The position numbers were made by a program, and so were the translations under genes. The notes under the pieces were generated by a model. That model was given only the letters and a program-made list of their open reading frames with translations, was not told the DNA's origin and made no database searches. From assembly GCF_024227435.1 (NCBI RefSeq), contig NZ_CP100445.1, positions 1,299,369 through 1,363,368 of the forward strand: a DNA stretch of 64,000 nucleotides. Reading direction: 5' to 3'. This stretch comes from Natrinema caseinilyticum (lineage in GTDB: Archaea > Halobacteriota > Halobacteria > Halobacteriales > Natrialbaceae). Shown here one piece after another: positions 1-64,000 of the stretch (position 1 is its first letter; the number at the start of each line of letters is the position of its first letter).

Positions 1-928
1 ACGGTCGAAAAATCGGTCCCAGTTACCTCGAATCGATAGCGTAAGACCGCTAAACTGCGTTTTGCGTCCGCTCGATCCGTCACACCGACGTGTAAGGGCG
101 GTAACCAAACACCGAGAGGTCGACACGCTCGTCTCGAGAGGATCATCACGCGGCGGCGCGCGATCGAAGACAGACTCCCGACGGCGGACGACCGTCCATC
201 TTCGGTTCGAGAACGACGGCTCGAACTGCGATCCGCACTCGACGCTTCGACGTCCTCGCAGTCGCACCCCCCAACCGACCCTCGTCGACGCTCGCGGCCG
301 TGACGCAAATTTCGTAGCCCTCGCCGCCGATCTCGAGGCCCGAGGTCGGGGACCCCCAATTCGCGCGGCCGTCGCGCTTGCAACCAAGGGAGTCGAACTA
401 CCTGCGGTTCGCATCGTCTCCGAGACGTGACAGAGTCGAGACTTCCCTTCCGACGCGGGAAGGTTGAACCCAGACGTCGGGCGACCCAACGGAACTCGAT
501 GCCGATACGTCGGTGACTTCCCTGTAGCAATCGAATAGACGGTATCAACGTCATCATACGTCGATGCCGGGAATTCTAGGAGGAGATAGCAGTGTGTAAT
601 CCGTACTGAAGGAGAACCGTAGAACTGATATCCATATTATACTTCCGTTCCAGATTTCGCGATTAATGTCATCATTTCGTAATTCAATACAGTAATCGAT
701 ATCGTCCGTTGTAGCGCGCGAATATCCCTCTGAACGGTATTTGGCCTTCATATGGGCGGCTGAGGACGATTTCGACTGGGAGATGCGCCACAGTGATATG
801 GGTGCTCGTGGTGACACGGGTTGCAACTGGCACGATAGTTTGCGCCGATCCGTGTCCGATCGGTTAGCGTCGAATTCCCATAGTGTACGTGTGCGCAGAC
901 CCGGAAAACACAGAGATCTACCCAAACT
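1..928. other. No supported gene
   Basis: No reading frame here has the acidic composition or recognisable motifs of a haloarchaeal protein. The open frames present are arginine-rich shadows. Positions 540-740 are noticeably AT-richer than the rest. An arginine/leucine-rich frame near 120-260 could be a decayed coding remnant, but nothing identifies it. Confidence 0.5.
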
Positions 929-1702
929 ATGAGACGGACAATCACGATACTACTGACGCTCGCACTCATCACCAGCGCGGCGTTCGTCGGACTCGCTGGG
1001 ACGGCAGCTGCGGGCGGTACAGACGACGATCACAAGGACTACGGAGATTCTGACGATCTCCGATTCGCAGATATCGACATCGATCAGTCGCAAGGCGTCT
1101 CGCAGACGAACGCGATCGAGCAAAACGCGGCTCAGGTCGCCAATCAGGAGGCGACCGGAATCGATATCGGCGAAATAACTGACGGCGATGATGGAGACGA
1201 TGGTGATGGAAACGATGGCACTGACAGCGTCGACGGCATTCAGACCGTCGAGTTCTACCAAAACGATAATCTGTTCGTCAGATTCCGGTGGACTGGCCAA
1301 ATGTTCGTCCCCACCGAGGGGTCGCAAGGTGCTGTCGATCTACAAGCGACCACATTCAACGAGGATGGCGAACCGACGGCAGCCGAGTGGAGTGTCCAGG
1401 GTGGCGGTCCACAGCTAGATTACGCAATCGTTCAATCGAACGGCGAGCAGTGTCGGTTCGACATCAGCGAGGGCCAGTTGAGCGGAACAGTGACCGCCTG
1501 TGAACCGACCAACGGCGACGGTAACGGCAACGGCGACGGTAACGGTGACGGCGCCGGCGACGGTGACAGTTTCACCGGCACCACTGGCGATCAGACGATC
1601 AACCAGGTTATCGAGCAGAACGCCGACGCGGACAACGCGAACTCACAGAACGTCGACGCGTCTGCCTGGAACGGCGATGTCACCGCGCTCTTCGCCGGCT
1701 GA
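929..1702 (+). CDS. Secreted N/Q-rich repeat protein
   Basis: This 257-residue protein starts with a typical Sec signal peptide (basic MRRT, hydrophobic core to about residue 26, then AAAGG). Two N/Q-rich stretches, at about residues 52-75 (SQTNAIEQNAAQVANQ) and 218-245 (NQVIEQNADADNANSQN), flank a middle domain of about 100 residues that contains two cysteines likely to form a disulfide. Gly/Asp/Asn linkers separate the parts. The spacing of S, N and Q recalls curlin-type repeats, but there are too few copies for a firm assignment. It is presumably exported and extracellular. Its function is not known, and neighbours give no clue. A T-run follows the stop codon. Confidence 0.8.
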   Translation: MRRTITILLTLALITSAAFVGLAGTAAAGGTDDDHKDYGDSDDLRFADIDIDQSQGVSQTNAIEQNAAQVANQEATGIDIGEITDGDDGDDGDGNDGTDSVDGIQTVEFYQNDNLFVRFRWTGQMFVPTEGSQGAVDLQATTFNEDGEPTAAEWSVQGGGPQLDYAIVQSNGEQCRFDISEGQLSGTVTACEPTNGDGNGNGDGNGDGAGDGDSFTGTTGDQTINQVIEQNADADNANSQNVDASAWNGDVTALFAG

Positions 1703-1730
1703 ACGCGTCGTTCTCGGCTGAATTCGACAT

Positions 1731-1741
1731 CGCTTTTTTTA
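1731..1741 (+). terminator. T-rich terminator after secreted protein
   Basis: A run of seven T preceded by GC lies about 30 bases after the stop codon of the secreted protein. Oligo-T stretches are the usual intrinsic terminator in haloarchaea. Confidence 0.45.
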
Positions 1742-1921
1742 TCGTGGCGCTCGAGCCCGGACCGATAGCCGGTCGTTCGATGCCAACTGAACGGGAGTCG
1801 ACGAGCGATCTGCGTCCCGAGAACGGATCGACGGGGCAGGTCGACGGCGGAGCCGCGCGGCCGTACTGTCGCGCTCGAGGCGCTCGTCGTCCGTCGAACG
1901 TGACTCTCACCGCGATGGCGG

Positions 1922-3274
1922 TCACTCTGCCCCGTCGTCGGACCGGACGAGCCGTTCCGCCCGTTCCATCACGGTTCGAATCGGGAGCCCGGTCTCTCGA
2001 GCGACCGCTTTCGCGTCGTCGAACTCGGCGCTGACGTCGTAGACGGTGCCGTCGGTATCGCTCGCGATTTTCACCGTCACCTCGTACTCGTCGCCGCCCT
2101 CCGCGCCGTCGATCTCGAGGACGACGGTTTCGAACTCGCGATTCGCGATCCAGCGGTGCGTGACGCCCGCATCGCGGACGCCGAGCGTTCCGGTCTCGTC
2201 GGCCAACGTCCGGGCGACGCGCTCGCGATCCTCGGGGTCGCAGACGACCTTCACGAGGTGACCCGGTCGGGACTTCTTCATCGTCGCGGGTACGATGGCG
2301 GTGTCCTTCGCGCCCGCGCGAGCGAGTGTGTCCTGCAGGCCGCCCAGCACTTCCGGCGTCGCGTCGTCGAGGTTGGTCTCGAGGACGGCGACGTCGTCTT
2401 CGACGAGCCCCCCCTCGCTGGTTCCGACCAGCGCACGGAGCACGTTCGGATGTGGATCGAAGTCGTAGCCCCCTGCGCCGTAGCCCGATCCCTCCAGTGA
2501 GAGCGCCGGCAGCGAGTCGACGCCGTCGGCGAAGTGGCCCAGAATCGCCGCCCCCGTCGGGGTGAGCAACTCCGCGTCGACCGGCCCGCCGCGCAGCGAC
2601 CAGTCGGCACCCCGCGCGATTTCGACGACCGCCGGCGTCGGCACCGGATACTCGCCGTGGCTCATCGACACCGTCCCGTCACCGGTCGAAAGCGGCGTGG
2701 TCACGATCCGATCCGGCTCGAGGTCGTGTACCAGCGCCGCGGCGCCGACCACGTCCGCGATGGCGTCGTCGGCCCCCACCTCGTGGAAGTGGATGTCCTC
2801 TATATCCTCGCCGTGAACGCGCGCTTCCGCCCGGCCGAGCAGTTCGAAGATCGCCAGCGCGTCGCGTTCGACCGCCGGCCCGAGGCCCATGTCGGTGACG
2901 ATCTCGCGGACCTCGAGATAGCTGCGGTGTGGGCCGTGTCCCTCGGCGTGGACACCCTCGTGATCGTCGTGGCCGTCGTGATGGTCGTGATCGTCGTGGC
3001 CGTCGTGATGGTCGTGGTCGTCGTGGCCGTTATCGTCGTGGTCGTGGCTATGATCGTGATCGTGGCCGTCGTGGCCATCCTCACCGTCGGCGAGGAGGAC
3101 GTCGACCGTCGTCGCCGCGATTCCGCACTTGGTCGTCGAGTCGATTCGGTACTCCACCTCGAGGGCGTCGGTGACGGGCTCTACGACGTCGGGGTCGCCA
3201 CCGGCGTCGAGGAGGGCGGCGAGGATCATGTCGCCGCTGGCTCCCATGCGGCCGTCGAAGGCCAGAACTCGCAT
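1922..3274 (-). CDS. larC: Nickel pincer cofactor biosynthesis protein LarC
   Basis: LarC inserts nickel into the pyridinium-3,5-bisthiocarboxylate mononucleotide cofactor. The 450-residue protein begins MRVLAFDGRMGASGDM, the hallmark LarC N-terminus, so the start at 3274 is preferred over a 64-residue upstream extension that is basic and unlike the family. Residues 65-116 are a His/Asp-rich insert of repeated GHDDHDHH-type units, longer than the usual LarC histidine loop and suited to nickel binding. The family C-terminal half (about residues 250-445) is present in one frame, with no sign of the larC1/larC2 frameshift known from lactobacilli. No larB or larE lies in the window. It is divergent from the CDC48 gene, with 211 bases between. 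Confidence 0.93.
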   Translation of the reverse strand: MRVLAFDGRMGASGDMILAALLDAGGDPDVVEPVTDALEVEYRIDSTTKCGIAATTVDVLLADGEDGHDGHDHDHSHDHDDNGHDDHDHHDGHDDHDHHDGHDDHEGVHAEGHGPHRSYLEVREIVTDMGLGPAVERDALAIFELLGRAEARVHGEDIEDIHFHEVGADDAIADVVGAAALVHDLEPDRIVTTPLSTGDGTVSMSHGEYPVPTPAVVEIARGADWSLRGGPVDAELLTPTGAAILGHFADGVDSLPALSLEGSGYGAGGYDFDPHPNVLRALVGTSEGGLVEDDVAVLETNLDDATPEVLGGLQDTLARAGAKDTAIVPATMKKSRPGHLVKVVCDPEDRERVARTLADETGTLGVRDAGVTHRWIANREFETVVLEIDGAEGGDEYEVTVKIASDTDGTVYDVSAEFDDAKAVARETGLPIRTVMERAERLVRSDDGAE

Positions 3275-3485
3275 GCGTAACCTCGAGCGCGGAAGCCGCA
3301 AAAAACCACCTGTCCGGGCCTCCAGACGGGGATGTCGATATGGCCAAAACCCACCGAGTCCGGTACATCTTTGTAGCATCCGGCCCCAAGTATCTATGGT
3401 AGCGACTAGCACAGGAATGTGGGCTAACACAAAACATATCCGCTCACGTATCGGAGCCAATGACATCGCCGTCCATCCCTAAATC

Positions 3486-5714
3486 ATGAACGAAGTCCAA
3501 CTGGAGGTTGCCAAGGCGTACCCGAACGACTCGGGTCGTGGTATCGCCCGGCTCGACCCGGACACGCTGTTGCATCTGAAGCTCAGTCCGGGCGACATCA
3601 TCGAAATCGAAGGTGCAGACACGACTGCCGCGAAGGTCTGGCGCGCAGACCGGCAGGACTGGAACACGGATACCGTCCGTATCGACGGGTTCACCCGGCA
3701 GAACGCCGACGTCGGTATCGGAGAACGGGTCACGATCCGCAAGGCGGAGGCGACGAAAGCCGACACGCTCGTCCTCGCGCCGCCGGAAGAGGCGTCGGTC
3801 CAGTTCGGCTCCGACGCGGCGGGCATGGTCAAACGCCAGATTCTCAAACGCCCGGTCGTCGGCCGCGACATCGTCCCCGTGATGTCCTCGACGAACCATC
3901 CGTTCATGCGGTCCCCGGGGCAGGCGATTCCGCTGATCGCCGTCGAGACCGAACCCGAAGGGGTCGTCCTCATCACCGAAGACACCGACGTCGAACTCCG
4001 CGAGGAACCCATCTCCGGCTTCGAGAAGACCGGCGGCGGAATCACGTACGAGGACATCGGCGGCCTCCAGAACGAGATTCAGCGGGTTCGGGAGATGGTG
4101 GAACTCCCGATGAAACACCCACAGATCTTCAAGAAGCTCGGTATCGAGCCGCCACAGGGCGTCCTCCTGCACGGGCCGCCGGGCACCGGGAAGACGCTGC
4201 TCGCGAAAGCCGTCGCCAACGAGACCTCCGCCAGTTTCTTCTCTATCGCCGGCCCCGAGATCATCTCGAAGTACTACGGCGAATCCGAACAGCAACTCAG
4301 GGAGATCTTCGAGGACGCCACCGAGGAGTCGCCCTCGATCATCTTCATCGACGAACTCGACTCCATCGCCCCGAAACGAGAGGACGTCACCGGCGAAGTC
4401 GAACGCCGCGTCGTCGCTCAGTTACTGACGATGATGGACGGCCTCGAGTCGCGGGGGCAGGTCATCGTCATCGCGGCGACCAACCGCGTCGACAGCGTCG
4501 ACCCCGCGCTCCGACGCCCCGGTCGCTTCGACCGCGAAATCGAGATCGGCGTGCCGGACGAGACCGGCCGGGAAGAGATCCTCCAGATCCACACCCGCGG
4601 TATGCCCCTCTCCGACGACGTCAACCTCGGCCACCTGGCCGACGAGACCCACGGCTTCGTCGGTGCCGACATCGAGAGCCTGACCAAGGAAGCCGCGATG
4701 AAAGCGCTGCGACGCTACCTGCCCGAGATCGACCTCGACGAGGAGGACATCCCGCCGAGCCTGATCGACCGGATGATCGTCAAGCGCGAGGATTTCCGCG
4801 GCGCGCTGAACGAAGTCGAACCCTCGGCAATGCGGGAAGTCCTCGTCGAACTCCCGAAGATAACCTGGGACGACGTTGGCGGCCTCCACGACGCGAAAGA
4901 TCAGGTGAAAGAGTCCGTCGAGTGGCCGCTCTCGAGCCCCGAGCGCTTCGAACGGCTCGGGATCGATCCGCCGGCGGGCGTCCTGCTCTACGGCCCGCCG
5001 GGGACCGGGAAGACGCTGATGGCGAAGGCCGTCGCCAACGAAACTAACGCCAACTTCATCTCGGTGCGCGGCCCGCAACTGCTCTCGAAGTGGGTCGGCG
5101 AATCGGAGAAGGCCATCCGACAGACCTTCCGCAAGGCGCGGCAAGTCTCCCCGACGGTCATCTTCTTCGACGAACTCGACGCGCTCGCGCCGGGCCGAGG
5201 CGGAGAAACCGGTTCGAACGTCTCCGAACGCGTCGTCAACCAGCTTCTGACCGAACTCGACGGGTTAGAGGAGATGGAGAACGTGATGGTCATCGGCGCG
5301 ACCAACCGACCGGACATGATCGATCCCGCGCTGTTGCGCTCCGGTCGGTTCGACCGACTGGTCATGATCGGCGAACCCGACGTCGACGGCCGCGAACGGA
5401 TCCTCGAGATCCACACCCAGGAGACGCCGCTCGCCGCGGACGTCACCCTGCGGGAAATCGCCGAGATCACCGACGGCTACGTGGGCAGCGACCTCGAGTC
5501 GATCGCCCGCGAGGCCGCCATCGAAGCGCTCCGTGAGGATCAGGAGGCGGAGGTCGTCGAGATGCGCCACTTCCGACAGGCCATGGAGAACGTCCGTCCG
5601 ACGATCACCGACGACATCCTGGAGTACTACGAACAGATCGAAGAGGAGTTCCAGGGCGGCACGAGCGGCCCGACCCCGACGGGCCGTCGCGGCAGTCGGA
5701 TCGGCTTCCAGTAG
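3486..5714 (+). CDS. CDC48/VAT-family AAA+ ATPase
   Basis: This 742-residue protein is an archaeal CDC48 (p97/VCP, VAT) unfoldase. The N-domain (about residues 1-185, double-psi barrel plus four-stranded barrel) is followed by two AAA modules. D1 has Walker A GPPGTGKT at about 230 and Walker B IIFIDE; D2 has GPPGTGKT near 503 and VIFFDE, with arginine-finger regions RRPGRFD and LRSGRFD. All nucleotide-binding motifs are intact. It should act as a hexamer that extracts or unfolds cytosolic substrates for proteolysis. It converges on a second CDC48 gene. Confidence 0.97.
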
Positions 5715-5890
5715 ACGCGGACCTGCCCGCTTTCTGTCTCCGGTTTCCGGTTTCGTCGATCGATTCGGTCGACTACGGTTTTCCTCGCCATCTTGCCGCT
5801 CGAGCGTCGGCGACCGTCTCGTCGGCACAGACTCCGGTCGATACGGCCGAAGACTTCCGTAACCGTGTCGCGCCCCGCGTGACGAGCGAT

Positions 5891-8131
5891 CTACCGGGGA
5901 TCCGTCGCCGCTCGAGCGGCCTCGATGTGTCGCCGCCCGATCCGAACGTCGGCTGCCTTTTCGTTCGCCGTTTCGGGATCGTGTTCGCTCGCGACCTCCC
6001 TGATCGCCCGCATGGACGCGTCCCTGACCAGCGCCTCGAGGTCGGCGCCGGTGTAACCCTCGAGTTCGGCGGCGAGTTCGGAGACGTCGACGTCCTCGTC
6101 GAGCGGTTTGTCCCGGGTGTGGACGGCCAGGATTTTCTCGCGGGCCGCTCGATCGGGTTCGCCCACGAACACGTGGGTGTCGAGGCGTCCGGGACGGAGC
6201 AACGCGGGATCGATCTGGTCCTTGCGGTTGGTCGCGGCGAGGACGACGAGGTTCGGGTTTTCCCGCATTCCGTCGAGTTCGGTCAACAGTTGGGAGACGA
6301 CCCGCTCGGTCACTTCGTGTCCGTCGCCCCGAGCGGCGGCGATGGCGTCGATCTCGTCGAAGAAGACGATCGATGGGGCCGACTGGCGGGCGCGCTCGAA
6401 CACCTCTCGAATCGCCTTCTCGCTCTCACCGACGTATCGGTCGACGATTTCGGGGCCGTCGACGCGGACGAAGTTGACGTCCGTCTCCCCGGCGAGCGCG
6501 CGGGCGAGCAACGTTTTTCCGGTTCCCGGCGGGCCGTAGAGCAGGACGCCGGAGGGCGGGTCCGTGTTGGTCTCCTCGAACAGCCGATCGTAGGTCAACG
6601 GCCACTCGACGGATTCCCGGAGCGTCTGCTTTGCGTCCTCGAGCCCCCCGACGGCCGAAAAGTCGATGGTCGGCGATTCCGCGACGTATTCGCGCATCGC
6701 GGACGGTTCGACGGACGCGAGCGCGGCGTCGAAGTGCGCCTTCCGAACCGTCGGATTCCGGTTCCACTCGCGTCGCTCGTCGGCCTCGGTCGGGCGATCG
6801 CGAATTGCGGCCATCGCAGCTTCGCTCGCGACGGCATCCAGGTCGGCCCCGACGAAGCCGTGCGTCCGCCGCGCGATGGCGTCGATATCGACATCGTCGG
6901 AGAGAGGCATGCTCCGGGTGTGAACCTCGAGTATCTCCCGCCGACCCTCCTCGTCGGGGACGCCGATTCCGATCTCGCGGTCGAAGCGGCCGCCGCGCCG
7001 GAGCGCGGGATCGATCGCGTCGACGCGGTTGGTCGCGCCGATGACGATCACTTCGCCGCGTGCGTCGAGTCCGTCCATCAGCGTTAGCAACTGGCCGACG
7101 ATCCGATTCTCCGCGTCCCCCTCGTCGTCGCGCGTGCCCGCGATCGAGTCGATTTCGTCGAAGAAGACGATGGTCGGTGCGTTCTCGCGGGCGGTCTCGA
7201 ACGTTCGCCGGAGCTGTTCTTCGGACTCGCCTTTGTACTTCGACATGATCTCGGGGCCCGAAATCGTCTCGAATGCGGCGTCGACTTCGTTGGCGACGGC
7301 GCGCGCGATCAGCGTCTTCCCGGTGCCCGGCGGCCCGTGCAGGAGGACGCCCGACGGCGACTCGACGCCGAGCCGTCGAAAGAGCTCCGGTTCCGACAGC
7401 GGGAGTTCGATCATCTCGCGGACGAGTTCGAGTTCCTCGTCCAGCCCGCCGATGTCCTCGTACGTGATGCCGGACCCGGGTCCCGTATCGTCCGACTCGA
7501 CCGCGGGACCTGTATCGGCGGGGCCAGCGGGAGACGACGATTCGGACCGTGACCGGCCGCCGTCGACGGAACCCGGGTCGCTCGAGCCTTCGGTGACTCC
7601 TCCCGTCCCGCCCCCGCTGGCGGTCGCGAGGCGGATCGAGGTTCCGCTCGTGATCCGAACGTCGCCGGCGGGGTCGGTGTCGCTGACCTTGAACGGTTGC
7701 TGGTCGATCCCTTCGATTCGAATCTGCTCGCCGGCACGCACCGGGCGGTTACGAAGGGTCTCCGCGGCACCGTTTACGGCGGCGCGGCGCTGACTCTCCG
7801 AGAGACCCGGCGGTGGGACCAACGTGACCCGGTCGGCGTCTGCGATCGTCGACGTATCTTTCGCTCGGACGGAAACCGTATCACCGACGTGAACGCCGGC
7901 GTTCGCGCGCGTATCGCCGTCGATCTGAATCGAATCGTCGGGGGTCGATGGATCGGCCGGCCACATCTTCGCGACCGTCGACTCGTCGCCCTCGATCACG
8001 ACGGCATCGCCGCTCAGGATGCCGAGCCGTCGCCGCGCTGGTTCGGGAATCCGTGCGACACCCCGGCCCGCATCCGCTTTCTCGGCGGCGTGCACCGACA
8101 ACGTGACGCCGTCCGATTCCGACGAACTCAT
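5891..8131 (-). CDS. Second CDC48-family AAA+ ATPase
   Basis: This 746-residue paralogue has the same N-domain, D1 and D2 order. D1 has [14 protein letters not shown] and IVFFDEIDSIA; D2 has [14 protein letters not shown] and IVFFDEIDAIA; the arginine-finger segments read RRGGRFD and LRPGRLD. A Gly/Ser/Asp-rich linker of about 60 residues after the N-domain (SSPAGPADTGPAVESDD type) separates it from the first copy, which lacks this linker. I chose the ATG at 8131 (MSSSESDGVTLSV), because the upstream frame is arginine-rich and unlike the family. It points tail-to-tail at the first CDC48 gene across 176 bases. Confidence 0.95.
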   Translation of the reverse strand: MSSSESDGVTLSVHAAEKADAGRGVARIPEPARRRLGILSGDAVVIEGDESTVAKMWPADPSTPDDSIQIDGDTRANAGVHVGDTVSVRAKDTSTIADADRVTLVPPPGLSESQRRAAVNGAAETLRNRPVRAGEQIRIEGIDQQPFKVSDTDPAGDVRITSGTSIRLATASGGGTGGVTEGSSDPGSVDGGRSRSESSSPAGPADTGPAVESDDTGPGSGITYEDIGGLDEELELVREMIELPLSEPELFRRLGVESPSGVLLHGPPGTGKTLIARAVANEVDAAFETISGPEIMSKYKGESEEQLRRTFETARENAPTIVFFDEIDSIAGTRDDEGDAENRIVGQLLTLMDGLDARGEVIVIGATNRVDAIDPALRRGGRFDREIGIGVPDEEGRREILEVHTRSMPLSDDVDIDAIARRTHGFVGADLDAVASEAAMAAIRDRPTEADERREWNRNPTVRKAHFDAALASVEPSAMREYVAESPTIDFSAVGGLEDAKQTLRESVEWPLTYDRLFEETNTDPPSGVLLYGPPGTGKTLLARALAGETDVNFVRVDGPEIVDRYVGESEKAIREVFERARQSAPSIVFFDEIDAIAAARGDGHEVTERVVSQLLTELDGMRENPNLVVLAATNRKDQIDPALLRPGRLDTHVFVGEPDRAAREKILAVHTRDKPLDEDVDVSELAAELEGYTGADLEALVRDASMRAIREVASEHDPETANEKAADVRIGRRHIEAARAATDPR

Positions 8132-8223
8132 GATCGTTCCTTTCGGCCCAGGCGTCTTGAGAATTGTCCCGTTTCGAGGGACGGACCCGAGATTCGGCAT
8201 CGACCGGACCACTCGAGCGCGAC

Positions 8224-8856
8224 TCAGAGAGCGTTTTCGAGGAGCCGATCGATCCCGCGGCGAAGCCGCTCCGACGCCGATGGAGCGGAGATGCCGAGCC
8301 GATCGCCGATCTCCTCGGTCGATGCCTCTCTCGGGACTGCGAAATAGCCCGACTCGTGGGCCGCGACGAGCGCCTCGTGCTGTTCGCGGGTCAGACCGAA
8401 GGGTGGGTCGTCGGTCGGCGATTCCCGGGTCAGTCGCTCGAGTTTGAACGTCCCGCCCCGCTCGGTACAGAACGACCGATATTCTGCGAGCGCCTCCCTG
8501 TCGGGGAATCGTGCCCGTCCCCACCAGCCGTCGACGGTTACGATCCCGCCCAGGGGCGTGGTCCCGAGTTCGACGTATTTTCGATAGATCGGGAGCGGCG
8601 GATCCAGCAACGTGATCCGATACAGTTCCCCGCCGTCGGTATCGGTTATCATCGTGTACGTTCCGACCGTCGGATCGTCGGCCAGCGCCTCGGGAAAGTC
8701 GTCGGTCGCTCCGACGGCCCGGCAGAGAACGACCGGGCGATCCGGATCGACGACGAGGATCCGGTCGATGTAGAGCGTGATCCCCGGAACGGCCGTCACT
8801 GCGTCCGTCAACGGCAGATCGGGAGAGTTGAGCTGGAACTCCGCGATGAGGCCCAT
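8224..8856 (-). CDS. HTH-10 (Bat-like) transcriptional regulator
   Basis: This 210-residue protein begins MGLIAEFQL, the standard start of this haloarchaeal family, so the ATG at 8856 is preferred over the one 6 codons upstream. The N-terminal 150 residues form the family's beta-rich sensor-like region. Residues from about 158 contain the C-terminal HTH-10 domain (GLTREQHEALVAAHESGYF, then EEIGDRLGISAPSASERLRR). Signals for this subgroup are not known. It is divergent from the R2-like oxidase gene with 87 bases between, so it may control that gene. Confidence 0.88.
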   Translation of the reverse strand: MGLIAEFQLNSPDLPLTDAVTAVPGITLYIDRILVVDPDRPVVLCRAVGATDDFPEALADDPTVGTYTMITDTDGGELYRITLLDPPLPIYRKYVELGTTPLGGIVTVDGWWGRARFPDREALAEYRSFCTERGGTFKLERLTRESPTDDPPFGLTREQHEALVAAHESGYFAVPREASTEEIGDRLGISAPSASERLRRGIDRLLENAL

Positions 8857-8943
8857 AGGCGCTCTTTCGCCCATTCGAACTTAAATGCCCTAGTCCATGA
8901 GATACAGTTTGATCGCGACGCGATACGAACCATCGGGACGAGC

Positions 8944-9846
8944 ATGAGCGCCGACGAACTCCCCGCGATGCAACTCGACACGACGATTCGCCCCCACAAC
9001 TACTACCGAAACGCGGTCAAGAAACACTGGGATCCCCACGAGGTCGATCTCGAGGCGGACCGGAAGGGCGCGTCCGAACTCTCGGAACCGGCGTTCCAGG
9101 GACTCAAACGATCACTCGCACTGTTCGGTGCAGGCGAGGAATCGGTGACGGAGGATCTCGCGCCTCTGGCGGTCGTCCTCGAGGATATCGAAGACCAGAT
9201 GTTTCTGACGACACAGCTCTACGAGGAGTCCAAACACGTCGATTTCTTCGACCGCTACTGGCGTGAAGTGGTACACACCGAGGAGGAACGCCGCGGGCAG
9301 GAACTCTCGCCGCCGACGGACGAGCGGTGGTTCAACGACCCGTACGACGAACTGTTCGAGCGCAACGAGCGAGCGATGGCGCGACTGCTCGACGACGACA
9401 CGCCGGAGAACCGCGCGAGGGCCCACTGTCACTACCACCTGACGATCGAGGGAATTCTGGCCCAGACGGGCTACTACGGTCTCACCCTCGCGTACGGTGA
9501 GAACGAGCCCGAACTACCGGATCTGCCGGGACTGGTCGAGGGACTCAAACTGGTCCGCAGCGACGAAGGGCGCCACGTCGGCTTCGGAATGGCGAAACTC
9601 AAATCGCTCGTGAGCAGCGGCGCGGTCGACCCCGACCTCCTCCGAGAGACGGTCGACGAACTGGTGCCGCTCGTCCAGGAGAGTCTGACGGGCGACGGCA
9701 GGGCCAGCGCCGAATCGGGCCCCGGACCGAGTCCGTCCGATCTGGCCGACTACGCGTACACCAAACACGAACAGCGAATGCGACAGATCACCACCGCGAG
9801 CGAGAAGATTCCGGACGTCGAGGAACTGACCGAACTCGAGGCCTGA
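8944..9846 (+). CDS. R2-like ligand-binding oxidase (R2lox)
   Basis: This 300-residue ferritin-superfamily protein resembles R2lox, the Mn/Fe oxidase related to class I ribonucleotide reductase R2. The metal ligands are visible: an early Glu in GAGEESVTEDL, EESKH (ExxH) near 95, Glu in HLTIEGILAQTG and DEGRH (ExxH) near 218. A valine two residues after the first ligand Glu and a tyrosine in QTGYY match the residues that form the Val-Tyr ether cross-link in R2lox. The start at 8944 (MSADELPAMQ) is chosen because the longer frame upstream is antisense to the regulator. The natural substrate of this family is unknown. Confidence 0.88.
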   Translation: MSADELPAMQLDTTIRPHNYYRNAVKKHWDPHEVDLEADRKGASELSEPAFQGLKRSLALFGAGEESVTEDLAPLAVVLEDIEDQMFLTTQLYEESKHVDFFDRYWREVVHTEEERRGQELSPPTDERWFNDPYDELFERNERAMARLLDDDTPENRARAHCHYHLTIEGILAQTGYYGLTLAYGENEPELPDLPGLVEGLKLVRSDEGRHVGFGMAKLKSLVSSGAVDPDLLRETVDELVPLVQESLTGDGRASAESGPGPSPSDLADYAYTKHEQRMRQITTASEKIPDVEELTELEA

Positions 9847-9935
9847 CGCCGGCGGTTCCGCGACACGGACCATCGGACGATTCGGGACCATCCACCGGAG
9901 AAACGACTTTTGTCGTTCGTGTCCCATCGTCTCTC

Positions 9936-10070
9936 ATGGTCGTCCAGACAGAACGCGAGGATACCATATGGTACGAGTGTGAGACCTACGGTCTGCTCTT
10001 CGACGAACGGTCGGACGCATCAGAACACGAGAAGCGCTGCGACGACAGCGATCCGTCCTACATCCAGTGA
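9936..10070 (+). CDS. DUF7128-type small protein
   Basis: This 44-residue ORF encodes MVVQTEREDTIWYECETYGL and ends DDSDPSYIQ. It fits a family of tiny haloarchaeal zinc-finger-like proteins as I remember them, which share WYxCExCGLLFD, then HExxC, then DPSYIQ. Here the second residue of the expected CxxC is tyrosine (CETY), while the later H and C of SEHEKRC remain. A zinc site would therefore be incomplete or use another ligand. Function is unknown. The start is the only ATG, about 90 bases after the R2lox stop. Confidence 0.75.
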   Translation: MVVQTEREDTIWYECETYGLLFDERSDASEHEKRCDDSDPSYIQ

Positions 10071-10131
10071 CCTGTCAGCCGACGAGCAGTCGCTCGTCGC
10101 CGGACAGTGAGACGCCCCGTTGCCACCCCCG

Positions 10132-10377
10132 TCACTCGAGGCGCTCGCGGTGATCGGCTGCGAGTTCGCGCGCCTGCTCGAGCGTGTGAGTTTCCGTCCA
10201 CCGGACGCGGTCGCCGTCTCCGTAGGCGACCGCTGTCTTGAGTTCGTCGCGGAGGACGCCGTGGTCTACGGCCAGCACCGTCCCCGATTCGTCGCCGAGT
10301 TCGTAAACACCGGGTCGATTCGGGGCGTGGCCGATCGTCTCTCGCTCGAGGTCGCGCCAGGGCTTTTTCAGCGGCAT
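10132..10377 (-). CDS. Small haloarchaeal protein, GIY-YIG-like motif
   Basis: This 81-residue protein has RPGVYELGDESGTVLAV near its N-terminus, a segment that resembles the start of GIY-YIG-fold domains, followed by TLEQARELAADHRERL. The catalytic residues of a nuclease are not evident, so activity is doubtful. Its start codon overlaps the stop of the DUF5796 gene by one base (TGATG), indicating an operon with translational coupling. The start at 10377 gives the acidic frame; upstream codons belong to a shadow frame of the neighbour. Confidence 0.72.
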   Translation of the reverse strand: MPLKKPWRDLERETIGHAPNRPGVYELGDESGTVLAVDHGVLRDELKTAVAYGDGDRVRWTETHTLEQARELAADHRERLE

Positions 10378-10808
10378 CAGTCGCCCTCCGCGACCAGTTC
10401 GTAGGCGTGTTCGCTCATCTCGTCTTCGGCGAACACGAACACTCGCCCGTCGACGACCGAGAGATCGGCCTCGACGCGGATCGAATACGCTTCCGTCGCG
10501 ACCGTTACGCCCGGGAAGAGTTGCTCTTCGTCCGTGCGCTCTAACATCACGCGGCCGACGCCGGTCGTCTCGAGGATGTCGTCGTGGGTATTCCGGTCGT
10601 TGATGTACGTCATGACGCCCTCGACGCCGTCTGGATCGGTCACGAGGACGTGAACCTCCTTGCCCGGCGGCGTCGTGACCGTCCTTTCGACGGGTTCGGG
10701 TGGCCCGTGATAGAACACGTCCCGGCCGTCGAGATACCGGACGACGACGCCGCCGTCGACGAGGTCCACGCCGATCGTACTGGGGGCGACGTTGTTGCGC
10801 GCGCTCAT
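10377..10808 (-). CDS. DUF5796 family protein
   Basis: This 143-residue acidic protein matches the haloarchaeal DUF5796 pattern: it opens MSARNNVAPSTIGVDLVDGG, is rich in short beta-strand-like segments (VVVRYLDGRDVFYHGP, VHVLVTDPDGVEGVMTY) and closes with VFVFAEDEMSEHAYELV. No signal peptide or membrane segment is seen, so it should be cytosolic. Its function is unknown. It is first in a two-gene operon with the 81-residue protein and is divergent from aroK. Confidence 0.85.
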   Translation of the reverse strand: MSARNNVAPSTIGVDLVDGGVVVRYLDGRDVFYHGPPEPVERTVTTPPGKEVHVLVTDPDGVEGVMTYINDRNTHDDILETTGVGRVMLERTDEEQLFPGVTVATEAYSIRVEADLSVVDGRVFVFAEDEMSEHAYELVAEGD

Positions 10809-10937
10809 CGTCCGCCCATTCGACCGGATCGGGGAAAAGAAGTGCGTTCTCCCGGTCGGGCGCCTCCGCGGCGATTTCCCCTGCCAACGGGTCCCGCGGA
10901 TCGTCAGCCGTAAGTATCCCGTCTGAGAGTATCGAGT

Positions 10938-11810
10938 ATGGACGGCCGTGCTGTCGCCCCCGCAGCCGGGACGATACTCAACGCGCTCGCGACCGGGACA
11001 GGCTCCGCGTTCGCGATCGACCTCGAGACGACGGCGACCGTCGAACTCACCGACGACGGAGCGATCGTCGGCGACGTCGCCGACCAGCCGGAGGCCGATA
11101 CGACGCTCGTCGAGCGGTGTGCGTCGATGACGATCGACGAATACGCGGATCAGGCCGGCCTCAGGGAATCAGCCGTCGGTGCCCGCGTTCGAACCGAGAG
11201 CGAGGTGCCGATGGCATCCGGACTGAAGAGTTCCAGCGCCGCGGCCAACGCGACGGTACTCGCGACGCTCGACGCCCTGGCCGTTGCCGACTCTGTCGAG
11301 CGAATCGAGGCCTGCCGACTCGGCGTCCGGGCGGCCCGCGACGCCGGCGTGACGGTGACCGGCGCGTTCGACGACGCCAGCGCGAGCATGCTCGGCGGCG
11401 TGACGGTAACCGACAACACGGCCAACGCGCTACTCGCCCGCGAGGAGATCGACTGGCTCGCGTTGGTCTACACGCCGCCCGAGCAGTCCTACAGCGCCGA
11501 CGCCGACGTCTCGGCCTGCGAGCGCGTCGCACCGATGGCCGACCTGGTCGAAGAACTCGCGCTCGACGGCCGCTACGGCGAGGCCATGACCGTCAACGGC
11601 TTCGCGTTCTGTGGCGCACTCGAGTTCTCGACCGGGCCGATTATCGACGCGCTTCCGGACGTCACCGGCGTTTCGCTCTCCGGAACCGGCCCGAGCTACG
11701 TCGCCGTCGGCGACCGCGAGGCGCTCGAGGCCGTTCGAGACCGATGGGACGAGCGGGACGGAACGACACGATTACTGGGGACGCGCACAGACGGAACACG
11801 AACGACATGA
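10938..11810 (+). CDS. aroK: Archaeal shikimate kinase (GHMP family)
   Basis: This 290-residue GHMP-superfamily kinase phosphorylates shikimate at the 3-hydroxyl in chorismate synthesis and is not homologous to bacterial AroK. The ATP-binding GHMP motif is VPMASGLKSSSAAANA near residues 91-106, and a C-terminal glycine-rich motif SLSGTGPSYVAVG lies near 250. The N-terminus (MDGRAVAPAAGTILNALATG) is typical of the archaeal enzyme. The stop codon overlaps the chorismate mutase start (ATGA), so the two are translationally coupled steps of aromatic amino-acid synthesis. Confidence 0.95.
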   Translation: MDGRAVAPAAGTILNALATGTGSAFAIDLETTATVELTDDGAIVGDVADQPEADTTLVERCASMTIDEYADQAGLRESAVGARVRTESEVPMASGLKSSSAAANATVLATLDALAVADSVERIEACRLGVRAARDAGVTVTGAFDDASASMLGGVTVTDNTANALLAREEIDWLALVYTPPEQSYSADADVSACERVAPMADLVEELALDGRYGEAMTVNGFAFCGALEFSTGPIIDALPDVTGVSLSGTGPSYVAVGDREALEAVRDRWDERDGTTRLLGTRTDGTRTT

Positions 11811-12142
11811 CAGGAGAGTCAGTGACTGCGGTAACGGACGGCGGAACGGACGACGCGAATCGAACACCTGAAGAGATGTCCCTCGACGAACTCCGCGAGG
11901 AGATTCGCGCGATCGATCAGGAGATCGTCGAGTTGATCGCCCAGCGAACCTACGTCGCCGACACGATCGCAGCGGTCAAAGACGAGCAGGGACTGCCGAC
12001 GACCGACGAGAAACAGGAGCAGCAAGTGATGGACCGCGCGGGCGACAACGCCGAGCAGTTCGACGTCGACGCGAACCTGGTCAAGGCGATTTTCCGGTTG
12101 CTGATCGAACTGAACAAGGTCGAGCAGCGTGAGAGTCGGTAG
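11807..12142 (+). CDS. Chorismate mutase (AroQ class)
   Basis: This 111-residue protein converts chorismate to prephenate for Phe and Tyr synthesis. The AroQ helical domain runs from about residue 23 (MSLDELREEIRAIDQEIVEL) to the end, with the conserved IAQRxxVAxxIAxxK segment and Lys/Glu/Gln active-site positions visible. The first 22 residues are a flexible acidic leader. The start overlaps the aroK stop by four bases. A partial echo of its C-terminal coding sequence (LNKVEQR) occurs about 590 bases downstream at 12698. Confidence 0.93.
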   Translation: MTGESVTAVTDGGTDDANRTPEEMSLDELREEIRAIDQEIVELIAQRTYVADTIAAVKDEQGLPTTDEKQEQQVMDRAGDNAEQFDVDANLVKAIFRLLIELNKVEQRESR

Positions 12143-12268
12143 CCGATAACGGCCTTTTGAGAGTCTGTCGGGGGATTGAGTCGGGGATTTTCTTCCGCCA
12201 GTCGTCCGATCATAGGCGGTGTGCAATTCGAAGGTATCGCACTTCCTGTGGTAGGTATAGAGTGAAGT

Positions 12269-12316
12269 ACCTCGGCGACAAGCCCCGAGGCACTCGCCCT
12301 ACTCAGCCTGTAGAAG
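12269..12316 (-). repeat. Solitary IS605-family left end
   Basis: The reverse complement of this segment reads CTTCTACAGGCTGAGTAGGG and continues into a CCTCGG...CCGAGG hairpin. It matches the left end of the complete IS605-type element at 20719-20765 at most positions. No transposase gene accompanies it, so it is a relic or a deletion remnant. The interior of the lost element would have lain on the aroQ side. Confidence 0.75.
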
Positions 12317-12375
12317 GGTTAATTGAAGCGTGTATTTCCGACGGCGTAACGGCAGATAGGTAGGTGGAAAGCCGA

Positions 12376-12483
12376 TTATTCGGGCTTACGTCGGTACCCG
12401 CGCCATGCTTCTTCAATTCCTTGAAGAAGTCTGTATGCGATGACGATTCCGAGCAGCAATATGACGAGTTCTTTCATACGCAT
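12376..12483 (-). CDS. Possible small membrane peptide
   Basis: A 35-residue frame starts MRMKELVILLLGIVIAYRLL and ends in the basic tail WRGYRRKPE. It has one predicted membrane helix followed by positive charges, which would put the C-terminus inside. AT-rich sequence with a TTTTTC/AACTTATCG-like element lies just upstream of the ATG, allowing a leaderless transcript. A second ATG two codons in is an alternative start. No homologue is recognised and the surrounding 800 bases look scarred, so this may be a remnant. Confidence 0.35.
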   Translation of the reverse strand: MRMKELVILLLGIVIAYRLLQGIEEAWRGYRRKPE

Positions 12484-12954
12484 AGATACATTACCATACC
12501 CGATAAGTTTTTCTCGCCTCTTTGCCATCCGATAGCGGTTGCGAGGTTTTTGTCAAATCTGTGCCACGAAAATCCGTCGTAGATGGACGACAGATGCCCG
12601 AGCGCACCCACCCGCAGGGCGTGCCAGATTAAGACCAACACCTCGGCTCATGGAGAAAGCGACGATTCTGGGGGAATCTGTAACACGAGTCAGAGACCTG
12701 AACAAAGTGGAGCAGCGAAAGAATCGGTCGCAGTTACTCCGCGGAAGACTCCCACAAGTAGGCCGAAACGAGCGGCCCTGAGAGACCGGTTTAGCGCAAA
12801 TTGTGTAATATTCCGTGTCAGCAAAGTGCGACTCCAAACGGGTTTTCAGCATACTTCGAGGTGGACTGCGACCTCAAGACGAGAGAGACCGGAGGTCCCA
12901 CGCTACCCGCAAGGACCGAGGCGCGTACGCGCCGAGGGAGTAGGGTGAGGTAGG
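12484..12954. other. Non-coding scar region between aroQ and ars operon
   Basis: No convincing gene is seen. At 12698-12730 one frame reads LNKVEQRKNR, closely resembling the LNKVEQRESR end of chorismate mutase, mostly with silent base differences. A short palindrome (GCGCGTACGCGC) lies near 12919-12930, shortly after the likely 3' end of the ars operon. Confidence 0.45.
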
Positions 12955-14010
12955 TTACGGGAGCGGAATCCACGCGGCACCCGGAAGCACACCGACCAGC
13001 GCAAGGACGCCGATGACGAGCGACGTCCCCACGATGCTCGCCGCGGGCGGGTCGAAGTGAGTGTCCGCGTGAGCGTAGAAGATTCGTTGTGCAACTTCTC
13101 CGAGAAGGGCCCCAACACCACCGAACACGGCACCTAACAGCAGTACCTCTCCGAGCGGAATTGCTCCAGTGACGATCGCGGGTGTCAGTGAATCGAGCGG
13201 TGCGTCGACGCTCGCCAGCACCGCGGTGCTGGCGGGTAACGACATGTGGTGCGTCACGGGTATTTCGGGAACGCCCGCGTTCACGAACGCCAGTGCGACC
13301 ACGCTGATGCCGAACGCGAGGAAGGCGCTCCCGGTTACGTACGCGATATAGCCGCCGAGAACCCCGACGACGGTGCCGAGCATCACCACGTGGCTCCAGC
13401 GATATTGATACGGTAACCACGGCTCGACCGAACGCCCACCGTCGGTCCGGGCGACCTCGCCCGGTTCGCTACGCCGCGTGCGCTCGAACGGAGACATATC
13501 GAACAACTGGCGCGGCGCGGCACCGATGAAACTGTAGCCGAACACTCCTCGGTGGACGAGAGCCGAACCCACGACGCCCAGTGCAACGGGATCGAGCGGA
13601 AGGCTGAGCGCCGCCGAAAGCGTCGCGATCCAGTACCCGACGACGCCGAAGAGTCCACCGACGGCCAGCACGTCCGGTTTGCTACCGAGACCACGCGTCA
13701 CCTCCTTCGCCGGGTGGTACTCGAAGTCGGAGTCGAGAGACCCCTTCTTCGCGGCGTACGCAACGGCGGCGGCACCGCCTCCGAACGCGACGTGTGGCCC
13801 GAGAACCACGCCAAAGGCGATCGACCCCGTGATGTCCATGGAAGCGACTGCGAATTCGCTCGAGCGAGACAGCAGTTTGTAGAGTTCGCCGACGATGACC
13901 ATCAGGCCCGCGAGCGTAAACGAGGGGAGTGCCCCGACTGCGGCCCCGAACGCGCCGCCAGCGAATGCGGCGACGACCATCTCGATGGCCCAGAGTTCCG
14001 AAACGCTCAT
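12955..14010 (-). CDS. Polytopic membrane protein in ars operon
   Basis: This 351-residue protein has roughly eight to ten hydrophobic segments rich in Gly and Ala (for example GGAFGAAVGALPSFTLAG and IPLGEVLLLGAVFGGVGALL), with one hydrophilic loop near residues 165-200. I do not recognise the family. It lacks the features I would expect of ArsB, ACR3 or the ArsP permease. It lies 8 bases after arsC in an operon that has no other transporter, so an arsenic or arsenical transport role is a reasonable inference but unproven. Its C-terminus FDPPAASIVGTSLVIGVLAL is conserved-looking and proline-marked. Confidence 0.8.
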   Translation of the reverse strand: MSVSELWAIEMVVAAFAGGAFGAAVGALPSFTLAGLMVIVGELYKLLSRSSEFAVASMDITGSIAFGVVLGPHVAFGGGAAAVAYAAKKGSLDSDFEYHPAKEVTRGLGSKPDVLAVGGLFGVVGYWIATLSAALSLPLDPVALGVVGSALVHRGVFGYSFIGAAPRQLFDMSPFERTRRSEPGEVARTDGGRSVEPWLPYQYRWSHVVMLGTVVGVLGGYIAYVTGSAFLAFGISVVALAFVNAGVPEIPVTHHMSLPASTAVLASVDAPLDSLTPAIVTGAIPLGEVLLLGAVFGGVGALLGEVAQRIFYAHADTHFDPPAASIVGTSLVIGVLALVGVLPGAAWIPLP

Positions 14011-14018
14011 CTGATCAG

Positions 14019-14477
14019 CTACTCACTTCGTTCGGTCAACGTCTCGGTGAGTTCGTCGAACAGTTCCGAGACGTTCTCCTCGATACCGTCCCGTATCTCC
14101 CGTACTACCTCGAGGCTCCGGCCGTGCGGGTCCTCGAGCGCCCAGTCGCGGGCGTCTCCCCGCCACGTCATCGGACAGACGTTCTCCGCGGAACAGCCCA
14201 TCGTGACGACGATGTCCGCGTCCGTCGTCTCATCGTGGGTAATCGCCTCCGGACGCTCGTCCTCGAGAGAGATACCGATCTCCGACATCACCTCGACGAC
14301 GACGTCGTGGACCCGGTCTGCGGGTTCCGTTCCTCCACTGATGACGTGGACCCGATCTTCGAGTCCCCGTCGGACTCGCTCGCGTTCGGCGAATGCGGTC
14401 GCCATCTGACTGCGGCCCGCGTTCTGTACGCAGACGAACGCAACCGTGACCGCGTCGTCTTCGGTCGGCTGACTCAT
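14019..14477 (-). CDS. arsC: Arsenate reductase, low-MW phosphatase type
   Basis: This 152-residue protein has the low-molecular-weight phosphatase P-loop VCVQNAGRSQMA (CX5R) near residues 16-23, and two further cysteines in MGCSAENVCP near 94-101. This is the cysteine-relay layout of thioredoxin-linked arsenate reductases, which reduce As(V) to As(III) in the cytosol. The C-terminal RDWALEDPHGRS segment is also family-typical. The start at 14477 overlaps the arsM stop by four bases, so it is translationally coupled within the ars operon. Confidence 0.92.
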   Translation of the reverse strand: MSQPTEDDAVTVAFVCVQNAGRSQMATAFAERERVRRGLEDRVHVISGGTEPADRVHDVVVEVMSEIGISLEDERPEAITHDETTDADIVVTMGCSAENVCPMTWRGDARDWALEDPHGRSLEVVREIRDGIEENVSELFDELTETLTERSE

Positions 14478-15322
14478 TCGATTTCATCCCGTTCCGGCTT
14501 GCGGCCAGTAATCGCCGCAGAGACGATGAATTCGTCGAGATCGATGCTCTCGTCCCATTCGCGAATGAACTCCTCGCTCTCTTCTTTCGGTGTGATTCCG
14601 ACGTCGTGGAAGCCGGCATCGACCAGCATCTCTCGCAGTGCGTCGACGGTCGACGCACCACTCACACAGGCGGCCACCGACTCCGGATCTGCTCGAATCT
14701 CGTCCGGAACGGGGGCCGTCATCACGACGTCCGAGACAGCCAGGCGTCCTCCCGGGCGAAGCGCCCGATACGCGTCGCGGAATACCTGCGCTTTGTTCGG
14801 CGAGAGGTTGATGACGCAGTTCGAGATGACGACGTCGATCGTTTCGTCCGAGACGGGGAGGTGTTCGATTTCGCCGAGGCGGAACTCGACGTTCGTCGCG
14901 TCGTTCTTCACGACGTTCTCTCGTGCTTTATCTACCATCTCGGGGGTCATATCGACGCCGATCACCCGTCCCGACTCGCCCACCTCGCGGGCCGCGAGGA
15001 AACAATCGAATCCAGCCCCCGACCCGAGGTCGAGGACCGTTTCACCATCGTCGAGTGACGCGATAGCCGTCGGGTTCCCGCACCCGAGCCCCAAGTCGGC
15101 ACCCTCCTCCACCGCGTTCAGATCAGCGTCTTCGTAGCCGAGTTTCTGGGACCCTGATTCAGCAGTGTCATCGTCACAGCAACTACCCGAGTCGGTGCCA
15201 CAGTCCGCGTTCGCTCCGGATGCGGTGGCGATTCGAGCGTACCGATTGCGAACGGCACGTCGCTGTTCTGCGGCGTCGAGGTTTCCGCGTTCGTCGGCTG
15301 ATGCCGTCGATTCCTCACTCAT
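14474..15322 (-). CDS. arsM: Arsenite S-adenosylmethionine methyltransferase
   Basis: This 282-residue class I SAM methyltransferase has motif I VLDLGSGAGFDCF, post-I GRVIGVDMTPEM and the GGRLAVSDVV strand. Cysteines that could bind As(III) occur near the N-terminus (TDSGSCCDDD), in ISNCVINLS and in VAACVSGAS, as in ArsM. It would methylate arsenite to volatile or effluxed methylarsenicals. The ATG at 15322 is preferred over the GTG one codon upstream. It overlaps both the arsC fragment before it and arsC after it. Confidence 0.92.
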   Translation of the reverse strand: MSEESTASADERGNLDAAEQRRAVRNRYARIATASGANADCGTDSGSCCDDDTAESGSQKLGYEDADLNAVEEGADLGLGCGNPTAIASLDDGETVLDLGSGAGFDCFLAAREVGESGRVIGVDMTPEMVDKARENVVKNDATNVEFRLGEIEHLPVSDETIDVVISNCVINLSPNKAQVFRDAYRALRPGGRLAVSDVVMTAPVPDEIRADPESVAACVSGASTVDALREMLVDAGFHDVGITPKEESEEFIREWDESIDLDEFIVSAAITGRKPERDEIE

Positions 15323-15464
15323 CACGATTCGCCTCTATTTCATCGAATAGCTCCGTGATTTCGTCCCGGATCTCCCTGACACGGTCGATGTCTCGTCCGC
15401 TCGGGTCGTCGAGTGCCCAATCACGAACCTCCACGCCCGCAAACGTGTCCGAATTGTCGATCAT
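15315..15464 (-). pseudogene. ArsC C-terminal fragment
   Basis: A 49-residue frame starts MIDNSDTFAGVEVRDWALDD and continues GRDIDRVREIRDEITELFDE. This corresponds to the last third of the complete ArsC in the same operon (RDWALEDPHGRSLEVVREIRDG) but lacks the catalytic P-loop. It keeps a start codon overlapping the arsR stop (ATGA) and ends inside the arsM start region. Either it is a truncated arsC duplicate or a retained coupling peptide. It cannot be an active reductase. Confidence 0.8.
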
Positions 15465-15865
15465 TTTTGGTTAGTATCTCCTCGTGAGACGTCGAGCGCT
15501 TCAACCAGTTGATCGGCACTCTCGGTCGTTCGGTAGTATCGCCACGTTCCCTCCTTTCGCCGGGTCAAGAGCCCGGCGTCGGCAAGATCAGAGAGCGCGT
15601 GACTGACGGCGCTCTCGCTTACGTCGAACACCGGTGTGATTTCGCACACACAGAGTTCGTCTTCAGCGGCGGCGAGGAGCCGAACGATCCGATAGCGAGT
15701 CTCGTTTCCGAGGGCCTTCAGCGCGGCTAGGTCCCGCTCGTAATCCTCCGGAATCGCCGCCGTGAGGGAGACGAGGTCGTTCAATCTCGCCTCGACGTCC
15801 GCGTCACAGCAGTCGCCGACATCGTCTTCGATATAGCGCCGGAGCCTGGTCGTGTCTCGAGTCAC
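15461..15865 (-). CDS. arsR: ArsR-family arsenic-responsive repressor
   Basis: This 134-residue winged-helix protein has ELCVCEI near residues 71-77, the As(III)-sensing CxC on the ArsR recognition helix region, followed by FDVSESAVSHALSDLADAGL (DNA recognition helix) and a GTWRYYRT wing. An N-terminal GDCCDAD pair of cysteines may add a third thiol ligand. The start is a GTG at 15865; no upstream ATG is in frame before a stop. It heads the ars operon and probably represses it. Confidence 0.92.
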   Translation of the reverse strand: MTRDTTRLRRYIEDDVGDCCDADVEARLNDLVSLTAAIPEDYERDLAALKALGNETRYRIVRLLAAAEDELCVCEITPVFDVSESAVSHALSDLADAGLLTRRKEGTWRYYRTTESADQLVEALDVSRGDTNQK

Positions 15866-15888
15866 GCTTGATTAATTGAACAACTCCT

Positions 15889-15896
15889 CATATATC
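15889..15896 (-). promoter_or_regulatory. ars operon TATA element
   Basis: On the minus strand the sequence ATATATGAGG lies about 26 bases before the arsR GTG, the distance expected for a leaderless transcript. The AT-rich TTGTTCAATTAATCAA segment between it and the start codon is a candidate ArsR-binding site. Confidence 0.55.
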
Positions 15897-16447
15897 CTTT
15901 TCGGAGGCTTGTACGAGCCTCTACAAGTGTCTGTACCCTCGCAGCACACTTCGTGGCTCGAGGCGCTTCCGTTTCTCTGGCGGCCACCACCTCGGTGAAA
16001 TTCAGACGCGGGTCGCTCGAATCTGGTGGTGTGACGGCGCGTGAAACACCTCGAGGTCAGGTCGTTCGAGAATCTCCAATTCTCGTGATCTCGGAGAGAT
16101 TCGATTTTCGGATGACTCCCGAAGCACTCGGCCTGCTCCGTCCGTAGACCGTCGGCGACGACAAACTCGGTCGACGTCTACTGCGCCTCCGGACGGTCGA
16201 CCGGATCGGCAGGGAATAGCCGGCGAGTCCGTCTGGACCCGTGATAGTCTGACTCTCGCGTTGCTCAGTCAGCGAACACACGACGTCGCGTGATGAATCG
16301 TTGCGAGACACGACTCACCGCTACTTCGATTACGAAAACGCATATACTATCGACTCCGAAGTATCGAAGGACGTTCGGTGACTGAAAGCGTTCTCGAGAG
16401 GACACGGCACTCGGCTGTACCGACTCGCAAGGTGGAACGTGAGGCGA
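15897..16447. other. No supported gene
   Basis: About 550 bases between the arsR promoter and the SelW-like gene hold no frame with haloarchaeal protein character. No repeats or RNA features are evident. Confidence 0.5.
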
Positions 16448-16696
16448 TTAGGCGTCCGTCGAGAGTCTGTCGTCGACCGACGAGACGATGACCTCGAGGT
16501 CCAATTCGATGCCGTGAACGGCTCTGTCCCAGATCGTCTCACCGTCGGCAGTGACGGTGAACACCCCGCCATGGCTCGGAGCGAGCGTCACACCCTCTAA
16601 CTCCTGTCCGAATTCGTCGAGGAGTCGGGTCTGGGTCTCGATCGCTGGATCGAGCAGTCCACAGGGAACACAGTATTCGATTTCGACTGTTGTCAC
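16448..16696 (-). CDS. SelT/SelW/SelH (Rdx) family protein
   Basis: This 82-residue protein starts MTTVEIEYCVPCGLLDPA, carrying the CxxC redox motif of the Rdx family right after the first strand, as in SelW. The GGVFTVTADGETIWDR segment matches the family's second half. It is a cysteine version, not a selenoprotein. These thioredoxin-fold proteins are thought to take part in thiol redox, but the substrate is unknown. It stands alone between non-coding stretches. Confidence 0.9.
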   Translation of the reverse strand: MTTVEIEYCVPCGLLDPAIETQTRLLDEFGQELEGVTLAPSHGGVFTVTADGETIWDRAVHGIELDLEVIVSSVDDRLSTDA

Positions 16697-16816
16697 GTCT
16701 CTCTCGTGGACTCATGTCGCCATAAGGCTAGGACAAGGGTTCACTGAGCAGGTTACCGAGACCTAACCTATCGCTCATCGATTGGCGTTGTGCGAGACTC
16801 CGCCGGCGAGGGAAAC

Positions 16817-17224
16817 CTAACCGAGTATCTGTCCGGCAAACTGCCGGAGGGAATCGGGGTCACGTTCCACGATCAGAACCGCGAGAGCACCGATCAATAC
16901 GCCGAGGTTCTTCCAATCCGGGCCGACGTACACTATCGCGACGAGCATCACTGGGACGAGCGAGACGGCAGCGAGTCGCTCTTTAACTCCGACGAGGAGG
17001 AGCACGACCGCGCCCACTTCGACGATTCCTGCAACGACGACCATGACCGTCGGCGCAGGTATCCCGTACGCATCGAAGAAGGCAACCGAACTTCCGTACG
17101 TGAGGAATTTGCTCAGGGCTGGTCTCGCAACGAGTGCGGCGAGGAGGAGACGAAGGCAGACGAGGACCCAGCCCGGAATCGACCGGCGAATCGTCTGCAC
17201 GCGATCCGTATATGTGTCGTCCAT
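16817..17224 (-). CDS. DoxX family membrane protein
   Basis: This 135-residue protein has four predicted membrane helices (IPGWVLVCLRLLLAALVA, VMVVVAGIVEVGAVVLLLVG, AVSLVPVMLVAIVYVG, GVLIGALAVLIV) and the early RPALSKF segment characteristic of DoxX. DoxX proteins are associated with redox reactions such as quinone or thiol metabolism. It is divergent from an HxlR regulator across 153 bases, a common regulator-target arrangement. Confidence 0.87.
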   Translation of the reverse strand: MDDTYTDRVQTIRRSIPGWVLVCLRLLLAALVARPALSKFLTYGSSVAFFDAYGIPAPTVMVVVAGIVEVGAVVLLLVGVKERLAAVSLVPVMLVAIVYVGPDWKNLGVLIGALAVLIVERDPDSLRQFAGQILG

Positions 17225-17377
17225 AGGGGCTGGTGAGCAGGAAATCGAATAAGGGTAAGCGAAGGCGTGACTGAGTGGGTCCGGTTTCCGTATCGACTAC
17301 TGAAACAGGACCTGCTGCGGAACACTGTGTTAGTAGTATGGTAATAATACCGCCGCGTTCAGTACGCACTGGTTGGA

Positions 17378-17746
17378 ATGAGTAACGAAGTCGAAAAAAC
17401 GTGTGTCGCGTCGTGGTGTGCCGACGACGACTGGTGTTCAGTAACGTGTACGGCCCATCTTATCGGGAAGAAATGGCATCCAGTCATCGTCCATCGATTG
17501 CTCGAACGAGGTCCGCTCGGGTTCAACGCACTCAAGGCCGAAATCGACGACATCTCCGCCACCGTACTCTCGAGCAGTCTGGAGGATTTATCGGAGAACG
17601 GGCTCGTGAATCGCGCGATCGTGAGCGAAAAACCGTTCCGAGTCGAGTATTCGTTGACCGAACACGGAGCCTCGCTGGAGCCGGTGATCGAAGCGATGGA
17701 CGAATGGGGCAACGGGTATCTTCGGGAAACATCGTCCCGTGACTAA
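17378..17746 (+). CDS. HxlR-family transcriptional regulator
   Basis: This 122-residue protein has the HxlR winged helix (IGKKWHPVIVHRLLERGPLG, LSSSLEDLSENGLV, then PFRVEYSLTEHG). The N-terminal 26 residues contain four cysteines (CVASWCADDDWCSVTC), an unusual cluster that could sense thiol oxidation or bind metal; typical HxlR proteins have one conserved cysteine there. It probably controls the divergent doxX gene and itself. Confidence 0.9.
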   Translation: MSNEVEKTCVASWCADDDWCSVTCTAHLIGKKWHPVIVHRLLERGPLGFNALKAEIDDISATVLSSSLEDLSENGLVNRAIVSEKPFRVEYSLTEHGASLEPVIEAMDEWGNGYLRETSSRD

Positions 17747-18048
17747 CACCAAACGCGATTCTGAGTGAGACACGCCTCCGATGAGAAGCGGGAACCGATC
17801 AGTCGGGGTGCCCCTGTCGGTGTGAGGCCCTGCTGACGGCGCGCGTCGTTTCAGTACCTCACGTTGGAGACGGTGCTCCGGAACGAGAACGCAGACGAGA
17901 CCACAGCCACCCTCGCGGTCGGGCGTTCGTCCATCGTCTCTACCACTCTGACCGGCACGTTTCGACACGAACGGTCACACACCGTGAACTGCTCCGACTA
18001 TTCGTTTCGTATCGCCGTCGATTATGTGTCTCGGCTTCAATTACCGCC
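17747..18048. other. Intergenic, no gene seen
   Basis: About 300 bases between the HxlR gene and the HTH-10 regulator contain no supported gene. The segment includes AT-richer sequence just before 18049 that could hold the regulator's promoter. Confidence 0.5.
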
Positions 18049-18726
18049 ATGGCAATCGTCGCTGAAATTTTGCTCGAGGATCACACGCTCCCGTTAGTCG
18101 GCCTCGCGAATTCGATTCCGAGCGGAGAGATCGCAGTCTCTGACTCGGTGGCCCTCGAAGACGGCCACTACCTTCTCACGGTCCGCGTCGACGACGAGTC
18201 GCGTGAAGCCTTCGAGCGCGGAGTAGACGCCCAATCGGAGGTCGTCGACACGGCGGAGGTCGGGCAGACGGCGGATGGATGGTTCTACCAGGTGACCATC
18301 GACAGCGGATCCGATCTCTTCGCCTCCCACGATCCGGAGCAATTCGAAGGTGTCCTCCTGGACGCGACGGTTACCGGCGACGGAGTACAGGAGTCGAAGG
18401 TGTTCTCGGACTACGAGGCGTTCAGACACCTTCGGGACCGATGTGAGATCCACGACATCCCGTTCGAGTTGCTGACTATCGCCGCCGATCCAGAACGTCC
18501 CGGTGAACGCGATACCTTCGGACTCACGGAGAGACAGTACACGGCGCTCTCGGTCGCGTTCTCACGCGGCTACTACGACTCACTGCGTCGCATGACGACG
18601 CAGGAACTCGCCGACGAACTCGGGATCTCCGCCCCGTCCGCGTCCGATCTGCTCCGTCGGGCCGAGCGCCGACTCATCGGTCAACTGTTTGGGCCGAAGC
18701 AGTATTTAAACGAACTTACCCATTAG
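18049..18726 (+). CDS. HTH-10 (Bat-like) transcriptional regulator
   Basis: This 225-residue protein starts MAIVAEILLEDHTLPL, typical of HTH-10 regulators. Residues 1-150 form the sensor-like region; the C-terminal domain carries FGLTERQYTALSVAFSRGYY and QELADELGISAPSASDLLRR. It is followed 38 bases later by an SDR gene, and the pair may be co-regulated. The effector is not known. Confidence 0.9.
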   Translation: MAIVAEILLEDHTLPLVGLANSIPSGEIAVSDSVALEDGHYLLTVRVDDESREAFERGVDAQSEVVDTAEVGQTADGWFYQVTIDSGSDLFASHDPEQFEGVLLDATVTGDGVQESKVFSDYEAFRHLRDRCEIHDIPFELLTIAADPERPGERDTFGLTERQYTALSVAFSRGYYDSLRRMTTQELADELGISAPSASDLLRRAERRLIGQLFGPKQYLNELTH

Positions 18727-18764
18727 CATGACGCTCTCCAGTCCGACGCTCGTATCGATACGTG

Positions 18765-19541
18765 ATGTCAGAAACGACAGCTTCGACGAGCGGGACTCGA
18801 GAAACGTGGCAATTCGACGACACGGTTGCGGTCGTGACAGGTGCGTCCTCCGGAATCGGAGAGGAAACCGCCGCGGCGCTGGCGGATGAAGGCGCGCGTG
18901 TCGTCCTTGCGGCCCGTCGCACCGACGAACTGGAGGCGCTCGCGGACCGAATCGAGACGGCGGGTGGCGACGCACTCGTCGTGCCGACCGACGTAACCGT
19001 CGAAGACGATATCGACTCGCTGGTCGAAACGGTCGTCGACGAGTTCGGACGGATCGACATCCTCGTCAACAATGCCGGCGTGATGCTCCTCGAACCGCTC
19101 GAACGTGCCGAGCGGTCGAACCTCCGGCAGATGGTCGAGGTCAATCTACTCGGGTTGATGAACCTCACGCACGCCGTGCTTCCGCTCATGCAAGAGCAGG
19201 ACGCGGGCCACATCGTGAACGTCTCCTCGGTTGCGGGCCGTCGAGCATCGGCCACCGTCAGCGGGTACAACGCGACGAAGTTCGGGGTGAATGCCTTCAC
19301 CGAAGCGCTTCGACAGGAGGTCACGACCGACGGGATCCGGACGACCGTCATCGAACCCGGTGCAGTCGACACCGAACTCCCGACCCACATCACCGACGAA
19401 CAGATACTGGAACAGTTCGCCGAGATGGACATGCCCACGCTTTCACCGGAGGACATCGCCCGTTCCATCGTTTTCGCGACTACGCAACCCCAACACGTGA
19501 GCGTGAACGAACTCCTCGTCACGCCGACCGGCCAGACGTAG
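18765..19541 (+). CDS. Short-chain dehydrogenase/reductase
   Basis: This 258-residue classical SDR has the nucleotide-binding TGASSGIGEETAAAL near residues 25-39, NNAGV near 103, catalytic Ser in NVSSVAGRR and the YxxxK of GYNATKFG. A 20-residue acidic N-terminal extension precedes the Rossmann fold. I prefer the ATG at 18765 over the GTG one codon upstream. The basic residues after the glycine-rich loop (AARRTDEL) suggest NADP(H). The substrate is not predictable. Confidence 0.9.
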   Translation: MSETTASTSGTRETWQFDDTVAVVTGASSGIGEETAAALADEGARVVLAARRTDELEALADRIETAGGDALVVPTDVTVEDDIDSLVETVVDEFGRIDILVNNAGVMLLEPLERAERSNLRQMVEVNLLGLMNLTHAVLPLMQEQDAGHIVNVSSVAGRRASATVSGYNATKFGVNAFTEALRQEVTTDGIRTTVIEPGAVDTELPTHITDEQILEQFAEMDMPTLSPEDIARSIVFATTQPQHVSVNELLVTPTGQT

Positions 19542-19991
19542 GCCGGACGCGCCACCGCCATCTCCGCCTCCGTATCGACGTCCCCGGCCGCTCGACGTTC
19601 CCGGCCGCCGTACGGACAGTCGGCGTTCAGCAACCGGTGCACGATCGTGACGGGGCTCGCGTCTCTCCGTTTCAGTTCCGAGGCACGGGAACGACGCGGA
19701 ACCGACGGCGAACGCCCGTTTCACGAACGGATTTCCGTTCGTCAGCGATCACGGGTACGGTGGCGCTGTCGCCGCGGGCTTTCGGTATCCGTCGCCGCGT
19801 GCCACCCGCTCGAGCGGGGATGGAGGAGATCAGCGTGGCGTTGGTCCCCGAGTCCGGTACTGCGAGCGCTCGCCCGAATCGGTGGCCTTCGCACGTTCGA
19901 TCCGGTATTGCGACCGGACCGAGACGTCCCCGATAGTGGGACGGCGGCCATCCCTTTATCGGCTCGACGGGCGTATTGCTAGTAACTTCTC
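19542..19991. other. Intergenic, no gene seen
   Basis: This 450-base gap has only arginine-rich shadow frames. No hairpins, repeats or RNA features were found. The last 30 bases before 19992 are AT-richer and may carry the flavodoxin promoter. Confidence 0.45.
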
Positions 19992-20612
19992 ATGGTTTCG
20001 ATTCTCATCCCGTACGGAACTGGAGAGGGACAGACCGCGACGGTCGCCGATCGTATCGCCGACGTCCTCGACGAACGCGGCCACGACGCGACTGCGATCG
20101 ACGCCGAGGAACTCCCGCCCGACCTCGAGGTCGACGGGTTCGACGCGGTCTGTATCGGCGCCTCGATACACATGGGGAAACACCAGTCGGCCGTTCGGGA
20201 CTTCGTGGAGGCAAACCGGGACGCACTGGCGTCCAGGCCGACCGCGTTCTTTCAGTTGTCGATGTCGTCGGCGGTCGCAGACGAGACGCGACAGGCCGAG
20301 GCTGCCGGCTACGTCGACGAGTTCCTCGAGGAAACGGGCTGGCACCCCGACCGGATCGGGCTCTTCGGCGGCGCGCTCCGCTACTCGAAGTACGGCTTTC
20401 TCAAACGGCTGCTAATGAAGCGAATCGCCGGGGATGCGACCGGGGATACGGACACGTCACGGGATTACGAGTACACAGACTGGCACGAGGTCGACGCCTT
20501 CGCAGCCGACTACGCCGCGTTCGTCGAGAGTCGCCTCGGCGTGCGACCGGCCGATCCACGGGACGCCGACCCGAGTAACGTGGACTCGAGTGGCGAGGAG
20601 ACGCTCGAATGA
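19992..20612 (+). CDS. Flavodoxin-domain protein (HemG-like)
   Basis: This 206-residue protein has the flavodoxin FMN phosphate loop at its N-terminus (ILIPYGTGEGQTATVADRIA), the GASIHMGKHQ segment typical of menaquinone-dependent protoporphyrinogen oxidase-type flavodoxins, and LFGGALRYSKYG in the third loop region. The C-terminal 30 residues are an acidic tail. It may oxidise or reduce a porphyrin or quinone-linked substrate in the cytosol. Its stop overlaps the start of the broken downstream membrane gene (ATGA). Confidence 0.85.
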   Translation: MVSILIPYGTGEGQTATVADRIADVLDERGHDATAIDAEELPPDLEVDGFDAVCIGASIHMGKHQSAVRDFVEANRDALASRPTAFFQLSMSSAVADETRQAEAAGYVDEFLEETGWHPDRIGLFGGALRYSKYGFLKRLLMKRIAGDATGDTDTSRDYEYTDWHEVDAFAADYAAFVESRLGVRPADPRDADPSNVDSSGEETLE

Positions 20613-20718
20613 CTGCGTCTCGAAGCGGATGCTGACCCCCGCGTTCGTCCATCCTCGCAACGGTCGCGACGCTGGCACTGACAATCGTTGCGACGCTCGT
20701 CGGATTGTTCGTTCCGGG
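20609..20718 (+). pseudogene. 5' fragment of disrupted membrane-protein gene
   Basis: The ATG overlaps the flavodoxin stop. After eight codons (MTASRSGC) a TGA occurs at 20633, and the same frame then continues into a membrane helix (SSILATVATLALTIVATLVG) until the IS605-type element begins near 20719. The gene thus has both a nonsense change and an insertion. Its 3' part resumes after the element at about 22703. Confidence 0.7.
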
Positions 20719-20784
20719 CTTCTACAGGCGGAGCAGGCCGAGTGCCTCGGGGCTTGACCCCGAGGGTGAAGGCCGTACGCACGG

Positions 20785-21183
20785 CTAAACGTGTTCCGTT
20801 CGCTCGATATACTGTTCAATCGTGTCGGTCGAAACATCGCCTGCTGTCCCCACATAGTACGATTCCTCCCAGAATCCACCGCCCCACAAGTAGTCCTCCA
20901 AGAACGGTTCGTGCTGGTTCCAGATTTCCCGTGCCGTGATGCTCTTGACGGTTCGTACAATCTTGCTCGGTGCGTGCTTCGGGTGGGCAGAGACGAATAG
21001 GTGTACGTGGTCGGGAGAACTGTGGAGCGACAGTATCTCGTACCCGTACTCGTCGCACACGTTGCGGACACCCTCCTCCAGAGATTCCTCGATTGGTTCG
21101 AGTATCACGTGGCGGTACTTCGGACACCACACGAAATGGTAGTTGACGTTGTATACCGTATCGTTCGACCGCTTCTCCCCCAT
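20785..21183 (-). CDS. tnpA: IS200/IS605 TnpA transposase (Y1, HUH)
   Basis: This 132-residue single-strand transposase has the HUH metal-binding motif in PDHVHLFVSA near residue 60 and the catalytic tyrosine in WEESYYVGTAG near 108-110. It starts MGEKRSNDTVYNVNYHFVW, the usual length and N-terminus. It would cut and join the hairpin-marked ends of its element on single-stranded DNA. The protein appears intact. Confidence 0.95.
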   Translation of the reverse strand: MGEKRSNDTVYNVNYHFVWCPKYRHVILEPIEESLEEGVRNVCDEYGYEILSLHSSPDHVHLFVSAHPKHAPSKIVRTVKSITAREIWNQHEPFLEDYLWGGGFWEESYYVGTAGDVSTDTIEQYIERTEHV

Positions 21184-21236
21184 ATCGAACCCACACCACC
21201 AACACAGTTAAGTATATACAAAATATATACACAGGT
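21184..21236. promoter_or_regulatory. Divergent tnpA/tnpB promoter region
   Basis: This 53-base gap contains the AT-rich AGTATATACAAAATATATAC, which offers TATA elements in both directions between the tnpA start and the DUF2080 start. Spacing to both start codons suits leaderless transcripts. Confidence 0.6.
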
Positions 21237-21392
21237 ATGGTGAATCGCTTTGAAATCGACGGCGAGGAAGTTCTCGACGGCGAGGTCAAACCATTCGGGA
21301 ACAGTGCCCACGTCACCGTCCCCAAACGCTGGCGTGGAGCCGACGTGAAAGTCGTCCGAACCTCAGAACCAACCGAACAAGACGAAGAATGA
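21237..21392 (+). CDS. DUF2080 transposon-encoded protein
   Basis: This 51-residue protein (MVNRFEIDGEEVLDGEVKPF, then GNSAHVTVPKRWRG) is the small DUF2080 protein often found just upstream of tnpB in haloarchaeal IS605/IS1341 elements. The VKPFGNSAHVTVPK segment resembles an AbrB-like swapped-hairpin DNA-binding fold. Its stop overlaps the tnpB start (ATGA). Its role in transposition is not known. Confidence 0.88.
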   Translation: MVNRFEIDGEEVLDGEVKPFGNSAHVTVPKRWRGADVKVVRTSEPTEQDEE

Positions 21393-22663
21393 CCGACGAA
21401 CAGGCTCTCGTCAAGACGCTTGACTTCCAACTCAACATCCAGAGTGACAACGAGGGCCTGCTGTACGACGCTACACTCGAAGCCCGCGAGGTGTACAACG
21501 AAACCATCCGTCTCGCCAAAGGTGGCGTGGACTGGGACGCAATTCCCGACCGCGTGGCCGATGACGCCAACCTCGTGAAGAACACGACTCAGCGCGTCGG
21601 TGCGAAGGCACTCAGTGCGATGGAGAACTACTACGAGTACGACGACTTCGGACTTCCGAGTCACACTAAGGACGGTGCGTACCCGCTTCGTGCGAACTAC
21701 GAGGAAGGATACAATTTGTCTCTCACCGACAACGGCGACGTAGCGTTCCGTATCAGCGCGAAACCCTACAAGCACGTTAAGGGCGTCCTCGACGGGAGTG
21801 ACGCCCACCTCGACATTCTCAAGACTGCCCTCGAAAGTGACGAGTGGAAGATTGGGACGGCAGAAGCCCTGTTCCACGACGACAACCCCGAGTTGCACGT
21901 CAACGTCACCAACACCGAGCAGACCGTTCGAGACAAGCACGACTCACGGACGGTCATCGGCGTGGACGTGAACGAGGACAACGTGGCACTCACCGCCCTC
22001 TCCGAAGATGGCGTCGAGGACACGTTGGTTATCGACTTCCCCGAAATCAAGTTCGAGCGCCACCGCTACTTCACGATGCGAAAGCGCGTGCAGAACGCGG
22101 GGAAAGGCAGTATCCACGACACGCTCGAAGGGCGCGAGGAACGGTTCGTTCGTGACCGACTACACAAGGTGAGCCGTCACATCGTGGAGTGGAGCCGTCA
22201 GTTCGAGAAGCCGTGTATCGTCTTTGAAGACCTCAAAGAGATGCGCGATAGTATCGACTACGGTACGCGGATGAATCGACGTTTGCACCACCTCCCGTTC
22301 CGCGCCCTTCAATACTACACGTCGTACAAGGCGTCGTTTGAGGGCATCCCGACCGCGTGGATTAACCCTGAGTACACCAGCCAGCGGTGTCCAATGTGTG
22401 GACACACGGAGCGAGCGAACCGCAACAAGAAGCGATTCAAGTGTAAAGACTGTGAGCATCAAGACCACAGTGACCGTGGTGCAAGCGTCAATATCGCCGT
22501 GAAAGGTGTGAAGAAACTCGATTGGAATGTGCCTGCTCTCAACAGCCTCCCCGTTGTTCGGAAGGTGCGACGGCAGGCATCGGGGGCCGTGGACGCCCCG
22601 ACCGTGACCCAGCCGACCGTTCGAGGCTATCAGGCCGATGGTCGGATGGGAGTGTCCGACTAA
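21389..22663 (+). CDS. tnpB: TnpB RNA-guided endonuclease
   Basis: This 424-residue protein keeps the complete RuvC-like site: Asp193 in VIGVDVNEDN, Glu280 in IVFEDLKEM and Asp362 in QDHSDRGASVNIA. A zinc ribbon CPMCGHTER...KCKDCEH (Cys334, 337, 352, 355) sits between the last two. TnpB proteins cut DNA guided by an omega RNA derived from the element's right end, favouring retention of the element. The length is normal for the family and no damage is seen. Confidence 0.95.
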   Translation: MTDEQALVKTLDFQLNIQSDNEGLLYDATLEAREVYNETIRLAKGGVDWDAIPDRVADDANLVKNTTQRVGAKALSAMENYYEYDDFGLPSHTKDGAYPLRANYEEGYNLSLTDNGDVAFRISAKPYKHVKGVLDGSDAHLDILKTALESDEWKIGTAEALFHDDNPELHVNVTNTEQTVRDKHDSRTVIGVDVNEDNVALTALSEDGVEDTLVIDFPEIKFERHRYFTMRKRVQNAGKGSIHDTLEGREERFVRDRLHKVSRHIVEWSRQFEKPCIVFEDLKEMRDSIDYGTRMNRRLHHLPFRALQYYTSYKASFEGIPTAWINPEYTSQRCPMCGHTERANRNKKRFKCKDCEHQDHSDRGASVNIAVKGVKKLDWNVPALNSLPVVRKVRRQASGAVDAPTVTQPTVRGYQADGRMGVSD

Positions 22664-22705
22664 ACCACGGGAAGCCTCGGGGCGTGACCCCGAGGTGGTT
22701 CACTC
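22560..22705 (+). ncRNA. Candidate omega RNA of TnpB
   Basis: In this family the guide RNA spans the 3' end of tnpB and the right end, with the guide taken from sequence just past the element. The right-end hairpin at 22675-22695 lies 12 bases after the tnpB stop, consistent with such an RNA. The exact 5' end cannot be set from sequence. The guide would begin at about 22706 in the interrupted gene. Confidence 0.45.
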
Positions 22706-23012
22706 GCTGGACCTCGGTGTGGTCGTGCCGGGCGCCGCGCTCTCGGCGTACTGGCTCTGGAACCAGCGACCGTGGGGATACGCGTTCACCGCAGTCCTTC
22801 TCGTCAAAATCGCAACGCTCGGCGGGGCCGTGTTGGCGATGGCGGTCTTCATGATCCGGGACGGGCACCCGGTTCCGGTGGCGCAAATCGGTATCTTCGC
22901 CGCGTTGACCCTCCTTAGCACACTCCTACTCGTTCGGTTTTTCCTCGCGATCGGTCCGGAGTCGAATCGGCCGCCGGTCGATTCGACGACCGAAACCAAG
23001 ACCGAGGCGTAA
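22703..23012 (+). pseudogene. 3' fragment of disrupted membrane-protein gene
   Basis: After the element the frame encodes SLDLGVVVPGAALSAYWLW, then three further hydrophobic segments (YAFTAVLLVKIATLGGAVLA, VAQIGIFAALTLLSTLLLV) and an acidic tail ending TETKTEA. This looks like the C-terminal part of the multi-spanning protein whose first helix lies at 20640-20718. The two parts together are shorter than the multi-helix proteins of this kind that I recall, so a middle section may have been lost as well. Confidence 0.65.
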
Positions 23013-23242
23013 CCGGCAACCTGTGGGGATCTGCGATCGTCGGAATCGGATGTGGTCGGCGTGCGCGGTCGTCGATCGCCTCGGTGTCCCGTCGTCGTAC
23101 TCGCCGTTTTCGACCCGTCGGGAGGGGACGAAATAAGAGGCTCTGTGAACCACTAGCAGCCCATATTTCTTCCGCCTCCGATCCGAACTAACTGATATGG
23201 CCTGGCTCGAGAACTGCGTCACCGACATCCCAGTGCAGGACG

Positions 23243-24061
23243 GTGGATAGCGTGGCTGATTCGGATCCAGAGCCGCCCGTCGTCGGCAAGCAAACGCCGT
23301 CGAGGGCCATCCTCAAGTCCGCCATCGAGGCCGGGCAACACGAGATGGAGCGCGAAACGGAGGGGCTCTTGCTATCGGGGTTTTCGGCCGGTCTCGACAT
23401 CGGGTTCGGACCGTTGCTCATGGCGGTCCTGCTCACGCTCTCCGACGGTGGCTACGGCGAACTCGGCACGGAACTCCTGCTGGCGAACGCCTACGCCGTC
23501 GGATTCATTTTCGTCATCATCGCCCGCTCCGCGCTGTTCACCGAACACACGACCCTCGCGGTGATGCCCGTCCTCGCCGGCCGCGCGTCGCTCGAGAATC
23601 TCGCTCGAGTCTGGGGGCTGGTCTGGATCAGTAACGTCGTGGGCGGGGCGGTGTTCACCGTCTTCATCGTCGTCCTGTTGCCAGGACTGGGAGTCGCCTC
23701 GCCGGAAGCGTTCGTCACGATCGCACACGAACTCGTCGCTCACAACGTCAGATGGCTGTTCATCGCCGGCATCCTCGCGGGCTGGCTCATGGGCCTAGCG
23801 GCGTGGCTGCTCGCCGCCGCACAGGAGACGATCAGCCGGTTGCTCATCATCTGGCTCGTCACCGCGTTGATCGGCCTGCTCCACCTCCCCCACTCGATCG
23901 CCGGGAACGTCGAGGTGCTGTTCGGACTCTTCCTCACGGCGGACGTCACGGTCGTCGACTACGTAAAATTCCTCGCGATGTCGACCGCCGGTAATGCGGT
24001 CGGCGGTGGCGTCTTCGTCGCAATCCTGAAGTACGGCCACGTCGTCCGCGGTGGCGACTGA
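23243..24061 (+). CDS. Formate/nitrite transporter family protein
   Basis: This 272-residue protein has the FNT fold: six membrane segments, with LLSGFSAGLDIGFGPLLMAV first, LFTEHTTLAVMPVLAGR near the first half-helix and VVGGAVFTVFIV and KFLAMSTAGNAVGGGVFVAI later. FNT channels move formate, nitrite, hydrosulfide or acetate with protons. The start is a GTG at 23243 or 23252; no suitable ATG exists. A 17-codon ORF (23197-23250) ends inside this start region. It is followed by a convergent carbonic anhydrase. Confidence 0.9.
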   Translation: MDSVADSDPEPPVVGKQTPSRAILKSAIEAGQHEMERETEGLLLSGFSAGLDIGFGPLLMAVLLTLSDGGYGELGTELLLANAYAVGFIFVIIARSALFTEHTTLAVMPVLAGRASLENLARVWGLVWISNVVGGAVFTVFIVVLLPGLGVASPEAFVTIAHELVAHNVRWLFIAGILAGWLMGLAAWLLAAAQETISRLLIIWLVTALIGLLHLPHSIAGNVEVLFGLFLTADVTVVDYVKFLAMSTAGNAVGGGVFVAILKYGHVVRGGD

Positions 24062-24093
24062 CCGGCCACTCGACGGCCGCGGAACGCCGACCG

Positions 24094-24774
24094 TCAGTAG
24101 TCCCAGAGCCGCTCGATCCTCGAGTCGATCTCCGGGTACTCGGTTCGCAGCGCGTCGACGCTCGTTTCTCCGTTGACGTTGATGACGTGGACGTCCCCCC
24201 GGCGACCGCCGTAGACGTCCTGGAAATCGTATACGACGCCGATCACGTCGACGTCATCGGGAACGTCGTCGCTCCCCTCTATGAACTCGACCTGTCGGTC
24301 CACGTTGTACTCGACGAGCCGGTTGATGGCGTCCGTTCGGTCCACGTCCGACGGGAGGCGTTCGACGCCCGACTCGAGGAACGGCTTCAGCAACTCGATG
24401 CAGTGGGTGATTCCCGCGGGCTCGGAGACGCCCTCGGTCAACGCGTCGTAGGTCGCCGTTACGGCTCCGCACCCGGTGTGTCCCACGACCACGATCGTCT
24501 CCGTTCCCGTGTGTTCGACCGGATAGAGCACGTCTCCCGAGACGACTCGTCCGGCGTCGGTCAGCTGGACGACTCGATTGCCGATGTTCCCGCAAGTGAA
24601 GGTTCGTCCGGGTTCGTCGTTGCCCCACATGTGATCCTGGAGGACACGAGAGTCCGAACAACAGACAGTGACGACGTCGGGTCGCTGGGAGTCCTGCACG
24701 TCGTCGAATTCGGATTGGAACGCGTCGGCGTGGTCCGAATTGCGTTGCAGCATCTCGATGAATTCCTCGCGCAT
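24094..24774 (-). CDS. Beta-class carbonic anhydrase
   Basis: This 226-residue protein has the zinc-site motifs of beta carbonic anhydrases: VCCSDSR near residues 37-43 (Cys with the Asp-Arg dyad) and VVGHTGCGAVTA near 97-108 (His and Cys ligands). A halophile-typical acidic composition is seen throughout. It interconverts CO2 and bicarbonate in the cytosol. It is convergent with the FNT gene. Confidence 0.93.
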   Translation of the reverse strand: MREEFIEMLQRNSDHADAFQSEFDDVQDSQRPDVVTVCCSDSRVLQDHMWGNDEPGRTFTCGNIGNRVVQLTDAGRVVSGDVLYPVEHTGTETIVVVGHTGCGAVTATYDALTEGVSEPAGITHCIELLKPFLESGVERLPSDVDRTDAINRLVEYNVDRQVEFIEGSDDVPDDVDVIGVVYDFQDVYGGRRGDVHVINVNGETSVDALRTEYPEIDSRIERLWDY

Positions 24775-24992
24775 ACGTACCCCGGCGGCGGCGTCGATAA
24801 TAATTCCAATCGTTTGGAACGGGGAATCGGACGGCCGTGGATCGTCTCAGCTGTCGGACGGCCGTGGATCTGCTCGTGGTGATTCCCGACCCTGAGACAC
24901 GTCCTCATCGATGGTCTGCGGTCGTCACGCGGTGGCCGGGAATCGTGCGGGTGGACCCGTTCGTCGCGCTCGAGCGCGACGCCGAACGGGGC

Positions 24993-25077
24993 GACGGACG
25001 CAGGTCGTGTACGACGGACGCAGGTCGTGTACGACGGACGCAGGTCGTGTACGACGGACGCAGGTCGTGTACGACGG
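24993..25077. repeat. Four tandem copies of a 20-bp unit
   Basis: The unit GACGGACGCAGGTCGTGTAC repeats exactly four times and is followed by a partial copy. Each unit contains a near-palindrome (GTCGTGTACGAC across the junction). The array is about 120 bases upstream of aglM. A separate pair of TCGGACGGCCGTGGATC copies lies at about 24826-24872. The array could be a set of regulator sites or a slippage product. Confidence 0.9.
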
Positions 25078-25195
25078 TTCAGGAGAAAGGAGGAAGAACG
25101 GTGTCTCCGCCTTCAGCCGTCGGAGTTGCCACACCGTGATAGAGACTGGGGACCAAACCCAACACTCACAACCCCGTCTCTCCTGTCACCCAGGT

Positions 25196-26536
25196 ATGAA
25201 CGTCTCCATCGTCGGCAGCGGCTACGTCGGGACGACCGTCGCCGCCTGCCTCGCGGACCTCGGTCACGACGTGCTCAACGTCGAGATCGACGCGGACATC
25301 GTCGACAGCATCAACGCCGGCGACGCCCCGATCCACGAGTCGGGTCTCGAGGAGCGAATCGCAACTCACGCTGGCACGTCCCTTCGCGCGACGACGGACT
25401 ACGACGAGATCCGGACGACGGACGTCACCTTCCTCTGTCTGCCCACGCCGCAGTCCGACGACGGGAGCCTCGACCTCGCGATCATGCGCGCCGGGGCGGA
25501 ATCGCTCGGTCGCGCGCTCGAGAGCAAAGACGACGATCACCTCGTGGTGGTCAAGAGCACGGTCCTGCCGGGCACGACCGAGGACGTCGTCGCGCCGATC
25601 CTCGAGGCCGAATCGGGGACCGCCATCGGCGACGGAATCGAGGTCGCGATGAACCCCGAATTCCTCCGGATGGGGACCGCCGTCCGGGACTTCCTCGAGC
25701 CGGACAAGGTCGTCCTCGGGACCGCAACCGACGAGGCGGCGGCCACCCTTCGCGAACTGTACGCACCCATTCTCGACGGCGAGGCGCGTCGCGCTTCGAA
25801 TACCGCGAGCGGCGACGAGCCGCGAGCCCGCGACGGGGCGACTCTCGTCGAGACCGACGTCCGCGAGGCCGAACTCATCAAGTACGCGAACAACGCGTTC
25901 CTCGCGGCCAAGGTCTCGCTGGTCAACGAACTCGGGAACATCGCAGCGGAGTACGACGCGGACGCCTACGAGGTCCTCGAGGCGGTAGGACTCGACGACC
26001 GCATTTCCGAGCGATTCATGCGTTCGGGGCTGGGCTGGGGCGGTTCCTGTTTCCCGAAGGACGTCAACGCGCTCAGAGCCGGCGCCCGCGAGCAGGGCTA
26101 CGAGCCCGAACTGCTCGACGCGGTCGTCGCTGTCAACGACGCCCAGCCGCGGCGACTGGTCGATCTGCTGGAGCCCCACGTCGACCTCGAGGGGGCCCGC
26201 ATCGCGGTCCTCGGCCTGTCGTTCAAACCCGGCACCGACGACGTCCGCAAGTCGCGCGCGCTCGACGTGATCGACCACCTCCAGAAGCGGGATGCGACGG
26301 TCGTCGCGTACGACCCGGTGGCGATCGAAGCCGTTCGGTCCGATTACCCGACTGTCGAGTACGCCGACTCGGCCGAGGGCGCACTCGCGGGCGCGGACGG
26401 CGCCGTCGTCGCGACCGACTGGCCGGCGTTCGACGACCTGTCGTTCGAGGGCATGACTCGATCGATCGTCGTCGATGGCCGGCGGATCGACGTCGACGAG
26501 TCCGCCCTCGAGGTCTACGAGGGACTCACCTGGTAG
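25196..26536 (+). CDS. aglM: UDP-glucose 6-dehydrogenase (AglM type)
   Basis: This 446-residue UDP-sugar dehydrogenase starts MNVSIVGSGYVGTTVAACLA with the NAD-binding GxGxxG. The catalytic cysteine is in GLGWGGSCFPKD near residue 280, with a conserved Lys in AELIKYANNAFLA, and the C-terminal domain begins at LSFKPGTDDVRKSR. It would oxidise UDP-glucose to UDP-glucuronate for S-layer N-glycans. The start at 25196 is chosen because the longer frame upstream runs through the tandem repeat. aglJ follows 164 bases later. Confidence 0.92.
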   Translation: MNVSIVGSGYVGTTVAACLADLGHDVLNVEIDADIVDSINAGDAPIHESGLEERIATHAGTSLRATTDYDEIRTTDVTFLCLPTPQSDDGSLDLAIMRAGAESLGRALESKDDDHLVVVKSTVLPGTTEDVVAPILEAESGTAIGDGIEVAMNPEFLRMGTAVRDFLEPDKVVLGTATDEAAATLRELYAPILDGEARRASNTASGDEPRARDGATLVETDVREAELIKYANNAFLAAKVSLVNELGNIAAEYDADAYEVLEAVGLDDRISERFMRSGLGWGGSCFPKDVNALRAGAREQGYEPELLDAVVAVNDAQPRRLVDLLEPHVDLEGARIAVLGLSFKPGTDDVRKSRALDVIDHLQKRDATVVAYDPVAIEAVRSDYPTVEYADSAEGALAGADGAVVATDWPAFDDLSFEGMTRSIVVDGRRIDVDESALEVYEGLTW

Positions 26537-26700
26537 TTCGACGACGAGGCGACCCGGTCGTTCTCCGAGGGGCCGACCCGGAGTCAACCACCGGTTACGT
26601 ACCCGCATCGGAACAATCACTTCAACGTAGATATCGACGATATAAGCCACCCACTGGTCAATCAGTAGCCTTTTGCAGATCGGCGGGGGAGTATCCCCCG

Positions 26701-27708
26701 ATGGAAGACGACGCGGTTCGTGCGGATTCGAGCGTCCTCTCGGACGGTGGTAAAAGCGTCGCCGTCACGGAGGGATCGAGGGAGATTTCGCCCGACGAGG
26801 TCTGCGTCCTCATCCCCACGCTCGACGAAGCCGCCACGATCGGCGACGTAATCGAGGGATTCTCCGATGAGGGTTACACGAACGTGGTCGTCGTCGACGG
26901 GGACTCCTCGGACGACACCCGCGAGATCGCCCGCGAATACGGCGCAGAAGTGCTGGTCCAGTCGGGCGACGGGAAGGGCCAGGCCGTTCGTGAGGCCCTC
27001 GAGCACGTAACGGTCCCGTACGTGTTGATGCTCGACGGCGACGGGACCTACGACCCGGCCGACGCCGATACGATGATCGAACCGCTCTCGCGCGGGTACG
27101 AACACGTCATCGGCAACCGCTTTGCGGATATGGACGACGACGCGATGCGAGCGTTGAACGGCGTCGGCAACCGACTGATCAACCATGCGTTCGGGTTCGT
27201 CCACGGCGCCAACTACGAGGACATCCTCTCGGGCTACCGGGCGTTTACCGTCGATTCGTTCGAGCGGCTGTCGCTTGACTCCGACGGATTCACGCTCGAA
27301 ACCGAACTGGCCGTCGAGTGCGTCAAACACGGCATCGAGACGACGGTCGTGCCGATCAGTTACACGGCTCGGCCCGACGAGTCGGAGACGAACCTCCATC
27401 CGATCAGAGACGGCGGGACGATCATCCTGGCGCTGTACTCGCTGGCGAAGACGAACAACCCGCTGTTCTATTTCGGAAGCCTCGGCGTCATCGGCATCGT
27501 ATCCGGGAGTCTCATTGCGGTCTACGTGCTCTGGGAGTGGATCCAGTACACCCAGAGCCACGAGATCATGGCGGTCGTCTCGGCCGCCGCCATCCTGCTC
27601 GGCGTTCAGTTACTCATGTTCGGGGTCCTCTCGGACATGCTCGTGACGCTCCACCGCGAGCAACGACGGCGACTCGAGCGCATCGCACGCGAATCCCGCG
27701 AAGACTAG
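26701..27708 (+). CDS. aglJ: Dolichyl phosphate glycosyltransferase AglJ
   Basis: This 335-residue GT-A family 2 enzyme has CVLIPTLDEAATIGDVI, VVVDGDSSDDT and LDGDGTYDP (metal-binding DxD region) in its first 130 residues and GYRAFTVD near 180. Two C-terminal membrane helices (LGVIGIVSGSLIAVYVLW, AVVSAAAILLGVQLLMFGV) anchor it. AglJ adds the first hexose to dolichol phosphate in haloarchaeal N-glycosylation. A GATATAAG element lies about 55 bases before the ATG. Confidence 0.9.
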   Translation: MEDDAVRADSSVLSDGGKSVAVTEGSREISPDEVCVLIPTLDEAATIGDVIEGFSDEGYTNVVVVDGDSSDDTREIAREYGAEVLVQSGDGKGQAVREALEHVTVPYVLMLDGDGTYDPADADTMIEPLSRGYEHVIGNRFADMDDDAMRALNGVGNRLINHAFGFVHGANYEDILSGYRAFTVDSFERLSLDSDGFTLETELAVECVKHGIETTVVPISYTARPDESETNLHPIRDGGTIILALYSLAKTNNPLFYFGSLGVIGIVSGSLIAVYVLWEWIQYTQSHEIMAVVSAAAILLGVQLLMFGVLSDMLVTLHREQRRRLERIARESRED

Positions 27709-27789
27709 CGCGGTAGCAGACTCGAGACCGCAGTCAGAACGCGACTCCGCGGACGAAATTCGAACGGCCAGTCGGAACGGAACCGGTAG

Positions 27790-28119
27790 TCAGAACGGCA
27801 ACAAGGAGCGGACCTGCGCGACGACGCCGCCGGATCGGTTCCGACGGTACTTCTCGAAGGGTTGATGGAGCTGGTTGAGCAGTTCCTGTCGGGAATCGAA
27901 CTGGGTCGTCGGAACACGATCGAGCATTTCGCTCAACGGAACGTCGTTTCCGTGGACGTCGTACGGGATGCGCTCGTGGCCGAGTTCGGCCTTGACGTCG
28001 TCTTTCGTGGCCGGAAAGGAGAGATCAGCGTCTTTGAGGCGGGCGTCGACGGCGGCGATGCCGAACTCGATACTGTCGGGTGTCTCGTCGTCTCCGCTCG
28101 ATGGTGGCCGGACTCCCAT
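27790..28119 (-). CDS. DUF5789 family protein
   Basis: This 109-residue cytosolic acidic protein matches the haloarchaeal DUF5789 pattern: an N-terminal IEFGIAAVDARLKDADLSFP, ATKDDVKAELG, IPYDVHGNDVPLSEML and a C-terminal FEKYRRNRSGGVVAQVRSLL. Its function is unknown. It stands alone, convergent with aglJ. Confidence 0.85.
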   Translation of the reverse strand: MGVRPPSSGDDETPDSIEFGIAAVDARLKDADLSFPATKDDVKAELGHERIPYDVHGNDVPLSEMLDRVPTTQFDSRQELLNQLHQPFEKYRRNRSGGVVAQVRSLLPF

Positions 28120-28322
28120 ACCTATACCTCACGGTACGGAGCCGGATATAAAATGGCTGTGAAGACGGTCACCGCTGCAAACGACCGGCGTCGAACCGAA
28201 AGCGACCCCCGTCCCTGAACCGACGGGAACCCAGCCCCCGGTCCCGGAGCGACACCGCCCACGAACCGACAGTGACGGCAAACTGTCGACATGCATTTGG
28301 GGACCGGGACGGAGTATGGCGT

Positions 28323-28532
28323 ATGACCGAATACACCACGGTGTCGATACCGAAGGACCTCGCGGACCGCGTCGAGGAGACCATCGAGGGAACGAGCTTC
28401 CAGAGCACCAGCGATCTCGTCCGATTCCTGCTGCGCAGCATCGTCATCCAGCACCAGAAGGAGGGCCAGCTCACCGAAGCCGAGTTCGAGGAGATCACCG
28501 AACAGCTCCGCGGACTCGGCTACCTCGAGTGA
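28323..28532 (+). CDS. Ribbon-helix-helix (CopG-like) protein
   Basis: This 69-residue protein begins MTEYTTVSIPKDLADRVEET, a short beta-strand followed by helices (QSTSDLVRFLLRSIVIQ), the layout of a ribbon-helix-helix DNA-binding domain. The C-terminal third is a charged helix (EAEFEEITEQLRGLGYLE). It probably dimerises and binds DNA. No partner toxin gene is adjacent. The ATG at 28323 fits the family start. Confidence 0.85.
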   Translation: MTEYTTVSIPKDLADRVEETIEGTSFQSTSDLVRFLLRSIVIQHQKEGQLTEAEFEEITEQLRGLGYLE

Positions 28533-28716
28533 GCAACCGACGAACAACGGGCTCCGCAGGTAGCGAGCCGGGGGCTTTCGCACGGGTAGGGGCCAGTGTG
28601 TCCGGCGTGTCCGGCTTTGCTTGTCCGGCTCGTTCGAGGGTCTTGCGCGCCCGCGAAACGCGGGCAAGCGCTTTTCCGACTCGAGCCGGTTAGCTTCGCT
28701 CGGAGGGCCGAAATGC

Positions 28717-28839
28717 ATGCCCCACATTCCGAATTTCCCGTCCGACGACGCTGACGACGACGGGCGCGATCGGTCTCCCGGAAGCATCATCGACCGAATT
28801 ATCGGCGACGACGAGTTTCCGGTACCGAACGCGGGATAA
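28717..28839 (+). CDS. Small acidic protein
   Basis: A 40-residue frame reads MPHIPNFPSDDADDDGRDRS and ends DEFPVPNAG. Its very acidic composition is that of a haloarchaeal cytosolic protein and unlike the arginine-rich shadow frames around it. An alternative ATG lies four bases upstream but in another frame. No domain or homologue is recognised. Confidence 0.4.
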   Translation: MPHIPNFPSDDADDDGRDRSPGSIIDRIIGDDEFPVPNAG

Positions 28840-28973
28840 CGCCCCGACTTGCATTTTTTCGGTCGCGGGGACGCTGGATGCATCGGCGACGAAACCACCG
28901 GCGGCTGGCCGCGAACGACGCTCGAACCAACACGGCGAAGACCGGGCTCTACCGTCGGCGATCGTCCGCCCGA

Positions 28974-29396
28974 TCAGTCCATCAACGATTGCCCCGGCGG
29001 CGCAGCGTCGACGATCTCGAGGGGTTGGCGCACGCCGCTGCGGTCGAACGCGGCGAACGAGCGCTCGTCGATCTCCCACGGCGGGACGGCGACGAAGACG
29101 ACTTCGGCCAGGTCGTCCCGTCTCGTCACCTCGAGTTCACCGACGGGGTGCGAGACGAATCGGCCCTGGGCCTGGCGCGCGGGCGTCGAGAGGTCGACGC
29201 CGAAGACGGCATTGACCGGGTTGTCGGTGGTCGGGAAGAAGAAGTCCGTAAAGACGGGGGTGTCGGGAGGGAGTCCGCTCGCGCCCTCGAGTTCGCTCGC
29301 GGCGGTGACCGAGACGCCGGTCGTCAGGGACGTCGGATCGGCGTCGCTGGCCAGGTCCACCAGCACGTCGACGAGCGCACGAGTTACGTAGACCAC
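28974..29396 (-). CDS. Conserved haloarchaeal hypothetical protein
   Basis: This 140-residue protein (MVYVTRALVDVLVDLASDAD start) has acidic composition, no signal peptide or membrane segment, and alternating beta-strand-like stretches (VFTDFFFP, AVFGVDLSTP, AEVVFVAVPPWEI). I do not recognise the domain. It lies between a small acidic ORF and a metallo-beta-lactamase-like gene on the same strand, 69 bases apart. Confidence 0.75.
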   Translation of the reverse strand: MVYVTRALVDVLVDLASDADPTSLTTGVSVTAASELEGASGLPPDTPVFTDFFFPTTDNPVNAVFGVDLSTPARQAQGRFVSHPVGELEVTRRDDLAEVVFVAVPPWEIDERSFAAFDRSGVRQPLEIVDAAPPGQSLMD

Positions 29397-29465
29397 ACCG
29401 CTGCTTTGGGTGCGTGGTAGTTAGATGTATGCCACGAAATCGGACCGTTCCGCTCCTGCCACCCG

Positions 29466-30149
29466 TCAGACCGGAAGTAGGTCCCGGACCGTCGACGCGT
29501 ACAGTCTTGGCGCACCGCGACGGGACCGTTCGAGGGCGTCATCGAGCGCTCTCGCGGCGTCTTCCATCACGCCGGCGCCGTGACCGACGAGCACGCGCTC
29601 GGGTGCGACGCCGCGGAAGGCGGACTGGGGCGGCGTCAGTCGCAGCATCGGGTGAACGCCGAGTCTCTCGTCGCCGGCCAGGAAGTAGTCGACCGTCCCG
29701 ACCGTTTCGGGGACGACGAGGGTTCCGTCGGCCGGGTTGTAGAGGGCGACCTCCTGCCAGAAGCGGTTGTCGACCACCGTCAGGGATCGGACGCCGGTAT
29801 CGGAGAGTTCGTCGTCGAATCGGGCGACCGCGGCGTCGACGTCCTCGGTGACGCCCTCGAAAAACTCGGGGAGGTAGACGGGGACGTCGTGGCGGTCGGC
29901 GACGGCGGCGGCGTCGCGTTTGTGCCGGTCGAGCATCACGACGACGCCGGCGACGTCGCCGAACTCCGCGAACAGGTCGTCGATTCCCTCCGCGTCGACC
30001 GGGTCGAGGACCCAGACCTCGCCGTCGACCGCGATCGCGTGACTCGCGCGTTGCATCGTTTCGTCGGGGTGGGCGATCCAGCCGACGCCGTCGTCGAACC
30101 GATCGATCTCGCGGTACTCGGTCGCTCGCTCGTCGGCGCGGAAGCTCAT
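29466..30149 (-). CDS. Degenerate metallo-beta-lactamase-fold protein
   Basis: This 227-residue protein has strand and turn patterns of the metallo-beta-lactamase fold (SHAIAVDGEVWVLDPVDA, VAGVVVMLDRHKRDAAAVA, VPVYLPEFF, ERVLVGHGAGV). The HxHxDH metal motif is replaced by DRHKRDA at residues 74-80, so most zinc ligands are missing, though a late GH is kept. Hydrolase activity is therefore doubtful. The start at 30149 (MSFRADERATEYREIDRF) excludes an unlikely 91-residue basic extension. Confidence 0.7.
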   Translation of the reverse strand: MSFRADERATEYREIDRFDDGVGWIAHPDETMQRASHAIAVDGEVWVLDPVDAEGIDDLFAEFGDVAGVVVMLDRHKRDAAAVADRHDVPVYLPEFFEGVTEDVDAAVARFDDELSDTGVRSLTVVDNRFWQEVALYNPADGTLVVPETVGTVDYFLAGDERLGVHPMLRLTPPQSAFRGVAPERVLVGHGAGVMEDAARALDDALERSRRGAPRLYASTVRDLLPV

Positions 30150-30348
30150 ATCTAACGTACAGGCGACACGCGTATAAACTCCGACGGATGCGGAAATCCG
30201 ACGATCAGCGGAAACCGTCCACCTCCGACGTCTCGGGGCGATTGAATCGTGTTCGGGACGGCCTCGAACTCGACTCGAGAGTCGGTTCGATTCGACGATC
30301 GGACGATAATCCTTTTTCCCGACCGTCTCGTCGATCGATCCAGATCGA

Positions 30349-30678
30349 ATGGGAATGCCGACCCCGGAATTCGTCGCATCGTACGCTGCAATCACGTTCG
30401 CCCAACAACTCGAGCAGACCATCAGTCTCGGAATCTTCCTCCTGGGCGCGACGCTAGCGGCGCTCAGCGTTCTGGCGTGGCGACGGGAGCGCGACCGACG
30501 AATGGGAATCGTCGCCGTCGGCTACCTCATGTTCGCGATATACGGCGGCGTCGTCTTCCTCGAGTACTACCTCCTCCCGTACCTCTCGTTTCGGACCGTG
30601 GAGTTGCTGGAACACGGCGTGGCCGCACTCATCCTCGTGGGGCTACTCGCGTTCTTCGTCGCGCTTTCCCGGGGCTGA
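30349..30678 (+). CDS. DUF7521-type small membrane protein
   Basis: This 109-residue protein has three membrane segments (ISLGIFLLGATLAALSVLAW, MGIVAVGYLMFAIYGGVVFL, HGVAALILVGLLAFFVAL) with a WRRERDRR loop after the first, the pattern of the haloarchaeal DUF7521 family. It is followed 2 bases later by a double winged-helix regulator, the usual partner of this family. The ATG at 30355 is an alternative start. It may relay a membrane signal to that regulator, which is inference. Confidence 0.8.
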   Translation: MGMPTPEFVASYAAITFAQQLEQTISLGIFLLGATLAALSVLAWRRERDRRMGIVAVGYLMFAIYGGVVFLEYYLLPYLSFRTVELLEHGVAALILVGLLAFFVALSRG

Positions 30679-30680
30679 GC

Positions 30681-31232
30681 ATGACGGACGGCGACCAGAA
30701 CCGGGAACCGGAACCCGAAGCGGAACTGGAGCTCCGTTCCCGACGGACGATCTATCAACACGTGCGTGCGAACCCGGGCATCCACTTTCGCGCCCTGCTC
30801 GACGAACTCGAGTACGCACAGGGAACGCTCCAGTATCATCTCCGCTGGCTGACTGATCGGGGGTTGCTCGAGGAATCGGACGACGGGAAGTACACCCGAT
30901 ACTATCCGGCGGAGGAGTTCGACGAGGCCGATCAGGCCGTGATGAACGCGCTGCGACGCGAGTACGCCCGCCGGATCGTCGCCCACCTCGCCGTCGAAGG
31001 AGCGCTGTCGACGGCCGAACTGAGCGAGCGGCTCGACAGGTCGCCCTCGACCGTGTCGTGGCACCTTTCGAAGCTCGAGGACGCGGATCTCGTAACGAAG
31101 GAGCGACGGGGGAGGAGCGTCGAGTACCAGTTGCGAGACCCCGAGCGCGTCCAGTACCTGTACGCGGTCCACCGGCGGACGTTCACAGATCGGGTCGTCG
31201 ATCGGCTCTTCGAGCTGTGGGACAGCTACTGA
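30681..31232 (+). CDS. Double winged-helix transcriptional regulator
   Basis: This 183-residue protein carries two ArsR-like winged-helix domains. The first (residues 20-72) reads IYQHVRANPGIHFRALLDEL and GTLQYHLRWLTDRGLL; the second (about 90-150) reads RRIVAHLAVEGALSTAELSE and STVSWHLSKLEDADLV. A charged N-terminal tail precedes them. It forms an operon with the three-helix membrane protein and converges on the haem-like membrane gene, whose stop lies 1 base from its own. Confidence 0.9.
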   Translation: MTDGDQNREPEPEAELELRSRRTIYQHVRANPGIHFRALLDELEYAQGTLQYHLRWLTDRGLLEESDDGKYTRYYPAEEFDEADQAVMNALRREYARRIVAHLAVEGALSTAELSERLDRSPSTVSWHLSKLEDADLVTKERRGRSVEYQLRDPERVQYLYAVHRRTFTDRVVDRLFELWDSY

Positions 31233-31233
31233 G

Positions 31234-31779
31234 CTACTGTTCCGCCGGCGCGGGCGTCGACAGTCGGCCGCTGTCCACCAGCAGGCGCAACAGCAGGGCG
31301 TATACGAGGAACACGATCGCCGGGCCGAAGACCGGTCGAATCAATCCCGCGACGTCGGTCCCGATAGCGGCCGCGTGAATCGTGGCGAAGCCGAAGCCGC
31401 CGTAGGCGAACGCGTGGACGACCCGGGGCCCCCAGGGACGCTCGAACCGGCGTGCGTCCAGGAAGCCCAGCACCGCGACGACGAGCAACTGGAGCGCCCC
31501 GACGCCGACGACGACGCCGGCGAGCAAGTACGTCGTCGAGTACGCGGGCTGCGGGGCCGCTCCGGAGACGATGAACCAGGTGTCGAGGACGCCGAGGACG
31601 CCGTGGAGAAGCGTCACGAGCATGGCGAACACGGACACCTCGATGTGGACCGAGCGGGCGAGGCGGTGGAGCGGGCCGAACGACCGCGCGCTATAGAAGA
31701 TTCCCGTCAGGACGGCCAGATACAGGGCGGGATAGGCCACGAGCGCGGCCGCGCGGTCGAGATACCAGATGAGTTCCAT
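31234..31779 (-). CDS. Ferric-reductase-like transmembrane protein
   Basis: This 181-residue protein has about five to six membrane helices. Histidines positioned as in ferric-reductase-like haem b proteins are seen in VHIEVSVFAMLVTLLHGVLG (helix 2) and in VVHAFAYGGFGFATIHAAAI (helix 4). It could therefore pass electrons across the membrane through b haems. It is last in a four-gene operon with apbE. Its ATG overlaps the stop of the preceding gene (ATGA). Confidence 0.8.
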   Translation of the reverse strand: MELIWYLDRAAALVAYPALYLAVLTGIFYSARSFGPLHRLARSVHIEVSVFAMLVTLLHGVLGVLDTWFIVSGAAPQPAYSTTYLLAGVVVGVGALQLLVVAVLGFLDARRFERPWGPRVVHAFAYGGFGFATIHAAAIGTDVAGLIRPVFGPAIVFLVYALLLRLLVDSGRLSTPAPAEQ

Positions 31780-32066
31780 CACGAGGCCCCCGTCGTCGCG
31801 ACGACGTCCGGACAGCCGTCACCGTCCTGGTAACCGTTCGACACCTCCGGCCGCGTCGGACATCGATCCGCGGCGTCGCGAACTCCGTCACCATCGTAAT
31901 CGGCCGGTGCCTGTCTCGTCGCCACCGTGCCATCGACGAGGTCCGCCTTCTCTCGTTCGACGGCCTGTGTGTCGCGAACGTCGGCGATTCCCCACACGAG
32001 CGGAACGGCGAGGACGAAGAAGACGATCGCGACGATAGTAATCGTCTGACTATGCGACGTGGTCAT
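31779..32066 (-). CDS. Membrane-anchored calcium-repeat-like protein
   Basis: This 95-residue protein has one N-terminal membrane helix (ITIVAIVFFVLAVPLVWGIA) and a C-terminal extracytoplasmic part with two thrombospondin type 3-like repeats (DYDGDGVRDAADRCPTRPE, YQDGDGCPDV), each with a cysteine. The last residues are TTGAS at the very C-terminus, resembling the (S/T)GA(T/S) core of ApbE flavinylation sites. It overlaps apbE upstream and the haem-like gene downstream, so flavin attachment is an attractive but unproven idea. Confidence 0.75.
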   Translation of the reverse strand: MTTSHSQTITIVAIVFFVLAVPLVWGIADVRDTQAVEREKADLVDGTVATRQAPADYDGDGVRDAADRCPTRPEVSNGYQDGDGCPDVVATTGAS

Positions 32067-32919
32067 CGAACCCCTCCGTGGTGTGAAAGACGCCCTGGTG
32101 TACCAGGAACGCCTCGAGGCCGGACCACTCCGCCGCGAACTCGAGCGCGTCCGACAGCGGTAACGCGGCGAGCGTCGTCGCGAGCGCGTCGGCCTCCAGA
32201 CAGTCCCGTTCCGTGACCACGGTGACAGTCTCGTGTCTCGAGCCGATCCGCTCTGTGGTGGGGTCGTAGACGTGGTCAATGCCGTCGCGCCGACGACGGT
32301 AGCCGCCCGAGGTGGCGACGTTCCACTCCGTCTCGAGGATTTTGAGCGGACGCGCGTCCCCGTACGGACTCTCGACTGCCACCGGGCCGGTCGGCGGCGA
32401 CATATCGCCGCCACCGCTGACGAACCCGCGCCGGCCCGGACCCGACGCTGCGGCTGCCGCGCGGTCGACGATGTACCCCTTTGCGAGGCCGTTGAGGTCG
32501 AGTTCGACATCGGTGACGACCCGGTGGCCGTCGACGCGCACCGATCCCGAATCGAACGACTCCGACGGCGCGTCTCGGTCGCCCCGGAGGTACGCCTTCA
32601 GGTCGTGTTCGACCGCGCCTTGCTGAATGTCGAAGACGCCTCCGGTTCGTTCGTGGTATTCGAGGCCCCGTCGAACCAGCCGGGCGACGTGTTCGTTTTC
32701 GACGCGTCCCGTTCGGTTGAGACGCGACACGTCGCTCTCGGAATCGAAGGCGTCGAGTTCTGACTCGAGCGACAGCGCGACCCTCCGCGCGTGATCGGCC
32801 CCGGTGTCGGCGCGGTAGCCGATCGTTTTGACCACGAAGTCAGTGTCACAGCACCGGAAGGTCGAGCGAGCGTCGCCCAGTCGCGTGCGAGCGGCGATGA
32901 CCGTGTCCGATAGGCTCAT
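32050..32919 (-). CDS. apbE: FAD:protein FMN transferase
   Basis: This 289-residue ApbE-family enzyme moves FMN from FAD to a Ser/Thr of target proteins. Family signatures are SELDAFDSESDVSRLNR early, the LDLNGLAKGYIVDRA segment, the glycine-rich FVSGGGDMSPP and the late metal-binding LEADALATTLAALPL. No lipoprotein or Tat signal is evident, so it may act inside the cell before export or be exported by another route. It overlaps the downstream gene by 17 bases, tying it to a membrane electron-transfer operon. Confidence 0.92.
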   Translation of the reverse strand: MSLSDTVIAARTRLGDARSTFRCCDTDFVVKTIGYRADTGADHARRVALSLESELDAFDSESDVSRLNRTGRVENEHVARLVRRGLEYHERTGGVFDIQQGAVEHDLKAYLRGDRDAPSESFDSGSVRVDGHRVVTDVELDLNGLAKGYIVDRAAAAASGPGRRGFVSGGGDMSPPTGPVAVESPYGDARPLKILETEWNVATSGGYRRRRDGIDHVYDPTTERIGSRHETVTVVTERDCLEADALATTLAALPLSDALEFAAEWSGLEAFLVHQGVFHTTEGFDDHVA

Positions 32920-32921
32920 GG

Positions 32922-33221
32922 CTACTCGTCCTCCGATTCTTCGCGTTCCTCGTGGTCGTCATCGTCACCTCCCCGCTCCTCGTGTTCTTCGTACTCGTCG
33001 TCCTCGTATTCGCCGCCACCTTGCGTATCGACCGCCGGGGTAAAGTCCGGGTTCGGAGTCGGCGCGTCGCTCGCGACCGAATCGGGGTTCCGATCGTCGG
33101 TCAACGAATCACCGGCGAGTCCGAGTCCGGGAGCCGCCAGTGCGAGCGCGACGACGCCCGTCAGTATCGCGCCTGCGAGCGTCAGCGAGACGAGTCTGTT
33201 CGTCGGTATGGGTATTCTCAT
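32922..33221 (-). CDS. Secreted or anchored acidic protein
   Basis: This 99-residue protein begins with a hydrophobic segment (SLTLAGAILTGVVALALAAP) and then an almost purely acidic tail (DDEYEEHEERGGDDDDHEER). It could be an exported protein or be held by the uncleaved helix. The acidic His-containing tail may bind metal ions. It is first in the operon, two bases before apbE. No family is recognised. Confidence 0.7.
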   Translation of the reverse strand: MRIPIPTNRLVSLTLAGAILTGVVALALAAPGLGLAGDSLTDDRNPDSVASDAPTPNPDFTPAVDTQGGGEYEDDEYEEHEERGGDDDDHEEREESEDE

Positions 33222-33370
33222 GGGACAGGTGAAGGTAGCGCAGGTCCGTATCTATCGCTTCGCGTCCATCCTTCGAATGTTCGTCCAACCGTCGAATCGT
33301 CCGACTCGTCGGCGATCGTTTCGTATCGACCGCCGACGATTCTTTATCCCCGCTTCGAGTACTTCGAGCC

Positions 33371-34063
33371 ATGCTTACGGGGCTTTCCTGGCTGGCGCTC
33401 GAGACCAAGTACGTAGAACGGGCGAGCGCGTTCTACGAGGCGGAACTGGGACTGTCCGTCCGCGAGCGTCGGGACGCGGACCTCGTCCTCGCAGCGGGCG
33501 AGACGGACCTCGTCCTGCGGCGGCCCGACGCGCTCCCGCGAGGCGGGCTCCACACGCACTTCGCGTTCGCGATTCCCGAACCCGAGTACGACGACTGGTG
33601 GGACCGACTCTCGGAAGCGCACGACCTCGAAGAGGCGCAATTCGGCTCCGCTCGGTCGCTGTACCTGTACGATCCCGACGGAAACTGCGTCGAACTCGGC
33701 CAGCAGGACGTGGCCGGGCCGGGCATCGACGGGATTTTCGAGGTCGTTCTCGAGGTCGAAGACCTCGAGCGGGCGCGGGCGTTCTACGAGGAACTGGGTT
33801 TCGAACCCGTCGACGTGGGCGAGACCCGAAAGCGCGTCCGGCTTCACGGCCCGATGGCACTCGAGCTCTGGGAACCTCACCTCGGAATCGCCGATGCCAG
33901 GGGTGGCGTCCACGTCGACCTCGGGTTCGAAACCGCAGCGCCGGCCGCTGCGCTCGACGCGGTCAGCGACCGCATTCGATCGCTCGAGCGGGAGACGACC
34001 GACGAAATCGTCGTTCGGGACCCCGACGGCCACTTCCTGACGTTCGTCGCGTCTTCGTCGTAG
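33371..34063 (+). CDS. VOC-superfamily protein, two modules
   Basis: This 230-residue protein contains two glyoxalase/dioxygenase (VOC) half-modules. The first (1-115) has ASAFYEAELGLSV and YLYDPDGNCVELGQ; the second (120-230) has ARAFYEELGFEPV and VVRDPDGHFLTFV. Glu and His positions at module ends could form a metal site. The substrate cannot be predicted. It stands alone, divergent from the apbE operon. Confidence 0.87.
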   Translation: MLTGLSWLALETKYVERASAFYEAELGLSVRERRDADLVLAAGETDLVLRRPDALPRGGLHTHFAFAIPEPEYDDWWDRLSEAHDLEEAQFGSARSLYLYDPDGNCVELGQQDVAGPGIDGIFEVVLEVEDLERARAFYEELGFEPVDVGETRKRVRLHGPMALELWEPHLGIADARGGVHVDLGFETAAPAAALDAVSDRIRSLERETTDEIVVRDPDGHFLTFVASSS

Positions 34064-34282
34064 GACTCCGCCGGCCATCGCCTCGCGTCCGTCTCTTCCG
34101 GCCGTCGCTTTCCGTCCGCTGGTCGCGGATTCGTCTCGGCCACTCGTCGCTTCGCGTCTCGACCAGCGGTCCGCAGCGACCGCAGCCGAACCGGTCGTCG
34201 ACGCTGAGAGTGATCCGTGTGAGAACGTACCCTGGAATCCTAATACCGTCCCCATCGAGAGACTGCAATCGACTGTATACAA

Positions 34283-35656
34283 ATGGGAAGGTCGACACTG
34301 GAGTCCGTCGCAGAACGAACGTCTCGTCGACGGGTCCGAACCGTCTTTCTACTCCTGCTCGTCGGAAGCGGTGCGTGGATCGCCTACGGCGCGGTCGCCG
34401 ATTCCACGACGGGGACCGGCGGCACTGTTCGGTCCGTACAGCCGGCCGACAATCACACGGTTATCACGCAGTCGGGGCGGATCGGCACGATAGCGGCGTA
34501 CGCGCCGAACGGGAGCCTCATCTACGAGAACGACACGCATACGAAGTACTACGACGTCGACCCCGTAGCGAACGAATCGATGACGGTCGAGTACACCGCG
34601 ACCGACACGCTGGTCGAGAACAGCCCCCGATGCCGGGACCCGCCCTGCGCTCGAAACGTCGTCGAACGGGTGAACCTCTCGACCGGCGAAGTGACCGAAG
34701 TGTACGGCCAGTACGTCTACCGGGAGTCGGCCGGGGAGTGGCACGATGCCGATCGGATCGACGACCGACACCTCGTCGTCGCCGATATCGCCGCCGATCA
34801 GGTGTTCGTGGTCGATACCGAAACGGAGATGATCGAGTGGACGTGGGACGCCCAGAGCGACTTCCCCGTCGACGGCGGCGGATCGTATCCCGGCAACTGG
34901 GCGCACCTCAACGACGTGGAAGTACTCGAGAACGGGCTCGTGCTGGTCAGCCTCCGAAATCAGGACCAGGTCGTCTTTATCGACTCGGAGACCGGGCTGA
35001 TCGAAAACTGGACGCTCGGCGCGGAAGACGATCACTCGGTCCTGTACGAGCAACACAATCCGGACTACATCCCGGCGACTCGCGGCGGCCCGGCCGTCGT
35101 CGTCGCGGACTCCGAGAACGGACGCGTCCAGGAGTTCCAGCGCGAAAACGGCGAGTGGAACCGCTCGTGGGTCTGGTCCGACGACCGAATGCAGTGGCCA
35201 CGAGACGCCGATCGGCTCCCGAACGGCAACACGCTGATCACCGACACTGGCGGGGAGCGAGTGCTCGAGGTGAACCGGAGCGGGCGTCTCGTCTGGCAGG
35301 TCGAACTCCCCCATCCGTACGACGCCGAACGGCTGGAAACGGGCGACGAGAGCGCCGGCGGACGGAGCGCGGCCGCACTCGGTCTCGAGTCGCGCGTGAG
35401 CGACGCTGACGAGGGCGGCCGAACCGACGACCCACGGGCTCTCGGCCCGTTCCTCGACGCAGTCGAAACCCTCCTTCCGCCTCGCGTCGTCCACCCCCTC
35501 GTACAGGCGAGTCCGGCGTGGGTGTCCCCGTCCGATCTCGGACCCGTGATCGTCGCTCTCGGGACTGGGATAACGTGGGGACTCGTCGAACTCCGGTGGT
35601 ACCTCCGCTCCCGCGGGATCCGATTTCGCTGGCCCGTCGATCGACGCGAGAAGTGA
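34283..35656 (+). CDS. Arylsulfotransferase-like membrane protein
   Basis: This 457-residue protein has an N-terminal membrane anchor (TVFLLLLVGSGAWIAYGAVA), a beta-propeller-like region of the ASST family (DIAADQVFVVDTETEMIEWT, WAHLNDVEVLENGLVLVSLR, RDADRLPNGNTLITDTGGER) and a C-terminal membrane helix near residues 415-435. Histidine and arginine residues that serve sulfate transfer in bacterial ASST cannot be assigned with confidence, so it may be a structural homologue. It probably faces the outside. Confidence 0.78.
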   Translation: MGRSTLESVAERTSRRRVRTVFLLLLVGSGAWIAYGAVADSTTGTGGTVRSVQPADNHTVITQSGRIGTIAAYAPNGSLIYENDTHTKYYDVDPVANESMTVEYTATDTLVENSPRCRDPPCARNVVERVNLSTGEVTEVYGQYVYRESAGEWHDADRIDDRHLVVADIAADQVFVVDTETEMIEWTWDAQSDFPVDGGGSYPGNWAHLNDVEVLENGLVLVSLRNQDQVVFIDSETGLIENWTLGAEDDHSVLYEQHNPDYIPATRGGPAVVVADSENGRVQEFQRENGEWNRSWVWSDDRMQWPRDADRLPNGNTLITDTGGERVLEVNRSGRLVWQVELPHPYDAERLETGDESAGGRSAAALGLESRVSDADEGGRTDDPRALGPFLDAVETLLPPRVVHPLVQASPAWVSPSDLGPVIVALGTGITWGLVELRWYLRSRGIRFRWPVDRREK

Positions 35657-35776
35657 ACCGGCCCCGTCCCTCGCACCGGTACCCGCCGCAGTCGCTGTCG
35701 GTCACAGTCAGCCGAGTTGTGGAGCGCCGAGCGGGACGGGACGGCCGGTCGGGTTACAGCGGGAACAGCGCGAACG

Positions 35777-36033
35777 CCCACGAGTTCACTCGTGGGATGA
35801 AGCGCGTAAGGCTTGATTATCGCGCAGTACGAACCGTGATTGCCGAGTTCCGGGCAAGGACGCGAGAGCCCGCTGTCCGGGACAGGGGCGGTACTGGCTC
35901 CGCCCACAACTGGACCGCGTAGCGCCAGTTCCCGTCACTGTCTGTGACAGCGGAGATCGGACGAGCGAGTTCGGAACTCCCACCGTCGTGGATGCGATCT
36001 GTGACCGCACAACCCCACGACTTCAGTCGTGGG
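35777..36033 (+). mobile_element. IS605/IS1341-derived MITE
   Basis: A hairpin CCCACGAGTTCACTCGTGGG at 35777-35796 and a related one, CCCACGACTTCAGTCGTGGG, at 36014-36033 bound about 257 bases that encode no transposase. The interior is compatible with the right-end (omega RNA) region of haloarchaeal IS1341-type elements. It is thus a non-autonomous derivative of a family different from the complete element at 20.7 kb. True ends extend a few bases beyond the hairpins. Confidence 0.75.
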
Positions 36034-36049
36034 AGAAGTCAGGGGGTCG

Positions 36050-36340
36050 TCACAACCGCTCCGTGCTCACGTCGACGCCGGGTGGCGTCACCAGCAGAAA
36101 GCCACGGAAGTGAACGAGGTTGCCGCCCGACTCCTTGACGTCGCGTGCGAATCCGGCGGCCAGTTCGTTGACGTCGCCGTCGACGTTGAGAACGAGGACG
36201 TTCCCCTTCGAGATCGTCTCGGTCCACTCGTCGGCGGATGTCGTCCCGTCCAGTACGCCGAGGACGATGCTCCCCTCGAGTTCCAGTTCGTCGTCCATGT
36301 GTTCCTCGACGGCCCGAAGGTCGAGGTCGAAATCGCTCAT
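36050..36340 (-). CDS. DUF5779 family protein
   Basis: This 96-residue acidic protein (MSDFDLDLRAVEEHMDDELE start; GSIVLGVLDGTTSADEW; NVLVLNVDGDVNELAAGFAR) matches the haloarchaeal DUF5779 pattern. It is cytosolic with mixed alpha/beta character. Its function is unknown. The MITE lies just past its stop codon, and the ferritin-like gene is 57 bases upstream on the same strand. Confidence 0.85.
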   Translation of the reverse strand: MSDFDLDLRAVEEHMDDELELEGSIVLGVLDGTTSADEWTETISKGNVLVLNVDGDVNELAAGFARDVKESGGNLVHFRGFLLVTPPGVDVSTERL

Positions 36341-36397
36341 ACGGGTCGGTCGAACTGAGACGAGAAAAACGTTCCTCTCCCCCGAGTTTCGGCGAGG

Positions 36398-36865
36398 CTA
36401 GTCCGACGGGAACTCCTTCTGAAACCCGCGGAATTCCGTGTGGTGTGCCTCCTCGTCGGCGAGAATCGTCACCGCGACGTCCTCCGTGACGGGGTCGTTT
36501 GCGTCGGCGGCGGCCTCGACCAGCGAGCGGTACGTCTCGATCGCGTCGTCCTCGGCCTCGAGAACGCCCTCGATGACCGACTGGACGTCCGTCGTGTCCG
36601 CCGGCGGCTGGAGGCTGTGCTGATCGGCCTCGAACGATTCCGAGCCGGGCGGGGACTCGTCGAGTTGTTTCAGGCGCTCGCCTAAGATCTGTGCGTGGTC
36701 GAGTTCCTCCTGAATATCCTGCTGGAGGCTCTCTTTGACCTCTTCGGCGTGGATGCCGTCGAGGACGATCGCGTTGGTGAGGTAGTTCATCACGGTCTCG
36801 AGTTCGTCGATGTACGCTTCCGTCAGCAGGTCGGTTATCTCGTCGGTCGTCATGCGGGTGGCCAT
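36398..36865 (-). CDS. Ferritin-like diiron protein
   Basis: This 155-residue four-helix protein has the paired diiron ligands of ferritin-like proteins: Glu in EAYIDELETVMNYLTNA, ExxH in EELDHAQILG, Glu in LEAEDDAIETYRSL and ExxH in LADEEAHHTEF. It resembles rubrerythrin-like or Dps-like proteins but lacks a rubredoxin domain. It would store iron or remove peroxide. MATRMTTDEI offers two possible ATGs, 36865 and 36853. Confidence 0.85.
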   Translation of the reverse strand: MATRMTTDEITDLLTEAYIDELETVMNYLTNAIVLDGIHAEEVKESLQQDIQEELDHAQILGERLKQLDESPPGSESFEADQHSLQPPADTTDVQSVIEGVLEAEDDAIETYRSLVEAAADANDPVTEDVAVTILADEEAHHTEFRGFQKEFPSD

Positions 36866-37366
36866 CCCACGGCCGGGTATAAAGTTCTCATACGTGCGTC
36901 TGCGAGCGCGGGATCGAATCGCCTCGAGCGACGGCCGGTCGAGGAGAGCGGACGTCCTCCGGGTGGCGAGATCCGATCGATTCGGGCTGGGTCAGCGTCG
37001 GTCCGACGATCGGACATCGCGATAGCCTCGGCCGCAGTTCACTACCGAATCCCCCGTCCCTCTATACGCTACCAACAATATTCCCGGAGGAAAAACACAC
37101 TCGTATACATCCGGCGGCGATCCGTGACCGAAACCGACCGAACGACCATCCGGGTGCGCGCGCCAGCGCTCGAGCGGACAGATACGGAGCCGATCCACCG
37201 AATAAAAAGGATCGTACGCCGGTGGTGGGACCGATAGGCCACTGATCCCCATACTGTATTAGGACGTATATCTTACTTATACAGCATCGCCCTCGTGCGA
37301 TTTTCGGCCGTAATGTAGAATTGACGTCGGTTCGAAGAGCGTCGCCCCAGCCCGGACAGCGGTAGA
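36866..37366. other. No supported gene
   Basis: About 500 bases upstream of leuA hold only shadow frames. AT-rich patches near 37075-37095 and 37255-37285 (ACGTATATCTTACTTATACAG) may be promoter elements or remnants. No hairpin with a T-run was found. Confidence 0.45.
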
Positions 37367-37374
37367 TTTATATA
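37367..37374 (+). promoter_or_regulatory. leuA TATA element
   Basis: TTTATATA lies 28 bases before the ATG at 37402, the right distance for a leaderless transcript. This supports 37402 as the true leuA start, although the frame from it breaks at 37440. Confidence 0.65.
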
Positions 37375-37401
37375 CCTCCTCGCACCTCGGATTCAGATAC
37401 A

Positions 37402-38635
37402 ATGTCTTCACAAGACAACCCGTCCTCTGACACCAGTCAGGGGGGTCGAGTTCTTCCAGGGCACGTTAGATTCCACTGACGAAATAGAGTCAGCACGTGT
37501 CTTCGATACGACCCTCCGGGACGGCGAACAGTCGCCCGGCACTTCGTTTTCCTACGACGATAAACGGCAGATCGCGTCCGTTCTGGACGACATGGGGACC
37601 CACGTCATAGAGGCTGGATTCCCCGTCAACTCGGACGCCGAGTTCGAGGCCGTTCGTGATATCGCTTCGTCCACCAGTTCGACGACCGCTGGCCTCGCCC
37701 GCGTCGTCGAGGGGGACATCGAAGCGGCACTCGATTCCGGCGTCGAGATGGTGCACGTGTTCGTCAGCACCAGCGACGTCCAGATAGAGGATTCGATGCA
37801 TGCCACCCGGGAGGAAGTCGTACAGCGCGCAGTCGAGTCGGTCGAACGCGTCAAAGAGGCGGGCGTGACCTGCATGTTCTCGCCGATGGATTCGACGCGA
37901 ACCGACGAGGAATACCTGATCGAAGTCATCGAAGCCGTTTCCGACGCGGGAACCGACTGGATCAACATCCCGGACACCTGCGGCGTCGCAACGCCGACCA
38001 GGTTCAGGGCCATGATCGAGAAGGTCTGTGACCACACCGACGCGAAGGTGGACGTCCACACTCACGACGACTTCGGACTGGCCACCGCCAACGCACTGGC
38101 GGGCATCGAAGCGGGCGCATCCCAGGCGCAAGTGTCGATCAACTCCATCGGGGAGCGGGCCGGGAACGCCGCCTACGAGGAGTTCGTGATGGCCGTCGAG
38201 TCGCTCTACCAGACCGACACCGGCATCGACACGACGCGCATCACCGAAGTCTCCGAGGTCGTCGAGGAAAAAAGCGGGATGGCGACGCCGGGCAACAAGC
38301 CCGTCGTGGGCGACAACGCGTTCTCCCACGAGAGCGGCATCCACGCGGCCGGCGTCATCGAAAACTCCGACACCTTCGAACCGGGCGTCATGACCCCCGA
38401 GATGGTCGGTGCCGAACGCAAGCTCGTCATGGGCAAGCACACCGGCACCCACTCCGTCCGGGAACGACTCGTCGAGTGCGGGTACGACCCCACCGACGAT
38501 CAGGTCCGAGCGGTCACCCGTCGCGTCAAAGATTACGGGGCAGAGAAGCGCCGCGTCACGGTCGACGTCCTGGAGCGCTTCGCCGAGGAGGCTGGCGTCG
38601 AACGCCAGCAGGATCAGGAGGAGGTGCGCGCCTGA
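37402..38635 (+). CDS. leuA: 2-isopropylmalate/citramalate synthase, frameshifted
   Basis: The enzyme condenses acetyl-CoA with a 2-oxo acid, the first step of leucine synthesis. The catalytic domain is clear: VFDTTLRDGEQSPGTSF (metal and substrate binding), THVIEAGFPVNSD, DVHTHDDFGLATANAL and ENALSHESGIH-type HESGIHAAG. It has no long C-terminal LeuA dimer domain, as in short archaeal forms. The ATG at 37402 (MSSQDNPSSDTSQG) is out of frame with the rest: a run of six G at 37440-37445 has one base too many. The in-frame ATG at 37592 would lose the essential TTLRDGEQ motif. It is a frameshifted gene, a sequencing error or recoded. Confidence 0.85.
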
Positions 38636-38949
38636 GGAATGTCCTCCCCGTTTGCCACCGCTCGCGAGCACCAGCTATCGCGTTCGAACGATCGCACTCG
38701 TAAGGATTATCACCCTCGAGGGAGCTACGTTGTCAGTAATGACGGTCCGCGCTCCCCTGTCGACGTCCGCTCGCACGGTCGGCAACAGCGCGCTCGCTCC
38801 GATTCGTATTGTAGGGGCGTCCTAGCCCCATCTTCAGTACCTCGTAGCTTCCGACCTGAACCCGTATCGTTCTCCGAGCGATCAGCAATCCAGCAGATGA
38901 CACACTACCGCACACCACCCGATCGCCGCACGACGGCAGGAGGCAATCG
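38636..38949 (+). promoter_or_regulatory. ilv operon leader with short ORF
   Basis: The 314-base gap between leuA and ilvB has a 28-codon ORF at 38739-38825 (MTVRAPLSTSARTVGNSALA, ending IRIVGAS). A hairpin GGGGC-GCCCC (38814-38829) spans its stop codon. GGAGCTACG at 38721-38729 can pair with CGTAGCTTCC at 38843-38852. AAGGATTAT at 38702-38710 is a possible TATA region. The arrangement could attenuate ilvBNC, but this is speculative. Confidence 0.35.
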
Positions 38950-40755
38950 ATGAGCGAACGCGCAGCAAAGATCACACCAGCCGACGACGAACAGCACGAC
39001 GATCAGATCGCCGACGGCGCTGCCCCCGACGCAGCGACCGAGACCGATGCCGAATCGGAGCGGACGCCCGTCACGACGGGTGCCGAAGCGGTCGTCCGCG
39101 CACTCGAGAACGCGGGCGTCGAATACGCGTTCGGCGTGCAAGGCGGTGCGATCATGCCCGTGTACGACGCGCTCTACGATTCGGACATCACCCACGTGAC
39201 GATGGCCCACGAACAGGGTGCGGCCCACGCGGCGGACGCCTACGGCATCGTCTCGGGCGATCCTGGAGTCTGCCTCGCGACGTCGGGGCCGGGAGCGACC
39301 AACCTGGTCACCGGCATCGCGGACGCCGACATGGATTCGGACCCGCTGTTGGCCCTGACGGGACAGGTCCCGACGGAGTTCGTCGGCAACGACGCCTTCC
39401 AGGAAACCGATACGACGGGCGTGACGACCCCGATCACGAAGGACAACACCTTCTCGAGCGATTCGGACCGGGTCGGCACCGACGTCAGCGAAGCGTTCGC
39501 ACTGGCCCGCGAAGGCCGACCGGGACCGACCCTGGTCGACCTCCCCAAAGACGTCACCAACGGCGAGACCGACCGCGAACCCGACGCACCGAGGGTGCCC
39601 GACACCTACGAGGTCCAAGAGCGGGCCGACTCCGACATCGTCGCGGCTGCTGCCGAGCGAATCGAAACGGCCGCGCGGCCGGTGTTGCTGCTCGGCGGCG
39701 GGGTCATCAAGGGAGGCGCCAGCGAGGCCTGTCGCGAGTTCGCGATCGAACACGACATTCCGGTCATCACCACGATGCCCGGCCTCGGCTCGTTCCCCGA
39801 GGACCACGAGCTCTCCCTCGAGATGGCGGGGATGCACGGGACCGGATACGCCAACATGGCGATCACCCACTGCGACACGTTGATCGGAATCGGCACGCGG
39901 TTCGACGACCGATTGACGGGCGGAATCGAGACCTTCGCGCCGGACGCGGAGGTCATCCACGTCGACATCGATCCCGCGGAGATCTCGAAGAACATCCACG
40001 CGGACTACCCGCTGGTCGGCGACGCCGAAACCGTCGTCGAACAGCTGTCCGAGGCCGTCGACTCGTCGCCGGAAGCGACGAAGTGGCGCGCGCAGTGCCA
40101 GCAGTGGAAATCCGACTACTCGATGGCCTACGACGCGCCCACGGACGGACCGGTCCAGCCGGAATTCGTCGTGGAAGCGCTGGACGAGGCCACGAGCGAC
40201 CACGCCATCGTCACCACCGGCGTCGGCCAACACCAGATGTGGGCCTGCCAGTACTGGACGTTCACCGAGCCCCGCACCTGGGTCTCGAGTCACGGCCTCG
40301 GCACGATGGGATACGGCCTCCCGTCGGCGATCGGCGCGCGGCTGGCGGCCGACGACGACCAGGAAGTCGTCTGTGTCGACGGCGACGGATCGTTCCTGAT
40401 GACGCTTCAGGGCCTCTCGGTCGCCGTTCGCGAGAACCTGGACATCACGGTCGCCGTCCTCAACAACGAATACATCGGCATGGTCCGGCAGTGGCAAGAC
40501 GCCTTCTTCGAGGGACGTCACTCCGCGTCGGATTACCACTGGATGCCCGAGTTCGACAAGCTCGCCGAAGCATTCGGCGCGAAGGGCTTCCGGATCGACG
40601 ACTACGACGACGTCGCGGAGTCGATCGACGCCGCGGTCGCCTACGACGGCCCGTCAGTGATCGACGTTCACATCGACCCCGACGCCAACGTCTACCCGAT
40701 GGTTCCGAGCGGCGGCGACAACGGTCAGTTCGCGCTGACGGAGGATCAACTATGA
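38950..40755 (+). CDS. ilvB: Acetolactate synthase, large subunit
   Basis: This 601-residue TPP enzyme makes acetolactate or acetohydroxybutyrate for Val, Leu and Ile. The catalytic Glu is in HEQGAAHAADAYG, the FAD-region and central domain follow, and the TPP-binding motif is GDGSFLMT...LNNEYIGMV near residues 477-515. About 40 acidic residues precede the core. Its stop overlaps the ilvN start (ATGA). Confidence 0.96.
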   Translation: MSERAAKITPADDEQHDDQIADGAAPDAATETDAESERTPVTTGAEAVVRALENAGVEYAFGVQGGAIMPVYDALYDSDITHVTMAHEQGAAHAADAYGIVSGDPGVCLATSGPGATNLVTGIADADMDSDPLLALTGQVPTEFVGNDAFQETDTTGVTTPITKDNTFSSDSDRVGTDVSEAFALAREGRPGPTLVDLPKDVTNGETDREPDAPRVPDTYEVQERADSDIVAAAAERIETAARPVLLLGGGVIKGGASEACREFAIEHDIPVITTMPGLGSFPEDHELSLEMAGMHGTGYANMAITHCDTLIGIGTRFDDRLTGGIETFAPDAEVIHVDIDPAEISKNIHADYPLVGDAETVVEQLSEAVDSSPEATKWRAQCQQWKSDYSMAYDAPTDGPVQPEFVVEALDEATSDHAIVTTGVGQHQMWACQYWTFTEPRTWVSSHGLGTMGYGLPSAIGARLAADDDQEVVCVDGDGSFLMTLQGLSVAVRENLDITVAVLNNEYIGMVRQWQDAFFEGRHSASDYHWMPEFDKLAEAFGAKGFRIDDYDDVAESIDAAVAYDGPSVIDVHIDPDANVYPMVPSGGDNGQFALTEDQL

Positions 40756-41414
40756 AACGCGGACTCGACGGCCCGGCACCGGAAGAACGACCCACCCCGG
40801 CGGGTCGACGGAACAAGCAGGGCATTCGGATCGACCCCGAGGTCGAAGCGACCCACGAGCCGCGACGCACCGTCATCTCCGCGCTGGTCGAACACGAACC
40901 CGGCGTCCTCTCGGACGTCTCCGGGTTGTTCTCCCGGCGGCAGTTCAACATCGAGAGCCTGACCGTCGGCCCCACGGAAGACGAGGATCTCGCACGCATC
41001 ACGATCGTCGTCGAGGAGCCCGATCCCGGGATCGACCAGGTCGAAAAACAGCTGCGGAAGCTGGTCCCGGTGATCTCCGTGCGCGAACTCGAGCCCGACG
41101 CGATGCGCCGCGAACTCGCGCTGATCAAAGTCGAGGCGGACCGACCCGACCAGGTCGCCGCCGTCGCGGACATGTACGACGGCAACACCGTCGACTCGAG
41201 CCCGGAAACGGCGACGATCGAGGTGACGGGCGCGCGCCAGAAAATCGAGGCCGCGGTCGATACCTTCAGCCAGTTCGGGATTCGAGAGATTTCCCGAACG
41301 GGAACGACGGCACTGGCACGCGGCACCGACCAGACCGCCGCGTTCGGCACGGCACAGCCCGCCACCGAGGCGAACCACGACCGACAATCCACACAATCAG
41401 CTGACGATGACTGA
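40752..41414 (+). CDS. ilvN: Acetolactate synthase, small (regulatory) subunit
   Basis: This 220-residue protein has the ACT domain typical of IlvN/IlvH ([20 protein letters not shown], then [12 protein letters not shown]) at residues 40-115 and the ALS small-subunit C-terminal domain ([28 protein letters not shown]). It confers valine feedback control on the large subunit. The tail after residue 195 is a long acidic extension. It overlaps both neighbours, ilvB by four bases and ilvC by eight. Confidence 0.95.
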
Positions 41415-42456
41415 CGAATTTACCACCGACATCTACTACGACGACGACGCGGACGTATCGACGCTCGACGACGACACCGTTGCCGTCCTCGGCTACGGGA
41501 GCCAGGGCCACGCACACGCGCTGAACCTTCACGAAAGCGGGGTCGACGTCGTCGTCGGCCTGCGCGAGGATTCGTCCTCGCGGTCGGCTGCCGAAGCCGA
41601 CGGCCTCACGGTGACGACGCCCGACGAGGCGGTCTCGCGGGCCTCCTACGTCTCCGTGCTCGTGCCCGACACCGTCCAGGCCTCGGTTTACGAGAACGAT
41701 ATCGAACCGAACCTCGAGGCGGGCGACACGCTGCAGTTCGCCCACGGGCTGAACATTCACTACAACCAGATCGAACCGCCGACGGACGTCGACGTGACGA
41801 TGGTCGCGCCCAAGAGCCCGGGACACCTCGTCCGGCGCAACTACGAGAACGACGAGGGGACGCCCGGCCTGCTGGCGGTCTACCAGGACACCACGGGCGA
41901 CGCACAGGAACACGCCCTCGCGTACGCGAAGGGAATCGGCTGCACTCGCGCGGGCGTCATCGAGACGACGTTCCAGGAGGAAGTCGAATCCGACCTCTTC
42001 GGGGAGCAGGCCGTCCTCTGTGGCGGCGTCACCTCGCTGGTCAAACACGGCTACGAGACGCTGGTCGACGCCGGCTACTCGCCGGAAATCGCCTACTTCG
42101 AGTGTCTCAACGAACTCAAGCTCATCGTCGACCTGATGTACGAGGGCGGCCACGCCGAGATGTGGGACTCGGTCTCCGATACGGCCGAATACGGCGGTCT
42201 GAGTCGCGGCGACCGGATCGTCGACGAGACCGTCCGCGAGAACATGGAAGAGACCTTAGCGGAGATTCAAAACGGCGAGTTCACCCGCGAGTGGATCCTC
42301 GAGAACCAGGCCGGTCGCCCGAGCTACCACCAGCTCCGGGAGGCCGAGAAGAACCACGAGATCGAGCAGGTCGGCGAGCGCCTGCGCGATCTGTTCGCGT
42401 GGGCCGAGGACGAAGAGACCGAAGACGAGTCAGTCCCGGTCCAGGCGGACGACTAA
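41407..42456 (+). CDS. ilvC: Ketol-acid reductoisomerase
   Basis: This 349-residue class I enzyme converts acetolactate to 2,3-dihydroxyisovalerate using NADPH and Mg. The dinucleotide motif is [19 protein letters not shown], followed by [12 protein letters not shown], and the metal-binding helices of the C-terminal knotted domain contain [11 protein letters not shown] and [19 protein letters not shown]. The length and motifs are complete. It overlaps the ilvN end. Confidence 0.96.
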
Positions 42457-42465
42457 CGGAAGACG

Positions 42466-42762
42466 ATGACAGCAAACGACGACACACCGAACGAGACGAT
42501 GGCCGACGTCGGCCACACGAACCCCTACACCGGGGAGGCGGTTGGCCAGTTGTTCAGCCGCGGTCCGACCGTCGCCGCAGACGGCGGGATGCCGGAGACC
42601 GATGCCGACGCGGTCGAGGGGAGTACCGACGCGAAACCGACGATGCGCGACGTCGACCACACGCCGCCGAATAGCGCGGACGACGCGAACCGCGTCTTCG
42701 AACGCGGGACCGAGTACGGTCGCCGCGGCGTACGCAGCGCCAGCGTAGAGGACGACACATGA
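42466..42762 (+). CDS. Small protein inside ilv-leu operon
   Basis: This 98-residue very acidic, low-complexity protein ([20 protein letters not shown] start) has an internal near-repeat: [22 protein letters not shown] and [22 protein letters not shown], each a D-V-x-H-T-x-P...F-x-R-G unit. It starts nine bases after ilvC and its stop overlaps leuC (ATGA), so it is produced with the pathway enzymes. No domain is recognised. It could be a small regulator or assembly factor. Confidence 0.75.
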
Positions 42763-44180
42763 GCGAAGGCACACTGTACGACAAGGTCTGGGATCGCCAC
42801 AAGGTAACGCGCCTGCCGACCGGACAGGATCAGCTGTTCGTCGGCCTCCACCTCATCCACGAGGTGACCAGCCCCCAGGCGTTCGGGATGCTCCGCGAGC
42901 GCGACCTCGAGGTCGCCTATCCCGAACTGACCCACGCGACGGTCGACCACATCGTCCCGACGGCCGACCAGTCCCGGCCCTACGAGGAGGACGCGGCCGA
43001 GGAGATGATGGCCGAACTCGAGGAGAACGTCCGCGAGGCGGGCATCGACTTTTCGGACCCGACGTCGGGCGATCAGGGGATCGTCCACGTCATCGGACCG
43101 GAGCAAGGGCTCACCCAGCCCGGCAAGACGATCGTCTGCGGTGACTCTCACACCTCGACCCACGGTGCCTTCGGCGCGCTCGCGTTCGGCATCGGGACCT
43201 CCCAGATTCGCGACGTGCTCGCGACGGGCACCGTTGCCATGGAGAAACAGAAGGTCCGCAAAATTCAGGTCGACGGCGAACTCGGCGAGGGGGTCGAAGC
43301 GAAAGACGTCATCCTCGAGATCATCCGCCGCCTCGGAACGGAAGGCGGCGTCGGCTACGTCTACGAGTACGCGGGCGAGGCCATCGAGAGTCTCGGCATG
43401 GAGGGTCGGATGTCGATCTGTAACATGTCGATCGAGGGCGGCGCTCGCGCGGGCTACGTCAACCCCGACGAGACCACCTACGAGTGGCTCGAGGGGACCG
43501 ACTACTTCCAGGAAAATCCGGAGAAGTTCGACGAACTGAAGCCCTACTGGGAGTCGATCCGCTCCGACGAGGACGCGGAATACGACGATATCGTCCGGAT
43601 CGACGCGAACGAACTCGAGCCGGTCGTCACCTGGGGCACGACGCCCGGGCAGGGTGTCGGCGTCACCGAGCCGATTCCGGCACCGGGGGACCTCCCCGCG
43701 GACAAGCAAGACACCGCCCGACGCGCGCAAGAACACATGCGCGTCGAGCCCGGCGACACGATGGAGGGATACGACATCGACGTCGCCTTCCTCGGTTCCT
43801 GTACGAACTCGCGACTCCCGGACCTGCGACGCGCCGCCCGGATCGTCGAGGGCCGCGAGGTTCACGACGACGTCCGCGCGATGGTCGTCCCCGGCAGCCA
43901 GCGCGTTCAGGACGCCGCCGAGAAGGAAGGGCTGAAGGACGTCTTCGAGGAGGCCGGCTTCGAGTGGCGAAACGCCGGCTGTTCGATGTGTCTCGGCATG
44001 AACGAGGATCAACTCGAGGGCGACGAGGCCAGCGCCTCTTCCTCGAACCGGAATTTCGTCGGCCGCCAGGGGAGCAAGGACGGACGGACCGTCCTGATGA
44101 ACCCGCGGATGGTCGCCGCGGCGGCGATCACCGGGGAAGTCACTGACGTGCGCGACCTGAAGGAGGTGAGTTTGGCATGA
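42759..44180 (+). CDS. leuC: 3-isopropylmalate dehydratase, large subunit
   Basis: This 473-residue aconitase-family protein has the three cluster cysteines in [13 protein letters not shown] and GCSMCLGMN for a [4Fe-4S] centre, plus [20 protein letters not shown]. It isomerises 2- to 3-isopropylmalate together with LeuD. Its stop overlaps the leuD start. The large size fits the bacterial-type LeuC rather than the shorter archaeal homoaconitase type. Confidence 0.95.
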
Positions 44181-44812
44181 GCGACGACGTGGAGATTCCG
44201 GAAGTCAACTTCGTCGCAGGGTCGGGTGTTCCGATCCGCGGGAACGACATCGACACCGACCAGATCATTCCCGCACGGTTCATGAAGGTCGTCACCTTCG
44301 ACGGACTGGGCGAGTTCGCGTTCTTCGATCTGCGCTTCGACGACGACGACGACCCCAAAGCGCACCCGTTCAACGAGGATCGCTATCAGGACTCCTCGGT
44401 GATGGTCGTCAACTCGAACTTCGGCTGCGGATCCTCGCGCGAGCACGCCCCCCAGGCGCTGATGCGCTGGGGGATCGACGCGATCATCGGCGAGAGTTTC
44501 GCGGAAATCTTCGCGGGGAACTGCCTCGCGCTCGGCATCCCGACCGTGACCGCCGACAGCGAAACGATCGAGCAACTGCAGGACTGGGTCGACGAGAACC
44601 CCGACGGCGAGATCGAGATCGACGTCGAGGACGAGACGGTGACGTACGGCGATCGAACGATCGACGTCTCCGTCGACGACGCCCAGCGCAAGGCGCTCGT
44701 GGAAGGCGTCTGGGACACGACGGCGCTGATGAAGTCCAACGCCGGCGAGGTCCGAAAAACGGCCCGGGAGCTGCCGTACGTCAATAGCACGGCGGTTCCC
44801 GAAGCGGAATAA
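44177..44812 (+). CDS. leuD: 3-isopropylmalate dehydratase, small subunit
   Basis: This 211-residue swivel-domain protein has the typical [14 protein letters not shown] near the start and [15 protein letters not shown] near residues 78-92. It completes the active site of LeuC. The C-terminal acidic extension after residue 170 is halophile-like. It is coupled to leuC by the overlapping start. Confidence 0.95.
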
Positions 44813-44976
44813 GGACGGACCCCACCGTCACTGCTCGTTTTCGACCGTTCGACTCGCTCAGTTCCGTCCGTTCGCCGGTCGAAGCCGGCACACATTGTTT
44901 CATGTTGACATACCGGAAGCGGCAGGAGACCGACGTCACCGCGAGATATTTCGGCGCAAGCCCGATACAGTACCCT

Positions 44977-45891
44977 ATGTCCAGGTCCCTCGACGCGCCG
45001 TTTTTTCTGTTGCTCGCCGTGCTGTGGGGCTTGTCGTTTCCCGCGATCTCGGTCGGTCTCGAGTCGCTCCCGCCGCTGCTGTTTGCGGCCTTCCGGTACG
45101 ACATCGCGGCGCTACTCTTGCTTTCGTACGCTGTCGTTCGCGTGGACGACTGGCTCCCGACCCGCCGGAACGACGTCGTGGCCGTCGCGGGCGGCGGCGT
45201 GTTTCTGGTCGGCGGGAACGGATTGCTCTTTCTCGGCCAACAGACCGTTCCGAGCGGCGTCGCCGCGATCATCCAGGGGCTGGTTCCCATCGCCACCGCG
45301 CTGTGGGCGATCGCTCTCCTGGGGGAGCGGCTGTCACCGGTCGGTACCGTCGGTGCAGCGATCGGGTTTCTCGGCGTGGGACTGGTCGTTCAGCCGGATC
45401 CGGCGACCCTCTTCGCGGGAGATACCGCCGGTCGACTGTTGATCGTCGCGCAGGTGTGTAGCGTCTCGCTCGGCGGCGTGTTGATCCAGCGCGCCGGCCC
45501 GACCGTCGACCAACCGGTGCTCGTCGGGTGGTCCATGTTCGTCGGCGGGGTCGTCTTGCACGCCGTCAGCCTCGGCGCCGGTGAACTCCCATCGGCGGAC
45601 GTCGTCGGCCCGACTGCGGTCGGCGCACTGCTCTATCTCGGCATCTTCGCGACCGCCATCGCCTTCCTGATCTACTTCAGAATCCTCGAGGACCACGGCG
45701 CGTTCGAGGCGTCGCTGATCGGGTATCTGGTGCCGATCGTCGCCGCGGTCGCGGGCACGGTCCTGCTCGACGAGTCGGTCGGGGCGACGACGGTCGCCGG
45801 ATTCGGACTGATCGTCGTCGGGTTCGTCCTGCTGAAGCGACGCGCGATCGCCGACGCGGTCGGGACCAGTACCGCCGTGGGAAGCCCCTGA
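44977..45891 (+). CDS. EamA/DMT-family transporter
   Basis: This 304-residue protein has ten membrane segments in two EamA repeats (first FFLLLAVLWGLSFPAISVGL, second starting near LIVAQVCSVSLGGVLIQRAG). DMT carriers export metabolites, often amino acids, so its place between leuD and leuB suggests export or balance of branched-chain compounds, which is inference. I chose MSRSLDAPF at 44977 because upstream codons fit poorly; 44902 is the longer alternative. Confidence 0.85.
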   Translation: MSRSLDAPFFLLLAVLWGLSFPAISVGLESLPPLLFAAFRYDIAALLLLSYAVVRVDDWLPTRRNDVVAVAGGGVFLVGGNGLLFLGQQTVPSGVAAIIQGLVPIATALWAIALLGERLSPVGTVGAAIGFLGVGLVVQPDPATLFAGDTAGRLLIVAQVCSVSLGGVLIQRAGPTVDQPVLVGWSMFVGGVVLHAVSLGAGELPSADVVGPTAVGALLYLGIFATAIAFLIYFRILEDHGAFEASLIGYLVPIVAAVAGTVLLDESVGATTVAGFGLIVVGFVLLKRRAIADAVGTSTAVGSP

Positions 45892-46055
45892 GCCGGAAAC
45901 ATCGACGACTGCTCGGGTCTCGACTCACATTCGAGACCCGAGGCTCGAGATCGGCGTCACTCGCCTCGCGTTCCCGCTCCGACTCTCGGGCCACGGGCCG
46001 GTCCTCGAACGATGGTATCGATACCCTCTTTTCTGCCCCACGCTGATGTAGGTGC

Positions 46056-47036
46056 ATGACTCACGAAATCGCCGTCATTCCGGGCGACGGAATCGGACAG
46101 GAAGTGACACCGGCCGCGGTCGACGTCCTCGAGTCCCTCGAGATCGGCTTCGAATTCGTCGAGGCCGAGGCCGGCGACGCGGTCGAGGAGGCGACCGGCG
46201 AGGCGCTCCCGCAGGAGACGTACGACCTGGCGGCGTCGGCCGACGCGACGCTGTTCGGCGCAGCGGGCGATTCGGCCGCGGACGTCATCCTGCCGCTGCG
46301 AACGGCGGTCGACTCGTTCGTCAACGTCCGCCCGGCGAAGGCGTATCCGGGAATCGAGGCGGTGCGGCCCGAGACGGACCTGGTCTTCCTCAGAGAGAAT
46401 ACGGAAGGCGTCTACGCCGGACACGAGGACCGCCTGAGCGAGAACATCTCGACGCTGACGCGCGTGGTGACGGACTCGGCCTCCGAGCGACTGGCCGAGT
46501 TCGCCTGTGACTACGTCGACGGGAACGACCACGACGGCTTTACGATCGCCCACAAGGCGAACGTCATGCGCGAGACGGACGGCCGCTTTCGCGACACCGT
46601 CACGTCGGTCGCCGAGGACAACGGCGTCGAAACCGAGGAAGTGCTGATGGACGCCTTCGCGACGCACGTCTGTCTCGACCCCGACCAGTTCGACGTCGTC
46701 GTCTGTCCGAACCTCGCGGGCGACGTCCTCTCGGACCTCGCGGCGGGGCTCGTCGGCGGACTCGGTCTGCTCCCGTCGGCCAACATCGGCCCCGACCGCG
46801 GCCTGTTCGAACCGGTCCACGGCACCGCGCCCGACATCGCCGGCGAGAGCGTCGCGAACCCGGCTGCGACGATCCTCTCCGCCGCCATGATGCTCGAGTA
46901 CCTCGGCTACGACGACCAGGGGGCGGCCGTCACCGAGGCCGTCGAGTCGACGCTCGCCGAGGGTCCCCGCACGCCCGATCTGGGCGGCGACGCCTCGACC
47001 GAGGACGTGACTGAGGCGGTCATCGATCGGCTCTAG
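46056..47036 (+). CDS. leuB: 3-isopropylmalate dehydrogenase
   Basis: This 326-residue decarboxylating dehydrogenase starts [20 protein letters not shown] and has [34 protein letters not shown] and the NAD-loop [16 protein letters not shown]. It completes leucine-specific steps by forming 2-oxoisocaproate. It is 164 bases after the EamA gene and has its own ATG, so it may be transcribed separately. Confidence 0.93.
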
Positions 47037-47146
47037 GGCACCTTCTGATTCCAAATCGCCCGACATGAAACGGGCCGGGCACGGCCCGGTCTCGACCGGC
47101 GAGACACGGCCCGGGAGTTATCCGATCCCTCGTGGTACCAGGCGCA

Positions 47147-48256
47147 ATGCCTCGAGACGACACCCTCGCTGGCGTGGACTCGCGAATCGCCGACACTGAC
47201 CGGCTCCGGACGCATTTTCTCGAGTCGGGGGAGTCCGGTCGGACTGCTGACCGGGGCCAACCAGGTCGCGCCGATGACGGACGCGAGACGGTGGTCTTTC
47301 TCCACGGAAACGTCTCTTCCTCGCGGTTCTTCGAAGACGTACTGGTCGATCTCCCGGATCGTCACCGCGCGATCGCACCCGATCTCAGAGGGTACGGCGA
47401 TTCGGAGACGAAACCGGTCGATGCGACGAACGGGCTCGGCGACTTCGAAGGCGATTTGCACGCGTTCGTCGAGGCCCTCGACCTCGAGCGGCCGTTCGTC
47501 CTCGTCGGGTGGTCGAACGGGGGCGGCATCGCGATGCGATACGCGATCGACCATCCCGAAGCGGTCGCGGCGCTCGTCCTCGTCAATCCGCTCTCGCCGT
47601 ACGGGTTCGGCGGTACCAAAGACGTTCACGGAACGCCCTGCTTCGACGACTACGCCGGTTCCGGTGGTGGAACTGCAAACTGGGAGTTCGTCTCGGGTCT
47701 CGAGCACCGCGTTCGCGACGGCGCGACGGAGGCATCGCCGCGGAAAATCCTGCGAACCTACTACGTCGATCCGACGCACGACTTCGACGAGGACCGCGAG
47801 GAATCGTACCTCACCGGCATGCTCGATACGGCCACCGGCGACGAGAACTACCCGGGATCGACGACCGAGAGCGACAACTGGCCCGGCACGGCCCCCGGTG
47901 AAACCGGCGTGAACAACGCCATCTCGCCGAAGTACTGCACGCTCGAGGAGATAATCGACATAGACTCCGACCGCAAGCCGCCGATCACGTGGATTCGGGG
48001 CGACTCCGACCAGATCGTCTCGAACGCGTCCCTGTTCGACGTCGCCACGTTGGGTCGGATGGGCCACCTTCCGGACTGGCCCGGCGAGGACGTCTTCCCG
48101 CCGCAGCCGATGGTCGACCAGACCCGTGCGATCCTCGAGACCTACGCCGACCGCGGGGGGGAGTACGAGGAAATCGTCTTCGGGAACACCGGACACGCGC
48201 CCCACGTCGAAGTACCCGGCGAATTCAGAGAGCGGCTCGCGGAAGTTCTCGAGTGA
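47147..48256 (+). CDS. Alpha/beta hydrolase
   Basis: This 369-residue protein has the alpha/beta hydrolase oxyanion region TVVFLHGNVSSSRFF, the nucleophile elbow LVGWSNGGGIAMRY near residues 127-135 and a late His in GNTGHAPHVEVPGEF. An acidic residue in TWIRGDSDQIVSN could be the third member of the triad. The 60-residue insert between core strands forms a lid. The substrate is not predictable. The ATG at 47147 is preferred over a GTG at 47132. Confidence 0.88.
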   Translation: MPRDDTLAGVDSRIADTDRLRTHFLESGESGRTADRGQPGRADDGRETVVFLHGNVSSSRFFEDVLVDLPDRHRAIAPDLRGYGDSETKPVDATNGLGDFEGDLHAFVEALDLERPFVLVGWSNGGGIAMRYAIDHPEAVAALVLVNPLSPYGFGGTKDVHGTPCFDDYAGSGGGTANWEFVSGLEHRVRDGATEASPRKILRTYYVDPTHDFDEDREESYLTGMLDTATGDENYPGSTTESDNWPGTAPGETGVNNAISPKYCTLEEIIDIDSDRKPPITWIRGDSDQIVSNASLFDVATLGRMGHLPDWPGEDVFPPQPMVDQTRAILETYADRGGEYEEIVFGNTGHAPHVEVPGEFRERLAEVLE

Positions 48257-48363
48257 CCGCCGACGCTCCGATGTCTCCCGCCGTCGAAAGAGAACACGGT
48301 GCCGGTCGACGACCGACCGGACCGAAACGATGGCCGGGTCGGACGAGACGGCGATCGCCACCT

Positions 48364-49137
48364 TCAGGCGATGTCGAGCGATTCTCGATCGGCACCGGCG
48401 AGTTCGACCAGCGCGTCGGCCTCGAGGAGGTGACACTCACCCGGAACGACCAGCAGATGGAGTGGATCGCCGAACGTCCGCGTTGCGAGTTCGGTCATCG
48501 TCCCGGCTTCGACGAGCGGATCGGGACTGCCCGCGCGGGCGACGACGACACCGACGAGGTCGGGATACGCCTCGGCGAGGAGTTCGGCACCGACGTCGGC
48601 GGTCATGAACTCGTCCCGTTCGGCTTTGATATCGAGGTACACGACCGTGTGAAGGCCGGCAGATCGGTTGTCGTCGATCGTTTCGGTCACGCTCGCGGGG
48701 AGGCCGTCGGCACCGTGGGCGTAGGGAAACGGGAGGGTCGTCGCTTTGCCGAAGCGATAGTTCTGGAGCCCCGTCAGCGCGCTGGTGGCCGTTTGAGCGG
48801 TGACGCCGTGGAGTAGCCGCGTTTCGATACCGCGCTCGTGAGCCCGCAACCGGAGGTCGACGTGGGTCGTCGAGATCATCGTATCGCCGGCGGTCAGGAA
48901 GGCCACGTCTTCGGACTCGGCGGCCGCGAGGATGTCCTCGGGCCGCTGTTCGACACCCGCGCGGTCCCGCACCTCGACCTCGATGTCGTGGTAGGACTCG
49001 AGGTCGTCGACCGTCGTCCCGACGAGCGTACTGGTGTAGAACTCCGCGTAGACGCGGTCCGCCGCCCGGAGTGCGTCCCGGCCCTCGAGGGTGATCGATC
49101 GTTCGTCGTAGAGCCCGAGGCCGATGAAGGTGAGCAT
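48364..49137 (-). CDS. dphB: Diphthine synthase
   Basis: This 257-residue SAM-dependent methyltransferase starts MLTFIGLGLYDERSITLEGR, the classic DphB/Dph5 N-terminus, and has VAFLTAGDTMISTTHVDLR and VVARAGSPDP. It methylates the modified histidine of elongation factor 2 during diphthamide synthesis. The start at 49137 excludes a 45-residue basic extension. It is in a minus-strand run with the Rieske gene but 131 bases apart. Confidence 0.95.
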   Translation of the reverse strand: MLTFIGLGLYDERSITLEGRDALRAADRVYAEFYTSTLVGTTVDDLESYHDIEVEVRDRAGVEQRPEDILAAAESEDVAFLTAGDTMISTTHVDLRLRAHERGIETRLLHGVTAQTATSALTGLQNYRFGKATTLPFPYAHGADGLPASVTETIDDNRSAGLHTVVYLDIKAERDEFMTADVGAELLAEAYPDLVGVVVARAGSPDPLVEAGTMTELATRTFGDPLHLLVVPGECHLLEADALVELAGADRESLDIA

Positions 49138-49268
49138 GGCCGTGATACTCGCACCACCGGGAATACGCTTTCGAGACGGATCGTCCCTCACTCGGACTCG
49201 AGACGGCCCGTCGAACCGTGTGGCGACCGCGGCTGCGATCGCGTCGGGCGACGCGCCGGGGGACTCGA

Positions 49269-49685
49269 TCAAAACCCGATGTGCGAGGTCGATTCGGGAC
49301 CCTCGTCGTCTCCGTCGTCGATACCGCCCTCGTGGGCGAAACTCACGTCGTCGTCGGTGAGATAGACGACGTCGTCGTCCACGGTCACGTCGACGGACGG
49401 GAGCGTCGTGTCGGCCGCCTCACCGTTGTCGCAGTAGCCCGAACAGGAGTCGAACAGCGAGCCGTGTTTCGGGCAGACGATCTGGCCGTCGCGCATCGCC
49501 GCGCCGCGACCGGTGTCGAACCGCTGTGCTTCGTGCGTACAGCGATTGATCCACGCTTCGACGCCGTCATCACAGGGCACGAGGAGGACTTCGTCCGGTT
49601 CGCCATACTCGTCTCGGATCGTGAACAACCACGATCGGTCCTCGTGAACCGTCTCGACGGTCGTAAGCTCCGTTCGCTCCGTCAT
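49269..49685 (-). CDS. Rieske [2Fe-2S] protein
   Basis: This 138-residue soluble protein has both Rieske boxes, RCTHEAQRFD and VCPKHGSLFDSCSGYC, with C-x-H and C-x2-H ligands and nearby extra cysteines. It has no membrane helix or signal, so it acts as a cytosolic electron carrier or as part of a redox enzyme. The acidic C-terminal tail is halophile-like. Confidence 0.92.
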   Translation of the reverse strand: MTERTELTTVETVHEDRSWLFTIRDEYGEPDEVLLVPCDDGVEAWINRCTHEAQRFDTGRGAAMRDGQIVCPKHGSLFDSCSGYCDNGEAADTTLPSVDVTVDDDVVYLTDDDVSFAHEGGIDDGDDEGPESTSHIGF

Positions 49686-49758
49686 CTCCCCACGGTAGAC
49701 GCGCCGAACGGAAAACGCTCCCGACGAGCGTTTCGTCGGCCGTCGACGTTGGGCGCCC

Positions 49759-50610
49759 CTAGAGAACGAACGCGACGGGGAGGGCCGGCCGAGCGACGAG
49801 GACGAGGACCCCGGCGAAGATCGAGACGAGACCGGTTCCGACCGCGAGCTCTTCGCCCCAGGTCGGGAGTCGCTCGATCGTCACCACTCCGGTCAGTGCG
49901 ACCATCCAGACGAGATTCATCTCACCGAAGAACACCATCACCAGGAAGAAGACGCCGAAACAGGTGAGGACGCACCGCACTCCGTGGTCGAGGCCCCTTC
50001 TGACCGCCCGTCGCGGCCCATCCACGTGCGGGGCGACCGATTCACAGCACGTCCGCAGGAGCGACCGTTTGAACCGCGAGAGCTGGTAGAGCCCGGTGCA
50101 AACGAGGGCACCCCCGATGACCAAGTGCGTGTACTCCCGGGTGAATCCGTAAATACCGCCGGGCAGGACCGCATTGGAGAGCAGGGGGACGAACGCGGAG
50201 ACCAGCCAGACGGCGTAATAGCTGACGAGAAACGACGCGAGCGCCCGGATCGCGCCGGTCGTCGATCCCCGATAGGCGGCGGCGTACTCCCGCGTGAAGC
50301 GCGTCATCGCCGGCTGCATCATCGCCCACATCATCACGCCCCACGTGATCGCGTATCCGACGACGGCCTCGAGCGTCCCCGCGTGGAAGACGGCCCGTTC
50401 GATCGCCCCGGGTGCCGCCATCGGTATCTCCGCCGTCATCATCAGCCACTTCATTCCCGGCATGGGGACGTGACCGCCGTACAGGAGCGCCCACCAGACG
50501 ACGTCGAGACCGAGCATGGCGGCGACGACGGCGGTCGTTCGATCGGGATCGACCGAGAGGCGGTCCGTCGCACCCTCGAGCGCAGATCGAAGTCGAAGCG
50601 ATGGGGTCAT
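49759..50610 (-). CDS. DUF2182 membrane protein
   Basis: This 283-residue protein has six to seven membrane helices and methionine-rich segments (GMKWLMMTAEIPMAAPG, ITWGVMMWAMMQPAMTRF, HGVRCVLTCFGVFFLVMVFF) matching DUF2182, a predicted metal-binding membrane family. The start at 50610 (MTPSLRLRSALEGATD) excludes a basic extension. It lies 100 bases downstream of a heavy-metal-associated protein gene on the same strand, so a copper-handling role is plausible. Confidence 0.85.
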   Translation of the reverse strand: MTPSLRLRSALEGATDRLSVDPDRTTAVVAAMLGLDVVWWALLYGGHVPMPGMKWLMMTAEIPMAAPGAIERAVFHAGTLEAVVGYAITWGVMMWAMMQPAMTRFTREYAAAYRGSTTGAIRALASFLVSYYAVWLVSAFVPLLSNAVLPGGIYGFTREYTHLVIGGALVCTGLYQLSRFKRSLLRTCCESVAPHVDGPRRAVRRGLDHGVRCVLTCFGVFFLVMVFFGEMNLVWMVALTGVVTIERLPTWGEELAVGTGLVSIFAGVLVLVARPALPVAFVL

Positions 50611-50710
50611 CGGCGGATCCCCCGTTCTCGAACGCGGCCAGTCGACCGTGCTCCGGTGTTCGATGGGATCATATCGTTCTGCAAGAGCAGTGAAGTGGAT
50701 CCGGTCGGCA

Positions 50711-50914
50711 CTATTCGAGCACGTCGTACCCGGCTTCCTCGATCGCGTCCCGAACACGAGATTCGGCCCACGGGTCGCCGTGGACGGTCACGCGTCCGTC
50801 AGCAGCGTCGGCATCGACTTTTCCGACGCCAGCGAGGGGCGACACCGCGCCGGTGATAACTATCTCACAGCCTTCGCACGTCATACCAGGAACCGATAGC
50901 GTGTATTCGTCCAT
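50711..50914 (-). CDS. Heavy-metal-associated (HMA) domain protein
   Basis: This 67-residue protein is a single HMA domain with the metal site GMTCEGCE at residues 10-17 and a beta-alpha-beta-beta-alpha-beta layout (VGKVDADAADGRVTVHG). It resembles copper chaperone CopZ. No copper ATPase lies nearby; the DUF2182 gene downstream may be its partner. Confidence 0.9.
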   Translation of the reverse strand: MDEYTLSVPGMTCEGCEIVITGAVSPLAGVGKVDADAADGRVTVHGDPWAESRVRDAIEEAGYDVLE

Positions 50915-51147
50915 GCTGCAACCGGACGACGGGTCGACGGAACATAAATTGACTAAATACTGATATTTTGTGGAAGAAACGGTGCAGAAGACTATACCCT
51001 GGACCCCACCGGTTCCGAATCGGCCGCTGTGCTCGCCTCCCGATTCCGACAGGAGCGTATTCCGGATAGCTACCCTCAGCGTCTCCGGAGACGGGACCCC
51101 CACCACGGAAGCGTCAGCGTTACGGCGACTCGTCCGCCAATTCGTGT

Positions 51148-52143
51148 ATGGAAGTGCCGTGCGTCCGCGTCGCGCTCGAGGACGGGGAAGCGACGCGAAC
51201 GACGCTCGCCGACGCGGATCTGATCGACGATCGGTACGAGATCGCCGTCGAGGACGGCCGACTCTACATCCCGGTGACGGACCCCGAGACCGTGCGAACG
51301 GTCCACGACCTCGACGACGGCGAAATTGTCTCGCGGGCGGTCGCCGAGCGAGACACGCAGACGACGCCTGCGGACCTTCTCGCGTTCGAACCCTCCTACG
51401 AGCGACTCGGGGAGGCTGCACTCATCGACGAGGACGATTCCGAACGCGCTCGAGCGATCGCGAACGCCATCCTCGAATCGGATCTCCCCGTCGACACGGT
51501 GCTGAACAAGGCCTCGAAGGTCAAAGGCGAGACGCGCGTGCGCGACTGGGAGCTTCTCGCTGGCGAAACGACCGAGGTCGTTCACCGAGAATACGGCTGT
51601 GAGTTCGCACTCGATCTCGCGGCGGTGTACTTTTCGCCGCGGCTCGCGACCGAGCGCCACCGGGTCACGGAGCAGGTCGAGGCGGGCGAACGCGCCTTCG
51701 ACATGTTCGCGGGCGTGGGCCCCTTCGTGATCCCGTTCGCGAAACGCGGCGCGGAGTGCGTCGGCGTGGACATCAACCCCGAGGCGATCGCGTACCTGCG
51801 CGAGAACGCGCGCCGAAACGGGGTTGCAGACCGCGTCACCGCCGTCAACGGAGACGTCCGCGACCTCGCAGACGAGTACGGCGGCCGGGCCGACCGGCTC
51901 GTGATGAACCTTCCCCACAGCGCCGACGAATTCCTCGAGTCGGCCGTGACCATCGCCGGCGACGACTGCGTCCTCCACTATTACGACATCCAACACGAGG
52001 ACGACCCCTTCGGACCGGGCGAGCGCGCGATCCGCGCGGCCGCAGAACCCGAGTACGTCGTCGACGTCGAGACCCGTCACACCGTCCGATCGTACGCCCC
52101 TCACGAGTTGAACGTCTGTCTCGACGTGCGACTCGAGCGATGA
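51148..52143 (+). CDS. tRNA (guanine37-N1)-methyltransferase, Trm5 family
   Basis: This 331-residue class I SAM methyltransferase has the Trm5 layout: an N-terminal domain with TVLNKASKVKGETRVRDWEL, FALDLAAVYFSPRLATERHR, motif I FDMFAGVGPFVIPFAK and the catalytic loop VMNLPHSADEF (normally NxPP-like). It adds the N1-methyl group of tRNA position 37, needed to avoid frameshifts. It is followed by the tRNA-Thr gene 130 bases later. Confidence 0.9.
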   Translation: MEVPCVRVALEDGEATRTTLADADLIDDRYEIAVEDGRLYIPVTDPETVRTVHDLDDGEIVSRAVAERDTQTTPADLLAFEPSYERLGEAALIDEDDSERARAIANAILESDLPVDTVLNKASKVKGETRVRDWELLAGETTEVVHREYGCEFALDLAAVYFSPRLATERHRVTEQVEAGERAFDMFAGVGPFVIPFAKRGAECVGVDINPEAIAYLRENARRNGVADRVTAVNGDVRDLADEYGGRADRLVMNLPHSADEFLESAVTIAGDDCVLHYYDIQHEDDPFGPGERAIRAAAEPEYVVDVETRHTVRSYAPHELNVCLDVRLER

Positions 52144-52273
52144 TCCGTCGATTCGGCTCGGCTCGAGATTCCGTCGGCGCGGCAGTCGCGGTTCGATACT
52201 GGGACCCCTTCACACGAGCGCCTCGATTCGCAATCCTTATGCCCGGTATCGGCCCTACAAATAAACGCACGGC

Positions 52274-52347
52274 GCCGGTGTAGCTCAGACTGGCAGAGCG
52301 AATCCTTCGTAAGGATTAGGTCGAGGGTTCAAATCCCTCCACCGGCT
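52274..52347 (+). tRNA. tRNA-Thr (anticodon CGT)
   Basis: All arms fold: acceptor GCCGGTG/CACCGGC, D arm with GCTC/GAGC, anticodon stem AATCC/GGATT with loop TTCGTAA giving anticodon CGT (reads ACG), and T arm GAGGG-TTCAAAT-CCCTC. The 3' CCA is not encoded. No intron is seen. The island downstream begins directly after its 3' end. Confidence 0.95.
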
Positions 52348-53064
52348 CCTACCAAATTACTTATAATCCCATGGCCAAGGGTCGGACCACCCCGGCACCT
52401 GCGATGGGTTTTCCAATCCCTGTAGTACCCCCAGGAGATGTCATAAACCGGCTGTCGCGATAGTAAGTGGAGGTGCCGCGGCATGATCGGGCGTCGGTCA
52501 GTGCATTTTCTCGACACCCAATGCACAGGAGTTCGGGGCCTCCGTTCGCGACCAGATGAACGAGCAGGTGTTCGATTCTGACGATTATCCGGGGAAATAC
52601 GAGATCACACTCGGAGGTGTGCAGGACGAGAGTAGCGGCCCGCTCTTGTCGCACAAAGTGGGTGCTGATCTCGAGGCACAGGGCATTCTGTTCGAGACTG
52701 CACGGCCAGGACGACCCTTTCCGATCGTATTGCGTGGACTCGAACGGCTGTTGTGCTGGCTCTCGATGCGCTCGGTCTCGAGTTCGAGGAATCGATCGCT
52801 CTCGTAGAGTGACGACCAATTCAAGGGATGTCTGGGCTGGCACCGGGTCGTGATCGACCAGACACACCTGACCGGACATCTCAGCCCACATCTGGAACGC
52901 CGAGGCTGGGTAGCATAAGTCGAGTCTCGAGACCAGTGGCGGCAGTGGAATCTGGAATAACGATGACTTCAGTCTGTGGACAAACGACCATGCTAAGGTT
53001 TATCTAGGCTATCTCCATCTGATCGAGTTGGATGACTACACTGTCGGGAGAGATCTGTGATTCA
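52348..53064. other. Degraded region next to tRNA-Thr
   Basis: This segment has stop-interrupted frames and lower G+C than the surroundings. One frame from 52556 (MNEQVFDSDDYPGKYEITLG, then GVQDESSGPLLSHK) looks like real protein for about 50 residues, then becomes basic and low quality, so it is probably a gene relic. No family is recognised. No repeat of the tRNA 3' end was found by eye. Confidence 0.45.
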
Positions 53065-53373
53065 TTATTCGTCGTTTCTGGGAAGGTCAATAGAGAATGG
53101 GGGATCATCGAGATTAACAAAGTTGCTCCAATTGTAGTGATCTGATGTTTGTGTAATTACGTACGCCGTGGATTCAGTGACTTCGAAGACAATAACGACT
53201 CGTTTGGGAGGACCTGTGTGAGTTGGTTTGATTGTCCGCAGATAGAACATCCCGTCTTCCCGCTGAAAAAGCGTCCCATCGAGGGTATCCAGCTTTTCAC
53301 GAATTGCCGCAGGCCCATAATACCGGCCGACTTTTGACTGAGCCCGGAAGGATATCTCGACGTCTCCAATCAT
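53065..53373 (-). CDS. Orphan hypothetical protein in island
   Basis: This 102-residue protein (MIGDVEISFRAQSKVGRYYG start) is less acidic and AT-richer than neighbours. Its central part reads GTLFQREDGMFYLRTIKPTH and later VVIVFEVTESTAYVITQTSD, suggesting beta strands. It recalls small orphan or toxin-like proteins of mobile elements, but no family is recognised. Start ATG at 53373. Confidence 0.6.
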   Translation of the reverse strand: MIGDVEISFRAQSKVGRYYGPAAIREKLDTLDGTLFQREDGMFYLRTIKPTHTGPPKRVVIVFEVTESTAYVITQTSDHYNWSNFVNLDDPPFSIDLPRNDE

Positions 53374-53749
53374 CACTCAGTGTTGGTTCAGAGGGAGCTA
53401 ACTGGTATAATCTCTCACCAAATATTCAATAATAACTCATCATGAATTGAATTCCCCCGCCATCCCTGACTTTCGGGGAGGGTGATATCAACCTATTGGC
53501 CAACGAACACTGGCCAAAAATACCAATAGTTATTACCACAAATAATTTTGATACCTCCGATGCCCGAAGCCCATACGGAGGTGCTACCCCACATGCTTTC
53601 CCCCTTTCACTATCTACCCAGATGTTTCGGTAACGACCCAATCAGGGACTCGTGGCAGAATGAACCCTCCCTCCTGCGTGAAATCAGATATCGGAAGTTT
53701 CGGAACCCGCCCTCGAACAGTTAACTCTTCAGACAATCCAGTCGGGGAT
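53374..53749. other. AT-rich non-coding segment with inverted repeat
   Basis: This gap is AT-rich. CCCCGCCATCCCTGACTTTC followed by GGGGAGGG (about 53454-53484) can form an imperfect hairpin like a subterminal transposon end. No gene is supported. Confidence 0.35.
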
Positions 53750-53983
53750 ATGGGTAGGAACACAGACATCGTATCGTCGATCGACCAGATCCCCGACCTT
53801 CCGTCCCTCGAGGAAGGTATCACGCTCCTGGAATCATCCTCACGAGGAGTGTTCCATGCACTCGTCGTCGACCAGCTCCTCCTCGAGCGACCGGAAACGG
53901 CGTGGTGGATCGACACGCATGGCCACGCACAGACCGCGCCGCTTGCAGACGTCGCACCGAGTCGGCGCGCTATCGACAGTTGA
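53750..53983 (+). pseudogene. Truncated RecA-superfamily-like N-terminus
   Basis: A 77-residue frame starts MGRNTDIVSSIDQIPDLPSL and continues with GITLLESSSRGVFHALVVDQ. It resembles the N-terminal strand-loop region of haloarchaeal plasmid-type RecA/KaiC-like proteins, which I recall from memory. The frame ends at a TGA right after LADVAPSRRAIDS, far too short for such a protein, and no continuation was found. TTAACTCTT about 30 bases upstream may be its promoter. Confidence 0.5.
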
Positions 53984-54144
53984 CTCGGTTGCCGTCTTGT
54001 GCTGACGGTCGTGCTGAACGTATGCTCTGTATCTTGCACATTGCTTTTGACAGCGGCTCGGTAGCTCGTTGTGTCCCTGCGAGATACAATGCGCACCTGA
54101 AACACAGTGCGAAGTAGCAGGTGCGAACGTACCGATGTCCTCGA

Positions 54145-54366
54145 TTAGCAACAACCGCTTTCGTCGGGATTCCACTCACACGCATCGCCCGTCGTAAGGC
54201 TGTTCTCGTCTATGTGTGCCGAGAGGCAGGCATAGTTACAGAAGTACACGGGCGATCTACAATCGTCGTCACAGTCACGTACACAGATTGGGTCGTGGTC
54301 GAAGATACGCGACTCACAGTAGGCACACTCCTCGTCTGCGTCAGGTGTTGCAACGGTCGTGGACAT
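54145..54366 (-). CDS. Small Zn-finger protein (DUF7576-like)
   Basis: This 73-residue protein has paired cysteines CAYCESRIFDHDP, CVRDCDDDC and FCNYACLSAH, consistent with one or two small zinc sites, and ends CEWNPDESGCC. Haloarchaeal small zinc-finger proteins of the DUF7576 type share this layout. I chose the ATG at 54366 (MSTTVATPDADEE) because upstream codons are unlike it. A nucleic-acid or protein-binding role is possible. Confidence 0.7.
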   Translation of the reverse strand: MSTTVATPDADEECAYCESRIFDHDPICVRDCDDDCRSPVYFCNYACLSAHIDENSLTTGDACEWNPDESGCC

Positions 54367-54645
54367 ACCTGTGCTATGAGATAGGGCACCGAAAGCGTTC
54401 CGTGAAGATTCCCACAAACTCCCAAATTAGTCTCCGTTTCAGTTTTCAGTTGGGGACGAAGGTTCCACACCCACACCAGATGATAGGCTGGTCGACCTCC
54501 TCTGCAATGCGCTCAGCAGCTATCTTTCCCTACTCGAGTACACCGATTTCTGAAATAAGCATTCGATGGTTTGGGTCCTCTATAAAGCGATCTCACCACT
54601 ATCCCTCGTTTCGAAAGTATCGGAGATTAGGTTCCGCAACTTATT

Positions 54646-54960
54646 GTGGCACAGCCAAACAGTCGGGATATAATACAAGATGGATGGGTGTCCGATGACC
54701 AATATGCGACGCCAATCCTCGATCGACACGATGAACTCACTTCCATATCGAAAGTCCTCGAGCCAGCCCTGTACGACAACCGCACCGGTGACGTCTCGAG
54801 TCACGGCCCTCGCGGGGTCGAGAAGACAGCGTCGGTTCGGTGGATGCTCCGCGACCGCCGTCGACGCGCGTCCGTGAACGCGGCGATAATCACGTCTTCG
54901 GACAAGGCGGGCTTCGACATCGTCCACGGGGCGATCGACACGTATCTCGAGGAACTCTAA
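54646..54960 (+). pseudogene. Truncated Orc1/Cdc6 replication initiator
   Basis: The 104-residue frame reads GWVSDDQYATPILDRHDELT, then KVLEPALYDNRTGD and a Walker A-like GPRGVEKTASVRWMLRD. Orc1/Cdc6 proteins have GPRGVGKT or similar there, so a conserved glycine is Glu here. The frame ends after HGAIDTYLEEL with a TAA, while full proteins are near 400 residues. It is a non-functional relic, probably of a plasmid or viral initiator. No origin repeats were found beside it. Confidence 0.72.
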
Positions 54961-55237
54961 CGGTGTGATACGATATTCATCTGAACGTGCTGTGAGGAAG
55001 TGGCCGTGCCTTTATGTCTCTGGGTGGTGGCATCGAATCATACCCTCCGAATCAAACTCGATCAGCTCGGTTTAGTACTCTCGGAGGGAGATGAAGCCGC
55101 TATCCCGGTCGAGGGTCGCACTGGCACGGCCCATGCCCCCCGTCGAAGAGTGGGAAACCTCCCGACGTGGGACAACCGGTCTATGACTGGTAACCCCACG
55201 ACTGTAGTCGTGGGGGGATGTCGGTGTCCTGAAAACC
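54961..55237 (+). mobile_element. Solitary IS1341-type right end
   Basis: A hairpin CCCCACGACTGTAGTCGTGGGG at 55194-55215 followed by GGATGTC is the right-end type seen at 36014-36033. The preceding 200 bases have the pattern of a tnpB 3' end and omega RNA region but no gene. The transposase part of the element has been lost. Confidence 0.65.
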
Positions 55238-55714
55238 ATGTCCAAAAACAACGACCACGACCACGACGAAACTGGATTGAAGCGCCGTGAGCTCTTGCAA
55301 CGCGGTGGCGTCACGGTGGGAGCTCTCACGATCGGAGGGTCTGCAGTGAGTGGCCAAGGGGCAGCCCAGGAGCGTGGCCCGCCACCTGGGGTCCGCTCCA
55401 AGCGTGCAGAAAAGAACCAGTGTGTGTATTACGCGGAAACAGAGTACTATCGGGAATCACCTGCTTGCCCGGCGGGATGTCGGGATTACGTTCAAATTGG
55501 AGGGATGGCCCACAGTGCTGAGGGAGAATGGGCGACACTCCGTCTGACTGTCTACGGAAAAAGGTGTGACGGGAAGCCCTTCACCAAAACGGTCACTTCC
55601 AGAGGGAAAGGGTGTGAGCAGGATCTTAGCCTGGACCGTGTTCGCTCACAAAATGTGAATAAAATCACGGCCCAAGGGTGTTATTGTCCACCATATGCCT
55701 TCGATTGGGACTGA
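55238..55714 (+). CDS. Tat-exported hypothetical protein
   Basis: This 158-residue protein has a twin-arginine signal (LKRRELLQRGGVTVGALTIG, cleavage near SGQGAA). The mature domain has about seven cysteines (CVYYAETEYYRESPACPAGC, KRCDGKPF, GKGCEQD, GCYCPPY), suggesting disulfides or a metal site. Unlike most genes here it is not strongly acidic. No family is recognised. It starts 22 bases after the solitary IS right end. Confidence 0.75.
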   Translation: MSKNNDHDHDETGLKRRELLQRGGVTVGALTIGGSAVSGQGAAQERGPPPGVRSKRAEKNQCVYYAETEYYRESPACPAGCRDYVQIGGMAHSAEGEWATLRLTVYGKRCDGKPFTKTVTSRGKGCEQDLSLDRVRSQNVNKITAQGCYCPPYAFDWD

Positions 55715-55914
55715 TTTTCGACCGAATGAAATATAATCAAAACGTATTATTTCGGCCCTGTTCAAACTGCAAGCGGTGATAGGCTCCGGTGGCCGTGCTG
55801 AATACGTCCTCTATATTCAGCACCCTGATCGCGATAAAAGTCGACGGGATCGAAAGCCACTCCGTTACGAAATCACGCAGCACTCTTTTATTCGTCTGGG
55901 TTCACGAGCGAACC

Positions 55915-56049
55915 GTGGTTCGACTCTCGACTATCGTGATCCTCGTCGGAATCGTGAGGTTCACGCCACTACCACCGCCACTGGGGATACTTCTCGGTGT
56001 CTTCCTGATACTCCTCGGGACCGTGCTCAGAGTTTTCACGGACCGGTGA
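55915..56049 (+). CDS. Possible small two-helix membrane protein
   Basis: A 44-residue frame from a GTG reads VVRLSTIVILVGIVRFTPLP, then PPLGILLGVFLILLGTVLRV and ends FTDR. Two hydrophobic helices around a proline-rich turn make a membrane hairpin. CTTTTATTCG about 30 bases upstream could be its TATA region. A longer GTG-started frame at 55789 is less likely. No homologue is confirmed. Confidence 0.45.
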   Translation: MVRLSTIVILVGIVRFTPLPPPLGILLGVFLILLGTVLRVFTDR

Positions 56050-56380
56050 GTCACCATCCCTGGAGTGACTCGGTTGGCGAGTGTTCCCTGCTCGTTGCCG
56101 GTCGTTTTGCCTCGAGTCGAGCGGCCGACTCACGACCAGAGGCCACCCCCGAGGCGAGTCCGTTTTGCGAATCGTTTTGCGGGTGTCGAAGAACGATTCG
56201 CACGGCATCGATCTCACTTCTGTTTCGTCGAACGAGCCGAGAGGGCGACCTGCGAACGTACCATCCGAGATTCTACGAGTTGCAGATGACGGTTTTCGAG
56301 CCGTGCTTCGTCTGAAGCGCGAATGTACCACGCGAGAATGGTGGTCGATAACGTGGCCCTGACACCGAACGAGTCGTCGT
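56050..56380. other. No supported gene
   Basis: This 330-base stretch has only shadow frames and no distinct repeat. It ends at the stop of the small membrane protein gene on the minus strand. Confidence 0.45.
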
Positions 56381-56761
56381 TTATCGCCTTCTAACGTGGA
56401 CGCGGCGTCGAGACAGATAGTAGGTGAGTGCCGGAACTGAGACGAACAGCAGTTCTGTGAATACGACCCCGCCGAGGTGGACGACACCCGCGAGTCCCCA
56501 AAAGAGACTCGGTGACCACGTTTGGTCCACGCTCAGCGTCCGTAGATCCGCGAGCAAGCAAAGGAGCACGATCACCGCCACGAGAACACCGGTCCAGAAC
56601 GAGAGCGTCTGGAGTACGAACCATGCAACGTCCATACCAGTGGTAGAATCAGGAGAGTGAGCAGCGGCGAAAAACGCACGGGAGGAGAGATGAGAGATCA
56701 GCGACGTCAGAATCACGATTGGGAACAGAACGATGCCGTACCACCACGGTGAACGCGACAT
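56381..56761 (-). CDS. Hypothetical three-helix membrane protein
   Basis: This 126-residue protein (MSRSPWWYGIVLFPIVILTS) has three clear membrane segments, the last two being FWTGVLVAVIVLLCLLADL and GVVHLGGVVFTELLFVSVPA, with a basic C-terminus (YYLSRRRVHVRRR). It has no recognised family. The ATG at 56761 is preferred over a longer frame with a basic extension. It lies at the right end of the AT-rich island. Confidence 0.7.
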   Translation of the reverse strand: MSRSPWWYGIVLFPIVILTSLISHLSSRAFFAAAHSPDSTTGMDVAWFVLQTLSFWTGVLVAVIVLLCLLADLRTLSVDQTWSPSLFWGLAGVVHLGGVVFTELLFVSVPALTYYLSRRRVHVRRR

Positions 56762-57274
56762 ACGATATCGTCGCAGTGGCGGTGCATTAATTTGAACACT
56801 GTTGGTCGGAATAACGAGGGTCGAAACGCGAGAGCACGAGGGTGACGAACTCCATCTCTCTTTCACGACGTAATTTGACACGGCACACCCGCTACGTTCG
56901 CAGCTGTCTGTATCGGCTGGTTCTGACCTGAATGTGTGAAACGAACGAAGTTGCCGTGTCGCAACCGGCCGCTGTATTCCGCCCGTAGCGCAGACTGCGA
57001 CCGACCACCGCGTCCGGGAACGTGCTAACGGCAGGAGTCGATTGGAGTGACCGCTCTCGAGCGCGTGGAATCGTCCGGTTTCAGCCCGTGGCGGACGTCG
57101 AATCGGTCGGCGGGAATTGTGGGATCACGACCCGGGGAGAGAACTCGATGGCTCACACGACGTCTGCCGACCGACGCGATTCACGCCCGTCCCCACAGAA
57201 CGCTACGCGTTCTGGTGTGCGAACGAGACGCAACGCGTCTCGTCAACGCCGTAACGGCGGGATTCTCTCGCTGC
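56762..57274. other. No supported gene
   Basis: About 510 bases between the small membrane protein and the biotin transporter operon hold only arginine-rich shadow frames. The G+C content returns to chromosomal level here, marking the probable edge of the island. Confidence 0.45.
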
Positions 57275-57982
57275 TCAAAGATAGAACGTCGAGAGTCCGA
57301 GCGCGAGTGCGAAGAGGAGAACGGGATAGTCGATTCGCGAGAAGGCAAGCGGCGGGAGCGTCGGGTTCCAGGCGAAACACCGCGCCTGCAGCGCGAGCGA
57401 GAGTCGATCCGCTCGGTCGAACGCGCGGGTGAGGCCGAGGACGCCGATCGCGCTGGCACGGTCGACCGCGCTTCGTTCGGTTCCCAGCCGAGCGGCCATC
57501 GCCTCGCGAATCGTCCGGAGGTCGCCCCGAAGCACGGGCAGAAAGCGGAATACGAGTCCGACGCCGACGCCGAGAAGCTGGCCCGGCTTTCCGGGAACCG
57601 TCCGCTGAATCGCGGCTCGAGATTCCCGCACCGGCGTCGACCGGACGTAGGCGGCGCTGACGAGCAGGATCAGCAACACGCGGTAGCTCGCCAGCCCCGA
57701 AGTGACAGCGGCTGAACGATCGAACCAGGGCGAACCGAGCGTGACGCCCGCGAGCAGCGGCGCGATCACGAGAACGACCAGCGCGAACCGGTACGCGGAG
57801 ACGGTCCGTCGGATCGGAACCCCCGCCGCGGCCATCGCGACCGCCGTCAAACCCGAAAATGCGACGAGCGCGCGCGGGGTCGTGTGCGACAGCGCGGTGG
57901 CGGCGAATCCGATCTGGACCGCCAGCTTGGTCCGCGGATCGAGCCGGTGGGCGACGGTATCGTCGGGTTCGTACGTCAGCAT
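57275..57982 (-). CDS. ECF transporter membrane component (EcfT/BioN)
   Basis: This 235-residue protein starts MLTYEPDDTVAHRLDPRTKL, typical of EcfT, and has five or so membrane helices with the coupling-helix motifs in ERSAVDRASAIGVLGLTRAF and LALQARCFAWNP (ARx-like). It links the biotin-binding protein BioY to the ATPase. The start overlaps the ecfA stop, so they are translated together. Confidence 0.9.
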   Translation of the reverse strand: MLTYEPDDTVAHRLDPRTKLAVQIGFAATALSHTTPRALVAFSGLTAVAMAAAGVPIRRTVSAYRFALVVLVIAPLLAGVTLGSPWFDRSAAVTSGLASYRVLLILLVSAAYVRSTPVRESRAAIQRTVPGKPGQLLGVGVGLVFRFLPVLRGDLRTIREAMAARLGTERSAVDRASAIGVLGLTRAFDRADRLSLALQARCFAWNPTLPPLAFSRIDYPVLLFALALGLSTFYL

Positions 57983-58689
57983 CGTGTGGCGTCCGGCACT
58001 CGTACCTCGAGGCCCTCGAGTTCACCCAGTACCGGTTCCGGCGGCCCGTTTACGGCGATCCGACCGTCTCGCATGGCGATCACGCGGTCGGCGAGCACGG
58101 AGACGTCCCGCAGATCGTGGGTGGCGAGGAGTATCCCTGTCCCGTCCCGTGACAGCGACTCGAGCCGATCGAGGACCGACTGCCGAGCGGGGTCGTCCAA
58201 CCCGGTAAACGGTTCGTCGAGGACGAGATGGGAGGGTTCCATCGCGAGCGCACCGGCGATCGCCACGCGAGACTGCTCGCCACCCGAGAGCGAGTCGATC
58301 CGGGCGTTCTCTCGACCGGCCAGGTTCACGGCGTCGAGCGCGGCCGTCACGCGGCGGTCGATCTCCCCGCGATCGAGGCCGAGATTCTCGGGGCCGAACG
58401 CGACGTCCGCGCCGACGGTCGCCGAGACGAACTGGTCGCGAGGATGCTGGAAGACCATGCCGACGCTCGAGCGGGCGGCGATCAGGTCCTCCGCAACGGG
58501 CGTTCCGTCGACCAGAACCTCGCCGGAGTCGGGTTCCAGGAGGCCGTTGCAGTGTCGCAACAGCGTCGTCTTCCCGCTGCCGTTTGCCCCCGCCAGGAGG
58601 ACGAACTCGCCGTCGTCGATCGTCAGCGAGACGTCCTCGAGAACCGGGACGTCCTCGAACGCGTACGAGACGGACTGGAATTCGATCAT
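57976..58689 (-). CDS. ECF transporter ATPase (EcfA/BioM)
   Basis: This 237-residue ABC ATPase has Walker A AGANGSGKTTL, the Q-loop VFQHPRDQFVS, signature LSGGEQSRVAIAGALAM, Walker B LVLDEPFTGLD and H-switch ATHDL. The QHPRDQ pattern is characteristic of ECF-type ATPases. A single ATPase gene implies a homodimer. It is 25 bases after bioY, which is on the same strand. Confidence 0.94.
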   Translation of the reverse strand: MIEFQSVSYAFEDVPVLEDVSLTIDDGEFVLLAGANGSGKTTLLRHCNGLLEPDSGEVLVDGTPVAEDLIAARSSVGMVFQHPRDQFVSATVGADVAFGPENLGLDRGEIDRRVTAALDAVNLAGRENARIDSLSGGEQSRVAIAGALAMEPSHLVLDEPFTGLDDPARQSVLDRLESLSRDGTGILLATHDLRDVSVLADRVIAMRDGRIAVNGPPEPVLGELEGLEVRVPDATRC

Positions 58690-58714
58690 TCGTGCCGGAT
58701 GCGACGAGCGTTCC

Positions 58715-59299
58715 TCATGCGGTCGTGATACGGCCTGCCTCGACGATGGCGACCGCGGCTGCGATCTTGACGAGGTCGCCCGGGACGAACGGGACGACGC
58801 CGAGTTCGACCGCTTTGACCGCACTGAGTTCGAGAACGTAGCCGAGCCAGGCGGCCCCGAGCAGATAGATGACGGCCAGTGCCGCAAGCAGCGTCACGAC
58901 GAGGACCGGCCTCGATAGATCGGCGGGATCGCCGAATTCGCTCCGCCAGTGAACGACGGCGCCGACCAGCAGGGCGGCGATCGGATACGACCAGAGGTAG
59001 CCCGCACTGTCGCCGACGAGGACGCCGATCCCCGCAGCGCCAGTGGCGAAGACGGGAAGCCCGACCGCGCCTGCAGTCAGATACAGCAGGACCGAGAATG
59101 GCCCCCAGTACGGGCCGAGGTACAGTCCCGCGAGATAGACGACGAGCACCTGCAGCGTCACCGGCACCGGCGAGAGCGGGATCGGGATCGATCCGACGAA
59201 CGCGGCCGCCCCCAGCAGCGCTGCGAGGACGGCCGCTCGAGCGAACGGCCTGATAACGTCGTCATCGACGAGTTCGACCGAATTCTGATCGGTTTCCAT
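58715..59299 (-). CDS. bioY: Biotin transporter S component BioY
   Basis: This 194-residue protein has six membrane segments and the BioY signature IPIPLSPVPVTLQVLVVYLA followed by GLYLGPYWGPFSVLLYLTAG and GDSAGYLWSYPIAA. It captures biotin and, with the EcfA and EcfT proteins encoded just downstream, imports it. The group is a complete biotin ECF transporter operon in the order bioY-ecfA-ecfT. Confidence 0.95.
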   Translation of the reverse strand: METDQNSVELVDDDVIRPFARAAVLAALLGAAAFVGSIPIPLSPVPVTLQVLVVYLAGLYLGPYWGPFSVLLYLTAGAVGLPVFATGAAGIGVLVGDSAGYLWSYPIAALLVGAVVHWRSEFGDPADLSRPVLVVTLLAALAVIYLLGAAWLGYVLELSAVKAVELGVVPFVPGDLVKIAAAVAIVEAGRITTA

Positions 59300-59773
59300 A
59301 CTCCCGTTCGTTCGTAAACCGGGATCAAAACTTCGGTTTCCGAGACGGAACAGAAGTTCGGAACGGCTCCGAAACAGAAGGCTTCCTTCCAGTTACGCTG
59401 ACGGTTTCGGTCGGCGATTCTCGTATCGAAATGCACGACACTCACCGGTCAGACTGTCATCTGTCCGGGTTTCGCAGTCGCTCGGGAAGAGTAATAGCCT
59501 ATTGTCTCGTTTCGCTAACCGTAACGGACAGCGGTCTTATCAGCTCGTTCACCACCGTGGAGGGAAAATGCGAACCGGAAATACGCGGGCTGACAGTCCG
59601 GGGTATCGCGGCGCACCGGCGGGGGCGAAATGGCGAGACGACGAGACGAACCCTGGTCGGGCCGGGCGAGACGGCCGGTCGACGTCGGGCCGTGCGGCCC
59701 AGCATCCGATCGAAGCGGGAGCCGTAGCGCAAGCCGCCGAGCGAAATCGTACGGAACGGAGACGCGTCGACCG
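59300..59773. other. Intergenic upstream of giant surface protein
   Basis: This 474-base gap separates bioY from the large surface protein. It holds arginine-rich shadow frames only. An open frame from 59502 ends in an overlap with the surface protein ATG, but its basic composition argues against coding. It probably holds the promoters of both divergent genes. Confidence 0.45.
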
Positions 59774-62700
59774 ATGAGACGACGATCCGTCGGAGCAATC
59801 GTGCTGATCGTCTCCGCAGTGGTCGGAAGCGCCGTCGTACTACCGATCCTCGCCGGCGGGGCCGGACCGTTCACCGATGCTGACGACGGAATCGAGAGGA
59901 GAACCGACGGATCGACGGCCGCGCTCGAGGCGGCCGTCGCCCAGGACGACGCGCAACCGACCAACTGGTCCGAATTCGAGCCGGTGACGGTCGATCGACC
60001 GGCAGCAACACCCGGCGCCGACGGGCGGGCGGCGGTCCAGGGTGAGCGCGAGGACGCCGTCGAAGCGGGCGTCGAGGAGGGGATCGAACTCGTGCAGTCC
60101 CAGGGAGTCACCGTGACGCAGGAACAGCGGGCAGCGGCCCTCGAGGGCGCTCGGACAGCTGTGTCCCAAAATCAGACTGCGGCAGTCGAACAGGTCCAGG
60201 CGGCGACGGCCGGAGCCGTCCACGGCGCGTTGATCCAGACGCAATCGGCGAACGTGAGCCAGCTTCAGGCCGCGGTGGCCGGCGCGACCGGCGGGGGGCT
60301 CTCCCAGTCCCAGTCGGCGAACGCGACCCAACTTCAGAGTGCGACCTGGGGCGCAGCACACGGGGCGATCGCCCAGAGTCAGAACGTCTCCGTCGAACAG
60401 ATCCAGGTCGCGAGCAGCGGGGCGGCCGCGGGTGCCGCGAGCGAGGCGGGCGCGAAAGACGTCGGCGCCGTCCCGAAGATTCAGGAAGCCGCCCAGGGAT
60501 CGGCGTACGGCGCCCTGACCCAGTACCAGACGATCACGGTCGAACAGCGCCAGCGGGTGACGCTCGAGCACGTCCAACACGCCGCCGCGGGAGCGGCCGC
60601 CGGCGCGCTCGAGGGGAGTACGCGCGCCGGGTTCGAGCAGGCCCAGCGGATCCAGGTGCGACAGGAACAGCGCCTCGACGTCGAGCAGCGCCAGCGGGTG
60701 ACGATCAAGCAGATCCAAAAAGCCGCCGCCGGTGCGGCGACGGGTGCACTCGTTCAGGAACAGTCGGTTTCGGTCGAGCAGACCCAGGCCGCGGCCCGCG
60801 GCGCGAGCCGCGGATCGCTGACGCAGGTTCAGTTCGTTCGCATCGAGCAGAGACAGCGGATTTCGATCACGCAGGTACAGCAGGCGTCCTTCGGCGCGGC
60901 GACGGGCGCGATTTCACAGAGTCAGGACGCGACCGTCGAGCAGATCCAGGCCGCCGCGACGGGGAGCGCAGGCGGCGTGCTCGTACAGCGCCAGGAGATT
61001 TCGATCACGCAGATCCAGTACGCTGCGATCGGTGCCGCAGACGGCGCGATCTCGTCCGCGATTCAGCGCCAATCGGTATCCGTCGAGCAGGTTCAGGCCG
61101 CCGCGTTCGGCGCCGGCGAGGGAGCGGTGAGCCAGACGCAACTCGTCGAAATAACGCAGGTCCAGCGCCTCGCGAGCGGCGCCGCGAGCGGTGCGCTCTC
61201 CCAGGCCCAGGGGGCGTCGGTCACGCAGGTTCAGACCGCGGCGCGAGTCGCCTGCCAGGAGACGGCCACCGTCGTCCAGTCACAGCGGATCAGCATCACG
61301 CAACTGCAGCGCCTGACCGAGGAGGCCGCGTCGGAGGCGATCGCCCTCGCAGTTCGGGACGAAACCGACGACGTGACGGTGATCTCACAGCGCGTCGAGG
61401 TCACCGTCGTCCAGCGACTCGAGACGATCGATCGGCTCGAGGGGACGGCGACGGTCGACGTCCCCGACCAGACGACCGACGGGGAGCGCGTTACCGTCGA
61501 AGAGGTGTCCCTCTCAGAGGGCGGCTACGTGGCCGTCTACGATGGAATCGCCGTCGATACCGACCCGGAGGACGTCCTCGGCGTCTCGGGCTCCCTCGAA
61601 CCCGGGTCGCACGAGAACGTCACGATCGAACTCGACGACCCGCTCGAGGAGAGCGGGGCGGTCGTCGCGGTCGCACACCACGAGACGACCGGCGACGAAA
61701 CGTTCGGGTACGTCGAATCCGATGGCGAGGCGGATCCGCCGTACGTCACCGGCGCCGGCGCGCCGGTTCTCGACGGCGCGTTCGTGACGATCACGGACGA
61801 ACCCGGCGAACCCGCTGCGACGCTGTCCGTGACCGATCAGACCGGCAACGGCTCGACGCTGACGGTCGACGAGGCGAACGCGTCCGTTCCCTACACCGTG
61901 ACTGCGACGGTCGACGGCGAAACGGTCGGAAACGAGTCGTTCGGGGCCGGTGAATCGGTGACAAATCTCTCGCTCGACCTCGAGCCACCGCTCGAGGGGA
62001 ACGCGACCGTGGACGTCGCGGTCCTCGACGAGGATGGGGCGACGCTCGCGAACGAAACGATCAGCTACACCGTCGTAAACGAGACTGGCCCGGACGGTCC
62101 CGAGGGGTCGATCTCGGTCGACGACCAGACTGGCGACGGCGAAACGCTCGAAATCGACGCGGCGAGCGCGTCCGTTCCCTACGTCATCGCCGCCAGGTAC
62201 GGCGGCGAACGCGTCGACAGCGAGCAATTCGAAGCGAACACGACGGTCACCGACGAGACCCTCGAGTTGGACCCGCCGCTCGAGGAGAACGCGACCGTGG
62301 GCGTCTCAGTTCGGGCCGTAACGGACGACGCAATACTGGCGAACGAGTCGGTCGAATACGGGATCGTCCGACCGGATCCGGACCGACCGACGGCGAACCT
62401 TTCGGTCGCGGACCAGACGGGAGACGGGCGGACGCTCACCGTCACTCAGGCGAACGCGTCCGTCGAGTACGCGATCACCGTGACCGACCAAAACGGCACG
62501 CAGCGCCTGGCGAGCGACTCGTTCAGGCCCAACGAGACGATCGGTCCCCGGGAGTTTTCACTCGAGCCGCCGCTCGAGGAGAACGCGACGCTCGAGGTGG
62601 CGGTCGTCGACGTGGAGAACGATTCCGTGCTGGAACGGAACACCGTCGAGTACACGGTCGATGGAACGCTCGAGGGGTTCGAGGTCGAGTTTGCGAGCTG

Positions 62701-64000
62701 TTCGCGAGCGGAAGTCACCGCGTCCCTCGAGGCGGGCGACCAGGTGGCCGCGAGCACGGGCTTTTACACGACCGCCGGATTCGGGAACACGATCCTGGAC
62801 GACCTGATCACCGTCGGGGAAGACGTCCCGGCGCCCTTCGACGGAACGATCGTCTTCGAAATCGGTGACGAACGCCGCGTCACGACCGATGGCGATCGTG
62901 TTTCGGTCACCGTACCGGACTACGGCACCTTCGGCACCTACATCTCCGGAATCAGCTCGCCGGAAGCGGCGCCCGTCGGTGGGATAGATTACCCGAATCC
63001 GTCGGCAACGTGTCGAGACGAGGTTCGGCCGGAGTTGCCCTCGATCTCCGTCGTCGAAACGGCCCCCAGCGAAGACGGAAACGCCATCGATGTGACGTTC
63101 GGCTACGAGAACCCGAACGACGCGCCGGTGGCTGCGAACAGCGCTTTCGTCGAGGGAACGACGAGCGACCGACCGCCGAGCGAACTCGAGCCGGGTCGGC
63201 AGACGTTCACCGTCGAGTGGACGCCGGAACGCGACGACGAGCGCCTCGTCTGGCGGGTCGACCTCTCGAACTTCGACTACGACGAGCCGCTGACTGCGAC
63301 GACGCCACCGGCGGGCGAACTCGAGCCGTCGGAGCCGGCTTCGTTCGGCGTCTCGATTGCGGGGACGAACAGTCCGGTCGAACGGGGTGACCCCATCGCG
63401 GTCGAGGCCATCGTCGAGAACGTCGGCGGGCGGGCGGGCACCCAGAACGTCTCGATCGCCGTCGGCGGTACCACCGGTGAGGCCGCCACGGTGTCGCTCG
63501 AGTCCGGTGAGACCCGGTCGGTGACGCTGAATTACGAGACGGCGGACCTCGATCCCGGTGAGTACCCGGTCGAAATCGCGACGGCGAACGAGACGGCGGA
63601 GACGACGGTCGCCGTCGAGCCGAGTGGCGACCCGGCCGCGTTCGCGATCACCGACGTATCAGCGCCCGAGACGGGCCGGGCCGGAGCGGCGGTGACGGTT
63701 GCGGTGACGATTCGGAACCAGGGCGACCGCGAGGGGACGCAGACGGTAACCTACTCCATCGACGGGCGGCAGGCTGCGGAGGCGTCGGTAACGCTTGCGG
63801 GGGGACAGGCGACGACCCTTTCGTTTACGCCGACACTCCCGACTGGAACCTCGACGCACACGATCGCGACCGAGGACGATCAGGAATCGGTGACGATCGA
63901 GGCGACCGAACCGGCGTCGGACGAGGAAACCGAGCCGGCGGGTCAATCCGCACCTGAGCGCCCGGAACCGCCGGAGCCGCCCGAACAACCCACCGCACCG
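59774..64000 (+). CDS. Giant repetitive surface protein, C-terminus cut off
   Basis: The frame is open for 1,409 codons to the window edge. It begins MRRRSVGAIVLIVSAVVGSA, a signal peptide or anchor. Residues about 138-555 are a tandem array of about 23-residue units of the form VEQIQAAAxGAAxGALxQSQ. A DUF7282-like domain follows (near 575-680: GGYVAVYDG, SHENVTIELDDPL), then three or so modules with PPLEENATV, and CARDB-like modules (AFAITDVSAPETGRAGAAVT) after 1,190. The last residues seen are Pro/Glu-rich, as in wall-spanning stalks. It is likely an adhesin or surface layer-associated protein. Confidence 0.85.
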   Translation, partial: MRRRSVGAIVLIVSAVVGSAVVLPILAGGAGPFTDADDGIERRTDGSTAALEAAVAQDDAQPTNWSEFEPVTVDRPAATPGADGRAAVQGEREDAVEAGVEEGIELVQSQGVTVTQEQRAAALEGARTAVSQNQTAAVEQVQAATAGAVHGALIQTQSANVSQLQAAVAGATGGGLSQSQSANATQLQSATWGAAHGAIAQSQNVSVEQIQVASSGAAAGAASEAGAKDVGAVPKIQEAAQGSAYGALTQYQTITVEQRQRVTLEHVQHAAAGAAAGALEGSTRAGFEQAQRIQVRQEQRLDVEQRQRVTIKQIQKAAAGAATGALVQEQSVSVEQTQAAARGASRGSLTQVQFVRIEQRQRISITQVQQASFGAATGAISQSQDATVEQIQAAATGSAGGVLVQRQEISITQIQYAAIGAADGAISSAIQRQSVSVEQVQAAAFGAGEGAVSQTQLVEITQVQRLASGAASGALSQAQGASVTQVQTAARVACQETATVVQSQRISITQLQRLTEEAASEAIALAVRDETDDVTVISQRVEVTVVQRLETIDRLEGTATVDVPDQTTDGERVTVEEVSLSEGGYVAVYDGIAVDTDPEDVLGVSGSLEPGSHENVTIELDDPLEESGAVVAVAHHETTGDETFGYVESDGEADPPYVTGAGAPVLDGAFVTITDEPGEPAATLSVTDQTGNGSTLTVDEANASVPYTVTATVDGETVGNESFGAGESVTNLSLDLEPPLEGNATVDVAVLDEDGATLANETISYTVVNETGPDGPEGSISVDDQTGDGETLEIDAASASVPYVIAARYGGERVDSEQFEANTTVTDETLELDPPLEENATVGVSVRAVTDDAILANESVEYGIVRPDPDRPTANLSVADQTGDGRTLTVTQANASVEYAITVTDQNGTQRLASDSFRPNETIGPREFSLEPPLEENATLEVAVVDVENDSVLERNTVEYTVDGTLEGFEVEFASCSRAEVTASLEAGDQVAASTGFYTTAGFGNTILDDLITVGEDVPAPFDGTIVFEIGDERRVTTDGDRVSVTVPDYGTFGTYISGISSPEAAPVGGIDYPNPSATCRDEVRPELPSISVVETAPSEDGNAIDVTFGYENPNDAPVAANSAFVEGTTSDRPPSELEPGRQTFTVEWTPERDDERLVWRVDLSNFDYDEPLTATTPPAGELEPSEPASFGVSIAGTNSPVERGDPIAVEAIVENVGGRAGTQNVSIAVGGTTGEAATVSLESGETRSVTLNYETADLDPGEYPVEIATANETAETTVAVEPSGDPAAFAITDVSAPETGRAGAAVTVAVTIRNQGDREGTQTVTYSIDGRQAAEASVTLAGGQATTLSFTPTLPTGTSTHTIATEDDQESVTIEATEPASDEETEPAGQSAPERPEPPEPPEQPTAP

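Follow-up and report, generated by a model that had tools for sequence, protein, structure and literature searches.

A putative arsenite channel in the ars operon of Natrinema caseinilyticum, from a haloarchaeal membrane protein family linked to glycerol kinase

Arsenite, As(OH)3, is a neutral look-alike of glycerol. The MIP proteins GlpF and AqpS are described as conducting it (PMC1440775, PMC6205960), and Escherichia coli GlpF as admitting it into the cell (PMC1440775). In the ars operon reported from Sinorhizobium meliloti, the aquaglyceroporin AqpS replaces ArsB, and the arsenite made by ArsC exits downhill (PMC6205960, PMC1440775). The AqpS-ArsC fusion reported from Salinispora was grouped with this type of operon as the closest known system. 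Among haloarchaea, a transporter unrelated to ArsB has been proposed for Halobacterium NRC-1 (PMC3600143), and the nature of a haloarchaeal arsenite transporter that does not rely on ArsB is a testable question. The operon described here lies in a 64,000-nucleotide stretch of the Natrinema caseinilyticum genome (contig NZ_CP100445.1, positions 1,299,369 to 1,363,368), referred to below as the window. It resembles the AqpS-type system in that a putative channel gene stands with arsR and arsC in an operon lacking ArsB and ACR3, and differs from the Sinorhizobium operon in also containing arsM.

The operon is encoded on the minus strand in the order arsR, a decayed arsC piece, arsM, arsC and the gene of a polytopic membrane protein. 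The first gene (15461–15865) encodes an ArsR/SmtB-family repressor of 134 aa, matching Pfam HTH_5 and the NCBIfam model HTH_metalloreg (83.5 bits, cut-off 55), and arsM (14474–15325) encodes an arsenite methyltransferase of 283 aa (NCBIfam NF008823, 351.7 bits, cut-off 263). The product of arsC (14019–14477) is a 152-aa arsenate reductase of the low-molecular-weight phosphatase type (Pfam LMWPc) containing the motifs CVQNAGRS and MGCSAENVCP; its NCBIfam matches are exclusively to ArsC families, each below its own cut-off, and it is the sole whole arsC match in the genome. A preliminary description of this DNA had presented arsR, arsM and arsC as tightly coupled through overlaps of 4 bases. Such an overlap does join arsM and arsC, but arsR and arsM lie 135 bases apart. 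This gap is spanned by an open frame of 49 codons (15318–15464, minus strand), which has a 4-base overlap with the arsR stop and extends into the arsM start. Its translation is 61% identical to residues 108–144 of ArsC (E 5e-6); judged by its sequence, the frame represents the C-terminal part of a second arsC that has decayed. Two whole arsC genes are found downstream of arsR in Haloferax elongans. Gene calls and coordinates agree with the earlier placement of a 351-residue polytopic protein (12955–14010, minus strand) 8 bases past arsC, and the absence of ArsB, ACR3 and ArsP from the operon was borne out, as its four genes match none of them in Pfam or NCBIfam.

Upstream of arsR, on the same strand, a candidate promoter and ArsR operator (15869–15892) consists of a TATA-like box and the imperfect palindrome TATGANNNNTTGTTCANNNANTCA. 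Compared by eye, its core TATGANNNNTTGTTCA recurs exactly, at the equivalent position, in 5 of 7 arsR upstream regions, with one mismatch each in loci L031 and L033. Allowing up to 2 mismatches, the motif is matched once in the window and nowhere else in the genome, and the reversed-pattern control gave 0. ArsR probably governs this promoter. The arrangement varies among related loci: in Haladaptatus litoreus, the motif is placed between the channel gene and arsR, so arsRC is probably a separate unit there, and in locus L104 an additional gene separates the channel from arsR.

The membrane protein, for which we propose the role of arsenite channel, matched no Pfam or NCBIfam family at E values up to 1 and no PDB sequence. 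Like ACR3, ArsB and ArsP, it is the membrane partner in an ars operon, but it matches none of their models (TIGR00832, PF02040 and PF03773, respectively). ArsP is reported to be characterised by a C(S/T)C motif (PMC4435449), which is absent from the window protein because it contains no cysteine at all. AqpS and GlpF are both MIP proteins, whereas the window protein belongs to another family: its translation has no NPA motif, it has no sequence match to the MIP model, and PF00230 (MIP) was not among the best 25 of 33 Pfam families retrieved with 72 members at E values up to 10. Given this lack of aquaglyceroporin traits, it may work like AqpS while standing outside the AqpS protein family. The protein is an internal duplication with two related halves: residues 72–153 match residues 254–333 with a score of 43.2 (E 2e-6; reciprocal 36.8, E 3e-5), compared with at most 18.2 in 60 column shuffles and 13.8 and 10.6 for reversed halves.

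Urea transporters (UT) and Amt proteins share a two-halved channel plan, and the window protein has the internal sequence duplication of such channels. We compared two confident models, one each for the ars and glpK branches of the family, the window protein model reaching a pLDDT of 94.3 from an alignment of 72 of the 103 copies described below. The highest structural matches of both models were to UT/SLC14 and Amt/Rh proteins. With VIA-align, urea transporters occupied the top 8 and top 11 matches, with Z of 7.1–7.6 and 6.8–7.7 over 178–199 residues (rmsd 4.5–5.3), values that can be reached without kinship, and Amt/Rh proteins reached Z of up to 5.5, barely above unrelated proteins at 4.6–4.7. 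Foldseek returned no significant match, its best (E 0.044) not being a UT; the matches, mostly MFS transporters with E 0.044 and worse and TM-scores of about 0.2, were judged meaningless. At the sequence level, the family profile had eight matches among PDB sequences, all at chance level (E 0.4 and worse), and UT and Amt were absent from these and from the best 25 of the 33 Pfam families. The MIP fold was not seen among the VIA-align matches listed, a listing that cannot rule that fold out. The fold is probably that of a urea-transporter/Amt-like channel rather than an aquaporin, and the comparison with known transporters suggested earlier has led to a ranking headed by urea transporters at Z of 6.8–7.7, which is below certainty.

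Using the window protein as query, with the consequence that its near relatives are over-represented, we collected 102 further copies distinct in protein sequence (two duplicate rows removed; L061, L122 and L126 are fragments), 95 of them haloarchaeal and 7 from Balneolaceae. Not counted among the 102 are L157 and L158, which have glpK upstream, L159, which has neither partner, the pieces L160 and L161, and two plasmid copies. Including the window protein, glpK lies at most 300 bp upstream, in the same orientation, of 75 of the 103 copies; a further 12, among them the window protein and the broken copy L126, lack glpK and instead have a co-oriented arsC upstream. For the rest, the 7 from Balneolaceae and nine more, neither gene falls within the limits used. 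Natrinema caseinilyticum and Haloferax elongans each carry one glpK-linked and one ars-linked copy; in the former, the glpK-linked paralogue is 47% identical to the window protein. In 8 of the 75 glpK-linked copies, arsR, arsC or acr3 occurs within 2.5 kb downstream. From its gene context, the main branch is probably a glycerol uptake facilitator encoded beside glycerol kinase, which we presume to be its partner as it is for E. coli GlpF. We found no paper naming the glpK-linked haloarchaeal protein, among those consulted on Haloferax volcanii included, and it may be named in print; for that species, a 2011 J Bacteriol paper is reported to describe a putative facilitator encoded next to glpK. 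The preliminary description had taken a family occurring mainly away from ars genes as evidence against its proposal, and the predominance of glpK is, literally, such a distribution; the glpK context nevertheless points towards a glycerol/arsenite channel and not away from arsenic.

In a tree of 51 of the 103 copies, a branch supported at 90/97 separates the 11 full-length ars copies from all others; L126, being a fragment, was omitted from it, as were several long branches and many congeners, and another tree omitted two fragments, two duplicates and 27 close congeners. Y44, A245, S325 and T329 are among the residues that mark the ars branch off from the glpK branch. The linkage to arsC is maintained across the whole branch, which spans several haloarchaeal families. 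In Natrinema caseinilyticum and 99 relatives, 8 of 114 arsC-like matches (window included; 11 short arsC pieces excluded) have one of 73 family places no more than 3 kb away, against a crude expectation of 0.14, so the association with arsC is more than chance. These data support the view that, in one clade, the family is constantly paired with arsC.

As for known arsenite transporters and aquaporins, the Natrinema caseinilyticum genome has no match to ACR3, ArsB or MIP. The ACR3 model exceeds its cut-off in 59 of the 100 genomes, and 88 have no MIP match, a group that includes 64 of the 69 bearing the family; among 14 control genomes, Haloferax volcanii is not one of the 8 with a MIP match. 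An ACR3-like gene, from a list reaching E 1.4e-21 and thus including some matches below the cut-off, lies within 3 kb of 46 of the 114 arsC-like matches, and none of the 114 has both this gene and a family member in that range; accordingly, 0 of the 8 arsC-channel loci have an ACR3-like neighbour. Exclusion does not extend to whole genomes, as 4 of the 8 carry ACR3 over cut-off elsewhere (Fisher p 0.71).

As its relatives mostly stand beside a glycerol kinase gene, the ars-operon protein is probably a new kind of arsenite channel. More specifically, we consider it reasonably likely that the 351-aa protein belongs to an unnamed family of haloarchaeal channels, in its arsenic branch, and passes As(OH)3 outward downhill; here, we infer the substrate, the passive mode, the direction and the fold relationship. 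ArsC turns arsenate into arsenite, which as neutral As(OH)3 would exit through the channel along its own gradient, with no ATP- or ion-driven pump, ArsM offering Natrinema caseinilyticum a second route by methylation. The channel would have been recruited from a non-aquaporin glycerol-type family, analogous to AqpS in Sinorhizobium. The broader proposal of a new solute-channel family, unrelated in sequence to aquaporins, that serves as the main haloarchaeal glycerol facilitator and gave rise a single time to a dedicated arsenite channel, stands in our view at about an even chance. If true, an ars-operon arsenite channel exists outside the MIP family, the AqpS solution re-invented from a different fold, and this second, independent case of a glycerol-type channel serving an ars operon would mean that the mimicry between As(OH)3 and glycerol has been exploited repeatedly.

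The foremost alternative is an active arsenite exporter, an H+- or Na+-coupled secondary carrier of a new family with an ACR3- or ArsB-like function. Occupation of arsC loci that lack ACR3 would suit such a pump, and a conserved set of histidines and charged residues (E42, K102, R154, H254, H255, E305, R309, H314, H318 and D320) could couple ions. The closest branch is, however, tied to glycerol kinase, for which facilitated entry followed by phosphorylation is described as the usual scheme (PMC11962113), and the fold comparison favours channels, if weakly; we regard active export as unlikely. Somewhat less probable still is a glycerol uptake protein or other solute channel duplicated beside ars genes with no role in arsenic resistance. 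The predominance of glpK-linked copies is compatible with this, as are the copies adjoining a TrmB-type regulator or having neither partner, but the retention of arsC through the whole branch argues against it, as do the 4-bp gene overlaps in three Halosimplex ars loci and in L063. Export of methylated arsenicals made by ArsM is very improbable: arsM shares the operon in the window and in L063, where the membrane gene follows it directly, but 10 of the 12 ars-linked copies are accompanied by arsC with no arsM match within 2.5 kb, and methylarsenite is reported to be conducted by AQP9 and not by GlpF or Fps1p (PMC1440775). Because arsM belongs to just 2 of the 12 operons, it is unlikely that these proteins share methylated arsenicals as a substrate. 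Of the two substrates offered in the preliminary description, arsenite is favoured, through the glpK context; its suggestion of a new transporter type holds insofar as an unnamed family matching no known arsenic transporter model accompanies arsC throughout one clade, and is qualified by the mainly glpK-linked occurrence of that family.

Outside haloarchaea, the phylum of Balneolaceae yielded matches in 2 of 198 genomes, both found before; wide bacterial spread was rejected on this count, and this scarcity gives the bacterial copies the look of a transfer into halophiles. Carriage on plasmids was likewise rejected, with 2 of 72,556 records, one annotated as a hypothetical protein and the other without annotation. 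In Natronobiforma (L034) and in L065, arsC and the channel gene lie within or adjoining a phosphate-uptake locus, which is where arsenate would enter.

The arsenic genes of the window lie on the minus strand as arsR (15461-15865), arsM (14474-15325), arsC (14019-14477) and a gene for a 351-residue membrane protein (12955-14010), whose coordinates confirm that it follows arsC after 8 bases, as in the preliminary description. Curated NCBIfam cut-offs are exceeded by ArsR and ArsM, whereas ArsC stays below those of the NCBIfam ArsC models that it matches; its Pfam match is LMWPc. The tight arsR-arsM-arsC coupling described earlier holds for arsM and arsC, which overlap by 4 bases, but not for arsR and arsM, which do not overlap and have an arsC remnant between them. 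This 49-codon frame (15318-15464) is a C-terminal arsC piece with 61% identity to ArsC residues 108-144. Given that two whole arsC genes are still present after arsR in Haloferax elongans, one arsC was probably lost from the window; this genome has one whole arsC.

Comparison by eye placed the element TATGANNNNTTGTTCANNNANTCA at the same position upstream of arsR in seven ars loci, the core being exact in 5 of the 7 and carrying one mismatch in loci L031 and L033; locus L032 has the element too. With ≤2 mismatches allowed, it occurs once in this genome (reversed-pattern control, 0). In locus L038, it stands before arsR, between the channel gene and arsR, so arsRC probably has its own promoter there.

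Searched singly, the window protein had no match in Pfam, NCBIfam or PDB sequences, and a profile of its family gave only chance-level matches to PDB sequences. When 72 family members were compared singly with Pfam at E ≤10, scattered weak matches were obtained, the best being RTX (E 0.0021, 9 members), and one plasmid-borne relative is annotated as a hypothetical protein. Judged by sequence, the protein has no match among the arsenic transporter families tested and no matching Pfam or NCBIfam model. A search of open-access literature on the glpK-linked protein and on haloarchaeal arsenite transport found no description of the protein in the entries and passages covered.

The family is present in 69 of 100 genomes (this genome and 99 relatives); scanning named genomes yielded 32 family loci. 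Neighbourhoods were compared for 102 distinct copies besides the window's. In 75 of them the same strand carries the glycerol kinase gene glpK ≤300 bp upstream, mostly with divergent gpdA and gpdB beyond it, whereas arsC without glpK lies upstream on that strand in 11 (12 with the window); the family as a whole thus sits mainly beside glpK. Seven copies belong to Balneolaceae bacteria, and 9 others have neither partner. Arsenic genes occur ≤2.5 kb downstream in 8 of the 75 glpK-linked copies; examples are glpK-channel-arsR-arsC (Haladaptatus litoreus) and glpK-channel-arsR-acr3 (Halorussus aquaticus). This genome carries one glpK-linked and one arsC-linked copy, 47% identical, and H. elongans likewise has one of each kind.

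A carefully built tree of 51 copies puts the full-length ars copies, 11 with the window's, on one side of a branch (support 90/97), and the ars branch represents a single change in 87% of bootstrap trees. A quick tree of 74 rows recovered the same branch with support of 82; in it the six Balneolaceae rows form a single clade amid the haloarchaeal ones. Because the root is not fixed, a change from glycerol to arsenic is only the likelier order.

The best reading of the glpK-linked branch is as the haloarchaeal glycerol facilitator, since it constantly adjoins the glycerol-trapping enzyme and MIP channels (the aquaporin/aquaglyceroporin family) are mostly missing: none were found in 88 of the 100 genomes, nor in 64 of the 69 with the family. 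As(OH)3 resembles glycerol and is admitted by GlpF, and AqpS, encoded in an ars operon of S. meliloti, provides a downhill exit for ArsC-made arsenite (PMC1440775, PMC6205960). A 2015 survey of bacterial ars operons found 18 of 18 MIP genes without another transporter (PMC4435449). The family resembles these in lacking ACR3 at its 8 arsC loci. Among 114 arsC-like matches in 100 genomes, after 11 short pieces were dropped, 8 (the window's included) lie ≤3 kb from a family gene, 46 lie ≤3 kb from an ACR3-like gene and none from both; a crude estimate of chance arsC-family pairs is 0.14. No exclusion of ACR3 is seen at the genome level: 4 of the 8 genomes with an arsC-channel pair also have ACR3. 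This genome had no ACR3, ArsB or MIP match; its three PF03773-type (ArsP_1) permeases lie away from the ars operon, and ACR3 is above cut-off in 21 of 28 congeners.

By analogy with As(OH)3 and glycerol, GlpF, AqpS and the lone-transporter pattern, the most likely role for the ars branch is that of a channel through which arsenite passes passively. The earlier proposal that methylated arsenicals might be moved is less likely: arsM is within the operon in only 2 of the 12 ars-linked copies, which makes inorganic arsenite a likelier common substrate than methylarsenite. The suggestion of a new transporter type is partly supported, in that no tested arsenic transporter family was matched; the proposed way of working is already known from AqpS.

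The window protein contains an internal repeat, residues 72-153 aligning with 254-333 at a score of 43.2 (36.8 when the halves swap roles); 60 column shuffles reached ≤18.2, and reversed halves scored 13.8 and 10.6. Two motif pairs, PH..F/THH..LPA and DP.A/DPPA, have all their members at helix starts in its AlphaFold2 model (pLDDT 94.3, pTM 0.93). The model of the glpK-linked paralogue (pLDDT 94.2, pTM 0.92) has the same helix order, the two not being independent since their alignment is mostly common to both. In VIA-align 2, the best-scoring rows for the two models, 8 and 11 respectively, are urea transporters (UT) throughout (Z 7.1-7.6 and 6.8-7.7), although Z <8 may reflect a common arrangement. 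The next 14 and 12 rows are Amt/Rh (Z 5.5 to 4.6), barely above Z 4.7 and 4.6, the values at which unrelated rows begin. A Foldseek search with the model gave no significant match. The models make a UT/Amt-like fold a good lead. Cysteine is absent from the window protein, and each of the ten other aligned ars-branch copies has 0 or 1.

Two types of channel-linked ArsC were observed, a third cysteine (MGC....CP) being present in 4 of 19 rows and 15 lacking it or showing no motif; L042 is a fragment, and the L034 and L064 proteins are identical. Rows of the two types include L031, L033, L035, L048, L056, L063 and others. The window's whole ArsC (14019-14477) has the third cysteine, and the remnant resembles the type without it.

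At L034, L064 and L065, arsC and the channel gene lie within or adjoining a pst phosphate-uptake locus, with pstC, pstS, pstB and phoU beside them in L034 (Natronobiforma) and pstB and phoU upstream in L065; at the pst loci of L034 and L065, arsenate entry would be expected. In the Balneolaceae metagenome-assembled genomes (L036, L037, L045, L046, L047, L049, L061), neither glpK nor arsC is near the family copy; L045 has a convergent arsM-like gene 0.3 kb away, and in L047 one gene separates the copy from an upstream ArsR-family gene. In Haloarcula (L053, L159), a TrmB-like regulator, not glpK, adjoins the copy, that of L053 matching TrmB models below cut-off. Degenerate copies were also seen, namely two C-terminal fragments in H. 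aquaticus (L160 and L161, genome G105) and a broken 267-residue copy beside arsC (L126, genome G039).

Upstream of arsR in the window, genes for an Rdx/SelW-like protein and a DoxX protein (16448-17224) lie on the same strand, and an HxlR regulator (17378-17746) is on the strand opposite to them. A divergent pair further on (20785-21183, minus; 21389-22663, plus) encodes what we take, from translation only, to be IS200/IS605-type TnpA/TnpB.

Follow-up and report, generated by a model that had tools for sequence, protein, structure and literature searches.

A haloarchaeal surface-protein domain of 23-residue Gln- and Gly/Ala-rich repeats with a predicted α-solenoid fold

We put at about two in three the probability that the gene running off the end of the window (the whole stretch of 64,000 nucleotides analyzed here) codes for a protein that is secreted or sits at the cell surface and whose N-terminal repeat domain, ~460 residues long, folds into an α-helical solenoid of fixed length. 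The repeats most likely stack as alternating antiparallel helices rather than as strands. They constitute a new repeat family, which we infer to be of a known structural kind, the α-solenoid.

Gene, modules and repeat unit

The reading frame is open from two in-frame ATG codons (59630 and 59774) to the window end, and its stop lies at window-equivalent position 64207. We preferred the ATG at 59774 because a hydrophobic signal or transmembrane segment follows directly (MRRRSVGAIVLIVSAVVGSAVVLPILAGG), which is predicted to act as a signal peptide or as an N-terminal membrane anchor; the ATG at 59630 is a possible alternative start. The full product of 1477 residues is large, but not the giant protein of the initial annotation. 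The host genome has 4.77 Mb, and its nearest named relatives are Natrinema. In the protein, the hydrophobic N terminus is followed by a short acidic linker, the repeat domain, a DUF7282 domain, three DUF7282-like modules, a Cys-containing module, CARDB modules and a Pro/Glu-rich tail (Table 1). The repeats had been taken as the building plan of the entire segment 59774-64000; the array is real, but it is confined to residues ~93-556 (about positions 60050-61441). The DUF7282- and CARDB-like modules that had been placed behind it were recovered above the Pfam gathering scores, with 116.3 bits against a cutoff of 27 for DUF7282 (E 9.8e-34) and 30.1 bits against 22.7 for CARDB (E 6e-7). The boundaries of the DUF7282-like modules are uncertain, as Pfam gives just two DUF7282 stretches where three modules are seen by eye.

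Table 1. Features of the repeat protein; positions are those of the window.
Feature	Residues	Position	Strand	Basis
CDS	1-1477 (full product)	59774..64000 in window, plus 207 bases past window end	+	
N-terminal hydrophobic segment	1-30	59774..59863	+	sequence reading
Repeat-domain N-cap, degenerate helical units	93-131	60050..60166	+	AlphaFold helices; conserved in orthologues
14 repeat units of 23 residues	132-499	60167..61270	+	profile and autocorrelation
8-residue insert QYQTITVE ahead of unit 6		60521..60544	+	
Tandem pair of 8-residue inserts QAQRIQVR-QEQRLDVE ahead of unit 7		60638..60685	+	
8-residue insert QVQFVRIE ahead of unit 9		60824..60847	+	
Repeat-domain C-cap	500-556	61271..61441	+	conserved in orthologues; sequence reading
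DUF7282 (PF23951)	559-672	61448..61789	+	Pfam match; strands in AlphaFold model
Three DUF7282-like β modules, each starting SVxDQTGxGxTL	~684-960	61823..62653	+	by eye
CARDB (PF07705), better of two stretches	1292-1373	63647..63892	+	Pfam match
Pro/Glu/Asp/Gly-rich tail	~1378-1477	63905..64000, ends 64207	+	sequence

The consensus of the 23-residue unit is QxQx[VA][STND]VxQ[IV]QxAAxGAxxGA[LI]x, numbered Q1, Q3, [VA]5, [STND]6, V7, Q9, [IV]10, Q11, A13, A14, G16, A17, G20, A21 and [LI]22. The period is real and goes beyond mere composition: the autocorrelation of Gln reaches 0.48 at lag 23 and 0.43 at lag 8 (shuffle maximum 0.22) and that of Gly 0.31 at lags 4 and 23 (shuffle maximum 0.23), the null being the highest value at any lag from 2 to 59 among 1000 shuffled sequences. 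A profile of positions 9-22 locates 14 clear units starting at residues 132, 155, 178, 201, 227, 258, 305, 328, 359, 382, 405, 431, 454 and 477, at spacings of 23, 23, 23, 26, 31, 47, 23, 31, 23, 23, 26, 23 and 23. Degenerate cap units flank them on both sides, in good agreement with the "about fifteen" units originally counted. At three sites, the array carries 8-residue inserts of the form QxQx[VI]x[VI]x, and the block ahead of unit 7 differs in length among orthologues, often by 8 residues. Tandem Repeats Finder detected no array over the repeats at the DNA level, because the units are too diverged.

We collected 712 distinct units by their score on positions 12-23 only. Gly is found in 99% of them at positions 16 and 20, both part of the scoring profile, and Gln in 82-94% at positions 1, 3, 9 and 11, which the score did not use. 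Among strict units, position 6 is Ser, Thr, Asn or Asp in 89% and position 8 Asp, Glu, Ser or Thr in 79%, with hydrophobic residues at positions 5 and 10. Such a combination (Ser/Thr/Asn/Asp at 6, an acidic residue or Ser/Thr at 8, hydrophobic residues at 5 and 10) is the usual helix N-cap and hydrophobic-staple pattern. Pro occurs at positions 7-8 in 48 of the 712 units, with the count at position 8 dominated by one Natrialbaceae unit, and never at positions 9-20. In some units, LDAKGDRT, LERDGKPE or TDDDADPK stands in place of positions 1-8, and degenerate units such as DADPKKVQDGAIGGAKGAL retain the helix half alone, having lost the Gln half.

Structure predictions, covariation and alternative folds

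Structure prediction of the units, suggested as a check along with the initial annotation, gave two different answers. A first AlphaFold job (27 sequences) returned an all-α model with one 17-residue helix per 23 residues over the first ~150 residues (pLDDT ~70-89). Its N-cap, with helices at model residues 2-26 and 33-48, reached a pLDDT of 81-89, values over the middle units fell below 50, and the DUF7282 part was drawn as strands. A second job yielded an all-β model with a pLDDT of 38, which is unusable and was rejected as evidence for β structure. Because the two jobs disagree, we tested the fold by covariation.

We ran a mean-field coupling analysis on 1175 distinct pairs of adjacent units. 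The units are related by duplication, and the effective sequence number is modest, at about 70-700 according to the weighting. Within a unit, couplings at i+4 (mean z 1.38) and i+3 (mean z 0.62) dominate over positions 7-23. Neighboring units are coupled in an antiparallel fashion (21-14', 13-20', 18-13', 20-16', 17-21'; position sums 31-38), and next-neighbors in parallel and in register (16-16', 19-19', 17-17'; in-register mean z 0.80). Coupling is close to zero at unit distances 3 and 4, and a weak antiparallel signal is seen at distances 2 and 3 as well. The antiparallel band at distance 1, which was chosen after the couplings had been seen, was matched by none of 1000 position permutations at any of three weightings, in a test that maximizes over bands. 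At distance 2, the in-register signal gives p<=0.002 against permuted positions. Distant families by themselves show the same pattern, and so do Natrialbaceae by themselves, at fewer effective sequences. Covariation thus offers an indirect view of the features expected of an α-solenoid: an i+3/i+4 helical pattern, antiparallel neighbors and parallel next-neighbors. Together with the N-cap residues at position 6 and the absence of Pro from positions 9-20, it indicates a two-layer helix-turn-helix solenoid. The helix packing of GxxxG type that had been proposed from the outset agrees with the neighbor-unit covariation, which centers on positions 13-21.

The initial annotation had read the V-E-Q-x-Q segment as a strand. 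Spelled out as a fold, this would be a leucine-rich-repeat-like α/β solenoid, in which QxQxVxVxQxQ forms a strand with Gln/Val ladders and AAxGAxxGAL a helix opposite. We consider this unlikely. The strand reading did have some basis, as variability in the orthologue entropies alternates over positions 1-11 (180-degree power, p 0.017). Positions 12-23 follow 100 degrees, a helical periodicity that is not significant on its own. The 8-residue inserts, rich in β-branched residues and strand-like in appearance, preserve the alternation. Against an α/β solenoid, coupling between adjacent units over positions 7-23 is antiparallel rather than in register (in-register z 0.05; Gln-1 and Gln-3 are too conserved to give a coupling signal), the N-cap statistics set the helix start at position 7, and strands are absent from the confident part of the repeat domain in the first AlphaFold model. 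The i+4 coupling and the Pro-free stretch likewise speak against a strand, and the replacement of positions 1-8 in some units, as well as the retention of the helix half alone in degenerate ones, makes a strand-plus-helix unit probably wrong.

The curlin repeats of CsgA have a 22-23-residue period with a conserved Gln, and a curli-like β-solenoid or functional amyloid would place one coil per 23-residue unit, with Gln ladders and the capacity to form fibres. The period and the Gln spacing resemble those of curlin repeats, and the second AlphaFold model is all-β; yet at a pLDDT of 38 that model carries little weight. Moreover, neither curlin nor any other amyloid repeat was matched in Pfam at E<=10, the motif spacing differs from the curlin consensus, the A/G pattern at positions 12-23 does not alternate, and covariation is helical. 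We thus regard a curli-like fold as quite improbable.

Conservation, genomic context and relatives

The repeat domain occurs once in this genome and also once in nearly all of 28 other sampled genomes of the genus. When 391 sampled Halobacteria genomes were searched with profile A2, 110 of them, belonging to 36 of the 86 genera, gave a match, and in a separate draw of 393 genomes of the phylum matches were confined to the window's own order; the scan across all species was run with one protein and stringent peptide seeds. In Natrialbaceae the domain is single-copy, and in the loci of this family with enough flanking sequence the gene is syntenic, with divergent BioY-EcfA-EcfT genes upstream, and a conserved small gene (dn0, MSDEVKTT...) follows downstream wherever the contig extends far enough. 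Distant families at 44-55% identity have the spacing pattern 23,23,23,26 ... 26,23,23 in common, including the +3 steps that follow unit 4 and recur near unit 11, and we therefore regard the array as an old domain of fixed size rather than as a repeat of variable copy number. A few lineages carry more or fewer units. Judged from these sequence comparisons, the domain is neither a one-off nor a recent expansion.

The repeat domain is the most constrained portion of the protein, with dN/dS values of 0.14-0.26 compared to 0.25-0.48 for DUF7282 and 0.17-0.49 for the C-terminal modules, and with a column conservation of 74-86% across the array. That constraint, the unit spacing conserved across families and the structured covariation leave a low-complexity, largely disordered Gln/Ala-rich linker without a specific fold as the least probable reading, even though AlphaFold confidence is low across the middle of the array.

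In homologues elsewhere, the N-terminal repeat domain is fused to TSP3 repeats and a CAP domain, to a right-handed β-helix, to several DUF7282 domains or to Thr-rich stalks, and several of these proteins end in a C-terminal transmembrane segment with an Arg tail. A Tat-type signal is present in one short Natronorubrum-type paralogue (L112) from another Natrialbaceae genome. The Tat-type signal and the transmembrane/Arg tails together indicate secretion or surface display, and with its hydrophobic N terminus the window protein, too, looks secreted, as had been supposed. Read to its stop, the 1477-residue protein lacks a C-terminal transmembrane segment, and its retention at the surface would have to be achieved without a C-terminal anchor. 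No relatives were found among the viral contigs and phages searched, so that on this evidence it is not a phage or virus protein. A plasmid search returned two partial matches, both labeled 'hypothetical protein', the sole name under which the domain appears in the annotated plasmid records checked.

No described domain with this pattern had been known to the initial annotation, and our searches bear this out: no Pfam family above cutoff covers the repeats in the query protein or its homologues, NCBIfam gave no match for them, and sequence searches of the PDB, run with the protein as well as profiles A1 and A2, returned no relevant match. This includes the named α-solenoid families (TPR, HEAT, ankyrin and others) in both Pfam and NCBIfam. 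The nearest approach, Gly-zipper_YMGG (PF13441), scored 19.8 bits against a cutoff of 28.9 (E 0.00064) and was matched by 1 of 18 homologues even at E<=10. Glycine-zipper families have small-xxx-small helix faces in common with our repeats, but in contrast to their membrane hairpins, the helices of our repeats form an array, are 17 residues long and contain Gln as well as charged residues. Among the structural matches listed for the first AlphaFold model, the best include 8ugc (Z 8.6) and 5cwg (Z 6.5); the matches have an rmsd >7 Å and do not rise above the background for helical repeats. The designed flat repeat FD15 (8ugc) and the DHR α-solenoids likewise consist of tandem antiparallel helices in two layers, but our unit comprises one helix in every 23 residues and has near-invariant Gln as well as GxxxG. 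Haloarchaeal DUF7282/CARDB surface proteins share the downstream modules of the window protein, and a second secreted DUF7282-like protein in the same genome (at 919 kb) is without the repeat domain. We found nothing in the literature on DUF7282 or on glutamine-rich repeats in haloarchaea, and none of the titles and abstracts seen describes the Q/GA repeat.

Proposed architecture and implications

In the α-solenoid that we favor, each unit would contribute one ~17-residue helix (positions 7-23) and a six-residue Gln loop, QxQxV[S/T]. Successive helices would run antiparallel and switch between two layers, such that unit i packs on i+1 in antiparallel and on i+2 in parallel orientation, with the Gly/Ala face (positions 13, 14, 16, 17, 20 and 21) permitting close helix packing. 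Because neighbors are antiparallel, with contacts centered near a position sum of 34, Gln-9 and Gln-11 of one helix would come to lie beside loop Gln-1 and Gln-3 following the next helix, possibly forming hydrogen-bonded Gln tracks along both solenoid edges. Such tracks and a Gly/Ala core may generate a tight, polar-held solenoid that does not rely on salt bridges and is suited to molar salt.

Most probably, the domain serves as a rigid scaffold or a surface for binding, located at or close to the envelope, from which the variable C-terminal modules (DUF7282 and CARDB here; TSP3, CAP, β-helix or Thr-rich stalks elsewhere) would reach other partners. The adhesive stalk or fibre proposed initially is a hypothesis that seems less likely for the repeat domain alone, since ~16 helices in two layers would span roughly 6-8 nm; a compact scaffold or binding domain probably fits better. 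More tentatively, and at somewhat less than even odds, the repeats may represent an undescribed, ancient extracellular α-solenoid family of haloarchaea that adapted to molar salt by Gly/Ala packing and Gln tracks and that performs a conserved surface function, such as docking to the S-layer or to a secreted partner, in much of the class.

On this model, a stretch of alternating Q and V may look like a strand and yet form a loop and the start of a helix. The domain is conserved in more than a quarter of the sampled Halobacteria genomes, yet neither Pfam nor NCBIfam contains it. If the solenoid model is true, the domain would be a new helical repeat of natural origin, whose simple 23-residue grammar could be used to design repeat proteins for high salt, and it would mark an unstudied layer of cell-surface biology in haloarchaea.

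Genes flanking the repeat-protein gene

Judged from their sequences, EcfT, EcfA and BioY probably form a biotin-type ECF transporter set, which lies divergently and immediately upstream of the repeat-protein gene. Their arrangement is constant across the Natrialbaceae loci fetched for comparison. The small gene immediately 3' of the repeat-protein gene shares 73-96% identity across Natrialbaceae in the fetched loci.

Features near the repeat-protein gene and in related loci
Feature	Position	Strand	Remark
EcfT, EcfA, BioY	window 57275-59299	minus	named by sequence reading
Small conserved gene	L004 (beyond the window end):4882-5949; ~64.3-65.4 kb in window terms	minus	96 aa from MSDEVKTTTF
Shorter paralogue of repeat protein	L112:2215-3729		other Natrialbaceae genome
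Second secreted DUF7282-like protein	L005 (same genome as window):1794-3470; genome C1 ~918.8-920.5 kb		

Related proteins and domain fusions

The shorter paralogue, encoded in another Natrialbaceae genome on a different contig from that genome's main copy, carries a Tat-type signal peptide and a Gly/Asn/Asp-rich tail. In Halorarius and a relative (loci L060 and L111), the fusion partners of the repeat domain are TSP3 repeats plus a CAP-type domain, and both proteins end in a C-terminal transmembrane segment with an Arg tail. The CAP-type domain corresponds to CAP (Pfam) in L060 and to a YkwD-type domain (NCBIfam, score below cutoff) in L111. The second DUF7282-like protein contains many acidic tandem repeats of the NVTDEEPVDEED type, each with an N-glycosylation sequon.

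Sequons in the repeat units

Across the 438 units from all loci, N-x-S/T sequons are mainly found at unit positions 4 (24 of 62) and 6 (32 of 62), an excess that is only slight when compared with column expectation. These two main sequon sites would fall in the predicted loops.
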